From: Anaerolineae bacterium
GTDB lineage: Bacteria; Chloroflexota; Anaerolineae; J036; Brachytrichaceae
Length of the DNA stretch: 48,489 nt
Reading direction: 5' to 3'
Assembly (NCBI GenBank): GCA_018500105.2
Contig: JAHBAL020000227.1
Coordinates: 1-48,489, forward strand
The notes under the pieces are model-generated. The model was not told where the DNA came from. It saw only the letters and a list, made by a program, of their open reading frames with translations, and ran no database searches. Below are positions 1 through 48,489 of this stretch, piece by piece; positions within the stretch are counted from its first letter, which is position 1; every line of letters begins with the position of its first letter. A program made the position numbers and the translations under genes.

Positions 1-1
1 G

Positions 2-1759
2 CCCAAGCCTGCGGCCACCAGCGCCCCCGCTGCGCCTGCGCCAGCAGCGACGACGGCTCCGGCTGCACCTGCCGCGACCACAGCGCCGGCGGCCCCGGCT
101 GCACCTGCTGATGGCATGAACTCGATCGGCAAAAAGTTGCCCGCCGATGCCGCGCCAAGCGATCATCAAGTCATGGTCATTCCGGCCCAAGGCGCGTCGA
201 GAGACTCGAAATTTGCCGATATCACCGCCAGCGTGTATAACCGAGGTGGTTTGTCGGACCTGTATGCCATTTCGCTCACCCGCCTCAACAAAGATTTCGA
301 AACCATCCCCGGCGCTGCCAAGAGCTGGAAAGTGAGCGCCGATGGCAAGACATGGACATTTTCGCTGCGCGAAGATTTGAACTGGTCAGACAACACGCCC
401 GTCACCGCCGCCGATTTTATCGCCACCCTACAACACACTGCCAACCCCAAGACGGCGTGGGACTTCGTGTGGTATCTCGAAGAAGGCAACATCAAGGGCT
501 ATTCTGAGGCTGCGGCTGGCAAAGGCAAGCTCGAAGAGATTGGCATTCGCCAAGGCGCAAACCCCAAGGAATTGATCATCGAGACGACCAAACCAACGCC
601 CTATTTGCCCAGCTTGTTACTCTATTTCATGCCCATGCAAAAAGCGGCGCTCGAAAGGCATGGCCCAACCTACAACTCAGACCCCAAGACGGCGGTTTCG
701 TCTGGTCCATTCATTGTGACCGAATGGTCGCCCACCCGCTATGTGGCGACGGCCAACAAGAACTTGCCCGATGACCTCAAGCCGTATTTGAACAAGATCA
801 TCGCCTTGCCGTTTGAAAGCCAAATTCAAGCTTATCAAGCAGGCCGCGTAGATTACGCCGTGCCCGCCAACGTAGCCGACCTCAAGTTGGCGCTTGATGA
901 CGCGAAACTGAACAAAGATGTTTCAACCGATGTTGGCGACTTCCGCACCAACTATTTCTTCTTCGACATGTCGAAGAAGCCATTTAATAACGTCAAGTTC
1001 CGCCAAGCCTTGGCGCGCCTGCTCGACCGCGATTCGCTCGCCAAAGCCATCGTCAAGGAGCCGTCGAACAAACCAGCTTACTCCTTCCTCGCGCCCGGCT
1101 TCCCCGGCTCGAATGTCGAAGAATTGAAGCCGCTGCAAAAATATGACCCCGACATGGCAAAGAAACTGTATGCTGAATCGGGTGAAAAGGTGGACAAGCT
1201 GACCTTACAAGTGCGCAACGAAGGCAACCAATCGTATAACGAAGTGCGCAAAGCAGTGGCCCAAGTGTATGCCGATGAAATTAAGAAGGTGCTGGGCATT
1301 CCGGTCGAAATCAAGATTGTCGAGCAAAAGGTATTCATGGACGCGCTGAACGCCAAGCCGACCCAAGTTGACTTTGGCATGATCAGCTACGGCATGGATT
1401 ACCTCGACCAATCGAACATGCTGAGTGTGTTCCGCAGCAATGGTCGTCACAACTGGAATAACGCCAACTATCAGAAGCTGTTGGACGAAGCCGGCCCATT
1501 GACCGACACCGCCAAGCGAAACGAAATGTATCGCCAAGCCGAGAAGTTGCTGGTTGAAGAAGCCCCCGCCGTTTGGTCGCATGTGCAAACCGATGTGGCC
1601 TTGTGGCGGCAATATTTGACTGGCGATGAATTTAAGGGCGGCAAGGTGAACAAGTCGCGCGGGATGTCATTCCCAGTCAACTCGAGCATGGGCAGCACCA
1701 TCCAAAGCGTGTATGTCACCAAAGATGCGTTAACCATGCGCCCAACCCCGCCAAAATAA
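2..1759 (+). CDS. ABC transporter substrate-binding protein, family 5 (peptide/oligopeptide type), 5'-partial
   Basis: ORF 116..1759 is open in frame back to base 2 (PKPAATSAPAAPAPAATTAPAAPAATTAPAAPAAPADGMNS), an Ala/Pro/Thr linker as in lipoproteins. SBP_bac_5-like body (WKVSADGKTWTFSLREDLNWSDNTPVTAADF). Confidence 0.88.
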   Translation, partial: PKPAATSAPAAPAPAATTAPAAPAATTAPAAPAAPADGMNSIGKKLPADAAPSDHQVMVIPAQGASRDSKFADITASVYNRGGLSDLYAISLTRLNKDFETIPGAAKSWKVSADGKTWTFSLREDLNWSDNTPVTAADFIATLQHTANPKTAWDFVWYLEEGNIKGYSEAAAGKGKLEEIGIRQGANPKELIIETTKPTPYLPSLLLYFMPMQKAALERHGPTYNSDPKTAVSSGPFIVTEWSPTRYVATANKNLPDDLKPYLNKIIALPFESQIQAYQAGRVDYAVPANVADLKLALDDAKLNKDVSTDVGDFRTNYFFFDMSKKPFNNVKFRQALARLLDRDSLAKAIVKEPSNKPAYSFLAPGFPGSNVEELKPLQKYDPDMAKKLYAESGEKVDKLTLQVRNEGNQSYNEVRKAVAQVYADEIKKVLGIPVEIKIVEQKVFMDALNAKPTQVDFGMISYGMDYLDQSNMLSVFRSNGRHNWNNANYQKLLDEAGPLTDTAKRNEMYRQAEKLLVEEAPAVWSHVQTDVALWRQYLTGDEFKGGKVNKSRGMSFPVNSSMGSTIQSVYVTKDALTMRPTPPK

Positions 1760-1776
1760 ATCAGCGCTGTGGATGG

Positions 1777-1810
1777 TCAGCAGGGGCACGGCATGCCGTG
1801 CCCCTGCTGA
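1777..1810. terminator. Perfect 34-bp palindrome (tcagcaggggcacggca/tgccgtgcccctgctga), terminator-like or dispersed palindrome
   Basis: 17-bp perfect inverted arms just after the stop codon at 1759. Confidence 0.6.
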
Positions 1811-1846
1811 TCATTCATCTTATGCAATCGGTGAGCTTGGATTTTT

Positions 1847-2623
1847 ATGCTTGAACCAATCGGAAAACCCGGCCCGTTGACCGAAGAAGAGCGCTTTATG
1901 TTCGAGACCTTCGGGTATTTGATTGTGCCCGATGCGCTCAGCCCCAGCGAAGTGGCGGCTTGTCTCGACGCCTCAGAACGGGCGCACGCGCCTTATCCCA
2001 AAGGCGAATGGCGACAATTGGGGCATTTATACGAAACTGAACCCGCCATCGAAGCCCTGATTGACCACCCCTCCACTTTCCAAAAAGTGCGAGCGATCAT
2101 GGGTGATTATTTTATTTTGCAAAGCGCATGGTGCACGGTGCAACCAGCGGGCGGCAAATCGGGTGGATGGCATCAAGATGGCTCTGGCGTGTATGAATTT
2201 CGCCGCTTGGCCTTGCCCACGCCGCTGGTGCAACTTCGTATTGGCTATTACCTGACTGATCAATCGCAGCCCAATCAGGGCAATATGGCGATGATTCCGG
2301 GCAGCCATAATGTGGCAATGCCCTTGCCCAAAAGCGTCAAACCTGACACCGATTTTCCCATTACCCAAGTTGTATGCGGCAAGCCCGGCACGGCGCTGCT
2401 TTTTCATCAGGGCGTGTGGCATCGCGCCCACAAAAACGAGATGGATTGGGATCGTTATACCATGCACATGGTCTATGCGCCGCCTTGGCTCATTCCATCC
2501 GACCGATTCAGCAACGACAAAGCCTTTGTCGCCCGAACCACCCCGCTGCGCCGCGCTTTGCTCGGCGAATGGAACCGCCCCGAAGAACCCTTCGGCGTCG
2601 GCTATCCTAAACCCCCATTTTAA
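1847..2623 (+). CDS. Phytanoyl-CoA dioxygenase (PhyH) family protein
   Basis: 258 aa. GGWHQDGSG (HxD) and GTALLFHQGVWHRAHKN distal His; typical PhyH N-terminus (FGYLIVPDALSPSEV). Confidence 0.85.
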   Translation: MLEPIGKPGPLTEEERFMFETFGYLIVPDALSPSEVAACLDASERAHAPYPKGEWRQLGHLYETEPAIEALIDHPSTFQKVRAIMGDYFILQSAWCTVQPAGGKSGGWHQDGSGVYEFRRLALPTPLVQLRIGYYLTDQSQPNQGNMAMIPGSHNVAMPLPKSVKPDTDFPITQVVCGKPGTALLFHQGVWHRAHKNEMDWDRYTMHMVYAPPWLIPSDRFSNDKAFVARTTPLRRALLGEWNRPEEPFGVGYPKPPF

Positions 2624-2746
2624 GAGCCAAGAGCCAAGAACTAAGAACTAAGATTTTGGCTTATTGCGCTTAATTCTTGTCTTTTGATTCTTAGTTCGTA
2701 ATTCGTAATTCTTGGTTCTTGGTTCTTGGTTCTTGGTTCTTTCTTC
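2624..2746. repeat. Intergenic heptamer array with inverted arms (GAGCCAA/GAACTAA ... TTCTTAG/TTCGTAA/TTCTTGG)
   Basis: gagccaagagccaagaactaagaactaaga ... ttcttagttcgtaattcgtaattcttggttcttggttcttggttcttgg; 7-bp periodicity, opposite-strand arms. Confidence 0.85.
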
Positions 2747-2753
2747 CTCAAAT

Positions 2754-3695
2754 ATGGCCCGATTTCTTATTGCTCGATTTAGTGGCATGGCGTTTGTGTT
2801 GCTGGTGGTGTCGTTTCTCACGTTTGCACTGATGTATAACGTGCCCGGCGGCCCATTCGACCAAACCAAGCAGCCGCTCTCCGAAGCCGCGCTGGCAAAT
2901 ATCAAACGCAAATACGGCCTCGATCAGCCGTTTTATGTGCAGTGGTGGCGCTATGTCAGCAATGCCGTGCAAGGCGATTTTGGCACGTCGTATGTGGCTG
3001 AAGGCGACAAAATTGTCACGCTGTTTGGTCGCTATTGGGGCGCAAGTCTCATTTTTGGCGCATTGTCGCTGGCGTGGAGCATCCCGCTTGGCTTGGTGAT
3101 GGGCGTGTGGGCCGCCGTCAGACGGAATACGCTGATAGATTACATTGTCACGCTTATTTCGGTGGTGGGTATCACCGTGCCAGTGTTCGCGCTCGGTATT
3201 TTCGGGCTATATTTGTTTTCGGTGCGATGGAAATTGCTGCCCTATACCGGTTGGGATTTGACCAACGAGCCGTTGACGGCGGTCTTGCCCGTTATCATTT
3301 TCGGGCTGTTGCCGCTCGGAACCATCGCCCGCTACACCCGCGCCGGAATGCTCGAAGTGTTGGCCCAAGACTATGTGCGCACGGCTCGTGCCAAAGGGCT
3401 AGAATTTCAAGTGGTGGTGCTCAAACACGCGCTGCGCAACGCCCTCATCCCCATCCTCACCGTCATCGGCCCATTTATCCCCAACGCGCTGACCGGCTCG
3501 GCCATTTTGGAAAAGATGTTCAACATCCCCGGCGTCGGGCGCTATTTCATAGACAGCATTCAGGCCCGCGATTACCCCGTCATTATGGCAACGGTGCTGA
3601 TTGTGGCGGTGCTGTGGGGTATTACGTATCTGCTCACCGATCTGCTTTATACCGTCGCCGACCCGCGCATTCGCCTCGATGGCTCAAAATCTTAA
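2754..3695 (+). CDS. ABC transporter permease, DppB/OppB type
   Basis: MARFLIARFSGMAFVLLVVSFLTFALMYNVPGGPFD; EAA-like motif ARAKGLEFQVVVLKHALRNALIPILT. Start moved from ORF-track 2712 because the upstream codons lie in the repeat array. Confidence 0.9.
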   Translation: MARFLIARFSGMAFVLLVVSFLTFALMYNVPGGPFDQTKQPLSEAALANIKRKYGLDQPFYVQWWRYVSNAVQGDFGTSYVAEGDKIVTLFGRYWGASLIFGALSLAWSIPLGLVMGVWAAVRRNTLIDYIVTLISVVGITVPVFALGIFGLYLFSVRWKLLPYTGWDLTNEPLTAVLPVIIFGLLPLGTIARYTRAGMLEVLAQDYVRTARAKGLEFQVVVLKHALRNALIPILTVIGPFIPNALTGSAILEKMFNIPGVGRYFIDSIQARDYPVIMATVLIVAVLWGITYLLTDLLYTVADPRIRLDGSKS

Positions 3696-3698
3696 CCT

Positions 3699-4610
3699 AT
3701 GCAAGCATCATCCACCGTTTCCAACCGCGCCAGTGTCGCCAGCGCCGCCATAGGCAAGCCGCTTTCGCCTGCCCAACTCGCCTTGCGCCGTTTCAGTCGC
3801 AATCGGCTGGGGCTGCTTGGCACAGTTATCGTGGCCTTATTTGTCTTTTGCGCCATCTTCGCCCCCATTCTTGCCCCGTACGACTACCAAAAAACCAGCG
3901 CGATCAACGCCTACAAGTCACCCGGCGACGCGCCCGAATACTTGCTCGGCACCGACGAATCGGGCCGCGATGTGCTGTCGCGTCTTATTTGGGGCGCACG
4001 CACCAGTTTGATTGTGGCATTGGCGGCGCAAGCCATTATGCTTGTTTTGGGGCTTTTGCTTGGGTTTAGCGCCGGTTGGTTTGGGGGATGGGTTGATTTT
4101 GTGGTCAATCGCCTGATCGAAGTATTTGTCGCCCTGCCGGCCCTGCTTTTCCGTATTTTGGTCGTTATCGTGCTAGGCGGCGGCATCATCAATCTTGTGC
4201 TCGCTATCGCGCTGCTGGCGTGGCCCGAATTGGCGCGGCTGGTGCGGGCGCAAGTGCTGGGCTATCGCGGGCGCGAATTTGTCGAGGCATCGCACGCGCT
4301 CGGCAGCAGCACCGGCGAAATTGCTTGGCGGCATGTGCTGCCTAACATCCTCAACCCACTCATCGTCGCCATCACCTTCAGCATTCCATCCGTCATCATC
4401 CTCGAATCATCCCTTAGCTTTCTCGGCTACGGCATCAACGAACCCACCCCAAGCTGGGGAAAAATGGTCGGTGGGGCCGCCAACTACATCCAAAGCTATT
4501 GGCACTTGGGCATTTTGCCAACCATTTGTTTGTCAATTGTCATGATTGGCTTCTCATTCTTCGGCGACGCCGTCCGCGATGCCCTCGACCCACGCACGGC
4601 ACAAAAATAG
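3699..4610 (+). CDS. ABC transporter permease, DppC/OppC type
   Basis: 303 aa. LGTDESGRDVLSRLIWGARTSL; EAA loop EASHALGSSTGEIAWRHVLPNILNPLIV. Confidence 0.9.
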   Translation: MQASSTVSNRASVASAAIGKPLSPAQLALRRFSRNRLGLLGTVIVALFVFCAIFAPILAPYDYQKTSAINAYKSPGDAPEYLLGTDESGRDVLSRLIWGARTSLIVALAAQAIMLVLGLLLGFSAGWFGGWVDFVVNRLIEVFVALPALLFRILVVIVLGGGIINLVLAIALLAWPELARLVRAQVLGYRGREFVEASHALGSSTGEIAWRHVLPNILNPLIVAITFSIPSVIILESSLSFLGYGINEPTPSWGKMVGGAANYIQSYWHLGILPTICLSIVMIGFSFFGDAVRDALDPRTAQK

Positions 4611-4613
4611 CCA

Positions 4614-4670
4614 GAAGTGCTAAGTGCTAAGTCCTAAGTAAAAAACTTAGGACTTAGCACTTAGCACTTC
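4614..4670. repeat. Perfect 26-bp inverted heptamer hairpin (terminator-like)
   Basis: gaagtgctaagtgctaagtcctaagt - aaaaa - acttaggacttagcacttagcacttc; arms perfectly complementary, each built of 7-bp units. Confidence 0.9.
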
Positions 4671-4682
4671 CCACTTTCATTT

Positions 4683-5711
4683 ATGTTCATCATCATCGGA
4701 GCGGGGGCGATTGGCGGGACCATTGGGGCGTATATGCTGCGCGGCGGCGAGGAGGTGCTGTTTGTCGAGCAAGATCAGGCCCATGTCGCGGCCATCAACC
4801 AAAACGGGCTGAGCATCAACGGCTACGCCGAAAACTTCACCGTGCCTGCCCGCGCCATTACGCCCGACCAATTGCCTACCGCATTTGCACCAGCCTCGCT
4901 ACGGCGCGTCATTTTGGCAACCAAAGCCCAAGCTACCCACAGCGCCACCGAGATGATTCGGCCTTATCTCGCGCCCGATGGCTATATTCTTTCGGCCCAA
5001 AACGGACTAAACGAGTTAAGCATACAAGCGTTGGTCGGCGCACAGCGCACCATCGGCTGCTTCGTCAATTTCTCGGCAGATTACCTCGAACCCGGCCTCA
5101 TTCATTTTGGCGGGCCGGGCGCGTTTTATATCGGCGAATTGGATGGTCGCCAAACCGACCGCCTGCGCGAGCTGCGCACGGCGTTGGCGCATTGGGGCGG
5201 CGGCCCGGTGCACATCACCGACAATATTTGGGGCTATTTGTGGGGCAAATTGGGTTATGGCGCAATTTTATTCGCCACCGCTCTGAGCAATTTGAGCATG
5301 GCTGACGCAATTGACCAATATCGCAAGCCGTTGGTGGCCTTGGCGCGTGAAGTCATTGCCGTTGCCGATGCCGAAGGCGTGACCTCTATCGGTTTCGACG
5401 GCTATGACCCAAATCTCTATCGTCGCACCGGCGATGTGAATGATCCCGACTTAGCGGCCTCGCTCGATTATTTGGTGTCGCTACGTCGCCGCGATAAAAA
5501 GACGCATAGCGGCATCTGGCGCGATCTGGCAGTGCGCAAACGCAAAACCGAACTCGACCCACAAATGACGCTCATCGCTGAACGCGGGCGCATTCACGGT
5601 GTTCCCACTCCTCGCCTTGATCGCCTCATCGCCATGCTGCGCCAAATCGAAGCCGGAATCCGCCCGCTAGACACGGCGAATCTTGAGGAATGGGTGGTGA
5701 GTAACGAGTAA
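4683..5711 (+). CDS. Ketopantoate reductase (ApbA/PanE) family oxidoreductase
   Basis: N-terminal MFIIIGAGAIGGTIGAYMLRGGEEVLFVEQD; mid NIWGYLWGKLGYGAILFATAL. Confidence 0.8.
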   Translation: MFIIIGAGAIGGTIGAYMLRGGEEVLFVEQDQAHVAAINQNGLSINGYAENFTVPARAITPDQLPTAFAPASLRRVILATKAQATHSATEMIRPYLAPDGYILSAQNGLNELSIQALVGAQRTIGCFVNFSADYLEPGLIHFGGPGAFYIGELDGRQTDRLRELRTALAHWGGGPVHITDNIWGYLWGKLGYGAILFATALSNLSMADAIDQYRKPLVALAREVIAVADAEGVTSIGFDGYDPNLYRRTGDVNDPDLAASLDYLVSLRRRDKKTHSGIWRDLAVRKRKTELDPQMTLIAERGRIHGVPTPRLDRLIAMLRQIEAGIRPLDTANLEEWVVSNE

Positions 5712-5894
5712 CGAGTAACGAGTAACAAGTAACAAGTAACAAGTAACGAGTAACGAGTAACGAGTAACGAGTAACGAGTAACGAGTAACGAGTAACGAGT
5801 AACGAGTAACGAGTAACGAGTAAAACAAGTAACGAGTAAAACAAGTAACGAGTAAAACAAGTAACGAGTAAAACAAGTAACGAGTAACGAGTAA
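5698..5894. repeat. (GAGTAAC)n heptamer array, including 16-bp higher-order units (GAGTAAAACAAGTAAC)
   Basis: About 28 near-perfect 7-bp units. The array starts inside the 3' end of the upstream CDS and supplies its stop (V-S-N-E-stop). Confidence 0.97.
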
Positions 5895-5966
5895 GGCTAT
5901 TGCGGTGAAATAAATGACAGAATGAGTCCGAACAGCGATCAATCCTTCGTCAGGCTCAGGACCGTT

Positions 5967-6048
5967 CTACATAACAACGCCGGTTGCACCGGCTGAGTTT
6001 GTAACCCCCATAGTAGGCGTTGTTATGTAGCGCGGGGATCGATCCCCG
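5967..6048. repeat. Nested palindromic element (MITE/REP-like)
   Basis: Outer 15-bp inverted repeat ctacataacaacgcc (5967-5981)/ggcgttgttatgtag (6016-6030), inner hairpin gccggTTGCAccggc (5979-5993), adjacent 16-bp palindrome cggggatcgatccccg (6033-6048). Confidence 0.7.
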
Positions 6049-6059
6049 TGCGGGTGCGG

Positions 6060-6145
6060 CATCAAGTAACAAGTATTTTAATCACAGTGATGACGCATCA
6101 CTCGTTACTCGTTACTCGTTATTCATCACTCATCATTCATCACAT
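6060..6145. repeat. Opposite-orientation heptamer arm (aagtaac ... cactcgttactcgttactcgttattcatcactcatcattcatcac)
   Basis: Reverse complement of the GAGTAAC family, on the far side of the palindromic element. Confidence 0.8.
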
Positions 6146-6460
6146 ATGCTCAAAGCGCTCGACGGGCAAGACAAACACGGTTGCGCCGCCAACTTCGACG
6201 TCAATCACTTGCGCATTGAGTGCGCCCGGCACTTCACGCGGGACGCTGATGTAGGAGGTGCGGCGACGGCCCGTCTTTTTCAGAATCGCCATCACTTCGT
6301 CTACCTTATCGTCTTCGACACCCAGCAATAGGGTGACGTTTTCGCGGCGCAGCCAACCGCCCTCGGTTGCAACGCGGGTAACGCGATGCCCTTTCTCGAC
6401 CAATGCCGACATCGCCTTACCAGCGTCATCGGCTTGCACAATCGCCAAAATCATCTTCAT
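6140..6460 (-). CDS. Cyclic-di-AMP receptor-like PII-fold protein (DarA/PstA family)
   Basis: 106 aa MKMILAIVQADDAGKAMSALVEKGHRVTRVATEGGWLRRENVTLLLGVEDDKVDEVMAILKKTGRRRT; matches the DUF970/DarA pattern. Confidence 0.8.
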   Translation of the reverse strand: MKMILAIVQADDAGKAMSALVEKGHRVTRVATEGGWLRRENVTLLLGVEDDKVDEVMAILKKTGRRRTSYISVPREVPGALNAQVIDVEVGGATVFVLPVERFEHM

Positions 6461-6488
6461 GTTGTTGTGTTCTCCTTTTTATCAAATG

Positions 6489-6605
6489 CGTGATTGGTTG
6501 AATAGTTGATTGGTTGATTGGTTGATTAATTAAGTGAAGATTAGCGATTGAAGGGTATTACGCGCAACCCTCAAGCAACCAATCAACTACTCAACCATTC
6601 AACCA
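6489..6605. repeat. Octamer (GGTTGATT)n array with inverted arm
   Basis: gattggttgaatagttgattggttgattggttgatt ... caaccctcaagcaaccaatcaactactcaaccattcaacca. Confidence 0.8.
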
Positions 6606-6607
6606 TT

Positions 6608-7450
6608 TTATTTCGCCCGTTCATAGCTTCCCAACACCCGCAGCATCGAGGCAAATTCGCCCAAGTGGGCCAATGCCCGCGCACAAGCGAGGTCGTTGGG
6701 ATGTCCAATGAAATCAATATAAAAGAAATATTCCCACGCCGAACCAGCCATTGGGCGTGACTCAATTTTGCACAAGTCAATATCGCGCAACGCAAAACAA
6801 GCCATTGCCCGATACAGCGACCCGGGGATATTTGGCACTGTGAAGACAATCGAGGTCTTATACGCCTTCTCTGGCGCGTCTGCGCTGGGCGACGGCGCGG
6901 GTTGCCGCGATAACACCACAAAGCGCGTCACATTCGAAGGGTCATCTTCGATTGACTCGCGCAAAATAGACAATTGATAAATGGCGGCAGCACGACGGCT
7001 GGCAATGGCGGCAGTGTCGCGCCGTTGCTCGGCAGCCAACATCTTGGCGCTGCCCGCTGTATCGTAGACCTCAATGCGTTCAGCACTAGGCAATAATTTG
7101 CGCAAATTGTGTTCACATTGCCCTAATGGTTGCCAATGCGAATACAAGCGCTTAATATCGGTTAACTCGACCCCAGGCAAAGTGAGCAACTGGTGATTGA
7201 TCGGAACCATGACCTCGCCGATGATGTGCAATTGATGCCGCACCAACAAATCATAATTGCGGTGAATGCTGCCCGCTAGGGTATTTTCGACCGGAACCAC
7301 GCCGTGATCAGCATTGCCACTGGCGACAGCATCAAATACATCGTCGAAGATTTTTTTGCCCACCGGCTGGCAATTTGGCCCGAAAAAGTCGAAGGAGGCT
7401 TGCTCGCTGTAGGCGCCCGGCTCGCCCTGATATGCAATGGTTAATGACAT
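6608..7450 (-). CDS. pheA: Prephenate dehydratase
   Basis: MSLTIAYQGEPGAYSEQASFDFFG; GVVPVENTLAGSIHRNYDLL; ACT-domain ESRP motif (LCKIESRPMAGSAWEYFFYIDF). Confidence 0.92.
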   Translation of the reverse strand: MSLTIAYQGEPGAYSEQASFDFFGPNCQPVGKKIFDDVFDAVASGNADHGVVPVENTLAGSIHRNYDLLVRHQLHIIGEVMVPINHQLLTLPGVELTDIKRLYSHWQPLGQCEHNLRKLLPSAERIEVYDTAGSAKMLAAEQRRDTAAIASRRAAAIYQLSILRESIEDDPSNVTRFVVLSRQPAPSPSADAPEKAYKTSIVFTVPNIPGSLYRAMACFALRDIDLCKIESRPMAGSAWEYFFYIDFIGHPNDLACARALAHLGEFASMLRVLGSYERAK

Positions 7451-7661
7451 AGATACGCCTTTTATATGCACTCAGTATAGCCGCAAATGAAGGTGCGAAA
7501 AGGGGAAAATAACGGCGCAGAGCAGCCTTTTTCGCATAAGGCATAGTGTTTTTGCAAGCGCAATGGCGGGTTTGTACCAATCGCTGACTGTTACGTTGAC
7601 ATAGCTGTGCGCTCACGGGTCGAGGCCAAATATCGCGCTTTGCATCGTGGGTTGGTGCATA

Positions 7662-7695
7662 GTGACCCCTACTATGAATTTATAGTAGGGGTCAC
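7662..7695. terminator. Inverted repeat gtgacccctactat-gaattt-atagtaggggtcac
   Basis: 14-bp perfect arms and 6-nt loop in the intergenic region between divergent genes. Confidence 0.5.
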
Positions 7696-7768
7696 CTTGT
7701 GATGATATGTTGACTTTGCTAAAACGTGATTGAATTCTATTCTAAGAATTTACACAAAGGAGACTTAA

Positions 7769-8695
7769 ATGAAAAAGTTATTAGTTGGTATCGTTAGTGG
7801 GTTACTCATCGTGGGGGGAGGGTTATGGCTTATTAACCGACAAAATATTTCCACTATCCCCTTAATCCCACTCAGTGATGTTCGTATCAATGAACAACTC
7901 TCCAATCCTGGAAAAGATGACGAAATGATTGCAAAAACCATAGAGAACAGGCTCAAAGAGATGGGATTGGTATATAAGGGGATTAGAACAAAAATTCAAA
8001 CAGATCCATTAATTACCTATACTTGTTGGATTATTAAACTAAGAATGCCTGTTAAAAATGCTGAAAATGAACTACAAGTTACATGGGATAGGATACTTGC
8101 TGGACACGCAATCGTTAATTTACGACGCGAGGGTATATCCATTCCTTGCTGGGGCTTTGATGCCGTTGATGACGCAGACAAATCATTGAACTATATAGGC
8201 TATGGATATGAAAACTTATCGATCATTCGACCCAGAGTAATCACCCCGACACTAGACTTGAGCCCCGGCATCGTAAAACAACAACTTAAAGACACGTTAA
8301 CCCTTGCATTAATGGGGCGCGAGGTGATGGATATCAAAGTGCGCGAATTGAATCCGACCCGCGCAGAGGGCAAGGTGGTTGAAGTGACAGTGCTATCTTC
8401 TCGCGAAGATGTGCTTAGCGGAAAACACTATAAAGCCATAATCGGTTTTACAGATGGAATTTTGAAATTGAACGCTTATAACAAGCTAGATATTGCAATT
8501 GGCAGGTTGATTTTTAAAGATGCGCAAGGCGCTATCCTCTATCAATATCTCCCCAATTTTGATCAAAATCAATTAAATACTTCACAAAGTCCAATCGAAG
8601 GAGCAATTACTCAGCAATCAAATACGAGTAGATTATCCATCCCATCGCTCAATTCGCCTTTGCCATTGCCGACATCCCCAATAAAACGACCATGA
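7769..8695 (+). CDS. Hypothetical protein with N-terminal TM/signal segment
   Basis: 308 aa, MKKLLVGIVSGLLIVGGGLWLINRQ; preceded by aaaggagac RBS. No recognised family. Confidence 0.7.
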   Translation: MKKLLVGIVSGLLIVGGGLWLINRQNISTIPLIPLSDVRINEQLSNPGKDDEMIAKTIENRLKEMGLVYKGIRTKIQTDPLITYTCWIIKLRMPVKNAENELQVTWDRILAGHAIVNLRREGISIPCWGFDAVDDADKSLNYIGYGYENLSIIRPRVITPTLDLSPGIVKQQLKDTLTLALMGREVMDIKVRELNPTRAEGKVVEVTVLSSREDVLSGKHYKAIIGFTDGILKLNAYNKLDIAIGRLIFKDAQGAILYQYLPNFDQNQLNTSQSPIEGAITQQSNTSRLSIPSLNSPLPLPTSPIKRP

Positions 8696-8745
8696 TATTC
8701 CCTTTATTCGTTTAATGCCAGAAATCAGAAAATAGGAGTTGAAAT

Positions 8746-8928
8746 ATGAGAAATTTAATCACGGTCATTGGGGGCATATTTTCTTTTGGGTTCGTCCCCA
8801 TTCGCTTGTCAGCACAGGTGCCAATGGAGAGGGCGCATATTCAGAAGATGCAACGGGATCTGGGGATAGGCTATATGCTTATGAAGGCATTCCTAATTAA
8901 AATTAAGGAAACCAGACTTATGGTGTAA
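8746..8928 (+). CDS. Small hypothetical protein with signal-like N-terminus
   Basis: 60 aa ORF with aataggagttgaaat RBS; followed directly by a terminator hairpin. Confidence 0.4.
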   Translation: MRNLITVIGGIFSFGFVPIRLSAQVPMERAHIQKMQRDLGIGYMLMKAFLIKIKETRLMV

Positions 8929-8932
8929 CAAA

Positions 8933-8967
8933 AACAAGGGCCGATTGGAATACAATCGGCCCTTGTT
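8933..8967. terminator. Terminator hairpin aacaagggccgattg-gaata-caatcggcccttgtt
   Basis: 15-bp perfect stem between convergent genes. Confidence 0.85.
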
Positions 8968-8985
8968 ACATTTAATCACAACGAC

Positions 8986-9150
8986 TTATTTCTCTTCCTT
9001 ATAAGCCACATGCTTGCGCAAAAATGGGTCATAGCGGCGCAATTCGATGCGCGATGGGTCATTCTTGCGGTTCTTCTCGGTCAAATAAAAATGACCGCTC
9101 TCGGTGCTCTTCAAGCGAATATGAATCCGCACGCCTTTCTTCTTAGCCAT
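8986..9150 (-). CDS. rpmG: 50S ribosomal protein L33
   Basis: 54 aa, absent from ORF track: [54 protein letters not shown]. Confidence 0.93.
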
Positions 9151-9184
9151 GTCAACCTCTTAAATTAAAAAAAACAATCAACCA

Positions 9185-9529
9185 TTACGGACGAGGAGCG
9201 CCAGCAACTGGAACCAAGGCCAACACACGAGCACGCTTGATGGCCGTAGCCAAAAGGCGTTGATTGCGGGCGTTTAGCCCGGTGCGACGGCGAGGCATAA
9301 TCTTGCCTTGTTGATTCACATAGCGGCGTAGCACTTCAAAGTCCTTATAATCGGGCACTTTGCCGCTGGCAGCAAATTCGTCAATGCGCTTGGGGCGCAC
9401 AGCCTCTTTATTAATATTGTTGTAGTTGCTCGCGTTACCATCTGGGCGAAACCCACCCTTCTTGGCAATCTTCTTCTTTGGCTTCATGCTGTCATCAGCA
9501 CCAGTCGCGCTTGGAATGTCGTTATCCAC
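9185..9529 (-). CDS. rpsR: 30S ribosomal protein S18
   Basis: [59 protein letters not shown]. Confidence 0.93.
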
Positions 9530-9785
9530 GTTTACTCGTTACTCCTTAACTCTCGTGATGTATTGCGTTAACACATACATCAACCACCTTTTAAAAATAA
9601 GCGATGTATTTTAGCATAGATTCAGTTGCCACAACGAAATTTTAAGCCAGTTGTTGCATTGCCGCGACGACGCTATTCTTTCGAAAAGAGATAGCCAAAC
9701 GAAAGACCCACGCTTTTTTAGATACAATTTAACTAGAACACTGACATTTCAACCACAACGGTAAACCGTTATCCAGCGATTTCTT

Positions 9786-10859
9786 ATGACAAAAAAATTT
9801 ACCAACGGATACGCCCTGTTAATTTCGGTAGACGAAAATAGTGTGCCAAACTGGGCCTTGCCCGACGTGCTGAAAGATGTGAATGCGCTGCGTGATGTGC
9901 TCATTCACCCGCAACGGTGTGGGTATGACCCGAAAAAGGTGCGCGTGATTGCTGGTGCAAAGGCGACACGGCAAGGCATTTTCGATGGCCTAGCATGGCT
10001 GGCAAACAACTTGGCTGCCGACACAAGCGGTAACGCGACCGCGCTGGTCTATTACACCGGTCACGGTTGGCGTGATCCAAATCGCAATCCCCCCGAATTT
10101 TATTTCATCCCCTACGACGTAAAACCGACCAGTGTCGCGGCACGGGCGCTGGCAGCCCGCGATTTTGCCGCCGAAGTGGCAGCATTGCAGCCAAAACGTT
10201 TGTTTGTGGTGCTCGATTGCTGCCATGCAGCCGGGGCCGATGTCAAAGACTTGACCGCAATTGGCAACGCCATCAGCAGCGCCATGCCAGTGCAGGTGGT
10301 GTTGGCAAATGAGGCCGAGGCGACGGCTGACATTACGCCGACGGGTGGCAAAGACTTGAGCGAATTGGCGTTGGGAGCGGGGCGGGCCATTCTTAGCTCG
10401 TCGCAGGCAGCAGAAAAGTCATGGCTGCGCAAAGATGGCAGCATGAGCGTCTTTACCTATTACCTGATTGAGGCACTGACCGGCCACGCGCAGCCAGCCG
10501 GTGGCGCAAACGAAGTGCTGGTGTCAGATGTCATGAGCCATGTTTACCGTAATGTGCCAAAATTGGTGCAGGCCGAACGTAATCAGCCACAGCACCCCGA
10601 CTATCAGGTGAGTGGCAATTTTCCGGTGGCGTTGCTGTTGGGCGGCAAAGGTTTGGCGGCGGGGCAAGCCGCGCCTGACCCGTTGCAATCGCCTAAACCC
10701 AGTGCCCGCGCCATCAAAATTACAGTTGGCGATGGTGTGGCGATTGTTGGCGATAATAATTTGGCAGCCGGCGCGGGTGGGGTGGTGGTGGGCGGTAGCG
10801 TTGGCGGCAGCATCACAACGGCAGTGCAACCCAAGCCACACAAGCCGCGTTTGCGTTAA
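9786..10859 (+). CDS. Caspase-like (peptidase C14/metacaspase) protein with Gly/Asp-rich C-terminal tail
   Basis: His motif ALVYYTGHGWRD, Cys motif LFVVLDCCHAAG; tail ITVGDGVAIVGDNNLAAGAGGVVVGGSVGGS. Confidence 0.87.
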   Translation: MTKKFTNGYALLISVDENSVPNWALPDVLKDVNALRDVLIHPQRCGYDPKKVRVIAGAKATRQGIFDGLAWLANNLAADTSGNATALVYYTGHGWRDPNRNPPEFYFIPYDVKPTSVAARALAARDFAAEVAALQPKRLFVVLDCCHAAGADVKDLTAIGNAISSAMPVQVVLANEAEATADITPTGGKDLSELALGAGRAILSSSQAAEKSWLRKDGSMSVFTYYLIEALTGHAQPAGGANEVLVSDVMSHVYRNVPKLVQAERNQPQHPDYQVSGNFPVALLLGGKGLAAGQAAPDPLQSPKPSARAIKITVGDGVAIVGDNNLAAGAGGVVVGGSVGGSITTAVQPKPHKPRLR

Positions 10860-10936
10860 ACCGCAACTTTGCACTCGCATAAGCATCAATAAAACGTATA
10901 TAATCGAGTGATCTTTTAATCTCTATCTCATACGAT

Positions 10937-12037
10937 ATGGCACAACCTCAAGCTGATTTTGCGGTAGAACTCCGTGATGTGGTGAAACAATTCGGCGATG
11001 TCGCCGCAGTAGACCACGTATCTATGGCGATTCGCCAAAAAGAATTCTTTTCGATGCTTGGCCCATCGGGCTGTGGCAAAACCACTTGTTTGCGGATGAT
11101 CGCTGGGTTCGAGCAGCCCACCAAAGGCGATTTGCGCATTAATGGTCTTTCAATGGGCAACGTGCCCGCTTTTCAACGCAATGTGAATACGGTTTTCCAA
11201 TCATATGCGTTGTTTCCTCATTTAACAGTGGCGCAAAATGTGGGGTTTGGGCTGGAAATGAAGCGGGTTGCAACCGACGAGATCAAACGCCGTGTGAAAG
11301 AGGCGCTTGAATTGGTGCGTTTGCCACAATTGGCAGATCGGCATCCGAAGCAAATGTCGGGTGGGCAGCAGCAGCGTGTGGCCTTGGCGCGGGCCTTGGT
11401 CAATCGCCCACAAGTGTTGTTGCTCGATGAGCCGCTGGGGGCGCTCGATTTGAAATTGCGCAAGGAAATGCAAATTGAACTAAAAAATTTGCAAACACAA
11501 GTGGGGATTACGTTTATTTACGTTACCCACGATCAAGAAGAAGCGCTGACCATGAGCGACCGTATTTGTGTGATGAGTCGAGGCAAGGCCTTGCAAATTG
11601 GCTCGCCGCTCGAAATTTATGAGCGCCCAAATTGTCGTTTCGTGGCCGATTTTATCGGCGAAACCAACTTTTTGGATGGCAAAGTGATGCGCATTGATGG
11701 CGAATTTGCTGAAATTGAGGTGGCGGGGCGCAAATTTGTTGGGCGTGTCGGCGAAGGGGCGCGTGTGGGCGATAACGCCACGATGTCAATTCGCCCAGAA
11801 AAGATGCTGTTGGTAGATAAGCCAACACCGGGCGCGTTGAATACCTACGAAACGCGTGTCGCCTCAATTGCTTATGTCGGCTCAGATACGCGGGTCATTG
11901 TGCGTTTGGGCGACATCCAACTCGACGTGTGGGAGCAAAATTCACAAAGCACCCTCGACCCGTCATACTTCTTTAAGCCGGGCGAAGCGGCTTGGCTCAC
12001 GTTTAAACCCGAAAATGCGCTTGTCATTAAGGATTAA
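10937..12037 (+). CDS. potA: ABC transporter ATP-binding protein, spermidine/putrescine type
   Basis: Walker A LGPSGCGKTTCLRMI, signature MSGGQQQRVALARALV, Walker B LLLDEPLGALD, C-terminal TOBE-like region. Confidence 0.9.
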   Translation: MAQPQADFAVELRDVVKQFGDVAAVDHVSMAIRQKEFFSMLGPSGCGKTTCLRMIAGFEQPTKGDLRINGLSMGNVPAFQRNVNTVFQSYALFPHLTVAQNVGFGLEMKRVATDEIKRRVKEALELVRLPQLADRHPKQMSGGQQQRVALARALVNRPQVLLLDEPLGALDLKLRKEMQIELKNLQTQVGITFIYVTHDQEEALTMSDRICVMSRGKALQIGSPLEIYERPNCRFVADFIGETNFLDGKVMRIDGEFAEIEVAGRKFVGRVGEGARVGDNATMSIRPEKMLLVDKPTPGALNTYETRVASIAYVGSDTRVIVRLGDIQLDVWEQNSQSTLDPSYFFKPGEAAWLTFKPENALVIKD

Positions 12038-12041
12038 TGCG

Positions 12042-12905
12042 ATGTCAACTCAAAACCCCTCAACCCGCCTGTTTGGCTTGATGTTTCCCGGCGCTTTTTG
12101 GCTGATCGTGTTCTTCTTTTTGCCGATCACGCTCATTCTTGGCATCAGCTTTATGACCAAAGGCGGCAGCGGTAGCCCAGAATTTCCACTGACCGTCGAG
12201 AATTACAGCCGTGTTTTTGGCGAAGAATATTTGACCCTATTCGGTCGTTCGCTGTGGATTTCGTTGTTGTCTACCATTTTGACTGTCATCATCGCTTTTC
12301 CGGTCACGATATGGATTGTGCGCTTGCCGAAGAAATGGCGTGACTTGGCGGTGTTTTTGGTCATGATTCCATTCTGGACCAACTTTTTGCTGCGCACCTA
12401 CGCCCTACGGTTCATGTTACTCAACGAAGGGCCGGTGATGCGGGCGATTAATGGTGTTTGGGTGGACAGTTTGGGATTTGAAGACCCAATCGAATTGCTA
12501 TTCACTCAGTTTTCAGTGATGTTGGGTTTGGTCTATGGCAATTTGCCGTTTATGATTTTGCCCCTCTACGCCTCACTTGAAAAATTTGACTGGACCTTGC
12601 TCGAAGCTGCGAGCGATCTTGGCGCCAACGTCATGAATTCATTTATGCGAGTCATGTTGCCCCTTACCGCGCCGGGCGTCATCGCCGGCTCGATATTGGT
12701 ATTTGTGCCCGCTATTGGCAACTATGTGACGGTTGAATTGATGGGTGGCGGCAAATCGCAAATGATTGGGCGCACCATCGCCCAGCAATTTAGCACCGCC
12801 AACCATTGGCCTTTTGGTGCTGCGCTCTCGCTCATGATGATGATCGTCGTCACTGCCGCTGCCTTAATTTATTTCCGCGTTGGGCGCGGCGAAAAAGTTC
12901 GATAA
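12042..12905 (+). CDS. potB: ABC transporter permease, PotB type
   Basis: MSTQNPSTRLFGLMFPGAFWLIVFFFLPITLILGISF; EAA motif LLEAASDLGANVMNSFMRVMLPLTAPGV. Start corrected from track (11856), which overlaps potA. Confidence 0.85.
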   Translation: MSTQNPSTRLFGLMFPGAFWLIVFFFLPITLILGISFMTKGGSGSPEFPLTVENYSRVFGEEYLTLFGRSLWISLLSTILTVIIAFPVTIWIVRLPKKWRDLAVFLVMIPFWTNFLLRTYALRFMLLNEGPVMRAINGVWVDSLGFEDPIELLFTQFSVMLGLVYGNLPFMILPLYASLEKFDWTLLEAASDLGANVMNSFMRVMLPLTAPGVIAGSILVFVPAIGNYVTVELMGGGKSQMIGRTIAQQFSTANHWPFGAALSLMMMIVVTAAALIYFRVGRGEKVR

Positions 12906-12934
12906 ATTTTTCGCCGCCCTCTTTAAAATACTGA

Positions 12935-12967
12935 CCACCCTGCCAAGCATATTGCTTGGCAGGGTGG
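12935..12967 (+). terminator. Rho-independent terminator ccaccctgccaagca-tat-tgcttggcagggtgg-ttttt
   Basis: 15-bp stem followed by T-run. Confidence 0.9.
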
Positions 12968-13085
12968 TTTTTGTATCTCCGCAATAATTTGAACTTGCCA
13001 TATTTTCGGCTTTTGCATCTGCACAAAAAAACTTGTGCTAGAATATATTGCACGGCCTTAATTTGCCGTTAACTAAAAAGTTTTG

Positions 13086-13122
13086 CAATCCCCCTGCTGG
13101 GTTAAATTCGGCAGGGGGATTG
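13086..13122. terminator. Hairpin caatccccctgc ... gcagggggattg
   Basis: 12-bp stem with 13-nt loop. Confidence 0.55.
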
Positions 13123-13326
13123 TGGAATCTAATTACCGATTCTCACCAAGTGTGAGAAAACTATGAGGTGAATAAGTCAAACGAAATGAAAAAAGTGTGT
13201 GAACAAATGCAACTCGTCAATAAACGCATTGTCACAGGCACGATTGCTAGCGCTGTCAAGTCGGTGCGGCAGGGAGCGCCTGTATGAGCCTGTATAGGAA
13301 CCGGCCTATCTCCGGAATGGTGTACC

Positions 13327-14025
13327 TTGAGTGACATATTTATTACAACTACCCGCCCAGATCACTTGTTGGGCTGCGCTGCACTCCAAGCAGTGTGTTT
13401 TCCTTACGTCAGTAAAGACGCGCTATTTACCGAAGCGCATATTGCCAATCATATTTTGCTGTTCCCCGAAGGGCAGTTTGTGGCAATTGATCGAAATAAC
13501 GGTAAGGTTGTCGGTATGACAGCCGGATTCCGAACCCACGATCAGCTCGAACAGCATCGAGGCCACGATTACGCACATGCAACCAGCGATGGCTGGTTCA
13601 CCAATCATGACCTGCACGGTGTTTATTATTACGGCGGTGACATGAGTGTGCATCCCGATTATCGCGGCAAGGGCATCGCCCGCAAATTTTATGATGCACG
13701 TAAGGCATTGTGCAAGCGTTTGGGGCTAAAAGGCCAAATTATTGGCGGCATGATTCCCGGTTTTGTCAACTATAAACAGGCGATGAACGTATATGAATAT
13801 GCCTGCCATGTGATTGCTGGCAATATTTTTGACCCCACCATGACGCCCCAGCTCCGTAATGGCTTCATTTGGCGCGGCATGATTCCAAATTATTTGCATG
13901 ACCCACCGACCGATGGTTGGGCTACGCTCATGGAATGCCCAAACCCCGACTATGTTGACCGCAAGCGCTCAGTCGTTGGTCATCAATGGGGTAGCGACGC
14001 CAGCAAGTGGCATCTTTTGATTTAA
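13327..14025 (+). CDS. GNAT-family N-acetyltransferase
   Basis: 232 aa, TTG start; GGDMSVHPDYRGKGIARKFYDARKALCKRLGLKGQIIGGMIPGF acetyl-CoA motif. Confidence 0.8.
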   Translation: MSDIFITTTRPDHLLGCAALQAVCFPYVSKDALFTEAHIANHILLFPEGQFVAIDRNNGKVVGMTAGFRTHDQLEQHRGHDYAHATSDGWFTNHDLHGVYYYGGDMSVHPDYRGKGIARKFYDARKALCKRLGLKGQIIGGMIPGFVNYKQAMNVYEYACHVIAGNIFDPTMTPQLRNGFIWRGMIPNYLHDPPTDGWATLMECPNPDYVDRKRSVVGHQWGSDASKWHLLI

Positions 14026-14028
14026 AAG

Positions 14029-14235
14029 TTGCAGGTGGCAGGTTGCAAAGTTGTAAAGTTGCAGAGTTGCAGAGTTGCAGGTTGAAAGTGATCACCTGTC
14101 ACCTGCCACCTGCCACCTGCAACTCTGCTACCTGCCACCTGCCACCTGCAACTCTGCTACCTGCCACCTGCAACTCTGCTACCTGCCACCTGCAACTCTG
14201 CTACCTGCCACCTGCAACCTACAACTCTGCCACTT
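14029..14235. repeat. Heptamer CACCTGC/GTTGCAG array with inverted arms
   Basis: gttgcaggtggcaggttgcaaagttg ... gatcacctgtcacctgccacctgccacctgcaactctgctacctgcc... The right arm reaches the 3' end of the M20 peptidase CDS. Confidence 0.92.
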
Positions 14236-15553
14236 TGCCACACCACTGCATCAAAAAGGCAGCGAGGACGCGGGTGGTGTCTATGACGGAGTCGAGTTCG
14301 ACATATTCGTTTGCGCCGTGTAAATTTGCGCCTTTTGGCCCCCAAGCAAAGGCGGGCACACCATAAAGTTGGGCGAAACGAGTGTCGAGGCCAGCCGTCA
14401 TACCCATGATGGTGGGCAATGGGTCGGGGCCGCCGCGCACCGATTGCACCAACTGCACAAATTCTTGCACAAACGGGTGGTTCTCGTCTTGCACCCAAGG
14501 GTCAGTATGCCAGCCGAAATATTCGATTTTCGGTGGATGGGCGCGGAGCCAAGCACTATTTTGGCTGATGGCGTGAACCCGCGCCGCGATCTCGGCCTTG
14601 ATGCCTTGCTCGGTTTCGCCGGGGATAAACGACATGCGCACCGCGATTTCGCAGCGGCCCGGCACCGTGCTAGGCCAATCGCCGGCTTGCACCATGCCCA
14701 CATTCAAATGGCATGATCGGCGGGCGGCGGGGTTGCTGCGTTCAAATGGCTCATAGTGTTTTGTCGCGGCGCGTTCTTTGTCCCATTCACCCAACATGCT
14801 AATGATGGGCGCCGCCTCGACGGCGGCGTTGATGCCGTCATGGGCGCGTCCAGCGTGTGCGCTTTTACCCTCGACGATGACGCGGAAATACAAAATGCCG
14901 GGGTGGGCGATGCACACATCCAACCAGTGCGGCTCGGTGGCAATGAGGCCGTCGGGCAGGCGGCCTTGTTGTTTGGCCCGCTCGAAACACGCCAACGTGC
15001 CGCCGCCGCCGCCGCTTTCTTCTTCGATCACGCTTTGCAAAATGACATCGCCTTTTAGCTTTACGCCGCAGGCTTGCAACGCCTTGACCGCGAACAGGTT
15101 GGCGATCACGCCGCTTTTCATGTCTTGCGTGCCGCGCCCGATCATACGCCCCAGTTTCGAGGTGCTAGATGGGATGATTGTGGCGGCGAATGGGTCGTAA
15201 TGCCACGCCCCCAGTGGCTCGGCAGAGACAAGGTCAGTATGACCATTTAAGGCGATGCTCCGACCGCATGACCCAGCGTGGCTGCTACGCCATGTGCCGA
15301 TGACATTGCGTCGCCCTGCGAACGGAATCCCCGAATCTACAAAGGCCGGGTGTTGGCTGAGTATGGCGTAATCTGGCTCAAATTCGTCAATCTCGAGACC
15401 GGCTTGCTCATATTGCTGGCGCATAAAAGCTTGGGCTGGGGCCTCGTTGCCGATCACGCTGGGGATTTTGACCAGCGCCGCCAGCGTTTGCACGATTTCG
15501 TCTTGATGCGCCTCGATCCAATCTGAAACTTGCTTTAGGTGGGGTTCGTTCAT
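14219..15553 (-). CDS. M20 family metallopeptidase (ArgE/DapE/CPG2-like)
   Basis: SIALNGHTDLVSA, GRGTQDMKSG, SVIEEESGGGG, GMTAGLDTRFA. Start at 15553 (MNEPHLKQV); the track's N-terminal extension is repeat-derived. Confidence 0.87.
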   Translation of the reverse strand: MNEPHLKQVSDWIEAHQDEIVQTLAALVKIPSVIGNEAPAQAFMRQQYEQAGLEIDEFEPDYAILSQHPAFVDSGIPFAGRRNVIGTWRSSHAGSCGRSIALNGHTDLVSAEPLGAWHYDPFAATIIPSSTSKLGRMIGRGTQDMKSGVIANLFAVKALQACGVKLKGDVILQSVIEEESGGGGGTLACFERAKQQGRLPDGLIATEPHWLDVCIAHPGILYFRVIVEGKSAHAGRAHDGINAAVEAAPIISMLGEWDKERAATKHYEPFERSNPAARRSCHLNVGMVQAGDWPSTVPGRCEIAVRMSFIPGETEQGIKAEIAARVHAISQNSAWLRAHPPKIEYFGWHTDPWVQDENHPFVQEFVQLVQSVRGGPDPLPTIMGMTAGLDTRFAQLYGVPAFAWGPKGANLHGANEYVELDSVIDTTRVLAAFLMQWCGKVAEL

Positions 15554-15565
15554 AATCAAGAATTT

Positions 15566-15779
15566 CAACTGGCTGACTGGCTGACTGGTTGGTTGGTTGA
15601 TTAGTTGATTGGTTGACTGGTTGATTGGTTGACTGGTTGACTGGCGGTTCAACCAATTAATCAACTAATTAACCAACTAATCAACTAATCAACCAACTAA
15701 TCAACCAACTAATCAACTAATCAACTAATCAACCAACTAATCAACTAATCAACTAATCAACCAACCAATCAACCAGTCA
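15566..15779. repeat. Octamer GGTTGACT/CAACTAAT array with inverted arms
   Basis: Left arm ctgactggttggttggttgattagttgattggttgactgg; right arm caactaattaaccaactaatcaactaatcaacc... 8-bp periodicity. Confidence 0.95.
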
Positions 15780-17153
15780 CGCAACTGATGCAATTGCCGC
15801 TTCGACTACATCCATCCCTTCATGAAGTTGTTCTTCGCTGATGACGAGCGGGAAAAGGAAGCGGATGCCGTTGGAGTATAGGCCGCAGCGAATCATAAGC
15901 ACGCCATTGGCGGCGGCGTGTTGCACGATGGCGAGGGTTTTTGCGGGGTCGAGCGGTTGTTTGGTGTCGCGGTTTGCCACAAATTCCATCGCCAACATGG
16001 CCCCCATGCCGCGCACATCGCCCACAATCTCGAAACGATCTTGCATTTGGCGCATTCGATCACACGCCATGCCGCCAATGTGTTGAGCGCGTTCACACAA
16101 ATTTTCCTTTTCGATGGTTTCGATGGCAGCCAAGGCGGCGGCGCAGGCCACCGGATTGCCGCTGTAAGTGCCACCAATCCCGCCGAGGTGAATCTTGTCC
16201 ATCAGTTCGGCGCGGCCAACTGCTGCCGAGACGGGCATCCCGCCGCCCATGCTTTTCGCCATCACCATAATATCTGGCTCGATATCGTAGTGCTGCATGG
16301 CAAACAATTTGCCCGTGCGGGCCATCCCGCATTGCACCTCGTCTACAATCATGACAATGCCATAGCGGGTGCATGTTTCGCGCATCCGGCGCATAAATTC
16401 GCGCGGCATGGGGATGAACCCGCCTTCGCCTTGAATCGGCTCGACAATGACGGCGGCAATGGCCTCTGGCATCACTTGCGCGATCAAGGCGCGTTCAAAC
16501 GCCTCCCATGTCAGCTCAATCTTTTGCTCTTCGCTCAACCGCAAGGCCGCCGAATTGATGAAGCCTTTGGGGTCAATAACGGCCCCTGAGCGGTAGGTAT
16601 AGGGGAAAGGCACGCGGTAAATTTCGGGCGCGAATGGGCCAAATCCCTTCTTAAACAGCGCGTATTTGCTGGTGAGCGATTGAGTGAGCAAGGTTCGACC
16701 GTGATAGCCGCCCTCGAACGCAAGAATGGCTTGGCGGCCTGTGGCAGCGCGGGCGGTGAGCACGGCGGTCTCGACCGCCTCGGCCCCCGTGTTTTGAATC
16801 ATGGCCTTTTTGTGCCCGCTGATGGGCGTGATGGCGCACAATTTTTCGGCCAAGGCCACGTGCGGCTCGGTGGTGGCAACCAATCCGCAGGCATGAATGA
16901 GGTCGTCGGCCTGCGCCTTGACTGCATCAACGACGGCTTGGGCATTGTGCCCAACATTCAGCACCCCGATGCCGCCCGTAAAATCCATCACCACGTTGCC
17001 GTCAAGGTCTTCGACCATCGCCCCGCGGGCGCGTTTGACCGCCAGTGGGGTGGATTTGGCATAACCAGCCGGCATACTGGCTTCGCGGCGGGCAACTAAT
17101 TCGCGGCTCTTGGGGCCGGGCAGTTCGGTTTTAATTTGGATGGATTTTGACAT
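15777..17153 (-). CDS. gabT: Class III aminotransferase, 4-aminobutyrate aminotransferase-like
   Basis: MSKSIQIKTELPGPKSRELVARREASMPAGYAKSTPLAVKRARGAMVEDLDGNVVMDFTGGIGVLNVGHN; IVDEVQCGMARTGKLFA; AKSMGGGMPVSAAVGRAELMD; GGTYSGNPVACAAAL. Confidence 0.88.
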   Translation of the reverse strand: MSKSIQIKTELPGPKSRELVARREASMPAGYAKSTPLAVKRARGAMVEDLDGNVVMDFTGGIGVLNVGHNAQAVVDAVKAQADDLIHACGLVATTEPHVALAEKLCAITPISGHKKAMIQNTGAEAVETAVLTARAATGRQAILAFEGGYHGRTLLTQSLTSKYALFKKGFGPFAPEIYRVPFPYTYRSGAVIDPKGFINSAALRLSEEQKIELTWEAFERALIAQVMPEAIAAVIVEPIQGEGGFIPMPREFMRRMRETCTRYGIVMIVDEVQCGMARTGKLFAMQHYDIEPDIMVMAKSMGGGMPVSAAVGRAELMDKIHLGGIGGTYSGNPVACAAALAAIETIEKENLCERAQHIGGMACDRMRQMQDRFEIVGDVRGMGAMLAMEFVANRDTKQPLDPAKTLAIVQHAAANGVLMIRCGLYSNGIRFLFPLVISEEQLHEGMDVVEAAIASVA

Positions 17154-17262
17154 GATAAAAATAATTGGGGAATCCTCATCGGGTGTCTGGCTGCGGCAAA
17201 TTTGTCTGGTGGCGATGAGGGATAGACGAGGGATCCGTAAACGAGTTAAATAAAAAGTAAGC

Positions 17263-17335
17263 GCCCTCGGCAGGAATTGAACCCACAACACCCGCCTTAG
17301 GACGGCGGTGTTCTATCCGTTTGAACTACGAGGGC
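17263..17335 (-). tRNA. tRNA-Arg (anticodon CCT)
   Basis: Reverse complement folds as GCCCTCG-TA-GTTC..GAAC-A-CCGCC-GTCCTAA-GGCGG-GTGTT-GTGGG-TTCAATT-CCTGC-CGAGGGC. Confidence 0.93.
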
Positions 17336-17436
17336 AACGTCTATATTTTACCGCGTGTGTAGAGGTGCAGGCACTTGTGTGGCTTGCAATAAAATTTTTG
17401 TTTCACAATATGGAATGATTGGTATAATGTTCCACA

Positions 17437-18111
17437 ATGACGAACAAAATTAATCACACCAACAAGCGCACATGGTTTGTGTGTAGCTTTACTGCGCTGA
17501 ATATGGTTTTGGGGCTGATGGCATTGTTTGCCGCTGCCGCTGGTTTGCTGCCGTTGGCGGCAGCTTGTCTGCTTGGCTCGGTATTGTGTGATGTGCTGGA
17601 TGGTATGTTGGCCCGCAAGCTAAATGCCAACAGCGAGTTTGGCGAGCAGTTCGATTCTTTGGCCGACATGACCTCGTTTACCATCGCAAGTGCGGCGCTG
17701 GGTTATTATTGGCTACAGGCCAGCGCCCCAGCGCCGATCTTGCTCGGTGCGAGTGCGTTGTGGGTGGTGGCTGGGGCTGCCCGTTTGGCTCGCTTCAATG
17801 TCACACCCTATAACGGCTATTATTTTCAAGGCATGCCGACCACTGCTGTGTCGGCGGTATTGGCGGTCGCTTACTTGACCCTGCCGCAGGTGCATTGGGG
17901 CTTGGGGGTGGCATTGTTTGTCGCCTTGGCGTTGCTGATGGTGAGTGTATTCCCCTATGTCAAATTTGCCCAATTGCGCCGCCTACCGAAGTGGTGTTGG
18001 TTGCTGGTCGTGATCTTAGGGGTGCTCAATTTCACATGGTTGTGTTGGGCCGCTGCCATTGCCTATGTTTGCAGCGGCCCTGTCATGTGGGCGCGGCGGC
18101 GCTGGGCTTAG
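17437..18111 (+). CDS. pssA: CDP-alcohol phosphatidyltransferase, CDP-diacylglycerol-serine O-phosphatidyltransferase-like
   Basis: CDVLDGMLARKLNANSEFGEQFDSLADMTSF matches DG-x2-AR-x8-G-x3-D-x3-D. Confidence 0.85.
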   Translation: MTNKINHTNKRTWFVCSFTALNMVLGLMALFAAAAGLLPLAAACLLGSVLCDVLDGMLARKLNANSEFGEQFDSLADMTSFTIASAALGYYWLQASAPAPILLGASALWVVAGAARLARFNVTPYNGYYFQGMPTTAVSAVLAVAYLTLPQVHWGLGVALFVALALLMVSVFPYVKFAQLRRLPKWCWLLVVILGVLNFTWLCWAAAIAYVCSGPVMWARRRWA

Positions 18112-19352
18112 GCCGCGCTGTCGCCCCATGTCTCAATCCGGTGCTTGAGGTCGGCCATAAATGCGTCGGCATTTGCGCCATCTAACACGCGATGGTCGAA
18201 GGTGAAGCTGAGATAGGCGCAGGGGCGAATGGCGATGACATCGCCGTGTGCGCTGCTCAACACCTTGACTCGTTTCTCGACAGCGCCCACGCCCAAAATG
18301 CCCGTTTGCCCTTGATTTAGCACTGGTGTGCCAAACAAACTGCCAGATGCGCCGTGATTGCTGATGCTAAAGGTGCCGCCTTGCAGGTCGTTTGCTTGCA
18401 ATTGCTTATTGCGGGCGCGTTGGGCCAGCGTTTGGATTTGCCGCGCCAACCCTTTCAGGTTTAGCTCGTCGGCGTTCTGAATGACCGGAACCATTAGCCC
18501 ATCTTGCAACGCCACCGCGATGCCGAGATTAATCTCGCTTTTGAGCAATAGCCCCTCGTCGCGCCATTCGCTATTCACCATGCGATGCCGCCGCAACGTA
18601 TGCGCGGTGGCGCTGGCAATGTAGGCCAGCCACGTCAAATTCACCTCGTCTTTGGCGTAAATCGCCTTATTCGCCTCGCGGTGCTTTGCTACTGCCGACA
18701 AATCCACCTCAAATACCGTCGTTACTTGGGCGCTGTGATGCAGGCTGCGCATCATGTGCTCGGCAATCCGCATCCGCATCGGGCTGTGCGGGGTGGGGAG
18801 TTGCGCTAAGTGCTTGGCGCTTGGCTCCTGAATCTCCGCTCTTGGCTCTTGGTTCTTGGCGCTTGGCTCCTGAATCTCCCTTCTTGGCTCTTGGTTCTTG
18901 GTTCTTGACTCTTCTAAATGGGCTAACACATCATGCTTCGTGATGCGGCCATTTTCGCCTGTGCCGATGATGCGGTTGGGGTCGAGCTGATGCTCGGCCA
19001 ACATGCGATTGACGACCGGGCTGAGGCGACCAGCGTAGGGCGTTTCGTTTGGCGTGGCGGTGGCAAGCATGGCGGGCGCAGGTGTGGTTTGGGGGGATTG
19101 AGGCACGATAGCAGCCGCAGCTTCATCAAGCGCCGCCAACACATCGCCCACCCGCACTTTTTTGCCAATTTCGGCTACGATCTTGCCCAATTTGCCGGCG
19201 CGATCCGCCGCAATTTCGAGGGTAATCTTGTCGGTTTCGACCTCGGCAATTGCCTCATTCACCGCCACTTGATCACCAATTTGTTTAATCCACCGAATCA
19301 CGGTGACTTCTTGAATGCCATCGCCCAGCGGTGGCAAAGTAAAGTTTGACAT
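18108..19352 (-). CDS. Dihydrolipoamide acyltransferase (E2) of a 2-oxoacid dehydrogenase complex
   Basis: Lipoyl motif EVETDKITLEIAA; PSBD SPVVNRMLAEHQLDPNRIIGTGENGRITKHDVLAHL; catalytic end LSFTFDHRVLDGANADAFM. Confidence 0.92.
   Translation of the reverse strand: MSNFTLPPLGDGIQEVTVIRWIKQIGDQVAVNEAIAEVETDKITLEIAADRAGKLGKIVAEIGKKVRVGDVLAALDEAAAAIVPQSPQTTPAPAMLATATPNETPYAGRLSPVVNRMLAEHQLDPNRIIGTGENGRITKHDVLAHLEESRTKNQEPRREIQEPSAKNQEPRAEIQEPSAKHLAQLPTPHSPMRMRIAEHMMRSLHHSAQVTTVFEVDLSAVAKHREANKAIYAKDEVNLTWLAYIASATAHTLRRHRMVNSEWRDEGLLLKSEINLGIAVALQDGLMVPVIQNADELNLKGLARQIQTLAQRARNKQLQANDLQGGTFSISNHGASGSLFGTPVLNQGQTGILGVGAVEKRVKVLSSAHGDVIAIRPCAYLSFTFDHRVLDGANADAFMADLKHRIETWGDSAA
18812..18914. repeat. 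In-frame heptamer repeat inside E2 linker
   Basis: gcttggcgcttggctcctgaatctccgctcttggctcttggttcttggcgcttggctcctgaatctcccttcttggctcttggttcttggttcttgactctt; encodes ESRTKNQEPRREIQEPSAKNQEPRAEIQEPSAK. Confidence 0.92.
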
Positions 19353-19364
19353 GAAATAAAGATA

Positions 19365-19430
19365 AGTTGAGAGTTGAGAGTTGAGGGTTGAGAGTAAGCA
19401 CTCTCAACCCTCAACTCTCAACTCTCAACT
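19365..19430. repeat. Perfect 31-bp inverted heptamer hairpin
   Basis: agttgagagttgagagttgagggttgagagt-aagc-actctcaaccctcaactctcaactctcaact, between E1 stop and E2 start. Confidence 0.95.
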
Positions 19431-19433
19431 GAG

Positions 19434-21590
19434 TTAAAAGAGGATCAACTTTTTCATCGCGGTAGCGATACGTTCGGTGGTTGGCACGACTGCACTCATC
19501 AGCTCTTGGCTGAAGGGCACGAGTGTCGAGGGTGAGGCGACGCGCTCGATGGGGGCATCGAGGTCAAAAAACGCTTCACGGGCGAGCGTCGCGGCAATTT
19601 CGGCCCCAAAACCGCAAAACTCGTTGTCTTCATGCACAATCAAGCATTTGCCAGTTTTGCGCACCGAGGCCAGTACCAAATCTTTATCCCAAGGCACAAT
19701 CGTGCGCAGGTCAATCAGGTCAATTTGTTTGCCGCTGTCATCGGCGATTTTGGCGGCATTTTCGCAAAATTCAACCATCGCGCCCCATGTCACCACCGTC
19801 ATTCGGTCGCCAGCGAGCAAGGTTTTGCCCGCGCCAAAAGGTAGCATAAACTGATCGCCGGGGTAGGGGCGGCGTGCCCAAGCCGCATCATAGCAATAGC
19901 GATGCTCGAAGAAAATGACCGGATCGTGGCCGCGCAGGGCAGTGCGCAACAAGCCCACGGCATCCTCGGCGTTCGATGGAAAAGCGACTTTTAGCCCGAT
20001 AGCGTGGGCATAAGCCACCTCGTTGTTCACGCTGTGCCAAGGGTCGCCGATCTTGCGGAAACCACCCGGCATACGGATGACCATCGGCACGGCAAATTTG
20101 CCCTCGCTGCGCCAGCGCATTGACCCCACGTTCATGATGTGTTCGTGGCAGGCGTCAGCATATTTGCGAAACTGAATTTCGGGCACGGGCATCAGCCCAT
20201 GCAACGCCATGCCTACCGCCCGCCCAATAATGCCTTCTTCGTTTAGCGCGGTGTCGAACACCCGCGCCACGCCATATTTTTGTTGCAAGCCGACTGTGGC
20301 GGCGTGCACCCCGCCTTTATAGCCGACATCTTCGCCAAACATGAGCATTCGCTCGTTGATCGCCATTTCCACATCGAGTGTGCGGCGAATGGCATCAATG
20401 AAATTCAGGCGACGCGGGTCGCTGTAATTGGGCGTTGTTGTGCCGGTCGGCAATACAATGCCATTGGCCTGTAGCCCGCCCAATTGGGGCGGCGTTTCGG
20501 CAAATACGTGGCGGGTGACGGCGGTCTTATCGGGCAGAGGTTGCGTCTCGGCGGCAGCCAGGGCAGCCGCAAGGTCTTGTTTGGCTGTCTTTTCAAGCGC
20601 TTGCCATTGGTCTTCGCGCCATTGGCTGGGCACAAGAAATTGGCGCAGGCGGGCAATTGGATCACGCTGCCATTCGGCGTCTAGCTCGGCCTTGCTTTTG
20701 TAGGCTTGATTATCAACACTGCTGTGGCCTGACAAACGTGGCATGGTCAACCGCAATAAGGCTGGGCCATTGCCTTGCCGCACATAATTAAGGGCGGTGT
20801 GAATGAGGTTCGGGGCAGTGGCTGGGTCTGTGCCGTCGCCGTCCCAAATGCGTAAATTGGCAAACCCGCTCAAATTTTGGGCAATATTGCCGCCGGGGGT
20901 TTGCGCATGAGACTTAACCGAGATGGCATAGCCATTGTCTTCGATGACAAATAAGACCGGCAAACGCATGGTGGTGGCGATATTTAACCCCGACCAAAAG
21001 CCATTGCTGGCAATAGAGCCATCGCCGCCAAATACGACTGTGATTGCGCCCTTGGCTTCTGGCTGTTTTAACACTTCGGCGTGGTATTGAATGGCTTCGG
21101 CCCAGCCCGCTGCGGGGCTGTATTGCGAGCCGATATCGGCAGAAATGGGGATGACACAGGCTTTTTCGCGGGCCGGCATATACATCACGATGCCGACATC
21201 GCGCCCGCCGCTAGGCCCACCGGCGCGTGTCATACCGCCCATCAGCGACTCAGTCATCGTCATGCCCAACCCCAATATCAGCGGGCGATTGCGATAGTAG
21301 ACGAAAGCGGCATCGTGCGGGTGATTTAGCCATTGGCTAACAATGGCTTGGCTGAGTTCGTGCCCACGCGCCGAAAATTGATATTTGACCTTGCCTTGTG
21401 GGGTCAATTCACGCTCTTCTAGTTCGTCGAGGTAGCGTGATCGCAGCATAATGCTTGCGACATCATGCCAATTAACTGACGCGGCAAACTGGCCATCGGT
21501 ATTGGCCGTTGCCGCGTCGGTTTTTTGGCGGGCGTAGCCATTGGTGAGACGCCCGATATTGCTTTCGTATTGGGTAGCGGTTAGGTTCAA
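19434..21590 (-). CDS. Fused E1 alpha/beta 2-oxoacid (branched-chain type) dehydrogenase
   Basis: 718 aa. Alpha half: GGDGSIASNGFWSGLNIATTMRLPVLFVIEDNGYAISV (TPP motif). Beta half: MLMFGEDVGYKGGVHAATVGLQQKYG... TTG start inferred. Confidence 0.88.
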   Translation of the reverse strand: MNLTATQYESNIGRLTNGYARQKTDAATANTDGQFAASVNWHDVASIMLRSRYLDELEERELTPQGKVKYQFSARGHELSQAIVSQWLNHPHDAAFVYYRNRPLILGLGMTMTESLMGGMTRAGGPSGGRDVGIVMYMPAREKACVIPISADIGSQYSPAAGWAEAIQYHAEVLKQPEAKGAITVVFGGDGSIASNGFWSGLNIATTMRLPVLFVIEDNGYAISVKSHAQTPGGNIAQNLSGFANLRIWDGDGTDPATAPNLIHTALNYVRQGNGPALLRLTMPRLSGHSSVDNQAYKSKAELDAEWQRDPIARLRQFLVPSQWREDQWQALEKTAKQDLAAALAAAETQPLPDKTAVTRHVFAETPPQLGGLQANGIVLPTGTTTPNYSDPRRLNFIDAIRRTLDVEMAINERMLMFGEDVGYKGGVHAATVGLQQKYGVARVFDTALNEEGIIGRAVGMALHGLMPVPEIQFRKYADACHEHIMNVGSMRWRSEGKFAVPMVIRMPGGFRKIGDPWHSVNNEVAYAHAIGLKVAFPSNAEDAVGLLRTALRGHDPVIFFEHRYCYDAAWARRPYPGDQFMLPFGAGKTLLAGDRMTVVTWGAMVEFCENAAKIADDSGKQIDLIDLRTIVPWDKDLVLASVRKTGKCLIVHEDNEFCGFGAEIAATLAREAFFDLDAPIERVASPSTLVPFSQELMSAVVPTTERIATAMKKLILF

Positions 21591-21591
21591 C

Positions 21592-22074
21592 TTAGTCTAA
21601 CGCAATCGCTGTCTCCTGCTTCACTTCGTTTAATACAATGAAAATATGGGTGCGAGCCACGCCAGAGATGCCCATAAGCTTCTTGGACCAAAATTGCTCT
21701 AGGTCACGGTGATTTTGCACCAACACTTTCATCATACAGTCGTATTCGCCAGTGACAGTGTAGCACTCAAGCACTTCGGGCATTTCTTTTACAGTTGACA
21801 AAAAGGCCCCAAGTTGGTCGGGCGAGTGAAGTTGCAAGCTTACTTGAATAAAGCAAAGCAAATCACATCCGAGTTTTTCGGGGTCCAAAATGGCGACATA
21901 TTTTGCAATGTAACCGTCTTGTTCAAGTCGGCGTACACGGGTATGGGTCGCAGGTGCAGACAAATTAATCCGTGTCGCAAGCTCAACGTTGCTTAGGCGA
22001 CCTTCGCGCTGCAAGATTTGTAAAATGGTTTTATCGGTATCGTCCAAAGTGCTTATTTTCGAAGACTTTATCAT
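21592..22074 (-). CDS. Lrp/AsnC family transcriptional regulator
   Basis: LDDTDKTILQILQREGRLSNVELATRINLSAPATHTRVRRLEQDGYIAKYVAILDPEKLG. Confidence 0.9.
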   Translation of the reverse strand: MIKSSKISTLDDTDKTILQILQREGRLSNVELATRINLSAPATHTRVRRLEQDGYIAKYVAILDPEKLGCDLLCFIQVSLQLHSPDQLGAFLSTVKEMPEVLECYTVTGEYDCMMKVLVQNHRDLEQFWSKKLMGISGVARTHIFIVLNEVKQETAIALD

Positions 22075-22443
22075 TTTCTCACTCCGTTGTCAATCATTCT
22101 ATTGCGGATTTGTATAATAACATAACAAATTCGGAATTGCTGATTATATTTGAAAGAATGTTTTTATTCTACCGCTATTTTGAGCAAACTTCAAAATATT
22201 TTAAGGTAGAGTTTGCGCTTGGCATTCTGAACTTACCTTAAAACTGGATTCGGCTTATCTATCCTCGAAAAAATAACACTTAGAGTTTTACTAATTTACT
22301 TAACCAAGGATGATATACGCTCTGATTTTACTGGATGATTCTAGTCATCTCACTAATAATCTTCATTCGATTGCTGGCTGAATTTCCTTTCGCTGTAGAT
22401 AATATGGTTGCAAAAATGCTATCAATCGAGCTTTCATCAAAGC

Positions 22444-24306
22444 TTAACGGGTGACAGCCATATTAAATATTTCTGGCACAAAGATAACTTGGTCAAATAC
22501 CTTAACGCTGGCCGAACCTTCGGCGATGGCGGTGGCCCGTCCATCGGTTGCGGTCCACGTGGCCGTGTTCACCATTGTGCGCGTGGCTGGCACGGTCGTG
22601 GTGATAAACGCACTCATACCGGGCGAAAGCACATAGGGCAGATCGGTCAGAATTTGACCGAAGCGAGTGTCGTTGAGGTTGTGTTGGGTTAACGAGATGC
22701 CGGAGATATTGCGAATGGTATAGCAATAGGTCACACGGGTGTTATACGCCACTGTAATGCTGCTGGTCGAAGCGCAATTTTCGCTGCCATCGGCCCCCAC
22801 CGTGACAAAGAGCGCCAATGAGATGGGCGTTACCTCGACATTAGCGGAGGCGTTTGAAGTGGTGGTGAGCACGCCATTGCTGGCATACCAAGTGCCAATA
22901 TGCTTGTGTGTTTGCACCACAGTCGCCGATTTTGTGACAATCATGGTTGCGCCGGGGGCAATGGTTTGATTTAGGCCTTGGTGGACGACACCCAGTTTGT
23001 CATCTGTGATGGTGTGAATAGACAGTGGGATTGAGCCAGAGTTGCGGATGCCATAGCAGAAGGTCAAATTGGTATAAGGTTGCACCACGATTGAGTTGCC
23101 ATTTAAGCAGTCAACTTGGTTGTAGCCTACCCCCATTGACATGATGACGGCGGCTGGCTGCACCGTGACGGTTGCGGTGCTGCTGGCACGCACTGTAACT
23201 GTGCCATTCGAGGCGACCCATGTCGCACGGTTGACCACACTTTGGTTTAAGGTGGCGGTGCGGGTAATAAACCCGCTTGCCCCCGGGTTAAGGGTATAGG
23301 CAAGGTTGCTTAAAATAACGCCGCTGTCTGTGTCTGTCAGCTCGTGCAGGTTAAGCGGAATAGAGCCGGTGTTGCGCACCACATAACAAAAGACCACAGG
23401 TGTATTTTGCCCGACGTCAATGCTATTACGGATGGCGCATTTGCCAAGGTCAACGCCTACGGTTTGTTCAAGCGTAATGTCGGCTTGGATGACATTGATG
23501 GCAGCCGAACTGGTGGCGCTGGCAGTGACAATGCCGTTGCTGGCCGACCAGTGGCTATGATATAGGCGATTTGCGGTCGGTGACTCGGTGCGGGTGATGA
23601 AAGTGCTCATACCGGGTGACAAGCTAATTTGCAAATTGCCTTCAATCAACCCCATGAGCGAATCGGTAATGACGTGTCTGGTAAGCGAGATTGGCCCCGT
23701 ATTTGTGATCGTGAAACAATGCACGATGGGGGTATCGAGTGTAACGGTAATGACCGAGTTGGTTGAGCATGGGCCTTCGCTGGGTAGGCCAACCGTATGC
23801 GAAAAGGCAATTTGCGGCTGTTGCACCGACACAATCACATTGCCGCTTTGGGCGGTGGCGCTGCCGCCGGTGCCGCTCGCTTCCCACAGCGAGTTGGTGT
23901 TGACCGATTGTGTGATGACCAGTGTGCGTGTGACGATATGATTTTGTCCGGGCGACAACGTTAAGGCGATGTTATTATGAATTTTGCCTAGCAAGGCATC
24001 GGTTAATGAATGTGTGGTGAAGGTGGTGTTGCCGGTGTTTGTAATACGGAAACAAAACGTCACAGCACTTCCGGCCAATATGCTAATTTGGCTGGTGGGG
24101 GCGCAGCCAGTGTCAAGCCCGACTGTTTCTTGCAATAACAATTGGGCGACGTCAAAACTCCGAGGTGATGGGTCGGATTGCGGCTGCAAGGGGAGGGCGG
24201 GCGTGTTGGCGGTGATATTTGCAAGCGATGATGCGTGTGGCGCGGCCAGCGAAGAGCATAGCGCAACCATAAACACGAACCTAACCAGCAATCGGTGACT
24301 AAACAT
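22444..24306 (-). CDS. Secreted repeat protein with five ~105-aa Ig-like/DUF11-like repeats
   Basis: Signal peptide MFSHRLLVRFVFMVALCSSLAAPHASS; repeats with TVG..C...I.V....V.FCY.I.NTG.I.L..H.LTD...G.I...L...L.PG....ITRT; C-terminal VIFVPEIFNMAVTR. Confidence 0.8.
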   Translation of the reverse strand: MFSHRLLVRFVFMVALCSSLAAPHASSLANITANTPALPLQPQSDPSPRSFDVAQLLLQETVGLDTGCAPTSQISILAGSAVTFCFRITNTGNTTFTTHSLTDALLGKIHNNIALTLSPGQNHIVTRTLVITQSVNTNSLWEASGTGGSATAQSGNVIVSVQQPQIAFSHTVGLPSEGPCSTNSVITVTLDTPIVHCFTITNTGPISLTRHVITDSLMGLIEGNLQISLSPGMSTFITRTESPTANRLYHSHWSASNGIVTASATSSAAINVIQADITLEQTVGVDLGKCAIRNSIDVGQNTPVVFCYVVRNTGSIPLNLHELTDTDSGVILSNLAYTLNPGASGFITRTATLNQSVVNRATWVASNGTVTVRASSTATVTVQPAAVIMSMGVGYNQVDCLNGNSIVVQPYTNLTFCYGIRNSGSIPLSIHTITDDKLGVVHQGLNQTIAPGATMIVTKSATVVQTHKHIGTWYASNGVLTTTSNASANVEVTPISLALFVTVGADGSENCASTSSITVAYNTRVTYCYTIRNISGISLTQHNLNDTRFGQILTDLPYVLSPGMSAFITTTVPATRTMVNTATWTATDGRATAIAEGSASVKVFDQVIFVPEIFNMAVTR

Positions 24307-24548
24307 GATGGCTAATTTTAGCCTGAATGTGTGTTTTTGTTTTTTAAATTTTGTTGTTAATACTGGTTGCAATGCAAAGAAAGCGCAATATGGCTTGATG
24401 GTTTTGTTTGAGTAAGCGCGATAAAGATGAGTTAAATTTTTACAAAACCGTATATGAATTGAGTTTGATCGAGAGAACGACAAAATCAATTTGTTTGATT
24501 TTGTCAAACTTGAGATGACTATGCAAGTCCGACTTTAGATGTATTCTT

Positions 24549-25430
24549 TTAAGATTTGTCGGGTTGCCCAATGCGCCGGGCAGATAGCCCCAAGGTGAGT
24601 AAGCTGAGCAGGGCATAACTGAGGGTGAGCAAGACAAAAGGCGGCAAAAGTGTCATCGGGCTTGCGCCAGTGATGGGCACACTAAATTCCCACAATTTGC
24701 CAGAGGCATAGAAATTTAACTCGGTGATGGTGAGGGTGCTGATTGGGCTTAGGCTGGTCAAAACCATCATTAGCCAAGTAAAGAGGCGTTCAAGAGTGGC
24801 TGTGCCAGTGAACACTGCCGCCCCAAAACTGCTGGCGATGAGGGCAAAAATGGGGATGCCGATGACCAAAATCAGCACCAAGGCATAGGTCAGGATGATG
24901 GCTCCTAAATTGGTTTTGCAAAATGTAGAGACGAACAGCCCGATGCTGATAAATAAGATGCCAGAAATGAGCATCACCCATACCGAAATGACCGCTTCGG
25001 CAATTTCGATGCCGCCTAAGATAAGCGGTAAACTGAGTAAGGGCAAGGTGCTGAGGATGAGCAGAAAAGTATAGCCGAGCGGGGCGGTCAATTTGCCGCG
25101 CACAATTTGCCAAGGTGTGATGAGGCTGGCGCGTAAGATGTCGTATGTGCCGCGTTCGCGTTCGCTGCTGATGGCGGTGGCGGTGAGGGCCGGCGCAACA
25201 AAACATACCAAAATCAATTGCATGCCGCTGATGATGAAATAGAGGGTTTGCCCGATGCTGCTGGCGTTGCGGCGCGTTTCGTTTAGCATGGCGGCGGCAT
25301 ACATGAGCAACGCCACCCCGCCGACCACACACAAAAACACAGTCAAAACGCCAAAGGCGCGTGGGCTGCGCATCAACTTGTGTAGTTCGTGCAATGAGAT
25401 CGGGCTAAAGCGTTTGTTGATTGACATCAC
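24549..25430 (-). CDS. ABC-2 type transporter permease
   Basis: Multi-TM 293 aa with SSERERGTYDILRASLITPWQIVRGKLTAPLGYTFLLIL. Confidence 0.85.
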   Translation of the reverse strand: MMSINKRFSPISLHELHKLMRSPRAFGVLTVFLCVVGGVALLMYAAAMLNETRRNASSIGQTLYFIISGMQLILVCFVAPALTATAISSERERGTYDILRASLITPWQIVRGKLTAPLGYTFLLILSTLPLLSLPLILGGIEIAEAVISVWVMLISGILFISIGLFVSTFCKTNLGAIILTYALVLILVIGIPIFALIASSFGAAVFTGTATLERLFTWLMMVLTSLSPISTLTITELNFYASGKLWEFSVPITGASPMTLLPPFVLLTLSYALLSLLTLGLSARRIGQPDKS

Positions 25431-25464
25431 TTGACAATGACCAGCTTAAAGTGGCATAGATATG

Positions 25465-26463
25465 TTATACCATGACCTTTTGGGGCGTGTGTTGAATATT
25501 GGGCGTGTTGTTTAGCTCAGTGAACGACACCACTTGGGTTCCGCTGTGCATGAGGCTGCGCAAAAGCTGGCTGGCGGCGGCGTAATCGCCGTTGAAGGCG
25601 ATGTGCATTTCTTTGAGCAAATTGAGGGTGGTGTGAGCGGGCAAGGTCGAGGCCGCAAGCGCAGCGGCATAAGGCTGGACGGGTTGCGCGGCACTGACAT
25701 CGGGCGATTCTTTGACAATCGTTAACGCTCGGTCGGGGTCGCCGAGGAAACGGATGCTGATGACACGCTGTGGGTGCTGGTGATCGGCAAAATGGGCACG
25801 CACCTCATCCAGCTCGCCCGAAAAGCTCAATTTGCCCTCATTCAGAAAAGCGATGTGGCTGCATATCGGTTCGATCTCGGTGAGCGAGGCCGACGTGACC
25901 ACGATGGTTTTGCCGAGGCTGCGCAACTCGTTGATGAGGGCATTGGTTTCGACTCTTGCGCGCGGGTCGAGGCCGGTAAACGGCTCATCGAGCAGCATGA
26001 TGGCAGGGTCGTGGACCAAGGTGCGGGCCAGTTCGAGCCGTTTTTTCATGCCGGGCGATAGCTTGTCAACTGGATCGTTGCGGCGATGGTAAAGGTCAAC
26101 CAATTGCAGCAGGTCGGCGCTGAGGTTGGCGCGATCATTTTCGGGCACAGCATAGCAGGCCGCATAAAAGGTCAAATATTCTTGCGCGGTCATGTCTGCG
26201 CCGCCGCCGAGGGTGCTGGGCATGTATCCGACGATTTGGCGGATTTGTTGGGGGTGCTGGGAGATGGTTAGCCCGTCAATAAAAAGATCGCCGCTGGTCG
26301 GTTTTAGCACAGTTGCCAAAATTCGCAAGAGGGTGGTTTTGCCAGCACCGATTGGCCCGATGAGACCAAGCGCGGCTCCGGGCATCACGATCAGCGATAG
26401 GTTATCGAGCGCGGTTTTTCGCCCGTAGCGTTTGGTCAAATTGCGAATTTCGATTGCATACAT
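25465..26463 (-). CDS. ABC transporter ATP-binding protein (ABC-2 exporter partner)
   Basis: GPIGAGKTTLLRIL; LSPGMKKRLELARTLVHDPAIMLLDEPFTGLDPRARVE. Confidence 0.9.
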   Translation of the reverse strand: MYAIEIRNLTKRYGRKTALDNLSLIVMPGAALGLIGPIGAGKTTLLRILATVLKPTSGDLFIDGLTISQHPQQIRQIVGYMPSTLGGGADMTAQEYLTFYAACYAVPENDRANLSADLLQLVDLYHRRNDPVDKLSPGMKKRLELARTLVHDPAIMLLDEPFTGLDPRARVETNALINELRSLGKTIVVTSASLTEIEPICSHIAFLNEGKLSFSGELDEVRAHFADHQHPQRVISIRFLGDPDRALTIVKESPDVSAAQPVQPYAAALAASTLPAHTTLNLLKEMHIAFNGDYAAASQLLRSLMHSGTQVVSFTELNNTPNIQHTPQKVMV

Positions 26464-26475
26464 TATGTTGTGTTT

Positions 26476-26504
26476 GTAGAGACGGGTCGCCGACCCGTCT
26501 CTAC
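26476..26504. repeat. Palindrome gtagagacgggtcg-c-cgacccgtctctac
   Basis: 14-bp perfect arms; resembles GTAGAGACG... dispersed palindromes in Chloroflexota and cyanobacteria. Confidence 0.75.
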
Positions 26505-26520
26505 GGCAAAATTTTTTGTG

Positions 26521-27450
26521 TTATTTCTTTTCTTTCGCTTGAAATGAGGCGACGACTTTTTGAACACCCTCTGCCAGCCCCACTTTGGGTTGATATTTTA
26601 ACAATTCGCGGGCGCGACGCAGATCGGCGCACATATGCGATACGCCGCCGCTTTCGGCGGTGACGCGCAACACATTGACCGATTTGTTGATGGTTTTCTC
26701 AACCGCTGCAACCAAATCATTGATTGAGGTAGCGACGCCACTACCGACATTAATGGTAAGCCGGTTAATATTTTGCGCATTCATGGCATTGACAAGGGCA
26801 TCGGTGACATCGTCAATATAGACGAAATCACGGGTTTGCTTGCCGCCACCGTGAATGATGACCGAGCCGCCGCTGAGGGCTTGGCGCACAATGGCTGGAA
26901 TGACTGCCGGATGCGATGCGCGGGCCACTTGGCCGGGGCCATAGGCGTTGAAAACGCGCAAGGCGACGGTTTCCATGCCCCACAGCGCCCCGATGGTGTG
27001 CATGTAATATTCGGCAGAAAGTTTGCTAACCGCGTATGGCGAAGTGGGGTGGGGCATACAATCTTCGTGCACTGGTTGCTGAATTTGCTCGCCATACACC
27101 GCGCCCGACGAGGCCAAAATGACCCGTCGCACCCCCGCGTCGCGCATGGCCTGCATGATGCCGACCGTGCCATCCACATTGGCGAGATTGTATTCGCCGG
27201 GGTAGAGCACCGATTCGGGCACAGACACCCGCGCTGCGAGGTGGTAGACGCAATCCACGTTTTGTAACAACGACCAAAGTTTGGGCACATCGGTGACTGT
27301 GCCGCGGGTGAAGTTGATGTGCGAGTCGAGGCGGGTTGGGTCGCCGCTGCTCAAATCGTCGAGCACGCGCACCAGATGCCCTTCTTGCACCAGCCGATTT
27401 GCCAATGCAACGCCCAAAAAACCTGCGCCGCCTGTGATGAGAATTTTCAT
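26521..27450 (-). CDS. NAD-dependent epimerase/dehydratase (UDP-glucose 4-epimerase-like)
   Basis: MKILITGGAGFLGVALANRL (GxxGxxG); YAVSKLSAEYY (YxxxK); LRVFNAYGPGQ. Confidence 0.9.
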   Translation of the reverse strand: MKILITGGAGFLGVALANRLVQEGHLVRVLDDLSSGDPTRLDSHINFTRGTVTDVPKLWSLLQNVDCVYHLAARVSVPESVLYPGEYNLANVDGTVGIMQAMRDAGVRRVILASSGAVYGEQIQQPVHEDCMPHPTSPYAVSKLSAEYYMHTIGALWGMETVALRVFNAYGPGQVARASHPAVIPAIVRQALSGGSVIIHGGGKQTRDFVYIDDVTDALVNAMNAQNINRLTINVGSGVATSINDLVAAVEKTINKSVNVLRVTAESGGVSHMCADLRRARELLKYQPKVGLAEGVQKVVASFQAKEKK

Positions 27451-27465
27451 GATGGTTATTCTATT

Positions 27466-27864
27466 TTAATCTGCTCGACTGACCATGCGCCCCAGTGGAC
27501 GCCCGCCGATGAGATGCAAGTGAATGTGATAGACGACTTGTCCGCCGTCATGATTCACATTCATCAACACACGGTAGCCGCTTTTGTCAATGCCCAATTC
27601 TTTGGCGAGCCGCTGCGCCGTGAGCATCAGTTTGCCGAGCAACTGCTCATCTTCGGGCGTGGCGTCATTTAGGGTTGGGATAATTTTATTGGGCACGACC
27701 AAAATATGCACCGGCGCGGCTGGGCTAATGTCGTGAAAGGCGGTGACAAATTCATCTTGATAGACGATTTTGGCTGGAATTTCACGCCGCACAATTTTGG
27801 CAAATAGGGTGTCGGTTGGGGCAGAATTGCTTAGAGATTGCGAATTTGTTGGGTGATCACTCAT
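27466..27864 (-). CDS. HIT (histidine triad) family protein
   Basis: TLFAKIVRREIPAKIVYQDEFVTAFHDISPAAPVHILVVPNK...GGQVVYHIHLHLIGGRPLG. Confidence 0.93.
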   Translation of the reverse strand: MSDHPTNSQSLSNSAPTDTLFAKIVRREIPAKIVYQDEFVTAFHDISPAAPVHILVVPNKIIPTLNDATPEDEQLLGKLMLTAQRLAKELGIDKSGYRVLMNVNHDGGQVVYHIHLHLIGGRPLGRMVSRAD

Positions 27865-28045
27865 GCGCTGATTATAATGAAGCAAGGATGGTAAGTGGTG
27901 CTAACTTAAGAGATAGATAGATTCAAAGAGGGGTAGGCTGATAAGACTAAAGTGGGGGGCAAATATAATCGCAGGTCTTTAAGATGTATCGCTTGTTGTT
28001 GGAATTTTGATCAGGCTATTAAGGTTGCTGAGGCGGTAAAACAAA

Positions 28046-29104
28046 ATGATTTCGCATAAGAAGCGTTGGTTCATGCTCATTTGGGCGGTATGGGCTGCGT
28101 TGTGGTATGGCATTGCTTATTTTCAGACCAGCATTGCAAAAACACAGGGCAATAAATCTGTACATGTGAGCGCGTTGGGTTATGTCATTGATGATGACGC
28201 GCAGGTGGTTCGCCGTCGTCCGAGTTCTCCTAATACACCAACTGAACGCAATGATGTGATCCCGATTGCTTTGCCGACCCCTGTGCCAACGCAGGTTCCG
28301 GTTGTGCCCACGCCATTGCCGCAGCCAATATTGACCCCTACCCCCTTGCGTATTTTGGCGAAATTGCCGCCAGAGCCAACGGTGATGGGCGTGCCGCCCA
28401 CGTTGTCGCCCGATGTGCTGCATCGCACTGCTCGCGTGCCGATCTTGATGTATCACTATATTTCGGTCCCGCCCAACGCCCAAGACCAGTTGCGGGTGAA
28501 TTTGTCTGTGCCGCCCGATCAGTTTGAAAGCCAGTTGAAATATTTGAAAGACAATGGCTATCAGACATTAAATTTATATGCTTTGCACGATCATTTGGTG
28601 AATCATACGCCATTGCCGCCGAAACCGATCGTTTTGACGTTTGACGACGGATATCGTGATCATTATGAGAATGCCTATCCTTTGTTAAAAAAATATGGCA
28701 TGGTCGGCACATTTTTCGTCTTTACCGATCCGGTGTTCCAAAATCACCCGGCCTATCTCACATGGGATATGGCGCGTGAAATGGCGGCCAACGGGATGGA
28801 TATCGAATCGCACACCAAAACGCACCCTGATTTGCGCAATCGCTCGAATGAGTTTTTGAATACGCAAATTTACACCCCGATAGACGCCATCACCGCCCAA
28901 ATCGGCAAACGTCCGCGCTTTTTTGCCTACCCCGCCGGGCAGTATGACGACAATGCCATGCGCGTATTGGCCGAAGCCCAGACTTGGGGCGCAGTGACCA
29001 CCCGCTGGGGGGCCAGCCATTCACTTGACACTTCACTCACTTGGCCGCGTATGCGAGTGAATTATGGCATGTCGGTCGAGGCGTTTGGGAAGATGTTTCG
29101 GTGA
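28046..29104 (+). CDS. Membrane-anchored polysaccharide deacetylase (NodB domain)
   Basis: N-terminal TM, Pro-rich linker, LTFDDGYRDHYENAYPLLKKYGMVGTFFVF, MDIESHTKTHPDL. Confidence 0.9.
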   Translation: MISHKKRWFMLIWAVWAALWYGIAYFQTSIAKTQGNKSVHVSALGYVIDDDAQVVRRRPSSPNTPTERNDVIPIALPTPVPTQVPVVPTPLPQPILTPTPLRILAKLPPEPTVMGVPPTLSPDVLHRTARVPILMYHYISVPPNAQDQLRVNLSVPPDQFESQLKYLKDNGYQTLNLYALHDHLVNHTPLPPKPIVLTFDDGYRDHYENAYPLLKKYGMVGTFFVFTDPVFQNHPAYLTWDMAREMAANGMDIESHTKTHPDLRNRSNEFLNTQIYTPIDAITAQIGKRPRFFAYPAGQYDDNAMRVLAEAQTWGAVTTRWGASHSLDTSLTWPRMRVNYGMSVEAFGKMFR

Positions 29105-29114
29105 GTTAACGATT

Positions 29115-29747
29115 ATGGGACATGTGCAGCGTTATATCCCTTATTTACGCTTGAGTGGTTTCCTGTTTCTGATTGCAGCTTTAAGTGTCATTATTACAAA
29201 TACGGTTATTTGGCTAGATCCACAAAATTTTGGTGCATTCCGTTTGTTTATATTATCCAATTTGTTGCAATTTGGCTGGGCAGGACTGGGTGTTTTCGCT
29301 TTATATCGCGTTTTAAGGCACACCCGAGCAGGTTTTTTTTATGATATTTCTTTGTTGTTAAGTGTTGTCGTATTGGTCATCTGGGGAATTGCTTATGGGA
29401 CTGTAATCATTTTCCCGCCTTCTTTTAGCGAACAAGTGCAACAATTTGAAAGCAAGCGATTTACAAGCAACGATGGTATTCAGCAAATCATGTTCGGTGC
29501 TTTAATTTTTGCGTTGTTTTGGTTGGGGGTTAGTTTAGGTATCAGCAATGTTTTACGTCGAATAGGTTTTTTTACGGCAGCATTAACTTTGATAATTTTA
29601 GGGTTAATGGCCTTTAAAATACTTGTCTCTCCTGTTATGATTGCTAGCGCTTTGATCCCGATTGGCTTAGGCTTACTCATCCGGCGTGTTCAATCATCGC
29701 CGACTATATCCCCTCATTTATCGTCCATCGGGGAATTTCCAAATTAG
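29115..29747 (+). CDS. Hypothetical multi-pass membrane protein
   Basis: Six or so hydrophobic segments; start chosen at MGHVQRYIP because the track start overlaps the deacetylase. Confidence 0.7.
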   Translation: MGHVQRYIPYLRLSGFLFLIAALSVIITNTVIWLDPQNFGAFRLFILSNLLQFGWAGLGVFALYRVLRHTRAGFFYDISLLLSVVVLVIWGIAYGTVIIFPPSFSEQVQQFESKRFTSNDGIQQIMFGALIFALFWLGVSLGISNVLRRIGFFTAALTLIILGLMAFKILVSPVMIASALIPIGLGLLIRRVQSSPTISPHLSSIGEFPN

Positions 29748-29814
29748 TTGCGAGACTAAGCGGTTTGACGTTGAGGTTTCTCGTATCAAACCACGTTTTA
29801 TAGATTACAAATAG

Positions 29815-30300
29815 TCAAGGCGCGAGTTTGATCGTTTTGCTGCCAGCCAGTATTGTTTTATTATTTTGTGTGTCATGAGCAATGGCTGTTACATTGTAGA
29901 CACGTGGTTCAAGCAAGGGTAAGGTAAAGGTTGCAACCCAGCCGCTACTAATAAAGTGAGCCTGTTGGGTAGTTTTTACTACATCTGGTCGGCTGAATCC
30001 CAGTTGAGCTATTTGGATGGGTGTTTCGTTGATTAAGACCTCCACCTTTTGAACTGGTTGATCTAATATACTGCTTGCTGCCCAACCCGATACAACAATT
30101 TGATTCCCTACTCTTAAATCACCAGTAAGGGTATCTAAATGCCCTTGCACCATACTTACATTTTTACTAAGTAACGCTTCATTGATTCTCTGATGATCGC
30201 TGTAAAACGATAATATCAAAATGGGCAAGCAAATTAAAGCACTTACCCATAACCAAGGGCTAACTTGAAGGGTTTGGATAAAGCGCCAAGCCTTTAACAT
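29815..30300 (-). CDS. Hypothetical membrane-anchored protein, Ig-like extracytoplasmic domain
   Basis: One N-terminal TM (VSALICLPILILSF); beta-rich body (GWAASSILDQPVQKVEVLINETPI). Confidence 0.6.
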   Translation of the reverse strand: MLKAWRFIQTLQVSPWLWVSALICLPILILSFYSDHQRINEALLSKNVSMVQGHLDTLTGDLRVGNQIVVSGWAASSILDQPVQKVEVLINETPIQIAQLGFSRPDVVKTTQQAHFISSGWVATFTLPLLEPRVYNVTAIAHDTQNNKTILAGSKTIKLAP

Positions 30301-30327
30301 TAAACTCGCATTATATAATTTTTACCT

Positions 30328-32184
30328 GTGGTGCTTGTCCGGCATAAACTTTTATTCCTTATCCTTCTATCTCATATCGTATTAGCGCAAACCTACTCAT
30401 TTACTACGCCGTCGTGGGGGTATTTTGATGAGACGGGGCATTATGCATATGCACGCTATATTGCGGTGAATAAACGATTGCCCGCCATGCGTTTGGCTGG
30501 AGAGGCTGGTTCGCTGGGCGTTACAGCCGACCAATCAACACAGCCGCCGCTTTATTATTTGTTTGCTGCGCTGCCTATTTTTTTTGTAGATGTGAGCGAT
30601 GACTTGCAGGCGCGGTTTACTGCGGGCGGGACAACATCTGTTGTGCCCAATTGGCAGCTTGACCAATTTCCTTACCGTGGCACAGTTTTGGCATTAAGGT
30701 TGTCGCGCGGGGTATCTACAATTTTCGGTGTGCTTGCAATTTTGTTTACTTATAAGGCTATTCGCACTGCGTTACCAGCAAAACCCAAAATGGCCTTATC
30801 CGCTACCGCGATACAAGCATGGTGGCCGCAGTTTGTGATGAGCAGCGCGGCTGTCAACAACGACATTGCTGTAACGTTATGGGGATCGCTGATGCTATGG
30901 ATATTTTTTAAAACGAGACAGATTGCTGAGATGCGCGTGCGTATAAGGTGGTATTGCCTAGTGATCTTTTGTAGCTTATTGGCACCGTTTATTAAAGGCA
31001 CAGGTGTTGCTTTAACGTTAAGTGCTTTTTTGTTTGTTTTGTCAGATCTATCCCAATATCTAAAATCTAATGGTCGAGCACGACACCGCGTTTGGCTGTT
31101 GATGTTTTTCTCTAGCTTTACTGCTGTTGTAGTCATATTGGCTGTTTGGTTGTTTCCTCGAACGTTCGAGGCTTTATTTGCACGTTTGTTTTTCGATATG
31201 GTAACTGGTGCGCCTGTATATTTGAGCAACGCATCACCGTTTACGTTAATTCAGGCGCAACTCAAAGCGGGGGTTTGGCTAACATCGCAAAATTGGACAG
31301 CAACATTTAAAACGCTTTTTGCTGTTTTTGGTTGGGGGCGCTTAGAGTTGCCAGAATATTGGTATCGAATTGCGCTATTCGTGTCAGTATTGCCACTAAT
31401 TGGTATGATTTTTGCTTGGATTGATCGTCGGTATCGCTCAGTAGTGTTTGTTGCTTTATTATTCGTAGGATCTAGTTTGCTAATTGGGCAACTGTGGTTA
31501 TCTCGTTTTTCATTAATCCAGCCGTCAATTCTTACCTCAATCCCGGGGCGATATCTTTTTCCATCCTTAGGTGCAATCATATTTTTAATTGCATATGGCT
31601 TATATTACTTGCCCGATACCATAGGCAAAATTGGGCGTTTGGTTGTTCCAAGTGGTATTGCACTAACAGCTGTGTTGATCCCATGGCTAGTCTTTGTGCC
31701 TGCTTATCGTCCATACCCTTTATTGAACTTACAACAACTTCCGAGCGCGGCAAGATTATTGAAAACGCCAATTACATTTGGCAATAAAATTCAATTGTTT
31801 GCTTATGCACATCCGATACAACAACCAGAAACGCGTTGTACGACAATAACTCTTTTCTGGCGGGCAGTGGCTAACCCAGAGATGGATTATTGGCTTTTGT
31901 TGCAAGTGCTAGATGCGCGTTTACCCAATAGTGAATTTCAACGCACACCGGGACGTGGCAACTTCCCTACTTCGCAATGGCAGGTGGGCGACGTTTTTTC
32001 TGAAACTTATTGTGTCCCTAAATATGATCGGACTATTGTGGGCGGGAATTTAAAAATTGTATGGTTTTTACATGATTCAACGTTGCTGCCAATGTCATTG
32101 ACACGTAAGACTCCTTTGTCGAGTACTTGTGAGCAGTTAGGTCCATGTGATGCCATCTTAAATTTTGAGGAAATAGAAAAATAA
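30328..32184 (+). CDS. Multi-pass membrane protein, DUF2142/GT-C-like
   Basis: 618 aa, many TMs; N-terminal TPSWGYFDETGHYAYARYIAVNKRLP and QSTQPPLYYLFAALP as in GT-C/DUF2142 proteins. Confidence 0.65.
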   Translation: MVLVRHKLLFLILLSHIVLAQTYSFTTPSWGYFDETGHYAYARYIAVNKRLPAMRLAGEAGSLGVTADQSTQPPLYYLFAALPIFFVDVSDDLQARFTAGGTTSVVPNWQLDQFPYRGTVLALRLSRGVSTIFGVLAILFTYKAIRTALPAKPKMALSATAIQAWWPQFVMSSAAVNNDIAVTLWGSLMLWIFFKTRQIAEMRVRIRWYCLVIFCSLLAPFIKGTGVALTLSAFLFVLSDLSQYLKSNGRARHRVWLLMFFSSFTAVVVILAVWLFPRTFEALFARLFFDMVTGAPVYLSNASPFTLIQAQLKAGVWLTSQNWTATFKTLFAVFGWGRLELPEYWYRIALFVSVLPLIGMIFAWIDRRYRSVVFVALLFVGSSLLIGQLWLSRFSLIQPSILTSIPGRYLFPSLGAIIFLIAYGLYYLPDTIGKIGRLVVPSGIALTAVLIPWLVFVPAYRPYPLLNLQQLPSAARLLKTPITFGNKIQLFAYAHPIQQPETRCTTITLFWRAVANPEMDYWLLLQVLDARLPNSEFQRTPGRGNFPTSQWQVGDVFSETYCVPKYDRTIVGGNLKIVWFLHDSTLLPMSLTRKTPLSSTCEQLGPCDAILNFEEIEK

Positions 32185-32284
32185 GACCTTAGTTGTAGGA
32201 CGTGGAGTTGCTAAAAAATATGATTATTCATGGCATGTGGTATAGTTATTATGTGGTTGTTAAGTGGCGCATGGAGGTCGCATA

Positions 32285-32431
32285 ATGAAAATAAACCAGC
32301 TTAATAGAATTATTATTTTTGCTGTTTTGTTAGCTGCGTTTGCGTTAGCTGCAACTATTTCCATGACATCGGCAGACCTAAGCGGGGGTTACGTTGCCTC
32401 GCCGTTGCCACATGGGTTCGAAGGGCGGTAA
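32285..32431 (+). CDS. Small 48-aa putative secreted/membrane peptide
   Basis: GGAGG RBS; MKINQLNRIIIFAVLLAAFALAATISMTSADLSGGYVASPLPHGFEGR. Not in the ORF track (<60 aa). Confidence 0.5.
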   Translation: MKINQLNRIIIFAVLLAAFALAATISMTSADLSGGYVASPLPHGFEGR

Positions 32432-32521
32432 TATTTTAAATATTTTAAATGAACATAAAATGATAAATGTTCTTTGGTATAATTAGTAGATATATTTATA
32501 TTTATTAAAGGTAAAGGTAAC

Positions 32522-32938
32522 ATGAATATAGTAACCCAAAAATCAAATAACTTTGTGCGCCAATTAGTTTTGGCAACAGTGATGGCACTTGCTGCCTTGA
32601 GTCTCTGGGGGCTTGCGATGTCACGCGGCGACGGAAGTGGCGCAGTTGGTGGTCCGTCAGGATCAGATCCCACTACGAACACTTGTGTTTTGTTTCAAAA
32701 TACAGGGTGTGTTAAAGTGGTTGATCCATCTCTTGCTCCAACAGGTAGCCGGGGTATTGCTATGACGGTGAAGCAAGTAAATGATGCCCCGGATGAAAAA
32801 ATCCTAATTGTTTGTACTACATCAGGTACGGGGGTGCGCTTGCCAGCTGGCCGCATTGACTCAAATTTTAATCTTGGAAACTATATTAGCGAGCCACCCG
32901 GTAGCTTAGAAAATAAATTTGAGCCACTTTGCCCCTAA
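32522..32938 (+). CDS. Hypothetical secreted protein
   Basis: 138 aa, hydrophobic N-terminal segment, Gly/Ser-rich stretch, four Cys. Confidence 0.55.
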   Translation: MNIVTQKSNNFVRQLVLATVMALAALSLWGLAMSRGDGSGAVGGPSGSDPTTNTCVLFQNTGCVKVVDPSLAPTGSRGIAMTVKQVNDAPDEKILIVCTTSGTGVRLPAGRIDSNFNLGNYISEPPGSLENKFEPLCP

Positions 32939-32972
32939 TTATTTGCCGTAATTAGAATTTACTTACTAATGA

Positions 32973-33003
32973 AACAGTCTGTAACGTAGTTACGGGCTGT
33001 TTT
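32973..33003 (+). terminator. Terminator-like hairpin aacagtctgtaac-gta-gttacgggctgtt followed by T-rich tract
   Basis: Imperfect stem followed by ttatttt. Confidence 0.65.
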
Positions 33004-33013
33004 ATTTTTATAA

Positions 33014-34180
33014 ATGTTTGACAAATACGCTTTTCGTTTTTTTTTCATCGTTGCTTTTACTGGTGTTTCGTCTTTTGTATTTACGCCTTTATATCTGCAA
33101 GCCTCTGCCCCAAAATATCAGCTTATTGCTGCTGGCGAAACGCATACCTGTGCTATCACTGATAATAGCTCGGTAGTCTGTTGGGGATATAACTATGAAG
33201 GTCAGTTGGGAGATGGTACGCAGATTAGTCGTAGTTCTCCAGCTAATGTTATCAATCTGGCACAGCCTGTTGCTCAGCTTTCATCCGGTGGAAATCACAC
33301 TTGTGCCTTGACCAAGACAGGCAATGTATTTTGTTGGGGTAGCAATCGGTATGGACAATTGGGGGATGGTAGTCAGGAGCGCCGCACAAGCCCAGCTCAA
33401 GTTAGTGGGTTGAATGGCGTCTTGGCATTGTCATCTGGATCATGGCACACTTGTGCGGTTTTAGCAGATAGCGTTAAATGCTGGGGTTGGAATGGTGCGG
33501 GGTTACTGGGTGACGGCACACAAACAGATCAATTAACACCAGCTAACGTTCAAGGATCTCTGCGAGGGGTGCAACACATAGCCGTTGGTGCAACTCATAC
33601 GTGCATTTTAATTAATAGCGGTGTTAAATGTTGGGGCTATAACAACTATGGGCAGTTGGGGGATGGTTCAACCCTATCGAAAACTAGTCCAACTGACGTA
33701 ATAGGGCTTGAAGTAGATGTGCAATCAATTTCGGTAGGTGATTGGCATACGTGTGCGATCAAAAAAGACGGAACCATATGGTGTTGGGGATATAACTTAG
33801 CTTATCAGATCGGTGACGGGACACAGATAGATCGTTCGATCCCAGTGAAGGTTGCAAATTTGGTTGGTTCGTTTGCTCAGATCAGTGCAGGAGGTGCACA
33901 TACATGTGTGCGTACTATGGCTGGCATGGCTAAATGTTGGGGCGTAAATGACTCAAAGCAACTGGGAGATGATTCATTTGAGCCTCATAATACAATTATA
34001 GATGTCTCGGTGCTGCCAAAACCTATTTTGGATATCAGTAGTGGTGGTAAGCATACGTGTGCAATTTTGCTGAGCGGCGAATATTTTTGTTGGGGGTATA
34101 ACGCAACTGGGCAGCTTGGTAATGGTATTATGAATACTGCATCTTTATTCCAAGTCTTTTTGCCTTTTGCTGCGCGTTGA
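33014..34180 (+). CDS. Secreted RCC1-repeat (beta-propeller) protein
   Basis: Repeated HTCAI...VWCWGYN..GQLGDGT...SP..V motifs; signal-like N-terminus; C-terminal FQVFLPFAAR. Confidence 0.9.
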   Translation: MFDKYAFRFFFIVAFTGVSSFVFTPLYLQASAPKYQLIAAGETHTCAITDNSSVVCWGYNYEGQLGDGTQISRSSPANVINLAQPVAQLSSGGNHTCALTKTGNVFCWGSNRYGQLGDGSQERRTSPAQVSGLNGVLALSSGSWHTCAVLADSVKCWGWNGAGLLGDGTQTDQLTPANVQGSLRGVQHIAVGATHTCILINSGVKCWGYNNYGQLGDGSTLSKTSPTDVIGLEVDVQSISVGDWHTCAIKKDGTIWCWGYNLAYQIGDGTQIDRSIPVKVANLVGSFAQISAGGAHTCVRTMAGMAKCWGVNDSKQLGDDSFEPHNTIIDVSVLPKPILDISSGGKHTCAILLSGEYFCWGYNATGQLGNGIMNTASLFQVFLPFAAR

Positions 34181-34225
34181 CGTTGAGTGTCTATTCAAAA
34201 TGTGAGTTTTGCTGGTAGGTTAGAA

Positions 34226-35251
34226 ATGAGAATTTCTGTCGCATTATGCACCTATAATGGCGCGATCTATTTAAATGAGCAATTGCAAAGCCTGATGCAA
34301 CAAAGCCGTTTACCGGATGAGTTGATTATTTGTGATGATGCTTCGACGGATGACACCCTAATAATTGCTCGCAGATTTGCTGATCAAGCTCCTTTTGTGA
34401 CACGGGTTCTTGCAAATGCAAACAGAGTAGGGACATCAAAAAACTTTGAGCGTGCTTTAATAGCGAGTTCAGGTGACATCATCGCATTATGTGACCAAGA
34501 TGATGTGTGGCTCTACAATAAGTTAGCTAAGTTATCGTCTATATTTGCTGCGCATCCTCAGGCTGGTTATGTTTTCTCAGACGCTTTGGTCGTAGATAAA
34601 CATTTAAAGCCGTTAAACCCACCTCGGCAGTTGTGGGCATCTGTAGGATTTACAGACGAAGATATTGAGATGTTTTGCGCCTGTGATGCAATGTCGCAGG
34701 TGCAACGATTATTAAGACGAACATTAGTGACAGGCACGACCATGGCTTTTCGCAGTCATTTACGCAAATTCATTTTCCCTATTCCTTCAGAATGGGTGCA
34801 TGATGCGTGGATTTCACTTGTTTTGTCAATCTTTGGTTGGTATGGCGTGCCTGTAAATGCAGCATTGGTGCAATATCGGCAGCATGAATCTCAGCAATTA
34901 GGTGTGCGATCGGGATTGGCGATTCATTCGCCCCAAGTAAATAATGTGGCAAAATTTAAAATTTTTCGCGGTATGGATAAATCGGATAAATTGGGTAAGC
35001 GGCTTGAATCATTGAAGGCGATACAAGTATTAGCGCAGCATTTGTTAATTCAGCAGAATGCCGAAGGCCCTTTGCCTGACTCAGTGATGCGAGTCGTGAA
35101 TGCTTATATCCAACATTCTCAAGATCGAGTAGCAGCTTATCAAGCTACAGGATTACGTCGGTGGCGAATTATCCTAAACTCATTGTTCTCAGGGAACTAC
35201 CACATTTACTCAAACCGTTATTCGAGTATTATCAAAGATACGTTTACATAA
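34226..35251 (+). CDS. Glycosyltransferase family 2
   Basis: MRISVALCTYNGAIYLNEQLQSLMQQSRLPDELIICDDASTDDT; ALCDQDDVW. Confidence 0.9.
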   Translation: MRISVALCTYNGAIYLNEQLQSLMQQSRLPDELIICDDASTDDTLIIARRFADQAPFVTRVLANANRVGTSKNFERALIASSGDIIALCDQDDVWLYNKLAKLSSIFAAHPQAGYVFSDALVVDKHLKPLNPPRQLWASVGFTDEDIEMFCACDAMSQVQRLLRRTLVTGTTMAFRSHLRKFIFPIPSEWVHDAWISLVLSIFGWYGVPVNAALVQYRQHESQQLGVRSGLAIHSPQVNNVAKFKIFRGMDKSDKLGKRLESLKAIQVLAQHLLIQQNAEGPLPDSVMRVVNAYIQHSQDRVAAYQATGLRRWRIILNSLFSGNYHIYSNRYSSIIKDTFT

Positions 35252-35273
35252 AGCATATTTTTATGTTATTTTC

Positions 35274-36194
35274 ATGGCGAACGAGCAAGTTAACATTTTG
35301 TTGTCGTCTTACAACAGCGCTTCTTTTTTGCGGGCACAGCTAGATAGTTTGCTGACCCAAACCTATCCGTCGTTACACATAATTATTCGTGACGACGGAT
35401 CATCTGATGGCACCCCCGCTATTTTGGCTGAATATGCCAATGCTTATTCTCAGCAAATTACAGTTGTTTTAGGCGAACATATTGGTGCTGCTGCCAGCTT
35501 TTTTCAATTGTTGGTTGAAAGTAGTGACTATAGCGACTATTTTGCATTTTGTGATCATGATGATATTTGGTTTGAAGACAAAGTTGCGAAGGCGGTGCAA
35601 ATAATACGCAAGATGCCAGACGGCCAACCCAATTTATATTGTGGTCGCCGCATATGTGTAGATATAAATTTGAAAGAAGTTGGCTATAGCCTACTCCCAA
35701 CTTATGTTGGTTATGAAAATGCCTTGGTTGAAAATATTGTCGCTGGTTGCACCGTCTTAATGAATAAAGCAGCGCGGCGATTGCTTTGTCAGGTCATCCC
35801 CAAAAAGATGATTATGTACGATTGGTGGTGTTATTTAGTTGTTTCTGCATTTGGATACGTGCATTACGATGCACAACCATATATGCTGTATCGGCAACAT
35901 GCAGGGAATTTGAAGGGTGACACCCCCTTATGGTATAAGCGATTGTGGCAGCGCGGCTTGCGCTTGTTGCGTCAGCGCCGAGGGGTATATACAATTAGTG
36001 ATCAAGTTGCCGAATTTGTGCATCATTATGGCGAGTGTTTAGCCCCTGAAAGACGTGATATGGCGCAAGCGTTATTAATGGCTCGTAGAAATTTGGCTGC
36101 GCGGATAGCTTATGCACTACACACCCCGTTACGACGACAAACTTATTATGATCAACGCTTATTGCAATTTCTTATTGCGGCGGGGTTATATTAA
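35274..36194 (+). CDS. Glycosyltransferase family 2 (tandem with previous)
   Basis: VNILLSSYNSASFLRAQLDSLLTQTYPSLHIIIRDDGSSDGT; FCDHDDIWF. Confidence 0.9.
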   Translation: MANEQVNILLSSYNSASFLRAQLDSLLTQTYPSLHIIIRDDGSSDGTPAILAEYANAYSQQITVVLGEHIGAAASFFQLLVESSDYSDYFAFCDHDDIWFEDKVAKAVQIIRKMPDGQPNLYCGRRICVDINLKEVGYSLLPTYVGYENALVENIVAGCTVLMNKAARRLLCQVIPKKMIMYDWWCYLVVSAFGYVHYDAQPYMLYRQHAGNLKGDTPLWYKRLWQRGLRLLRQRRGVYTISDQVAEFVHHYGECLAPERRDMAQALLMARRNLAARIAYALHTPLRRQTYYDQRLLQFLIAAGLY

Positions 36195-36206
36195 TTAAGA
36201 ATAGAT

Positions 36207-36962
36207 ATGTCGGATGTTCAAGTTGATTTAGTAAATGCTTCGTTACGGTTTCGCATTTATCATAATCCTACCCCCTCATTAAAGGAAACCATCACAAGTC
36301 GGTTTACACGTCGCAAACAGCTTTTTAATACGATCACCGAATTTTATGCGCTCAAAGATATCACGCTAAGTATCAAGCGCGGTGAACGGGTAGGGATTGT
36401 TGGCTTAAATGGCGCAGGCAAATCTACCTTGCTCAAGGTGATTGCGGGTGTATATCCATTGCATCAGGGTTCGTTACGGGTGAAGGGTCGTGTTATTCCG
36501 CTTATTGAATTAGGGACTGGTTTCAATATGGAGATGAGCGGGCGTGATAATATCTACTTAAATGGGGCCATGCTTGGCTTTTCGCCTACCGAGATGCAAG
36601 CTTATGAGCAGAAAATTATTGATTTTGCAGAGATTCACGAATTTATTGACTTGCCGCTAAAGTATTTTTCAAGCGGCATGAGTATGCGACTGGCATTTTC
36701 AATTGCAACTTTGATCCAACCCGAAATTTTGATTGTGGATGAGATATTCGCTGGCGGCGATGCTAAATTTGTTGGCAAAGCCACTGCCCGCATGAATAAT
36801 CTGATTAATAGCACCCCGATTGTTATTTTTGTGTCGCACCGAGCTGAACTCGTAAAGCAGATTTGCAACCGTGTTGTGGTATTGCATAAAGGACAATTGA
36901 TGAACGATGGCGACCCAGAAACAATGATCCAATATTATATGGATCATATTGTTGCTGGATAG
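36207..36962 (+). CDS. Polysaccharide ABC exporter ATP-binding protein (Wzt/RfbB/TagH-like, short form)
   Basis: GLNGAGKSTLLKVIAGVYPLHQG; FSSGMSMRLAFSIATLIQPEILIVDEIFAGGD. 251 aa, no C-terminal glycan-binding extension. Confidence 0.9.
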   Translation: MSDVQVDLVNASLRFRIYHNPTPSLKETITSRFTRRKQLFNTITEFYALKDITLSIKRGERVGIVGLNGAGKSTLLKVIAGVYPLHQGSLRVKGRVIPLIELGTGFNMEMSGRDNIYLNGAMLGFSPTEMQAYEQKIIDFAEIHEFIDLPLKYFSSGMSMRLAFSIATLIQPEILIVDEIFAGGDAKFVGKATARMNNLINSTPIVIFVSHRAELVKQICNRVVVLHKGQLMNDGDPETMIQYYMDHIVAG

Positions 36963-37014
36963 CACAGTAGCCGATAAGTCAGAATTGAGAAAACCTTTCA
37001 CCCAATAAGAGAAT

Positions 37015-37842
37015 ATGATGCTAAGAACTTATGACGCGGCCAAAAATGAAAGCTTTATTTATTTTTTGCGGCGAAATTTCCATGATCTATGGATTTACCG
37101 ATTTGCTATTTTTAATTTGATACGCAATGCTGTCATCATGCGGTATCGCCGCTCGTTATTGGGTGTATTGTGGTCACTTATCAACCCTTTGCTTATGATG
37201 TTTGTGATGACAGTCGCTTTTTCAATTTTATTTCAACAAGACCCATTACGTTTCTCTACGTATGTTTTGAGTGGTTTAGTGGGTTGGGGGTTTATTTCAG
37301 GCAGCATTACAACAGGTATGAACGCACTCATTGCTTCCGAAGGTTTTTTGCGCAAACTATACGCGCCTAAATTAATGTTTCCCTTAGTTACTGTCGGTGT
37401 TGAGTTAGTGAATATGGGCTTTAGTCTAATTTGCTATTTTGTGGTCGGTTTACTTGTAGGATTGCATGTCAGCTTGCCCTTTGTTCTTTTGCCTTTTGTG
37501 CTATTGCTCATGCTCGTTTTTAGCTATGGCTTGGCCTTATTCATGAGTGTGATCACAGTTTATTTTCGTGATATCGCTCATATTACTGGAGTCATCATCC
37601 AAGCTTTATTTTATACCTTGCCGATCATATACCCGCTTGAAAATTTCCCGGAATCAAGTCGGATTTGGTTTTATTTCAATCCGTTTTATCATTACATTTC
37701 CTTATTACGTCAGGTGCTTTATTATGGCGAATGGCCTACTTTTGCTGAGTGGGGTATAACTGTTATGATTAGTCTGATATCTTTATTTTTGGGCGTTGCA
37801 GTGATGAAGCTTCGGGACCGTGATTTGGTTTATCGCTTGTAA
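37015..37842 (+). CDS. Polysaccharide ABC-2 exporter permease (Wzm/RfbA/TagG-like)
   Basis: DLWIYRFAIFNLIRNAVIMRYRRSLLGVLWSLINPLLMMFVMTVAFS; FYTLPIIYPLENFPE. Confidence 0.9.
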   Translation: MMLRTYDAAKNESFIYFLRRNFHDLWIYRFAIFNLIRNAVIMRYRRSLLGVLWSLINPLLMMFVMTVAFSILFQQDPLRFSTYVLSGLVGWGFISGSITTGMNALIASEGFLRKLYAPKLMFPLVTVGVELVNMGFSLICYFVVGLLVGLHVSLPFVLLPFVLLLMLVFSYGLALFMSVITVYFRDIAHITGVIIQALFYTLPIIYPLENFPESSRIWFYFNPFYHYISLLRQVLYYGEWPTFAEWGITVMISLISLFLGVAVMKLRDRDLVYRL

Positions 37843-37914
37843 CGGATTAAATTTGGAATAAAGTTCATTCACCCCATCTCATTCCACTTCAACGTAGCGC
37901 TTGCGCTAGATTAA

Positions 37915-38025
37915 ATGCTGGCTAGTACAATTGCTGATATGCCGCAGGTGATTACACCGCGGCAACTTCGGCACGCAGATTGGCAAATGCTTGAGCATTT
38001 GATTGATGAAACAGAGAAAATGTAA
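37915..38025 (+). CDS. Possible small ORF or gene remnant (36 aa)
   Basis: MLASTIADMPQVITPRQLRHADWQMLEHLIDETEKM, ending 10 bp before the NRPS start. Confidence 0.25.
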   Translation: MLASTIADMPQVITPRQLRHADWQMLEHLIDETEKM

Positions 38026-38035
38026 AAGGTTTTGT

Positions 38036-41000
38036 ATGTCTACATCTAATTTAGAAGAACGAATTGCTAATTTATCACCCGAAAAGCGGGCATTGCTAAA
38101 CCAACGTTTGCAGGAATATTTGGCGCGAGAAAAGAAAGCATTTGCGATTGCTAAACGTGATTTAACCCAACCTAATGTGTTGTCATATTCACAGCAGCGG
38201 CTATGGTTTTTGCAACAACTAGAGCCGGATAGTAATGCTTATAACGAAACCAGTATATGGCGCTTGGAAGGTAAGTTGGATGTGCAAGTGTTTGAGCGTA
38301 GCTTGCGTGAGATTATGAAACGCCATGAGGTAACACGCACAAAATATAGGCTGGTCAATGATGAGCCAGTTCAAGTCGTTGCCTCTACAGATGAATTTAG
38401 CCTGCAAGTCTTTGATTTACGACATATTCCCGAGGCTGAGCGCGAAACACATTTGCACCGCCAAGCGCAAGCCGATAGCCAACGCCCCTTTAATTTAGTT
38501 GATGAAATCCCTATCCGCTATAAGCTTTATCAGTTAGCCGACACAACGTATATTTTCCTGAATGTGCATCATCATATTTGCTCGGATGGTTGGTCTTCGG
38601 GGGTGTTTTATCGCGAGCTAGGTGCGTTGTATAACGCTTTTATTAGTGGAAAAGCATCGCCGCTGATGCCGATTAGTATTCAGTATGCTGATTATGCTGT
38701 GTGGCAACGACAACAGCTACAAGGCGCAAAACTCAATGATCTATTGCAATATTGGCAACAAAAATTAGCTGGCGTTCCCGAATCACTTAATTTGCCTTTT
38801 GATTTTGCACGGCCAGAAAGTCAAAGTGCTGAATCTGGGGTTAAGCGCTTTGTTGTGCCAGCAAATTTAGTGGGTGGCTTAAAGCAATTGGCTCGCCAAA
38901 GTGATGCCACGCTTTATATGGTTTTATTGGCGGCTTTTAAAGTTTTGCTGATGCGTTACACCAACCAAACTGATATTGTGATTGGCAGTCCAATTGCGAA
39001 TCGGCAGCACCCCGAAATTGAAAGCCTGTTAGGGATGTTTGTGAATACATTGGTGATGCGCAGCGATTTGTCAGGTAATCCTAGTTTTCGCGATTTGTTA
39101 CGACAAGTGCGACAAACAGCATTAGATGCCTATGATCACCAAGACTTACCATTTGAGAAGTTGGTTGAGGTCTTGCAACCCACACGGCGTTTGAACTATA
39201 ACCCTATTGTTCAAAGTATGTTGTCGGTGCAAAACACACCTAAAAGCAGCTTTGAATTGCAAGGTCTATCTGTTGAGCGACTACGCAGTGGAGAAGAAAA
39301 GTCTAAATTTGATTTGTCTCTAGCTTTTAATGAAAATGTAAATGGCTTGACGGGTCAACTTATTTACAATATCACGTTATTTGCCGAAGATACTATAGAT
39401 CGCTTAACTGATCACCTGCTAATATTATTTGCGGGAATTATTGACAATCCTGAATGCGGTATCGAAAAACTGCCAATCATCTCAGAAGCTGAACACACAC
39501 AATTCTTAAAGTGGAATGCGACCACCAAAAACTATCCAAAAGATCGGTGTATTCATGAGTTGTTTGAGGCACAGGTGCTCAGAACGCCCGAAAATATAGC
39601 TGTTGTATGTGATTCAGACAAACATTTGTCACCATCCACATTTGCCACGAAAAGCTTAACGTATCGTCAATTAAACGAAAGGGCAAATCACCTTGCACAT
39701 CACTTAAAGACAATTGGCGTTGCGAATGAGGGATTGGTTGGTATTTTTCTTGATCGTTCGTGTGAAATGATCATCTCTATCATGGGGGTGTTAAAGTCTG
39801 GGGCGGCTTATGTGCCATTTGAGCCAACGTATCCACGCGACCGAATTGAAAGTATTTTGAAAGATGGCGGCATTCAGTTTATGATTACGAGTCGTGATCT
39901 GTCCGCCATGTTGCCGCCTGATATTGCAACAGTTGTCGTAATGGATACTGATGTTGAGCAAGAATATTCAGCAGAACCACCTGTTACTTTGTTCCAACCT
40001 CGCCAACTAGCCTATGTTTTATTTACTTCAGGCAGCACAGGTCAACCCAAAGGCGTAATGGTGGAGCATCAGCAAATTGTCAATTACGTTTACGCAATGT
40101 TGGGGTGGTGCGTGCCTCCGGGTAGCAGTTGTGCAATGGTACAACCATTAACGGTTGATTCTTGCTTGACGATGCTTTTTCCCCCTTTGTTGTCTGGCGG
40201 TGTCCTTCATGTGATTTCACGAGATCTGGCTGTAGATGCACATGGTTTAGCGGATTATTTACAGCAAAATAACATTGATTGTTTGAAAATAGCCCCCTCT
40301 CATTTAGCTGCTTTGCAATCGGGCGATAGCACGGTGAGGTTACTTCCGTTGCAAAGCCTAATTATTGGCGGCGAGGCTTCACATTTTGCGTGGGTAGAAC
40401 AGTTGCAACAGTTACGACCTGGCTGCAAGATTTTTAACCACTATGGGCCGACCGAAACGACAGTGGGGGTCTTGACTTATCCTGTTTTTTCTGCCAAACC
40501 GAAATCTGCGGGACTAACCACACCTATTGGTTATCCGATAGCAAATACACAAACCTATATCCTAGATAAACATCTTCGACGTGTTCCAGTCAATGTTTCG
40601 GGTGAGTTATATATTGGTGGCGATAACGTGGCACGTGGCTATCTTAAGCATTTAGATTTGACCAACGAAAAATTTTTACCCAATCCGTTTGCCGAAGGGG
40701 TTATGTATAAAACGGGTGATTTGGCTCGCTATTTAGTCGATGGCGCAATTGAATTTTTGGGTAGAGACGATTTTCAAGTGAAAATTCGCGGTTTTCGTAT
40801 TGAACTCAGCGAGATTGAGAATGTATTGCTGCAACATCATTTTGTCCAACAATGCGTTGTGGTTGCCCATGAGAAAAGCATAGAAAATAAGCAGCTTGTA
40901 GCGTATGTCGTTTTGCACCCTGACAAGGTTATTACCATTGATGAATTGCGCAATTTGTTGCAACAAAAGTTGCCAGCGTATATGTTGCCAGCCGCAATTG

Positions 41001-43138
41001 TGATATTACCTGCCTTGCCACATAGCGAACATGGCAAGGTAGATCGAAAAGCATTGATGGAGCGGCCCATCGAGAAACAGATCTCGCTTTCTCAGACAAC
41101 AGTTTTGACGCCTATCCAAAGCGAAATTGCACATATATGGCGTGAGTTGTTGCGGTTAGACCACGTTGACATGACCGATAATTTTTTCGACTTAGGTGGG
41201 CATTCATTGCTAACCGTGCGGTTATTGTTGCAAATCGAGCAACGTTTTGGGGTGCGGTTGTCTTTGCGGCAATTTATTATTGATCCAACCATCACATTTT
41301 TGGACAGTGAAATTACCAAAGCTAAATTGCAAGTTAAACATGTTGGCGACGACGAAAAAATACAAGTGACAGATGATGAGGTGAATGTTTTTGAAGGTGA
41401 TGAGGCTTTTAATCATTGGTATGATACATTAGGGAAACTCACACAACAACGCAGCAAAAAGAGCCTGTCTTGGCGTAAACGAATTATTGCTAAGATCCCA
41501 AAACCTATAATCTTTAAGGCTATTCGTTGGTTGTCTAATCAGCCTCGTATCCAGCAGCGTTATCGGGAGGGAGATTTAGTTGATTTAATGATGCGTTATC
41601 ACCAAGCCTCTGAACTAAACCTTTCAGTGAATATGGTGATTCACAATGCGATTTACTATCATTGGCTATGGGATTATATAGATGTATTAGTTCCGATGAA
41701 AAGTCCAAAGATGGTGACAAAAAATACATTTTGGGCGCGAGTTGAGGGATTCGATTTATTGATTAAAGCTAAAGAAACTGGGCAAGGTGTTATTTTGGCA
41801 AACGCTCACATATTGCCAGCTTACATCTCAAATCTAACTGCACTGATCAACTTTAAAATTATGGGATACGGGGTGATGTCAAAAACATCAAATACCTCAA
41901 ACACTATTGAAAAGGAAAGAGCTTTTTGGGCACACCAACTTGAAATTGCTTGGAAAGTTTTACAACAGGGGGGAGTTGTTAGTATTGGTGCAGATGTGGT
42001 CGAAGGGGCAGGACCTACTCATGATAGCGAATTTTTAGGGCGACAGCGTTATTTTCGCACTAGTTTTGCTGAGTTAGCCTTAATGACGAATGCGCAAGTA
42101 ATTTTAGTCACAGGTGAAGCCATACCTGATCAGCCAATGAAAATTACTTTGTCGGAATTAGATAAAGGTGATCCTCAATTATCACATCAAGACCGTGTTA
42201 AATATTTGATGTGTCAGTATATAGAGAACCTAAAAAAGATGTGGCAGACTATGCCTTGGATGGTGGATAAAAACTGTATTAGAGATTATCTTGATTATTG
42301 GCCGATCGTCCAACCTGAACTTAGAAATTTGTTTTTTTTATCTTTTCGGCGATTTGATTTTTCCATTAATCATTTTTCTGATTTAAAAGCAACCAAAAAT
42401 GTATTTAATTTTATTTATGCACGTCAAATCTTTGATTCATTGCCGGCGCATAAAAAAATTAAACATTATAAGACGCAATATTTTTTTTCATGGCTTGCTG
42501 ATGGAAGTGATTATTTTCCTAAATTAGGATCTTCTACTCCTTATCTATTACTTTCAAACTTAGCATTATATATCTATATGCAACGCTCAGACATAATTCT
42601 TCAATTTCCAGATATTATGAATCAGGATCGTCTAGCATTTATTTTTTGGTTTTTACGACATGCAACCGAAGAATATAAGATCCCGTCTGAGTTAACTATG
42701 GCGATGAATCAATCACTCATGAATTGGTCGGCAGAGCATAAGCAGGCTTATGCTTCACTCCCAGTTAAAATGAATTTACCTTGCTATATTTGGCAAATTC
42801 GTAAAGATTTGCAGCTTGCTTTTCCAAACTTTGATACTACGACTCAACCCCATGAGGTTGTGCCTTTTCTATTATGGTTTTTTGATCAGGGATTAAAAGA
42901 ATATTCATTTATTACACAAACTGACAATATGTGGAAAATTTTTAAACAGTGGGCCAATGAAGCTGATATTACGATGCCCACCTTAACTCGGATAGCGGCT
43001 GGCTTATGGCAATCACGGGCCGACTTGCAAGAGGCATTCAAAAAACCGGAAAATGAAGATCACCAACCTTATATCGAGTGGTTGCTTTCACAAAGCCATT
43101 TTTCATCTGGATTGCGTTTTGAAGCTGCTAAATCATAA
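38036..43138 (+). CDS. Chimeric NRPS: condensation - adenylation - PCP - LpxL/HtrB-like acyltransferase region - C-terminal triplicated motif domain
   Basis: C: LSYSQQRLWFLQQL, VHHHICSDGWS; A: YVLFTSGSTGQPKG, YGPTETTVG, YKTGDLARY, GFRIELSEIE; PCP: DNFFDLGGHSLLTVRL; then GQGVILANAHILP...LQQGGVVSIGAD...FLGRQRYFRTSFAELALMTNAQVILV. Start corrected to MSTSNLEERIANLSPEKRALL. Confidence 0.9.
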   Translation: MSTSNLEERIANLSPEKRALLNQRLQEYLAREKKAFAIAKRDLTQPNVLSYSQQRLWFLQQLEPDSNAYNETSIWRLEGKLDVQVFERSLREIMKRHEVTRTKYRLVNDEPVQVVASTDEFSLQVFDLRHIPEAERETHLHRQAQADSQRPFNLVDEIPIRYKLYQLADTTYIFLNVHHHICSDGWSSGVFYRELGALYNAFISGKASPLMPISIQYADYAVWQRQQLQGAKLNDLLQYWQQKLAGVPESLNLPFDFARPESQSAESGVKRFVVPANLVGGLKQLARQSDATLYMVLLAAFKVLLMRYTNQTDIVIGSPIANRQHPEIESLLGMFVNTLVMRSDLSGNPSFRDLLRQVRQTALDAYDHQDLPFEKLVEVLQPTRRLNYNPIVQSMLSVQNTPKSSFELQGLSVERLRSGEEKSKFDLSLAFNENVNGLTGQLIYNITLFAEDTIDRLTDHLLILFAGIIDNPECGIEKLPIISEAEHTQFLKWNATTKNYPKDRCIHELFEAQVLRTPENIAVVCDSDKHLSPSTFATKSLTYRQLNERANHLAHHLKTIGVANEGLVGIFLDRSCEMIISIMGVLKSGAAYVPFEPTYPRDRIESILKDGGIQFMITSRDLSAMLPPDIATVVVMDTDVEQEYSAEPPVTLFQPRQLAYVLFTSGSTGQPKGVMVEHQQIVNYVYAMLGWCVPPGSSCAMVQPLTVDSCLTMLFPPLLSGGVLHVISRDLAVDAHGLADYLQQNNIDCLKIAPSHLAALQSGDSTVRLLPLQSLIIGGEASHFAWVEQLQQLRPGCKIFNHYGPTETTVGVLTYPVFSAKPKSAGLTTPIGYPIANTQTYILDKHLRRVPVNVSGELYIGGDNVARGYLKHLDLTNEKFLPNPFAEGVMYKTGDLARYLVDGAIEFLGRDDFQVKIRGFRIELSEIENVLLQHHFVQQCVVVAHEKSIENKQLVAYVVLHPDKVITIDELRNLLQQKLPAYMLPAAIVILPALPHSEHGKVDRKALMERPIEKQISLSQTTVLTPIQSEIAHIWRELLRLDHVDMTDNFFDLGGHSLLTVRLLLQIEQRFGVRLSLRQFIIDPTITFLDSEITKAKLQVKHVGDDEKIQVTDDEVNVFEGDEAFNHWYDTLGKLTQQRSKKSLSWRKRIIAKIPKPIIFKAIRWLSNQPRIQQRYREGDLVDLMMRYHQASELNLSVNMVIHNAIYYHWLWDYIDVLVPMKSPKMVTKNTFWARVEGFDLLIKAKETGQGVILANAHILPAYISNLTALINFKIMGYGVMSKTSNTSNTIEKERAFWAHQLEIAWKVLQQGGVVSIGADVVEGAGPTHDSEFLGRQRYFRTSFAELALMTNAQVILVTGEAIPDQPMKITLSELDKGDPQLSHQDRVKYLMCQYIENLKKMWQTMPWMVDKNCIRDYLDYWPIVQPELRNLFFLSFRRFDFSINHFSDLKATKNVFNFIYARQIFDSLPAHKKIKHYKTQYFFSWLADGSDYFPKLGSSTPYLLLSNLALYIYMQRSDIILQFPDIMNQDRLAFIFWFLRHATEEYKIPSELTMAMNQSLMNWSAEHKQAYASLPVKMNLPCYIWQIRKDLQLAFPNFDTTTQPHEVVPFLLWFFDQGLKEYSFITQTDNMWKIFKQWANEADITMPTLTRIAAGLWQSRADLQEAFKKPENEDHQPYIEWLLSQSHFSSGLRFEAAKS

Positions 43139-43204
43139 TCTTTGAAAGGTTAATGGCTATACCATTGCGCTAACCCATGTGAAAGGCCTATCTCGCTAGA
43201 CATT

Positions 43205-44575
43205 ATGTTCAATCAGTTATGGCATCCTATCCGGGCGCAATTGCGATATCGTGCTTCTTGGCTTAAACACCATTCCTTAGATGTACTTGAGCCGCGCCCA
43301 CAAGTCGCACAACAGCGACGAATTAATGGGCAAGTCAGCGTATCTGTGGTTATTCCTACGCTAAATGGTGCTAACGATCTTGCCCAGTTACTGCCTGTCT
43401 TGCATCAGCAACAGGGTATCACTCATCTTGATTTGATTGTGGTAGATTCTGGCAGCCAAGATGGCACTGTCGAACTAGCCCAGCAGCATCAAGCCAGGGT
43501 GATAAAAATTGCACCGAGCCAATTTACGCATTCATATGCTCGTAATATTGGGGCTGCACAAGCAAAATCTCCATATGTGTGTTTTATGGTGCAAGATGCT
43601 TTACCCAGTAGCCCTACGTGGCTCAACCAGATGGTTTATGCGCTGAATGCGAATAAACGCTGCGCGGCGGTATCATGCATTGAACAACCCAAAGCAGATG
43701 CAGATTTGTTCGCGATATGTAACGTTTTTCTGCACAATGAATTTATGGGAGTGCAAGCCCGGGATCGGTTACTTCGCCCTACTTATTCAAAAAAGTATGT
43801 GGCGCGACGACGAAATGCACAATTAACCAATGTCGCGTGTTTGTTGCCACGTGACATTGTGATGCAATACCCATTTGAGGGTGATTATGGCGAAGATTTA
43901 AATCTGGGCTTGCGTTTAATTGATGCAGGTTATCGCATGGTCTTGTTGAACACAGCGCCTATTATTCACTCACATAATCGCTCGGCTAGTTACTACTTTC
44001 GTCGGTCTTATGTGGGTGAACGGATGACGCTAAATGTATTTTTAGATTATCCATTGCCTGTTGTTTCTCCGCACTGTTTTATCACAAATTTAGCGTTTTG
44101 TTTGGCTGGATTAGCGCATCTGAATTTGATTCTAAAAGAAGTAAAAGAACATTACTTTATACATGCTCTGGAGTTTTTGCGCTATTTCACTAGTAAACTA
44201 GAGGTTGTTTATGATTTTTACGACAACGAAGGAACTCGACAACTGCCAACATGGGATAAGGAACTCAATAAACAAGTGCATGAAGTGGTAAATACACTAC
44301 GAATGATTGCCCCATACCGTTTTGATAAAGAGCAAGGTTGGGAAGATAGATTGCCTGCTACATGGCTTTTGTCCCGCATCTTAGCCCTTGTAGATGGCTT
44401 AGAGCGATTTAAGAATGAGCATCACATCATTATGCCGACATCTCAAGAATTATGGTCATGTATTATCAATGCATTTGGGCTTTATACAGGCAGTATGCTT
44501 GCTGCAATGATGCACAGCGTGCCCCAAAAAGCCTTATGGGAGCAGCTTGACCAAGAATTACGGACAGGCGTTTAG
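43205..44575 (+). CDS. Glycosyltransferase family 2 (rhamnosyltransferase-like)
   Basis: VSVVIPTLNGANDLAQLLPVLHQQQGITHLDLIVVDSGSQDGTVELAQQHQARVIKIAPSQFTHSYARNIGAAQAKSPYVCFMVQDALP. Confidence 0.88.
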   Translation: MFNQLWHPIRAQLRYRASWLKHHSLDVLEPRPQVAQQRRINGQVSVSVVIPTLNGANDLAQLLPVLHQQQGITHLDLIVVDSGSQDGTVELAQQHQARVIKIAPSQFTHSYARNIGAAQAKSPYVCFMVQDALPSSPTWLNQMVYALNANKRCAAVSCIEQPKADADLFAICNVFLHNEFMGVQARDRLLRPTYSKKYVARRRNAQLTNVACLLPRDIVMQYPFEGDYGEDLNLGLRLIDAGYRMVLLNTAPIIHSHNRSASYYFRRSYVGERMTLNVFLDYPLPVVSPHCFITNLAFCLAGLAHLNLILKEVKEHYFIHALEFLRYFTSKLEVVYDFYDNEGTRQLPTWDKELNKQVHEVVNTLRMIAPYRFDKEQGWEDRLPATWLLSRILALVDGLERFKNEHHIIMPTSQELWSCIINAFGLYTGSMLAAMMHSVPQKALWEQLDQELRTGV

Positions 44576-44590
44576 TGCTCTTGCTTTTTG

Positions 44591-45985
44591 CTAGTACATC
44601 TCCGCAGAAATCTCTCCCCCTAGCAACTCGGATTATTTAGTCAATGGTCGCCCCTTGTAAGTCCACTTGAACGGCTTTGCCATGGTGCGATTAAAGAAAT
44701 CGATAAAATCCAAAATACGCTGCTTCAGATCTGCTGTTGAGCAGAAACTTGCGCGTTTCAGCAACCGCCGCACCAAAATACTAAACCATATCTCGATTTG
44801 ATTCAACCATGAACTATGTTTCGGCGTATATACAAACCGTATCCGATGGGCAATATCTTCAAGAAATGCCATCCGTGTTGCCATCGATTTTAGAACGCCG
44901 CTTTTGCCCTTCTCACCCAAATCTTCGCTGATGCCACACAAACGCGCCACCAGCCTCACCAGCGTTTCTGACATATGCGTGTTAAGTTGATCCATTACAA
45001 ATATCCACTGCATCAGCGGATTTGGATTGCTTTCGATTGTCCTTGCCACATGATCTGCAAAATCCTGCTCGGTTCGTCGCTCTCCCACCGTTGGCGACAC
45101 CACTGCTCCGCTTGCCACATCAAAGTTTGCGATCAATGCTTGGGTTCCATGTCACTCATACTCAAATTCGCGGCATTCAACCTTCCCTACACCCATTGGT
45201 AGATTCTCCGCGATCCGCTCCAATGCCTGTATCCCAGTCATCTCATCCACACTCAGGGTGCATCCCCCTTTCGTGGCTACCTCAGCCGCTTGCTCATAGA
45301 CATCACATACTTTTTTGACACGTGCGTCAAACTCAGCGGCAGCTTCTTCGTCCTCAGGTCGGCTGTTTAGCCAATAGCGGCTTAAATGTGGTTTGATCTG
45401 TGCCTGATTTTAAAAATCGCCCAACACTGCGGTCTGAAATACTCTCTACAATCTTACCTTTGATCGCTTCGTTTGCTAATATCTGCGGTGTCCAATGGCT
45501 AATTGGGTACCCGCTGTCTTGTGGACATTCACACGCAAGTGCAATTATTTTTACAATGGTTTCTGCATCAAATTTTGCGGGTGCACCGCTTCGCTCTGCG
45601 TCTGAAAATACTTTTACCATTTCCGACTCTAATTCTTCCAGGTTGCTTAGCCCAGTCTTTTTATCGATCTGCTGTTCAATTGTGTTTAATTGTGCTTGGG
45701 CGGCAAGCCATCGTTTTCGCCAGTGGCGCACTTTATCGCGGCTTAATCCGCAATTTCGGCGCATCTGTCCATTGCTTATGCCGTTCACACTCAACAAAAT
45801 GATTTTTGCACGCTCAACTAAGCCAGCGGGTAACACGCGTGATTTTGTCATTTCTTCAAGTATTTGTTTTTGATTTGCGCTTGCAGGCATGGGTTGATGG
45901 GCAAGATGTTGTATCATTTCCCATCATTATCACGCCTTCTTTGTCACCCTATGCAGGGTGTGGGTTTTCTGCGGAGTTGTACTAG
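44591..45985 (-). mobile_element. IS630-like insertion sequence with terminal inverted repeats at TA
   Basis: Left IR ctagtacatctccgcagaaa (44591-44610); right IR tttctgcggagttgtactag (45966-45985) = rc ctagtacaactccgcagaaa, 19/20 match. Confidence 0.88.
44633..45917 (-). pseudogene. IS630 family transposase, disrupted
   Basis: N-terminal HTH ORF 45354..45917 and C-terminal DDE ORF 44633..45136 ([15 protein letters not shown]...[24 protein letters not shown]). The linking frame KPHLSRYWLNSRPEDEEAAAEFDARVKK... needs a frameshift and has an in-frame TGA ([16 protein letters not shown]). Confidence 0.88.
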
Positions 45986-46016
45986 ATAGATTTTGGGTGT
46001 GTATCCATACTCAATA

Positions 46017-47366
46017 ATGATTAATACCATGTTGTATCCAAAACTTGTAAAAGTAGCTACAGCGCTAGTTATATTTTGGGTCACCTTCTTTTTCGCCTAT
46101 CGTTTATATCGTCTGATAGACAAGAATGCAATCAACGTCCTTTTCTATGACCAGTGGGATTTCTTAGTGCCACTTTTTAATCAGAGAGACGCATGGACAA
46201 TATTCTCGCGGCAACATGGGCCGCATCGTGAGGGCATAGGGTTAATTTTCACTCAGTGGCTATATAACGCGACGGCTTGGGACGTGCGAGCAGAAAGTTT
46301 TATGTTATTTGCCTTCATGCTAGTGGCTTTATTGATTGCATTTCGAGTAACCTATGTCATTAATAATAAAACAATTCATGTGACCGACTTTCTGCTCCCG
46401 ATGATCTTTTTAACGCCACGTCACTACGAAACGTTTGTTGGTACACCGAATCTTGGCTATAGCGTGTTGCCTGTGTTAATGATTACATTGTATGCGGCAA
46501 CAATGCTCGTGAGCCATATTAAGTTCCGAGTCATAGCAATTGTGTTACTCAATTTTTTACTTTTGTATTCAGGGTTTGGTCTTTTTGTCGGTGTGCTTAC
46601 CCCAGTCTTGTTGCTATTTTATTGTTTTAGTGATTCTCGGAATCGCCCAGTTTACTTTATGGGCATAATAAGTTGCGCTTTCGCGACCATCCTCTTTTTT
46701 TACAATTACAGATGGACGCCTGCGGTAAGCTGCTTTCATTTTCCCGACGAAAACCCATTAAGCTATATTCGGTATATGTCAATTATGTGGGGTTCGTTTT
46801 GGGGCTATCGTTACGATATACAACAAGATAATCTGTTGATTAATGTCTTTAGTTTGGGTTTTTGTCTTATTTTGCTTTGTTTTTATGCTGTTTTTTACTG
46901 TTTTAGAGAAGCCTTTATGAATTATCGCGTGATCAAACCAGCAGGGCTTATTATTTTATTTTTGATAGGATTTTCTGCGATATTTACAGTTTTTACTTCA
47001 GTAGGGCGGTTATGTTTGGGTCTTGAAACGGCTGGCGCTTCGCGTTATATGATGTTATTAGTTCCGGGTATGTGGGGGCTGTATTTGTTTTTAGGGCGCA
47101 ATGTTATAACTGAGCGTTATCCTTTTGCAAGAGCAATATTCGCCCTAATTTTTGTTGTTTCATTTCTACAAAACGACCCGCGTTATACACTCGAAGCGCA
47201 AGATTTTAATATTCGTAAAAGCAAATGGCTTGCATGTTACAAAAGCGAGCAAGACCCTTTCAAATGCTCGGCACAACCAGAAACTGGCATTCATCCTAAT
47301 GTTAAATCAATTGTCCCAAAGCTCGAGTTTTTGAAAAACGCGAAACTGAACTTGTTTGCTGATTGA
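46017..47366 (+). CDS. Hypothetical multi-pass membrane protein
   Basis: About 449 aa with many hydrophobic segments; start MINTMLYPKL chosen over the upstream start close to the IS right end. Confidence 0.75.
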   Translation: MINTMLYPKLVKVATALVIFWVTFFFAYRLYRLIDKNAINVLFYDQWDFLVPLFNQRDAWTIFSRQHGPHREGIGLIFTQWLYNATAWDVRAESFMLFAFMLVALLIAFRVTYVINNKTIHVTDFLLPMIFLTPRHYETFVGTPNLGYSVLPVLMITLYAATMLVSHIKFRVIAIVLLNFLLLYSGFGLFVGVLTPVLLLFYCFSDSRNRPVYFMGIISCAFATILFFYNYRWTPAVSCFHFPDENPLSYIRYMSIMWGSFWGYRYDIQQDNLLINVFSLGFCLILLCFYAVFYCFREAFMNYRVIKPAGLIILFLIGFSAIFTVFTSVGRLCLGLETAGASRYMMLLVPGMWGLYLFLGRNVITERYPFARAIFALIFVVSFLQNDPRYTLEAQDFNIRKSKWLACYKSEQDPFKCSAQPETGIHPNVKSIVPKLEFLKNAKLNLFAD

Positions 47367-47475
47367 GCATGTGTCAATTTTCATTGGTTTGCATACCATA
47401 ACTTCAATCGCAAATCCACCCAAAGCCCCTTGGACACGCGCCTAAAGCCAAGTAAACTGTGCCATCAACAGCACC

Positions 47476-48396
47476 ATGAAAATACTCATCACCGGCGGGG
47501 CCGGATTCATCGGCTCGCACAGCGTCGAAGCCATCCTCAGCGCGGGCCACAGCGCCCGCATTCTCGATAATTTCAGCACCGGCAACGCCGACAATCTTGC
47601 CCACCTTACCCCACAACAAAGCGAAAATGTGGAATGGTGTAAAGGCGACATCACCGACCTGCCGACGGTGCAAGCCGCCGCCCAAGGCTGCGACGCCATA
47701 CTACACCTCGCCGCGATGGTCAGCGTGCCCCAGTCCATCGTCGAGCCGATGTATACCTTCAACACCAATGTCACCGGCACGGTCAATGTGCTTGAGGCGG
47801 CCCGGTTGTCGGGCATCACCCGCGTAGTCATGGCTTGCACCTGCGCCGTATATGGCGATTTGCCCGGCACCAAAGACGAAGCCTCATCGGTCAGCCCACT
47901 CGTGCCCTATGCCACCAGCAAATTGATGGGCGAAGAATGGATGCAAATTTACGCCCGTTGTTACGGTATCACCACCGTGCGGATGCGCTATTTCAACGTG
48001 TATGGCCCGCGCCAACACGCCAGCTCGCCGTACAGCGGCGTATTGGCAAAATGGAGCGATGCCGCCCGTGCTGGCAAAACCCTGTTAGTATTTGGCGATG
48101 GCGAACAAACCCGCGATTTTGTCTCGGTGCACGATGTGGCGCAGGCCAATTTGCGGGCACTAATACACCCCACGCTCGAAGGCGACGAGTTGTTTTGTGT
48201 CGCCACTGGTCAATCGGTCAGTCTAAATCAGGTTTTGCACACGCTCAAACAAGTGTCGCCGCAGCCGGTCAATTGGGATTACAAACCGCCACGCGGGGGC
48301 GATATTTTGCATTCGTCGGCCAACAGTGGCAAACTGCAACGCATTGGCTGGCGGCCCCAAGTCAGTCTTGCCGATGGCCTAAAAGAATTGTTGTAA
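47476..48396 (+). CDS. NAD-dependent epimerase (UDP-glucose/GlcNAc 4-epimerase-like)
   Basis: MKILITGGAGFIGSHSVEAILSAGH; YATSKLMGEEWM; VRMRYFNVYGPRQ. Confidence 0.92.
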   Translation: MKILITGGAGFIGSHSVEAILSAGHSARILDNFSTGNADNLAHLTPQQSENVEWCKGDITDLPTVQAAAQGCDAILHLAAMVSVPQSIVEPMYTFNTNVTGTVNVLEAARLSGITRVVMACTCAVYGDLPGTKDEASSVSPLVPYATSKLMGEEWMQIYARCYGITTVRMRYFNVYGPRQHASSPYSGVLAKWSDAARAGKTLLVFGDGEQTRDFVSVHDVAQANLRALIHPTLEGDELFCVATGQSVSLNQVLHTLKQVSPQPVNWDYKPPRGGDILHSSANSGKLQRIGWRPQVSLADGLKELL

Positions 48397-48419
48397 AAAC
48401 TTAGTCGCTGGGCTTGCTA

Positions 48420-48487
48420 AACCACGAAAGACACAAAACACACGAAAATAGAATTTTTTTTCGTGTGTTTTGTGTCTTTCGTGGTTA
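48420..48487. terminator. Long hairpin aaccacgaaagacacaaaacacacgaaaa ... ttttcgtgtgttttgtgtctttcgtggtt
   Basis: About 29-bp near-perfect stem with short loop after the epimerase stop; the ACCACGAAAGACAC motif is a common dispersed palindrome. Confidence 0.85.
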
Positions 48488-48489
48488 AA

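Follow-up and report, generated by a model that had tools for sequence, protein, structure and literature searches.

A few systems (Dlt, Alm) are known to decorate surface glycans with amino acids through carrier-bound chemistry. In the AlmE-AlmF-AlmG system of Vibrio cholerae, an adenylation enzyme, a carrier and a transferase work in series to place glycine on lipid A (PMC12930378), and AlmG has been classed among the lysophospholipid acyltransferases (LPLATs) (PMC11631085). ElbD, an ether-lipid enzyme of Myxococcus xanthus, combines an acyl-activating domain, a carrier and an LPLAT-superfamily (AGPAT-like) domain in one chain (PMC9131029, PMC9426513). Carrier-plus-LPLAT enzymes are known in principle. 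Our literature search, with thin coverage of subscription journals, turned up neither a paper on NRPS-like proteins that carry a lysophospholipid acyltransferase nor a description of a fused clade of PF03279 type whose active site is remodelled, the clade of the protein described here, of an Asp-type C-A module or of GT repeats in this setting.

We analysed a 48,489-nucleotide stretch of DNA (the window), in which positions 38036-43138 of the + strand form a single intact open reading frame of 1700 residues, with the ATG at 38036 and the stop codon ending at 43138. The open reading frame and domain scans give the order condensation (C), adenylation (A), peptidyl carrier protein (PCP), LPLAT and three repeats. 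A Pfam scan placed Condensation at aa 49-489 (38180-39502, +; PF00668, E 4e-115), with an intact HHxxxDG motif (HHHICSDGWS), AMP-binding and AMP-binding_C at aa 510-1001 (39563-41038, +; PF00501/TIGR01733), and PP-binding at aa 1030-1086 (41123-41293, +; PF00550), with the attachment serine in LGGHSLL and a Foldseek TM(target) of 0.89 to PCP structures. All three domains carry intact core motifs, as in an NRPS elongation module, and Pfam finds neither a thioesterase nor a reductase domain in the protein. Both observations agree with the initial annotation, which had described full C-A-PCP core motifs with no releasing domain of either kind behind them.

The protein resembles AlmE-AlmF-AlmG in combining an A domain, a carrier and an LPLAT-superfamily transferase, here all in one chain. 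The Alm system differs in that it comprises three proteins, uses glycine, acts on lipid A and has no C domain, whereas the 1700-residue protein is a single chain with an Asp-like code and glycosyltransferase (GT)-associated repeats, in a genome without LpxC. With ElbD and ElbD-like NRPS-like proteins it shares an activating domain, a carrier and an LPLAT-superfamily domain in one chain. In contrast, ElbD serves ether lipids and has both a reductase-like domain and a transferase of AGPAT type, while the present protein has a C-A-PCP module, an LpxL/PatA-type LPLAT (PF03279) and no reductase domain, and lies in a glycan export setting. PatA, the mycobacterial PIM acyltransferase, and LpxM/LpxL have the LPLAT fold in common with it, but they are standalone, keep the HX4D/E motif and use fatty acids from acyl-CoA or ACP, whereas the fused clade lacks this acid and an Arg. 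A-PCP-LPLAT proteins (L014-L020, L051-L063, L112-L114) have the same PCP-LPLAT tandem, active-site signature and clade but possess neither a C domain nor C-terminal repeats. A C-A-PCP protein on contig C125 of the same genome is ~60% identical over C and A and has an identical code, but ends after the PCP. By analogy, the 1700-residue protein is best read as a fused counterpart of AlmE-AlmF-AlmG in the way it may work, or of ElbD in the way it appears to be built.

Taken on its own, the region behind the PCP gave NCBIfam PRK08905 at 5e-4 and PF03279 at a weak E of 0.015, and its LPLAT domain scored 14.9 bits, under the PF03279 Pfam cut-off of 22.3 bits. Because these single-protein matches are weak, the LPLAT call needed support from relatives. 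A phmmer search of aa 1101-1700 against the PDB returned nothing credible, the LPLAT domain queried alone found no relatives on the contigs of the genome collection, and matches of aa 1101-1700 to thymidylate synthase and DHX37_C were dismissed as chance. Among 396 genomes of the same class we found open reading frames, 930-1044 aa long, that combine A-PCP with this LPLAT domain. An alignment of 13 rows contained no stretch sufficiently conserved for scanning, whereas a 5-row alignment gave 8 loci. PF03279 (Lip_A_acyltrans) was matched by all eight aligned fused members (best 1.8e-11), and a profile of the aligned fused domains matched the solved structures of PatA (7e-10) and LpxM (1.4e-4). 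Pfam scans of full-length relatives showed AMP-binding and PP-binding, with Lip_A_acyltrans in 5 of 6; several exceed the PF03279 gathering cut-off. The LPLAT is of the PF03279 type, and relatives matched PF01553 only weakly. Pfam scans of fused relatives detected a thioesterase in none of them.

An AlphaFold model covering PCP, LPLAT and repeats has a low mean confidence of 54.8, and only its PCP and LPLAT core blocks, at 70-90, were used, to compare folds. The best Foldseek matches of this model were LpxM (2e-6), PatA (2e-5) and PCPs. With the relatives included, profiles and predicted structure firmly support the assignment of the region after the PCP to an LPLAT domain of the LpxL/PatA fold. 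The LpxL-like fold proposed earlier is thus supported by profiles, the Foldseek matches to LpxM and PatA, and the tree described below. Its span, first put at about 41464-42300, is present but is better set, from profiles, Foldseek, tree and alignment, at about 41432-42328 (+; aa ~1133-1431), while aa ~1431-1700 make up a distinct region of GT-associated repeats.

In a tree of 19 fused and 20 standalone LPLAT domains, the two kinds split with 100/100 support, and the domain of the 1700-residue protein falls among the fused ones, on a long branch and with ~20% identity to its fellow members. A fused-domain profile built without this domain scores it at 79 bits, compared with 22 bits for the standalone profile. 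Sequence comparison therefore places it in a PCP-LPLAT fused clade of its own. Anaerolinea and Caldilineaceae are among the named contigs of the class searched, which puts the window in the Anaerolineae, within Chloroflexota. Members come from Chloroflexota and Myxococcota, the latter contributing two, and the LPLAT lies directly behind the PCP in every full-length fused case scanned; the exact order C-A-PCP-LPLAT was met in one case only.

The active site of the fused clade differs consistently from that of standalone enzymes. In the alignment, all 19 fused domains retain the catalytic His (His1258, 41807-41809, +) and a downstream Asp (Asp1320, 41993-41995, +). None of them has the HX4D/E acid, whereas it occurs in each of the 20 standalone domains whose motif is readable. 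A third position (Glu1346, 42071-42073, +) is Glu in 18 fused domains and Asp in the remaining one, and varies among standalone domains, whereas an Arg invariant in standalone LPLATs (window column 186 of the alignment) is missing from the fused ones. The site has thus been remodelled and apparently remains constrained. In the 1700-residue protein the His is kept and the +5 residue is Tyr (H-ILPA-Y); the altered motif noticed at the outset is thus real, but loss of the acid is a trait of the whole clade rather than a local alteration.

Behind the LPLAT domain lie three tandem modules, absent from the initial annotation, at aa 1506-1561 (42551-42718, +), aa 1576-1624 (42761-42907, +) and aa 1643-1685 (42962-43090, +). 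By BLAST, the first matches the GT4 proteins L002-L005 (E 1e-10 for L002), the second the same GT4 region (E 8e-4, L002), and the third L002 at 9e-6 and L003/L004 at 3e-5. All three match one ~50-residue stretch of GT4-type glycosyltransferases of the same family, proteins that carry a Glycos_transf_1 domain. Since these GT-associated modules lie within the chain, the protein itself, and not just its neighbours, is tied to glycan synthesis.

The neighbours point the same way. Upstream on the + strand are two GT2 genes (34187-35251, PF00535 4e-20; 35274-36194, PF00535 9e-19), a gene for a Wzt-like polysaccharide-export ABC ATPase (36207-36962; ABC_tran; NF050108 at 207 bits, under the equivalog cut-off of 400) and one for its Wzm-like permease (37015-37842; PF01061; NF050109 at 103 bits, under the cut-off of 380). 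The best NCBIfam models for this pair are galactan-transporter models. A further GT2 gene follows directly downstream (43205-44575, +; PF00535 4e-17), and the locus also holds an NDP-sugar epimerase gene. PF00535, ABC_tran and PF01061 confirm the flanking GT2 genes and Wzt/Wzm-type exporter that had been recognised from the letters, with the exporter models below their equivalog cut-offs.

Among the fused relatives, sulfotransferase genes lie near L017, L019, L051, L052, L112, L113 and L114, GT2 or GT4 genes near L019, L020, L052, L060, L113 and L114, and polysaccharide pyruvyltransferase-like genes near L051 and L113; FkbM genes occur among the neighbours as well. PF00685 was found 26 times in twelve genomes of the class (~63 Mb), and six of these hits fall in 4 of 13 fused loci (~0.19 Mb), where ~0.08 would be expected. 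The stretches examined around L014, L015, L016, L018 and L055 hold no glycan genes. The glycan link of fused relatives is common, not universal. The glycan context first noted for this locus therefore extends to many relatives, and homologs are not confined to ordinary NRPS clusters; of the two contrary outcomes named beforehand, lack of an LpxL fold and homologs lying only in NRPS clusters without glycan genes, neither was seen.

Several of these neighbourhoods have features of their own. NitT/TauT-like transporter genes stand beside A-PCP-LPLAT in L014, L015, L051, L052 and L113, as judged by eye, with NMT1 detected by Pfam in L051. In L017 and L018 Pfam identifies asparagine synthase-like genes next to the fused gene, and inspection by eye adds PqqD-like and HPr-kinase-like ones; the layout recalls clusters of the lasso-peptide type. 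L112, L113 and L114 are unusually dense sulfotransferase/GT/FkbM loci in Chloroflexota and candidates for sulfated glycan synthesis; the A-PCP-LPLAT protein of L113 also carries a fused N-terminal methyltransferase domain.

Lipid A was considered as acceptor. LpxC was detected neither in this genome (G000) nor in 30 relatives, with positive controls detected; therefore lipid A is not the acceptor, and its aminoacylation is ruled out as far as LpxC tells. PF03279 at E 0.01 has no match anywhere in G000, so no ordinary LpxL-type enzyme was found in that genome. Within the class, standalone PatA/PIM-type LPLATs occur commonly.

The best PDB matches of the Condensation domain are Txo2 and Txo1 (337 and 323 bits), compared with 81 and 50 bits for the starter-type 7c1k and 4jn3. 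This ranking disfavours a starter-type C domain, and by sequence the domain is closest to the elongation (LCL-like) type. In the motif alignment the A-domain specificity code reads D-S-T-K-I-G-H-V-G-K, the same in the C125 paralog; we take its residues to occupy the GrsA code positions. The code shares 8 of its 10 positions with DLTKVGHVGK, the closest Asp/Asn code on record (PMC12283262), which suggests that the A domain probably activates aspartate. A domains of the A-PCP-LPLAT relatives are only ~30% identical to it. Most of them lack, by eye, the Asp235 residue of alpha-amino-acid domains and therefore probably load other acids. No upstream donor module is present in the gene or locus, where only a 36-codon A-PCP relic precedes the NRPS gene, so a donor would have to act in trans, from an A-PCP protein; several intact A-PCP genes lie on other contigs of G000, which also has PPTase candidates.

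The gene looks chimeric, its C-A part appearing to derive from an NRPS cluster. G000 contains two C domains in total, the second in the C-A-PCP protein of 1122 aa (G000:C125:13653-17021). The two proteins share 60% identity in C, 62% in the A core, 53% in the A subdomain and 36% in the PCP, and the genes 65% in DNA; beyond the PCP they are unrelated, the C125 protein having no LPLAT. At 2-21 kb of C125 (L089, L090), four separate A-PCP genes and the C-A-PCP gene adjoin a NitT/TauT-type ABC transporter and a methyltransferase. The relic between wzm and the NRPS gene (37915-38025, +), recognised by DNA and translated match and absent from the initial annotation, preserves the 3'-terminal 36 codons of an A-PCP gene (MLASTIADMPQVITPRQLRHADWQMLEHLIDETEKM, then stop) and is identical at 84 of 107 nt (79%, E 6e-20) to the 3' end of a 645-aa A-PCP gene (G000:C125:20845-20950). 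In the simplest reading, an A-PCP tail and a C-A unit from a C125-like cluster would have been fused, downstream of wzm, to a partner carrying LPLAT(-repeat) with or without the PCP. The C-terminal half of the PCP is 37% identical to L057 and 21% to the C125 paralog; this hints, suggestively only, at a breakpoint near aa 1010 and a PCP inherited together with the LPLAT. Synteny comparison of same-genus genomes revealed no ortholog of the downstream GT that could mark an empty site.

We propose, with confidence about evenly balanced, that the 1700-residue protein decorates a glycan or glycolipid, acting as a carrier-tethered transferase. The sequence-based part of this model comprises the domain order, the LPLAT fold and clade, the remodelled active site, the paralog, the relic, the glycan setting and the absence of LpxC; we infer aspartate loading, catalysis, the acceptor, a donor in trans and the role of the repeats as follows. 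The A domain would load an amino acid, most likely aspartate, onto the PCP, and the C domain would join an acid from an A-PCP protein in trans to the PCP-bound amino acid, or may be idle. The LPLAT domain, replacing a thioesterase, would pass the PCP-bound (acyl-)aspartyl group to an acceptor, possibly a hydroxyl or amine group on a sugar associated with the membrane or on a polyprenyl-linked glycan, and Wzm/Wzt would then export the decorated glycan. The C-terminal modules would probably tether the enzyme to the glycosyltransferase machinery or to the glycan.

Loss of the HX4D/E acid in 19/19 fused domains, together with the block Arg of standalone LPLATs, is what a pseudo-enzyme would show that only binds acceptor or carrier, with release by hydrolysis or a separate enzyme. 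However, a dead domain would hardly hold the His, the Asp and the gained acidic residue in 19/19 members at ~20% identity, and no other release domain is fused; we consider this explanation rather unlikely, and the non-catalytic acceptor-binding module envisaged initially loses ground on the same residues. Less probable still is an ordinary acyltransferase that uses acyl-CoA or ACP on a lipid and is fused for co-expression or localisation only. The fold shared with PatA and LpxM and the abundance of standalone PatA/PIM-kind LPLATs in the class are compatible with it, but the separate clade with its different active-site signature, the PCP preceding every full-length case scanned and the missing lipid A pathway marker argue otherwise.

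A soluble X-Asp natural product as the output of this NRPS, with accidental glycan neighbours, would suit two observations: the C-A part has a paralog in an NRPS-like cluster that includes a NitT/TauT-type ABC transporter, and some A-PCP-LPLAT relatives adjoin such transporters rather than glycan genes. To this reading, improbable in our view and ranked below the ordinary acyltransferase, are opposed the GT-associated modules built into the protein and the many relatives in sulfotransferase/GT loci. Finally, the architecture was seen once, in a single MAG of 574 contigs, as might follow from an assembly or recombination artefact without function. We regard this as very improbable indeed, given a frame open over 1700 codons with all core motifs, a paralog too diverged for a false join at only 65% DNA identity, and a diverged upstream relic, hence an old junction.

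Beyond this gene, and with somewhat less than even confidence, we tentatively suggest that PCP-coupled LPLATs form a separate, widespread NRPS off-loading class with a catalytic set of its own (His, Asp and a new Glu, with the HX4D/E acid and Arg lost), and that in bacteria lacking lipid A they attach carrier-bound acids to glycans or glycolipids; in the gene of the 1700-residue protein, this class would have moved onto an aspartate C-A module and gained glycosyltransferase-derived repeats. If true, transfer to a glycan would be a new NRPS release route beside hydrolysis, cyclisation and reduction, such systems could be found by a sequence signature, and the surface-glycan chemistry of a poorly cultured phylum, Chloroflexota, would become testable. 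A single-chain version with an NRPS module and a distinct LPLAT active site, wide in Chloroflexota, would extend the few known carrier-based systems.

Other genes of the window deserve mention. Immediately upstream of the glycan genes, 33014-34180 (+) encodes an apparently secreted protein with seven RCC1 repeats; in L055, too, a protein with RCC1 repeats that resembles it is found close to the fused gene. Just downstream of the glycan genes, 44633-45917 (-) contains transposase pieces in two frames and looks disrupted; the first piece matches DDE_3 and appears IS630-like by eye. A 457-aa polytopic membrane protein with no Pfam/NCBIfam match is encoded at 45993-47366 (+), adjoining the epimerase gene. 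A caspase-like peptidase (PF00656, 3e-13) is encoded at 9786-10859 (+), and an ABC ATPase gene comes after it.
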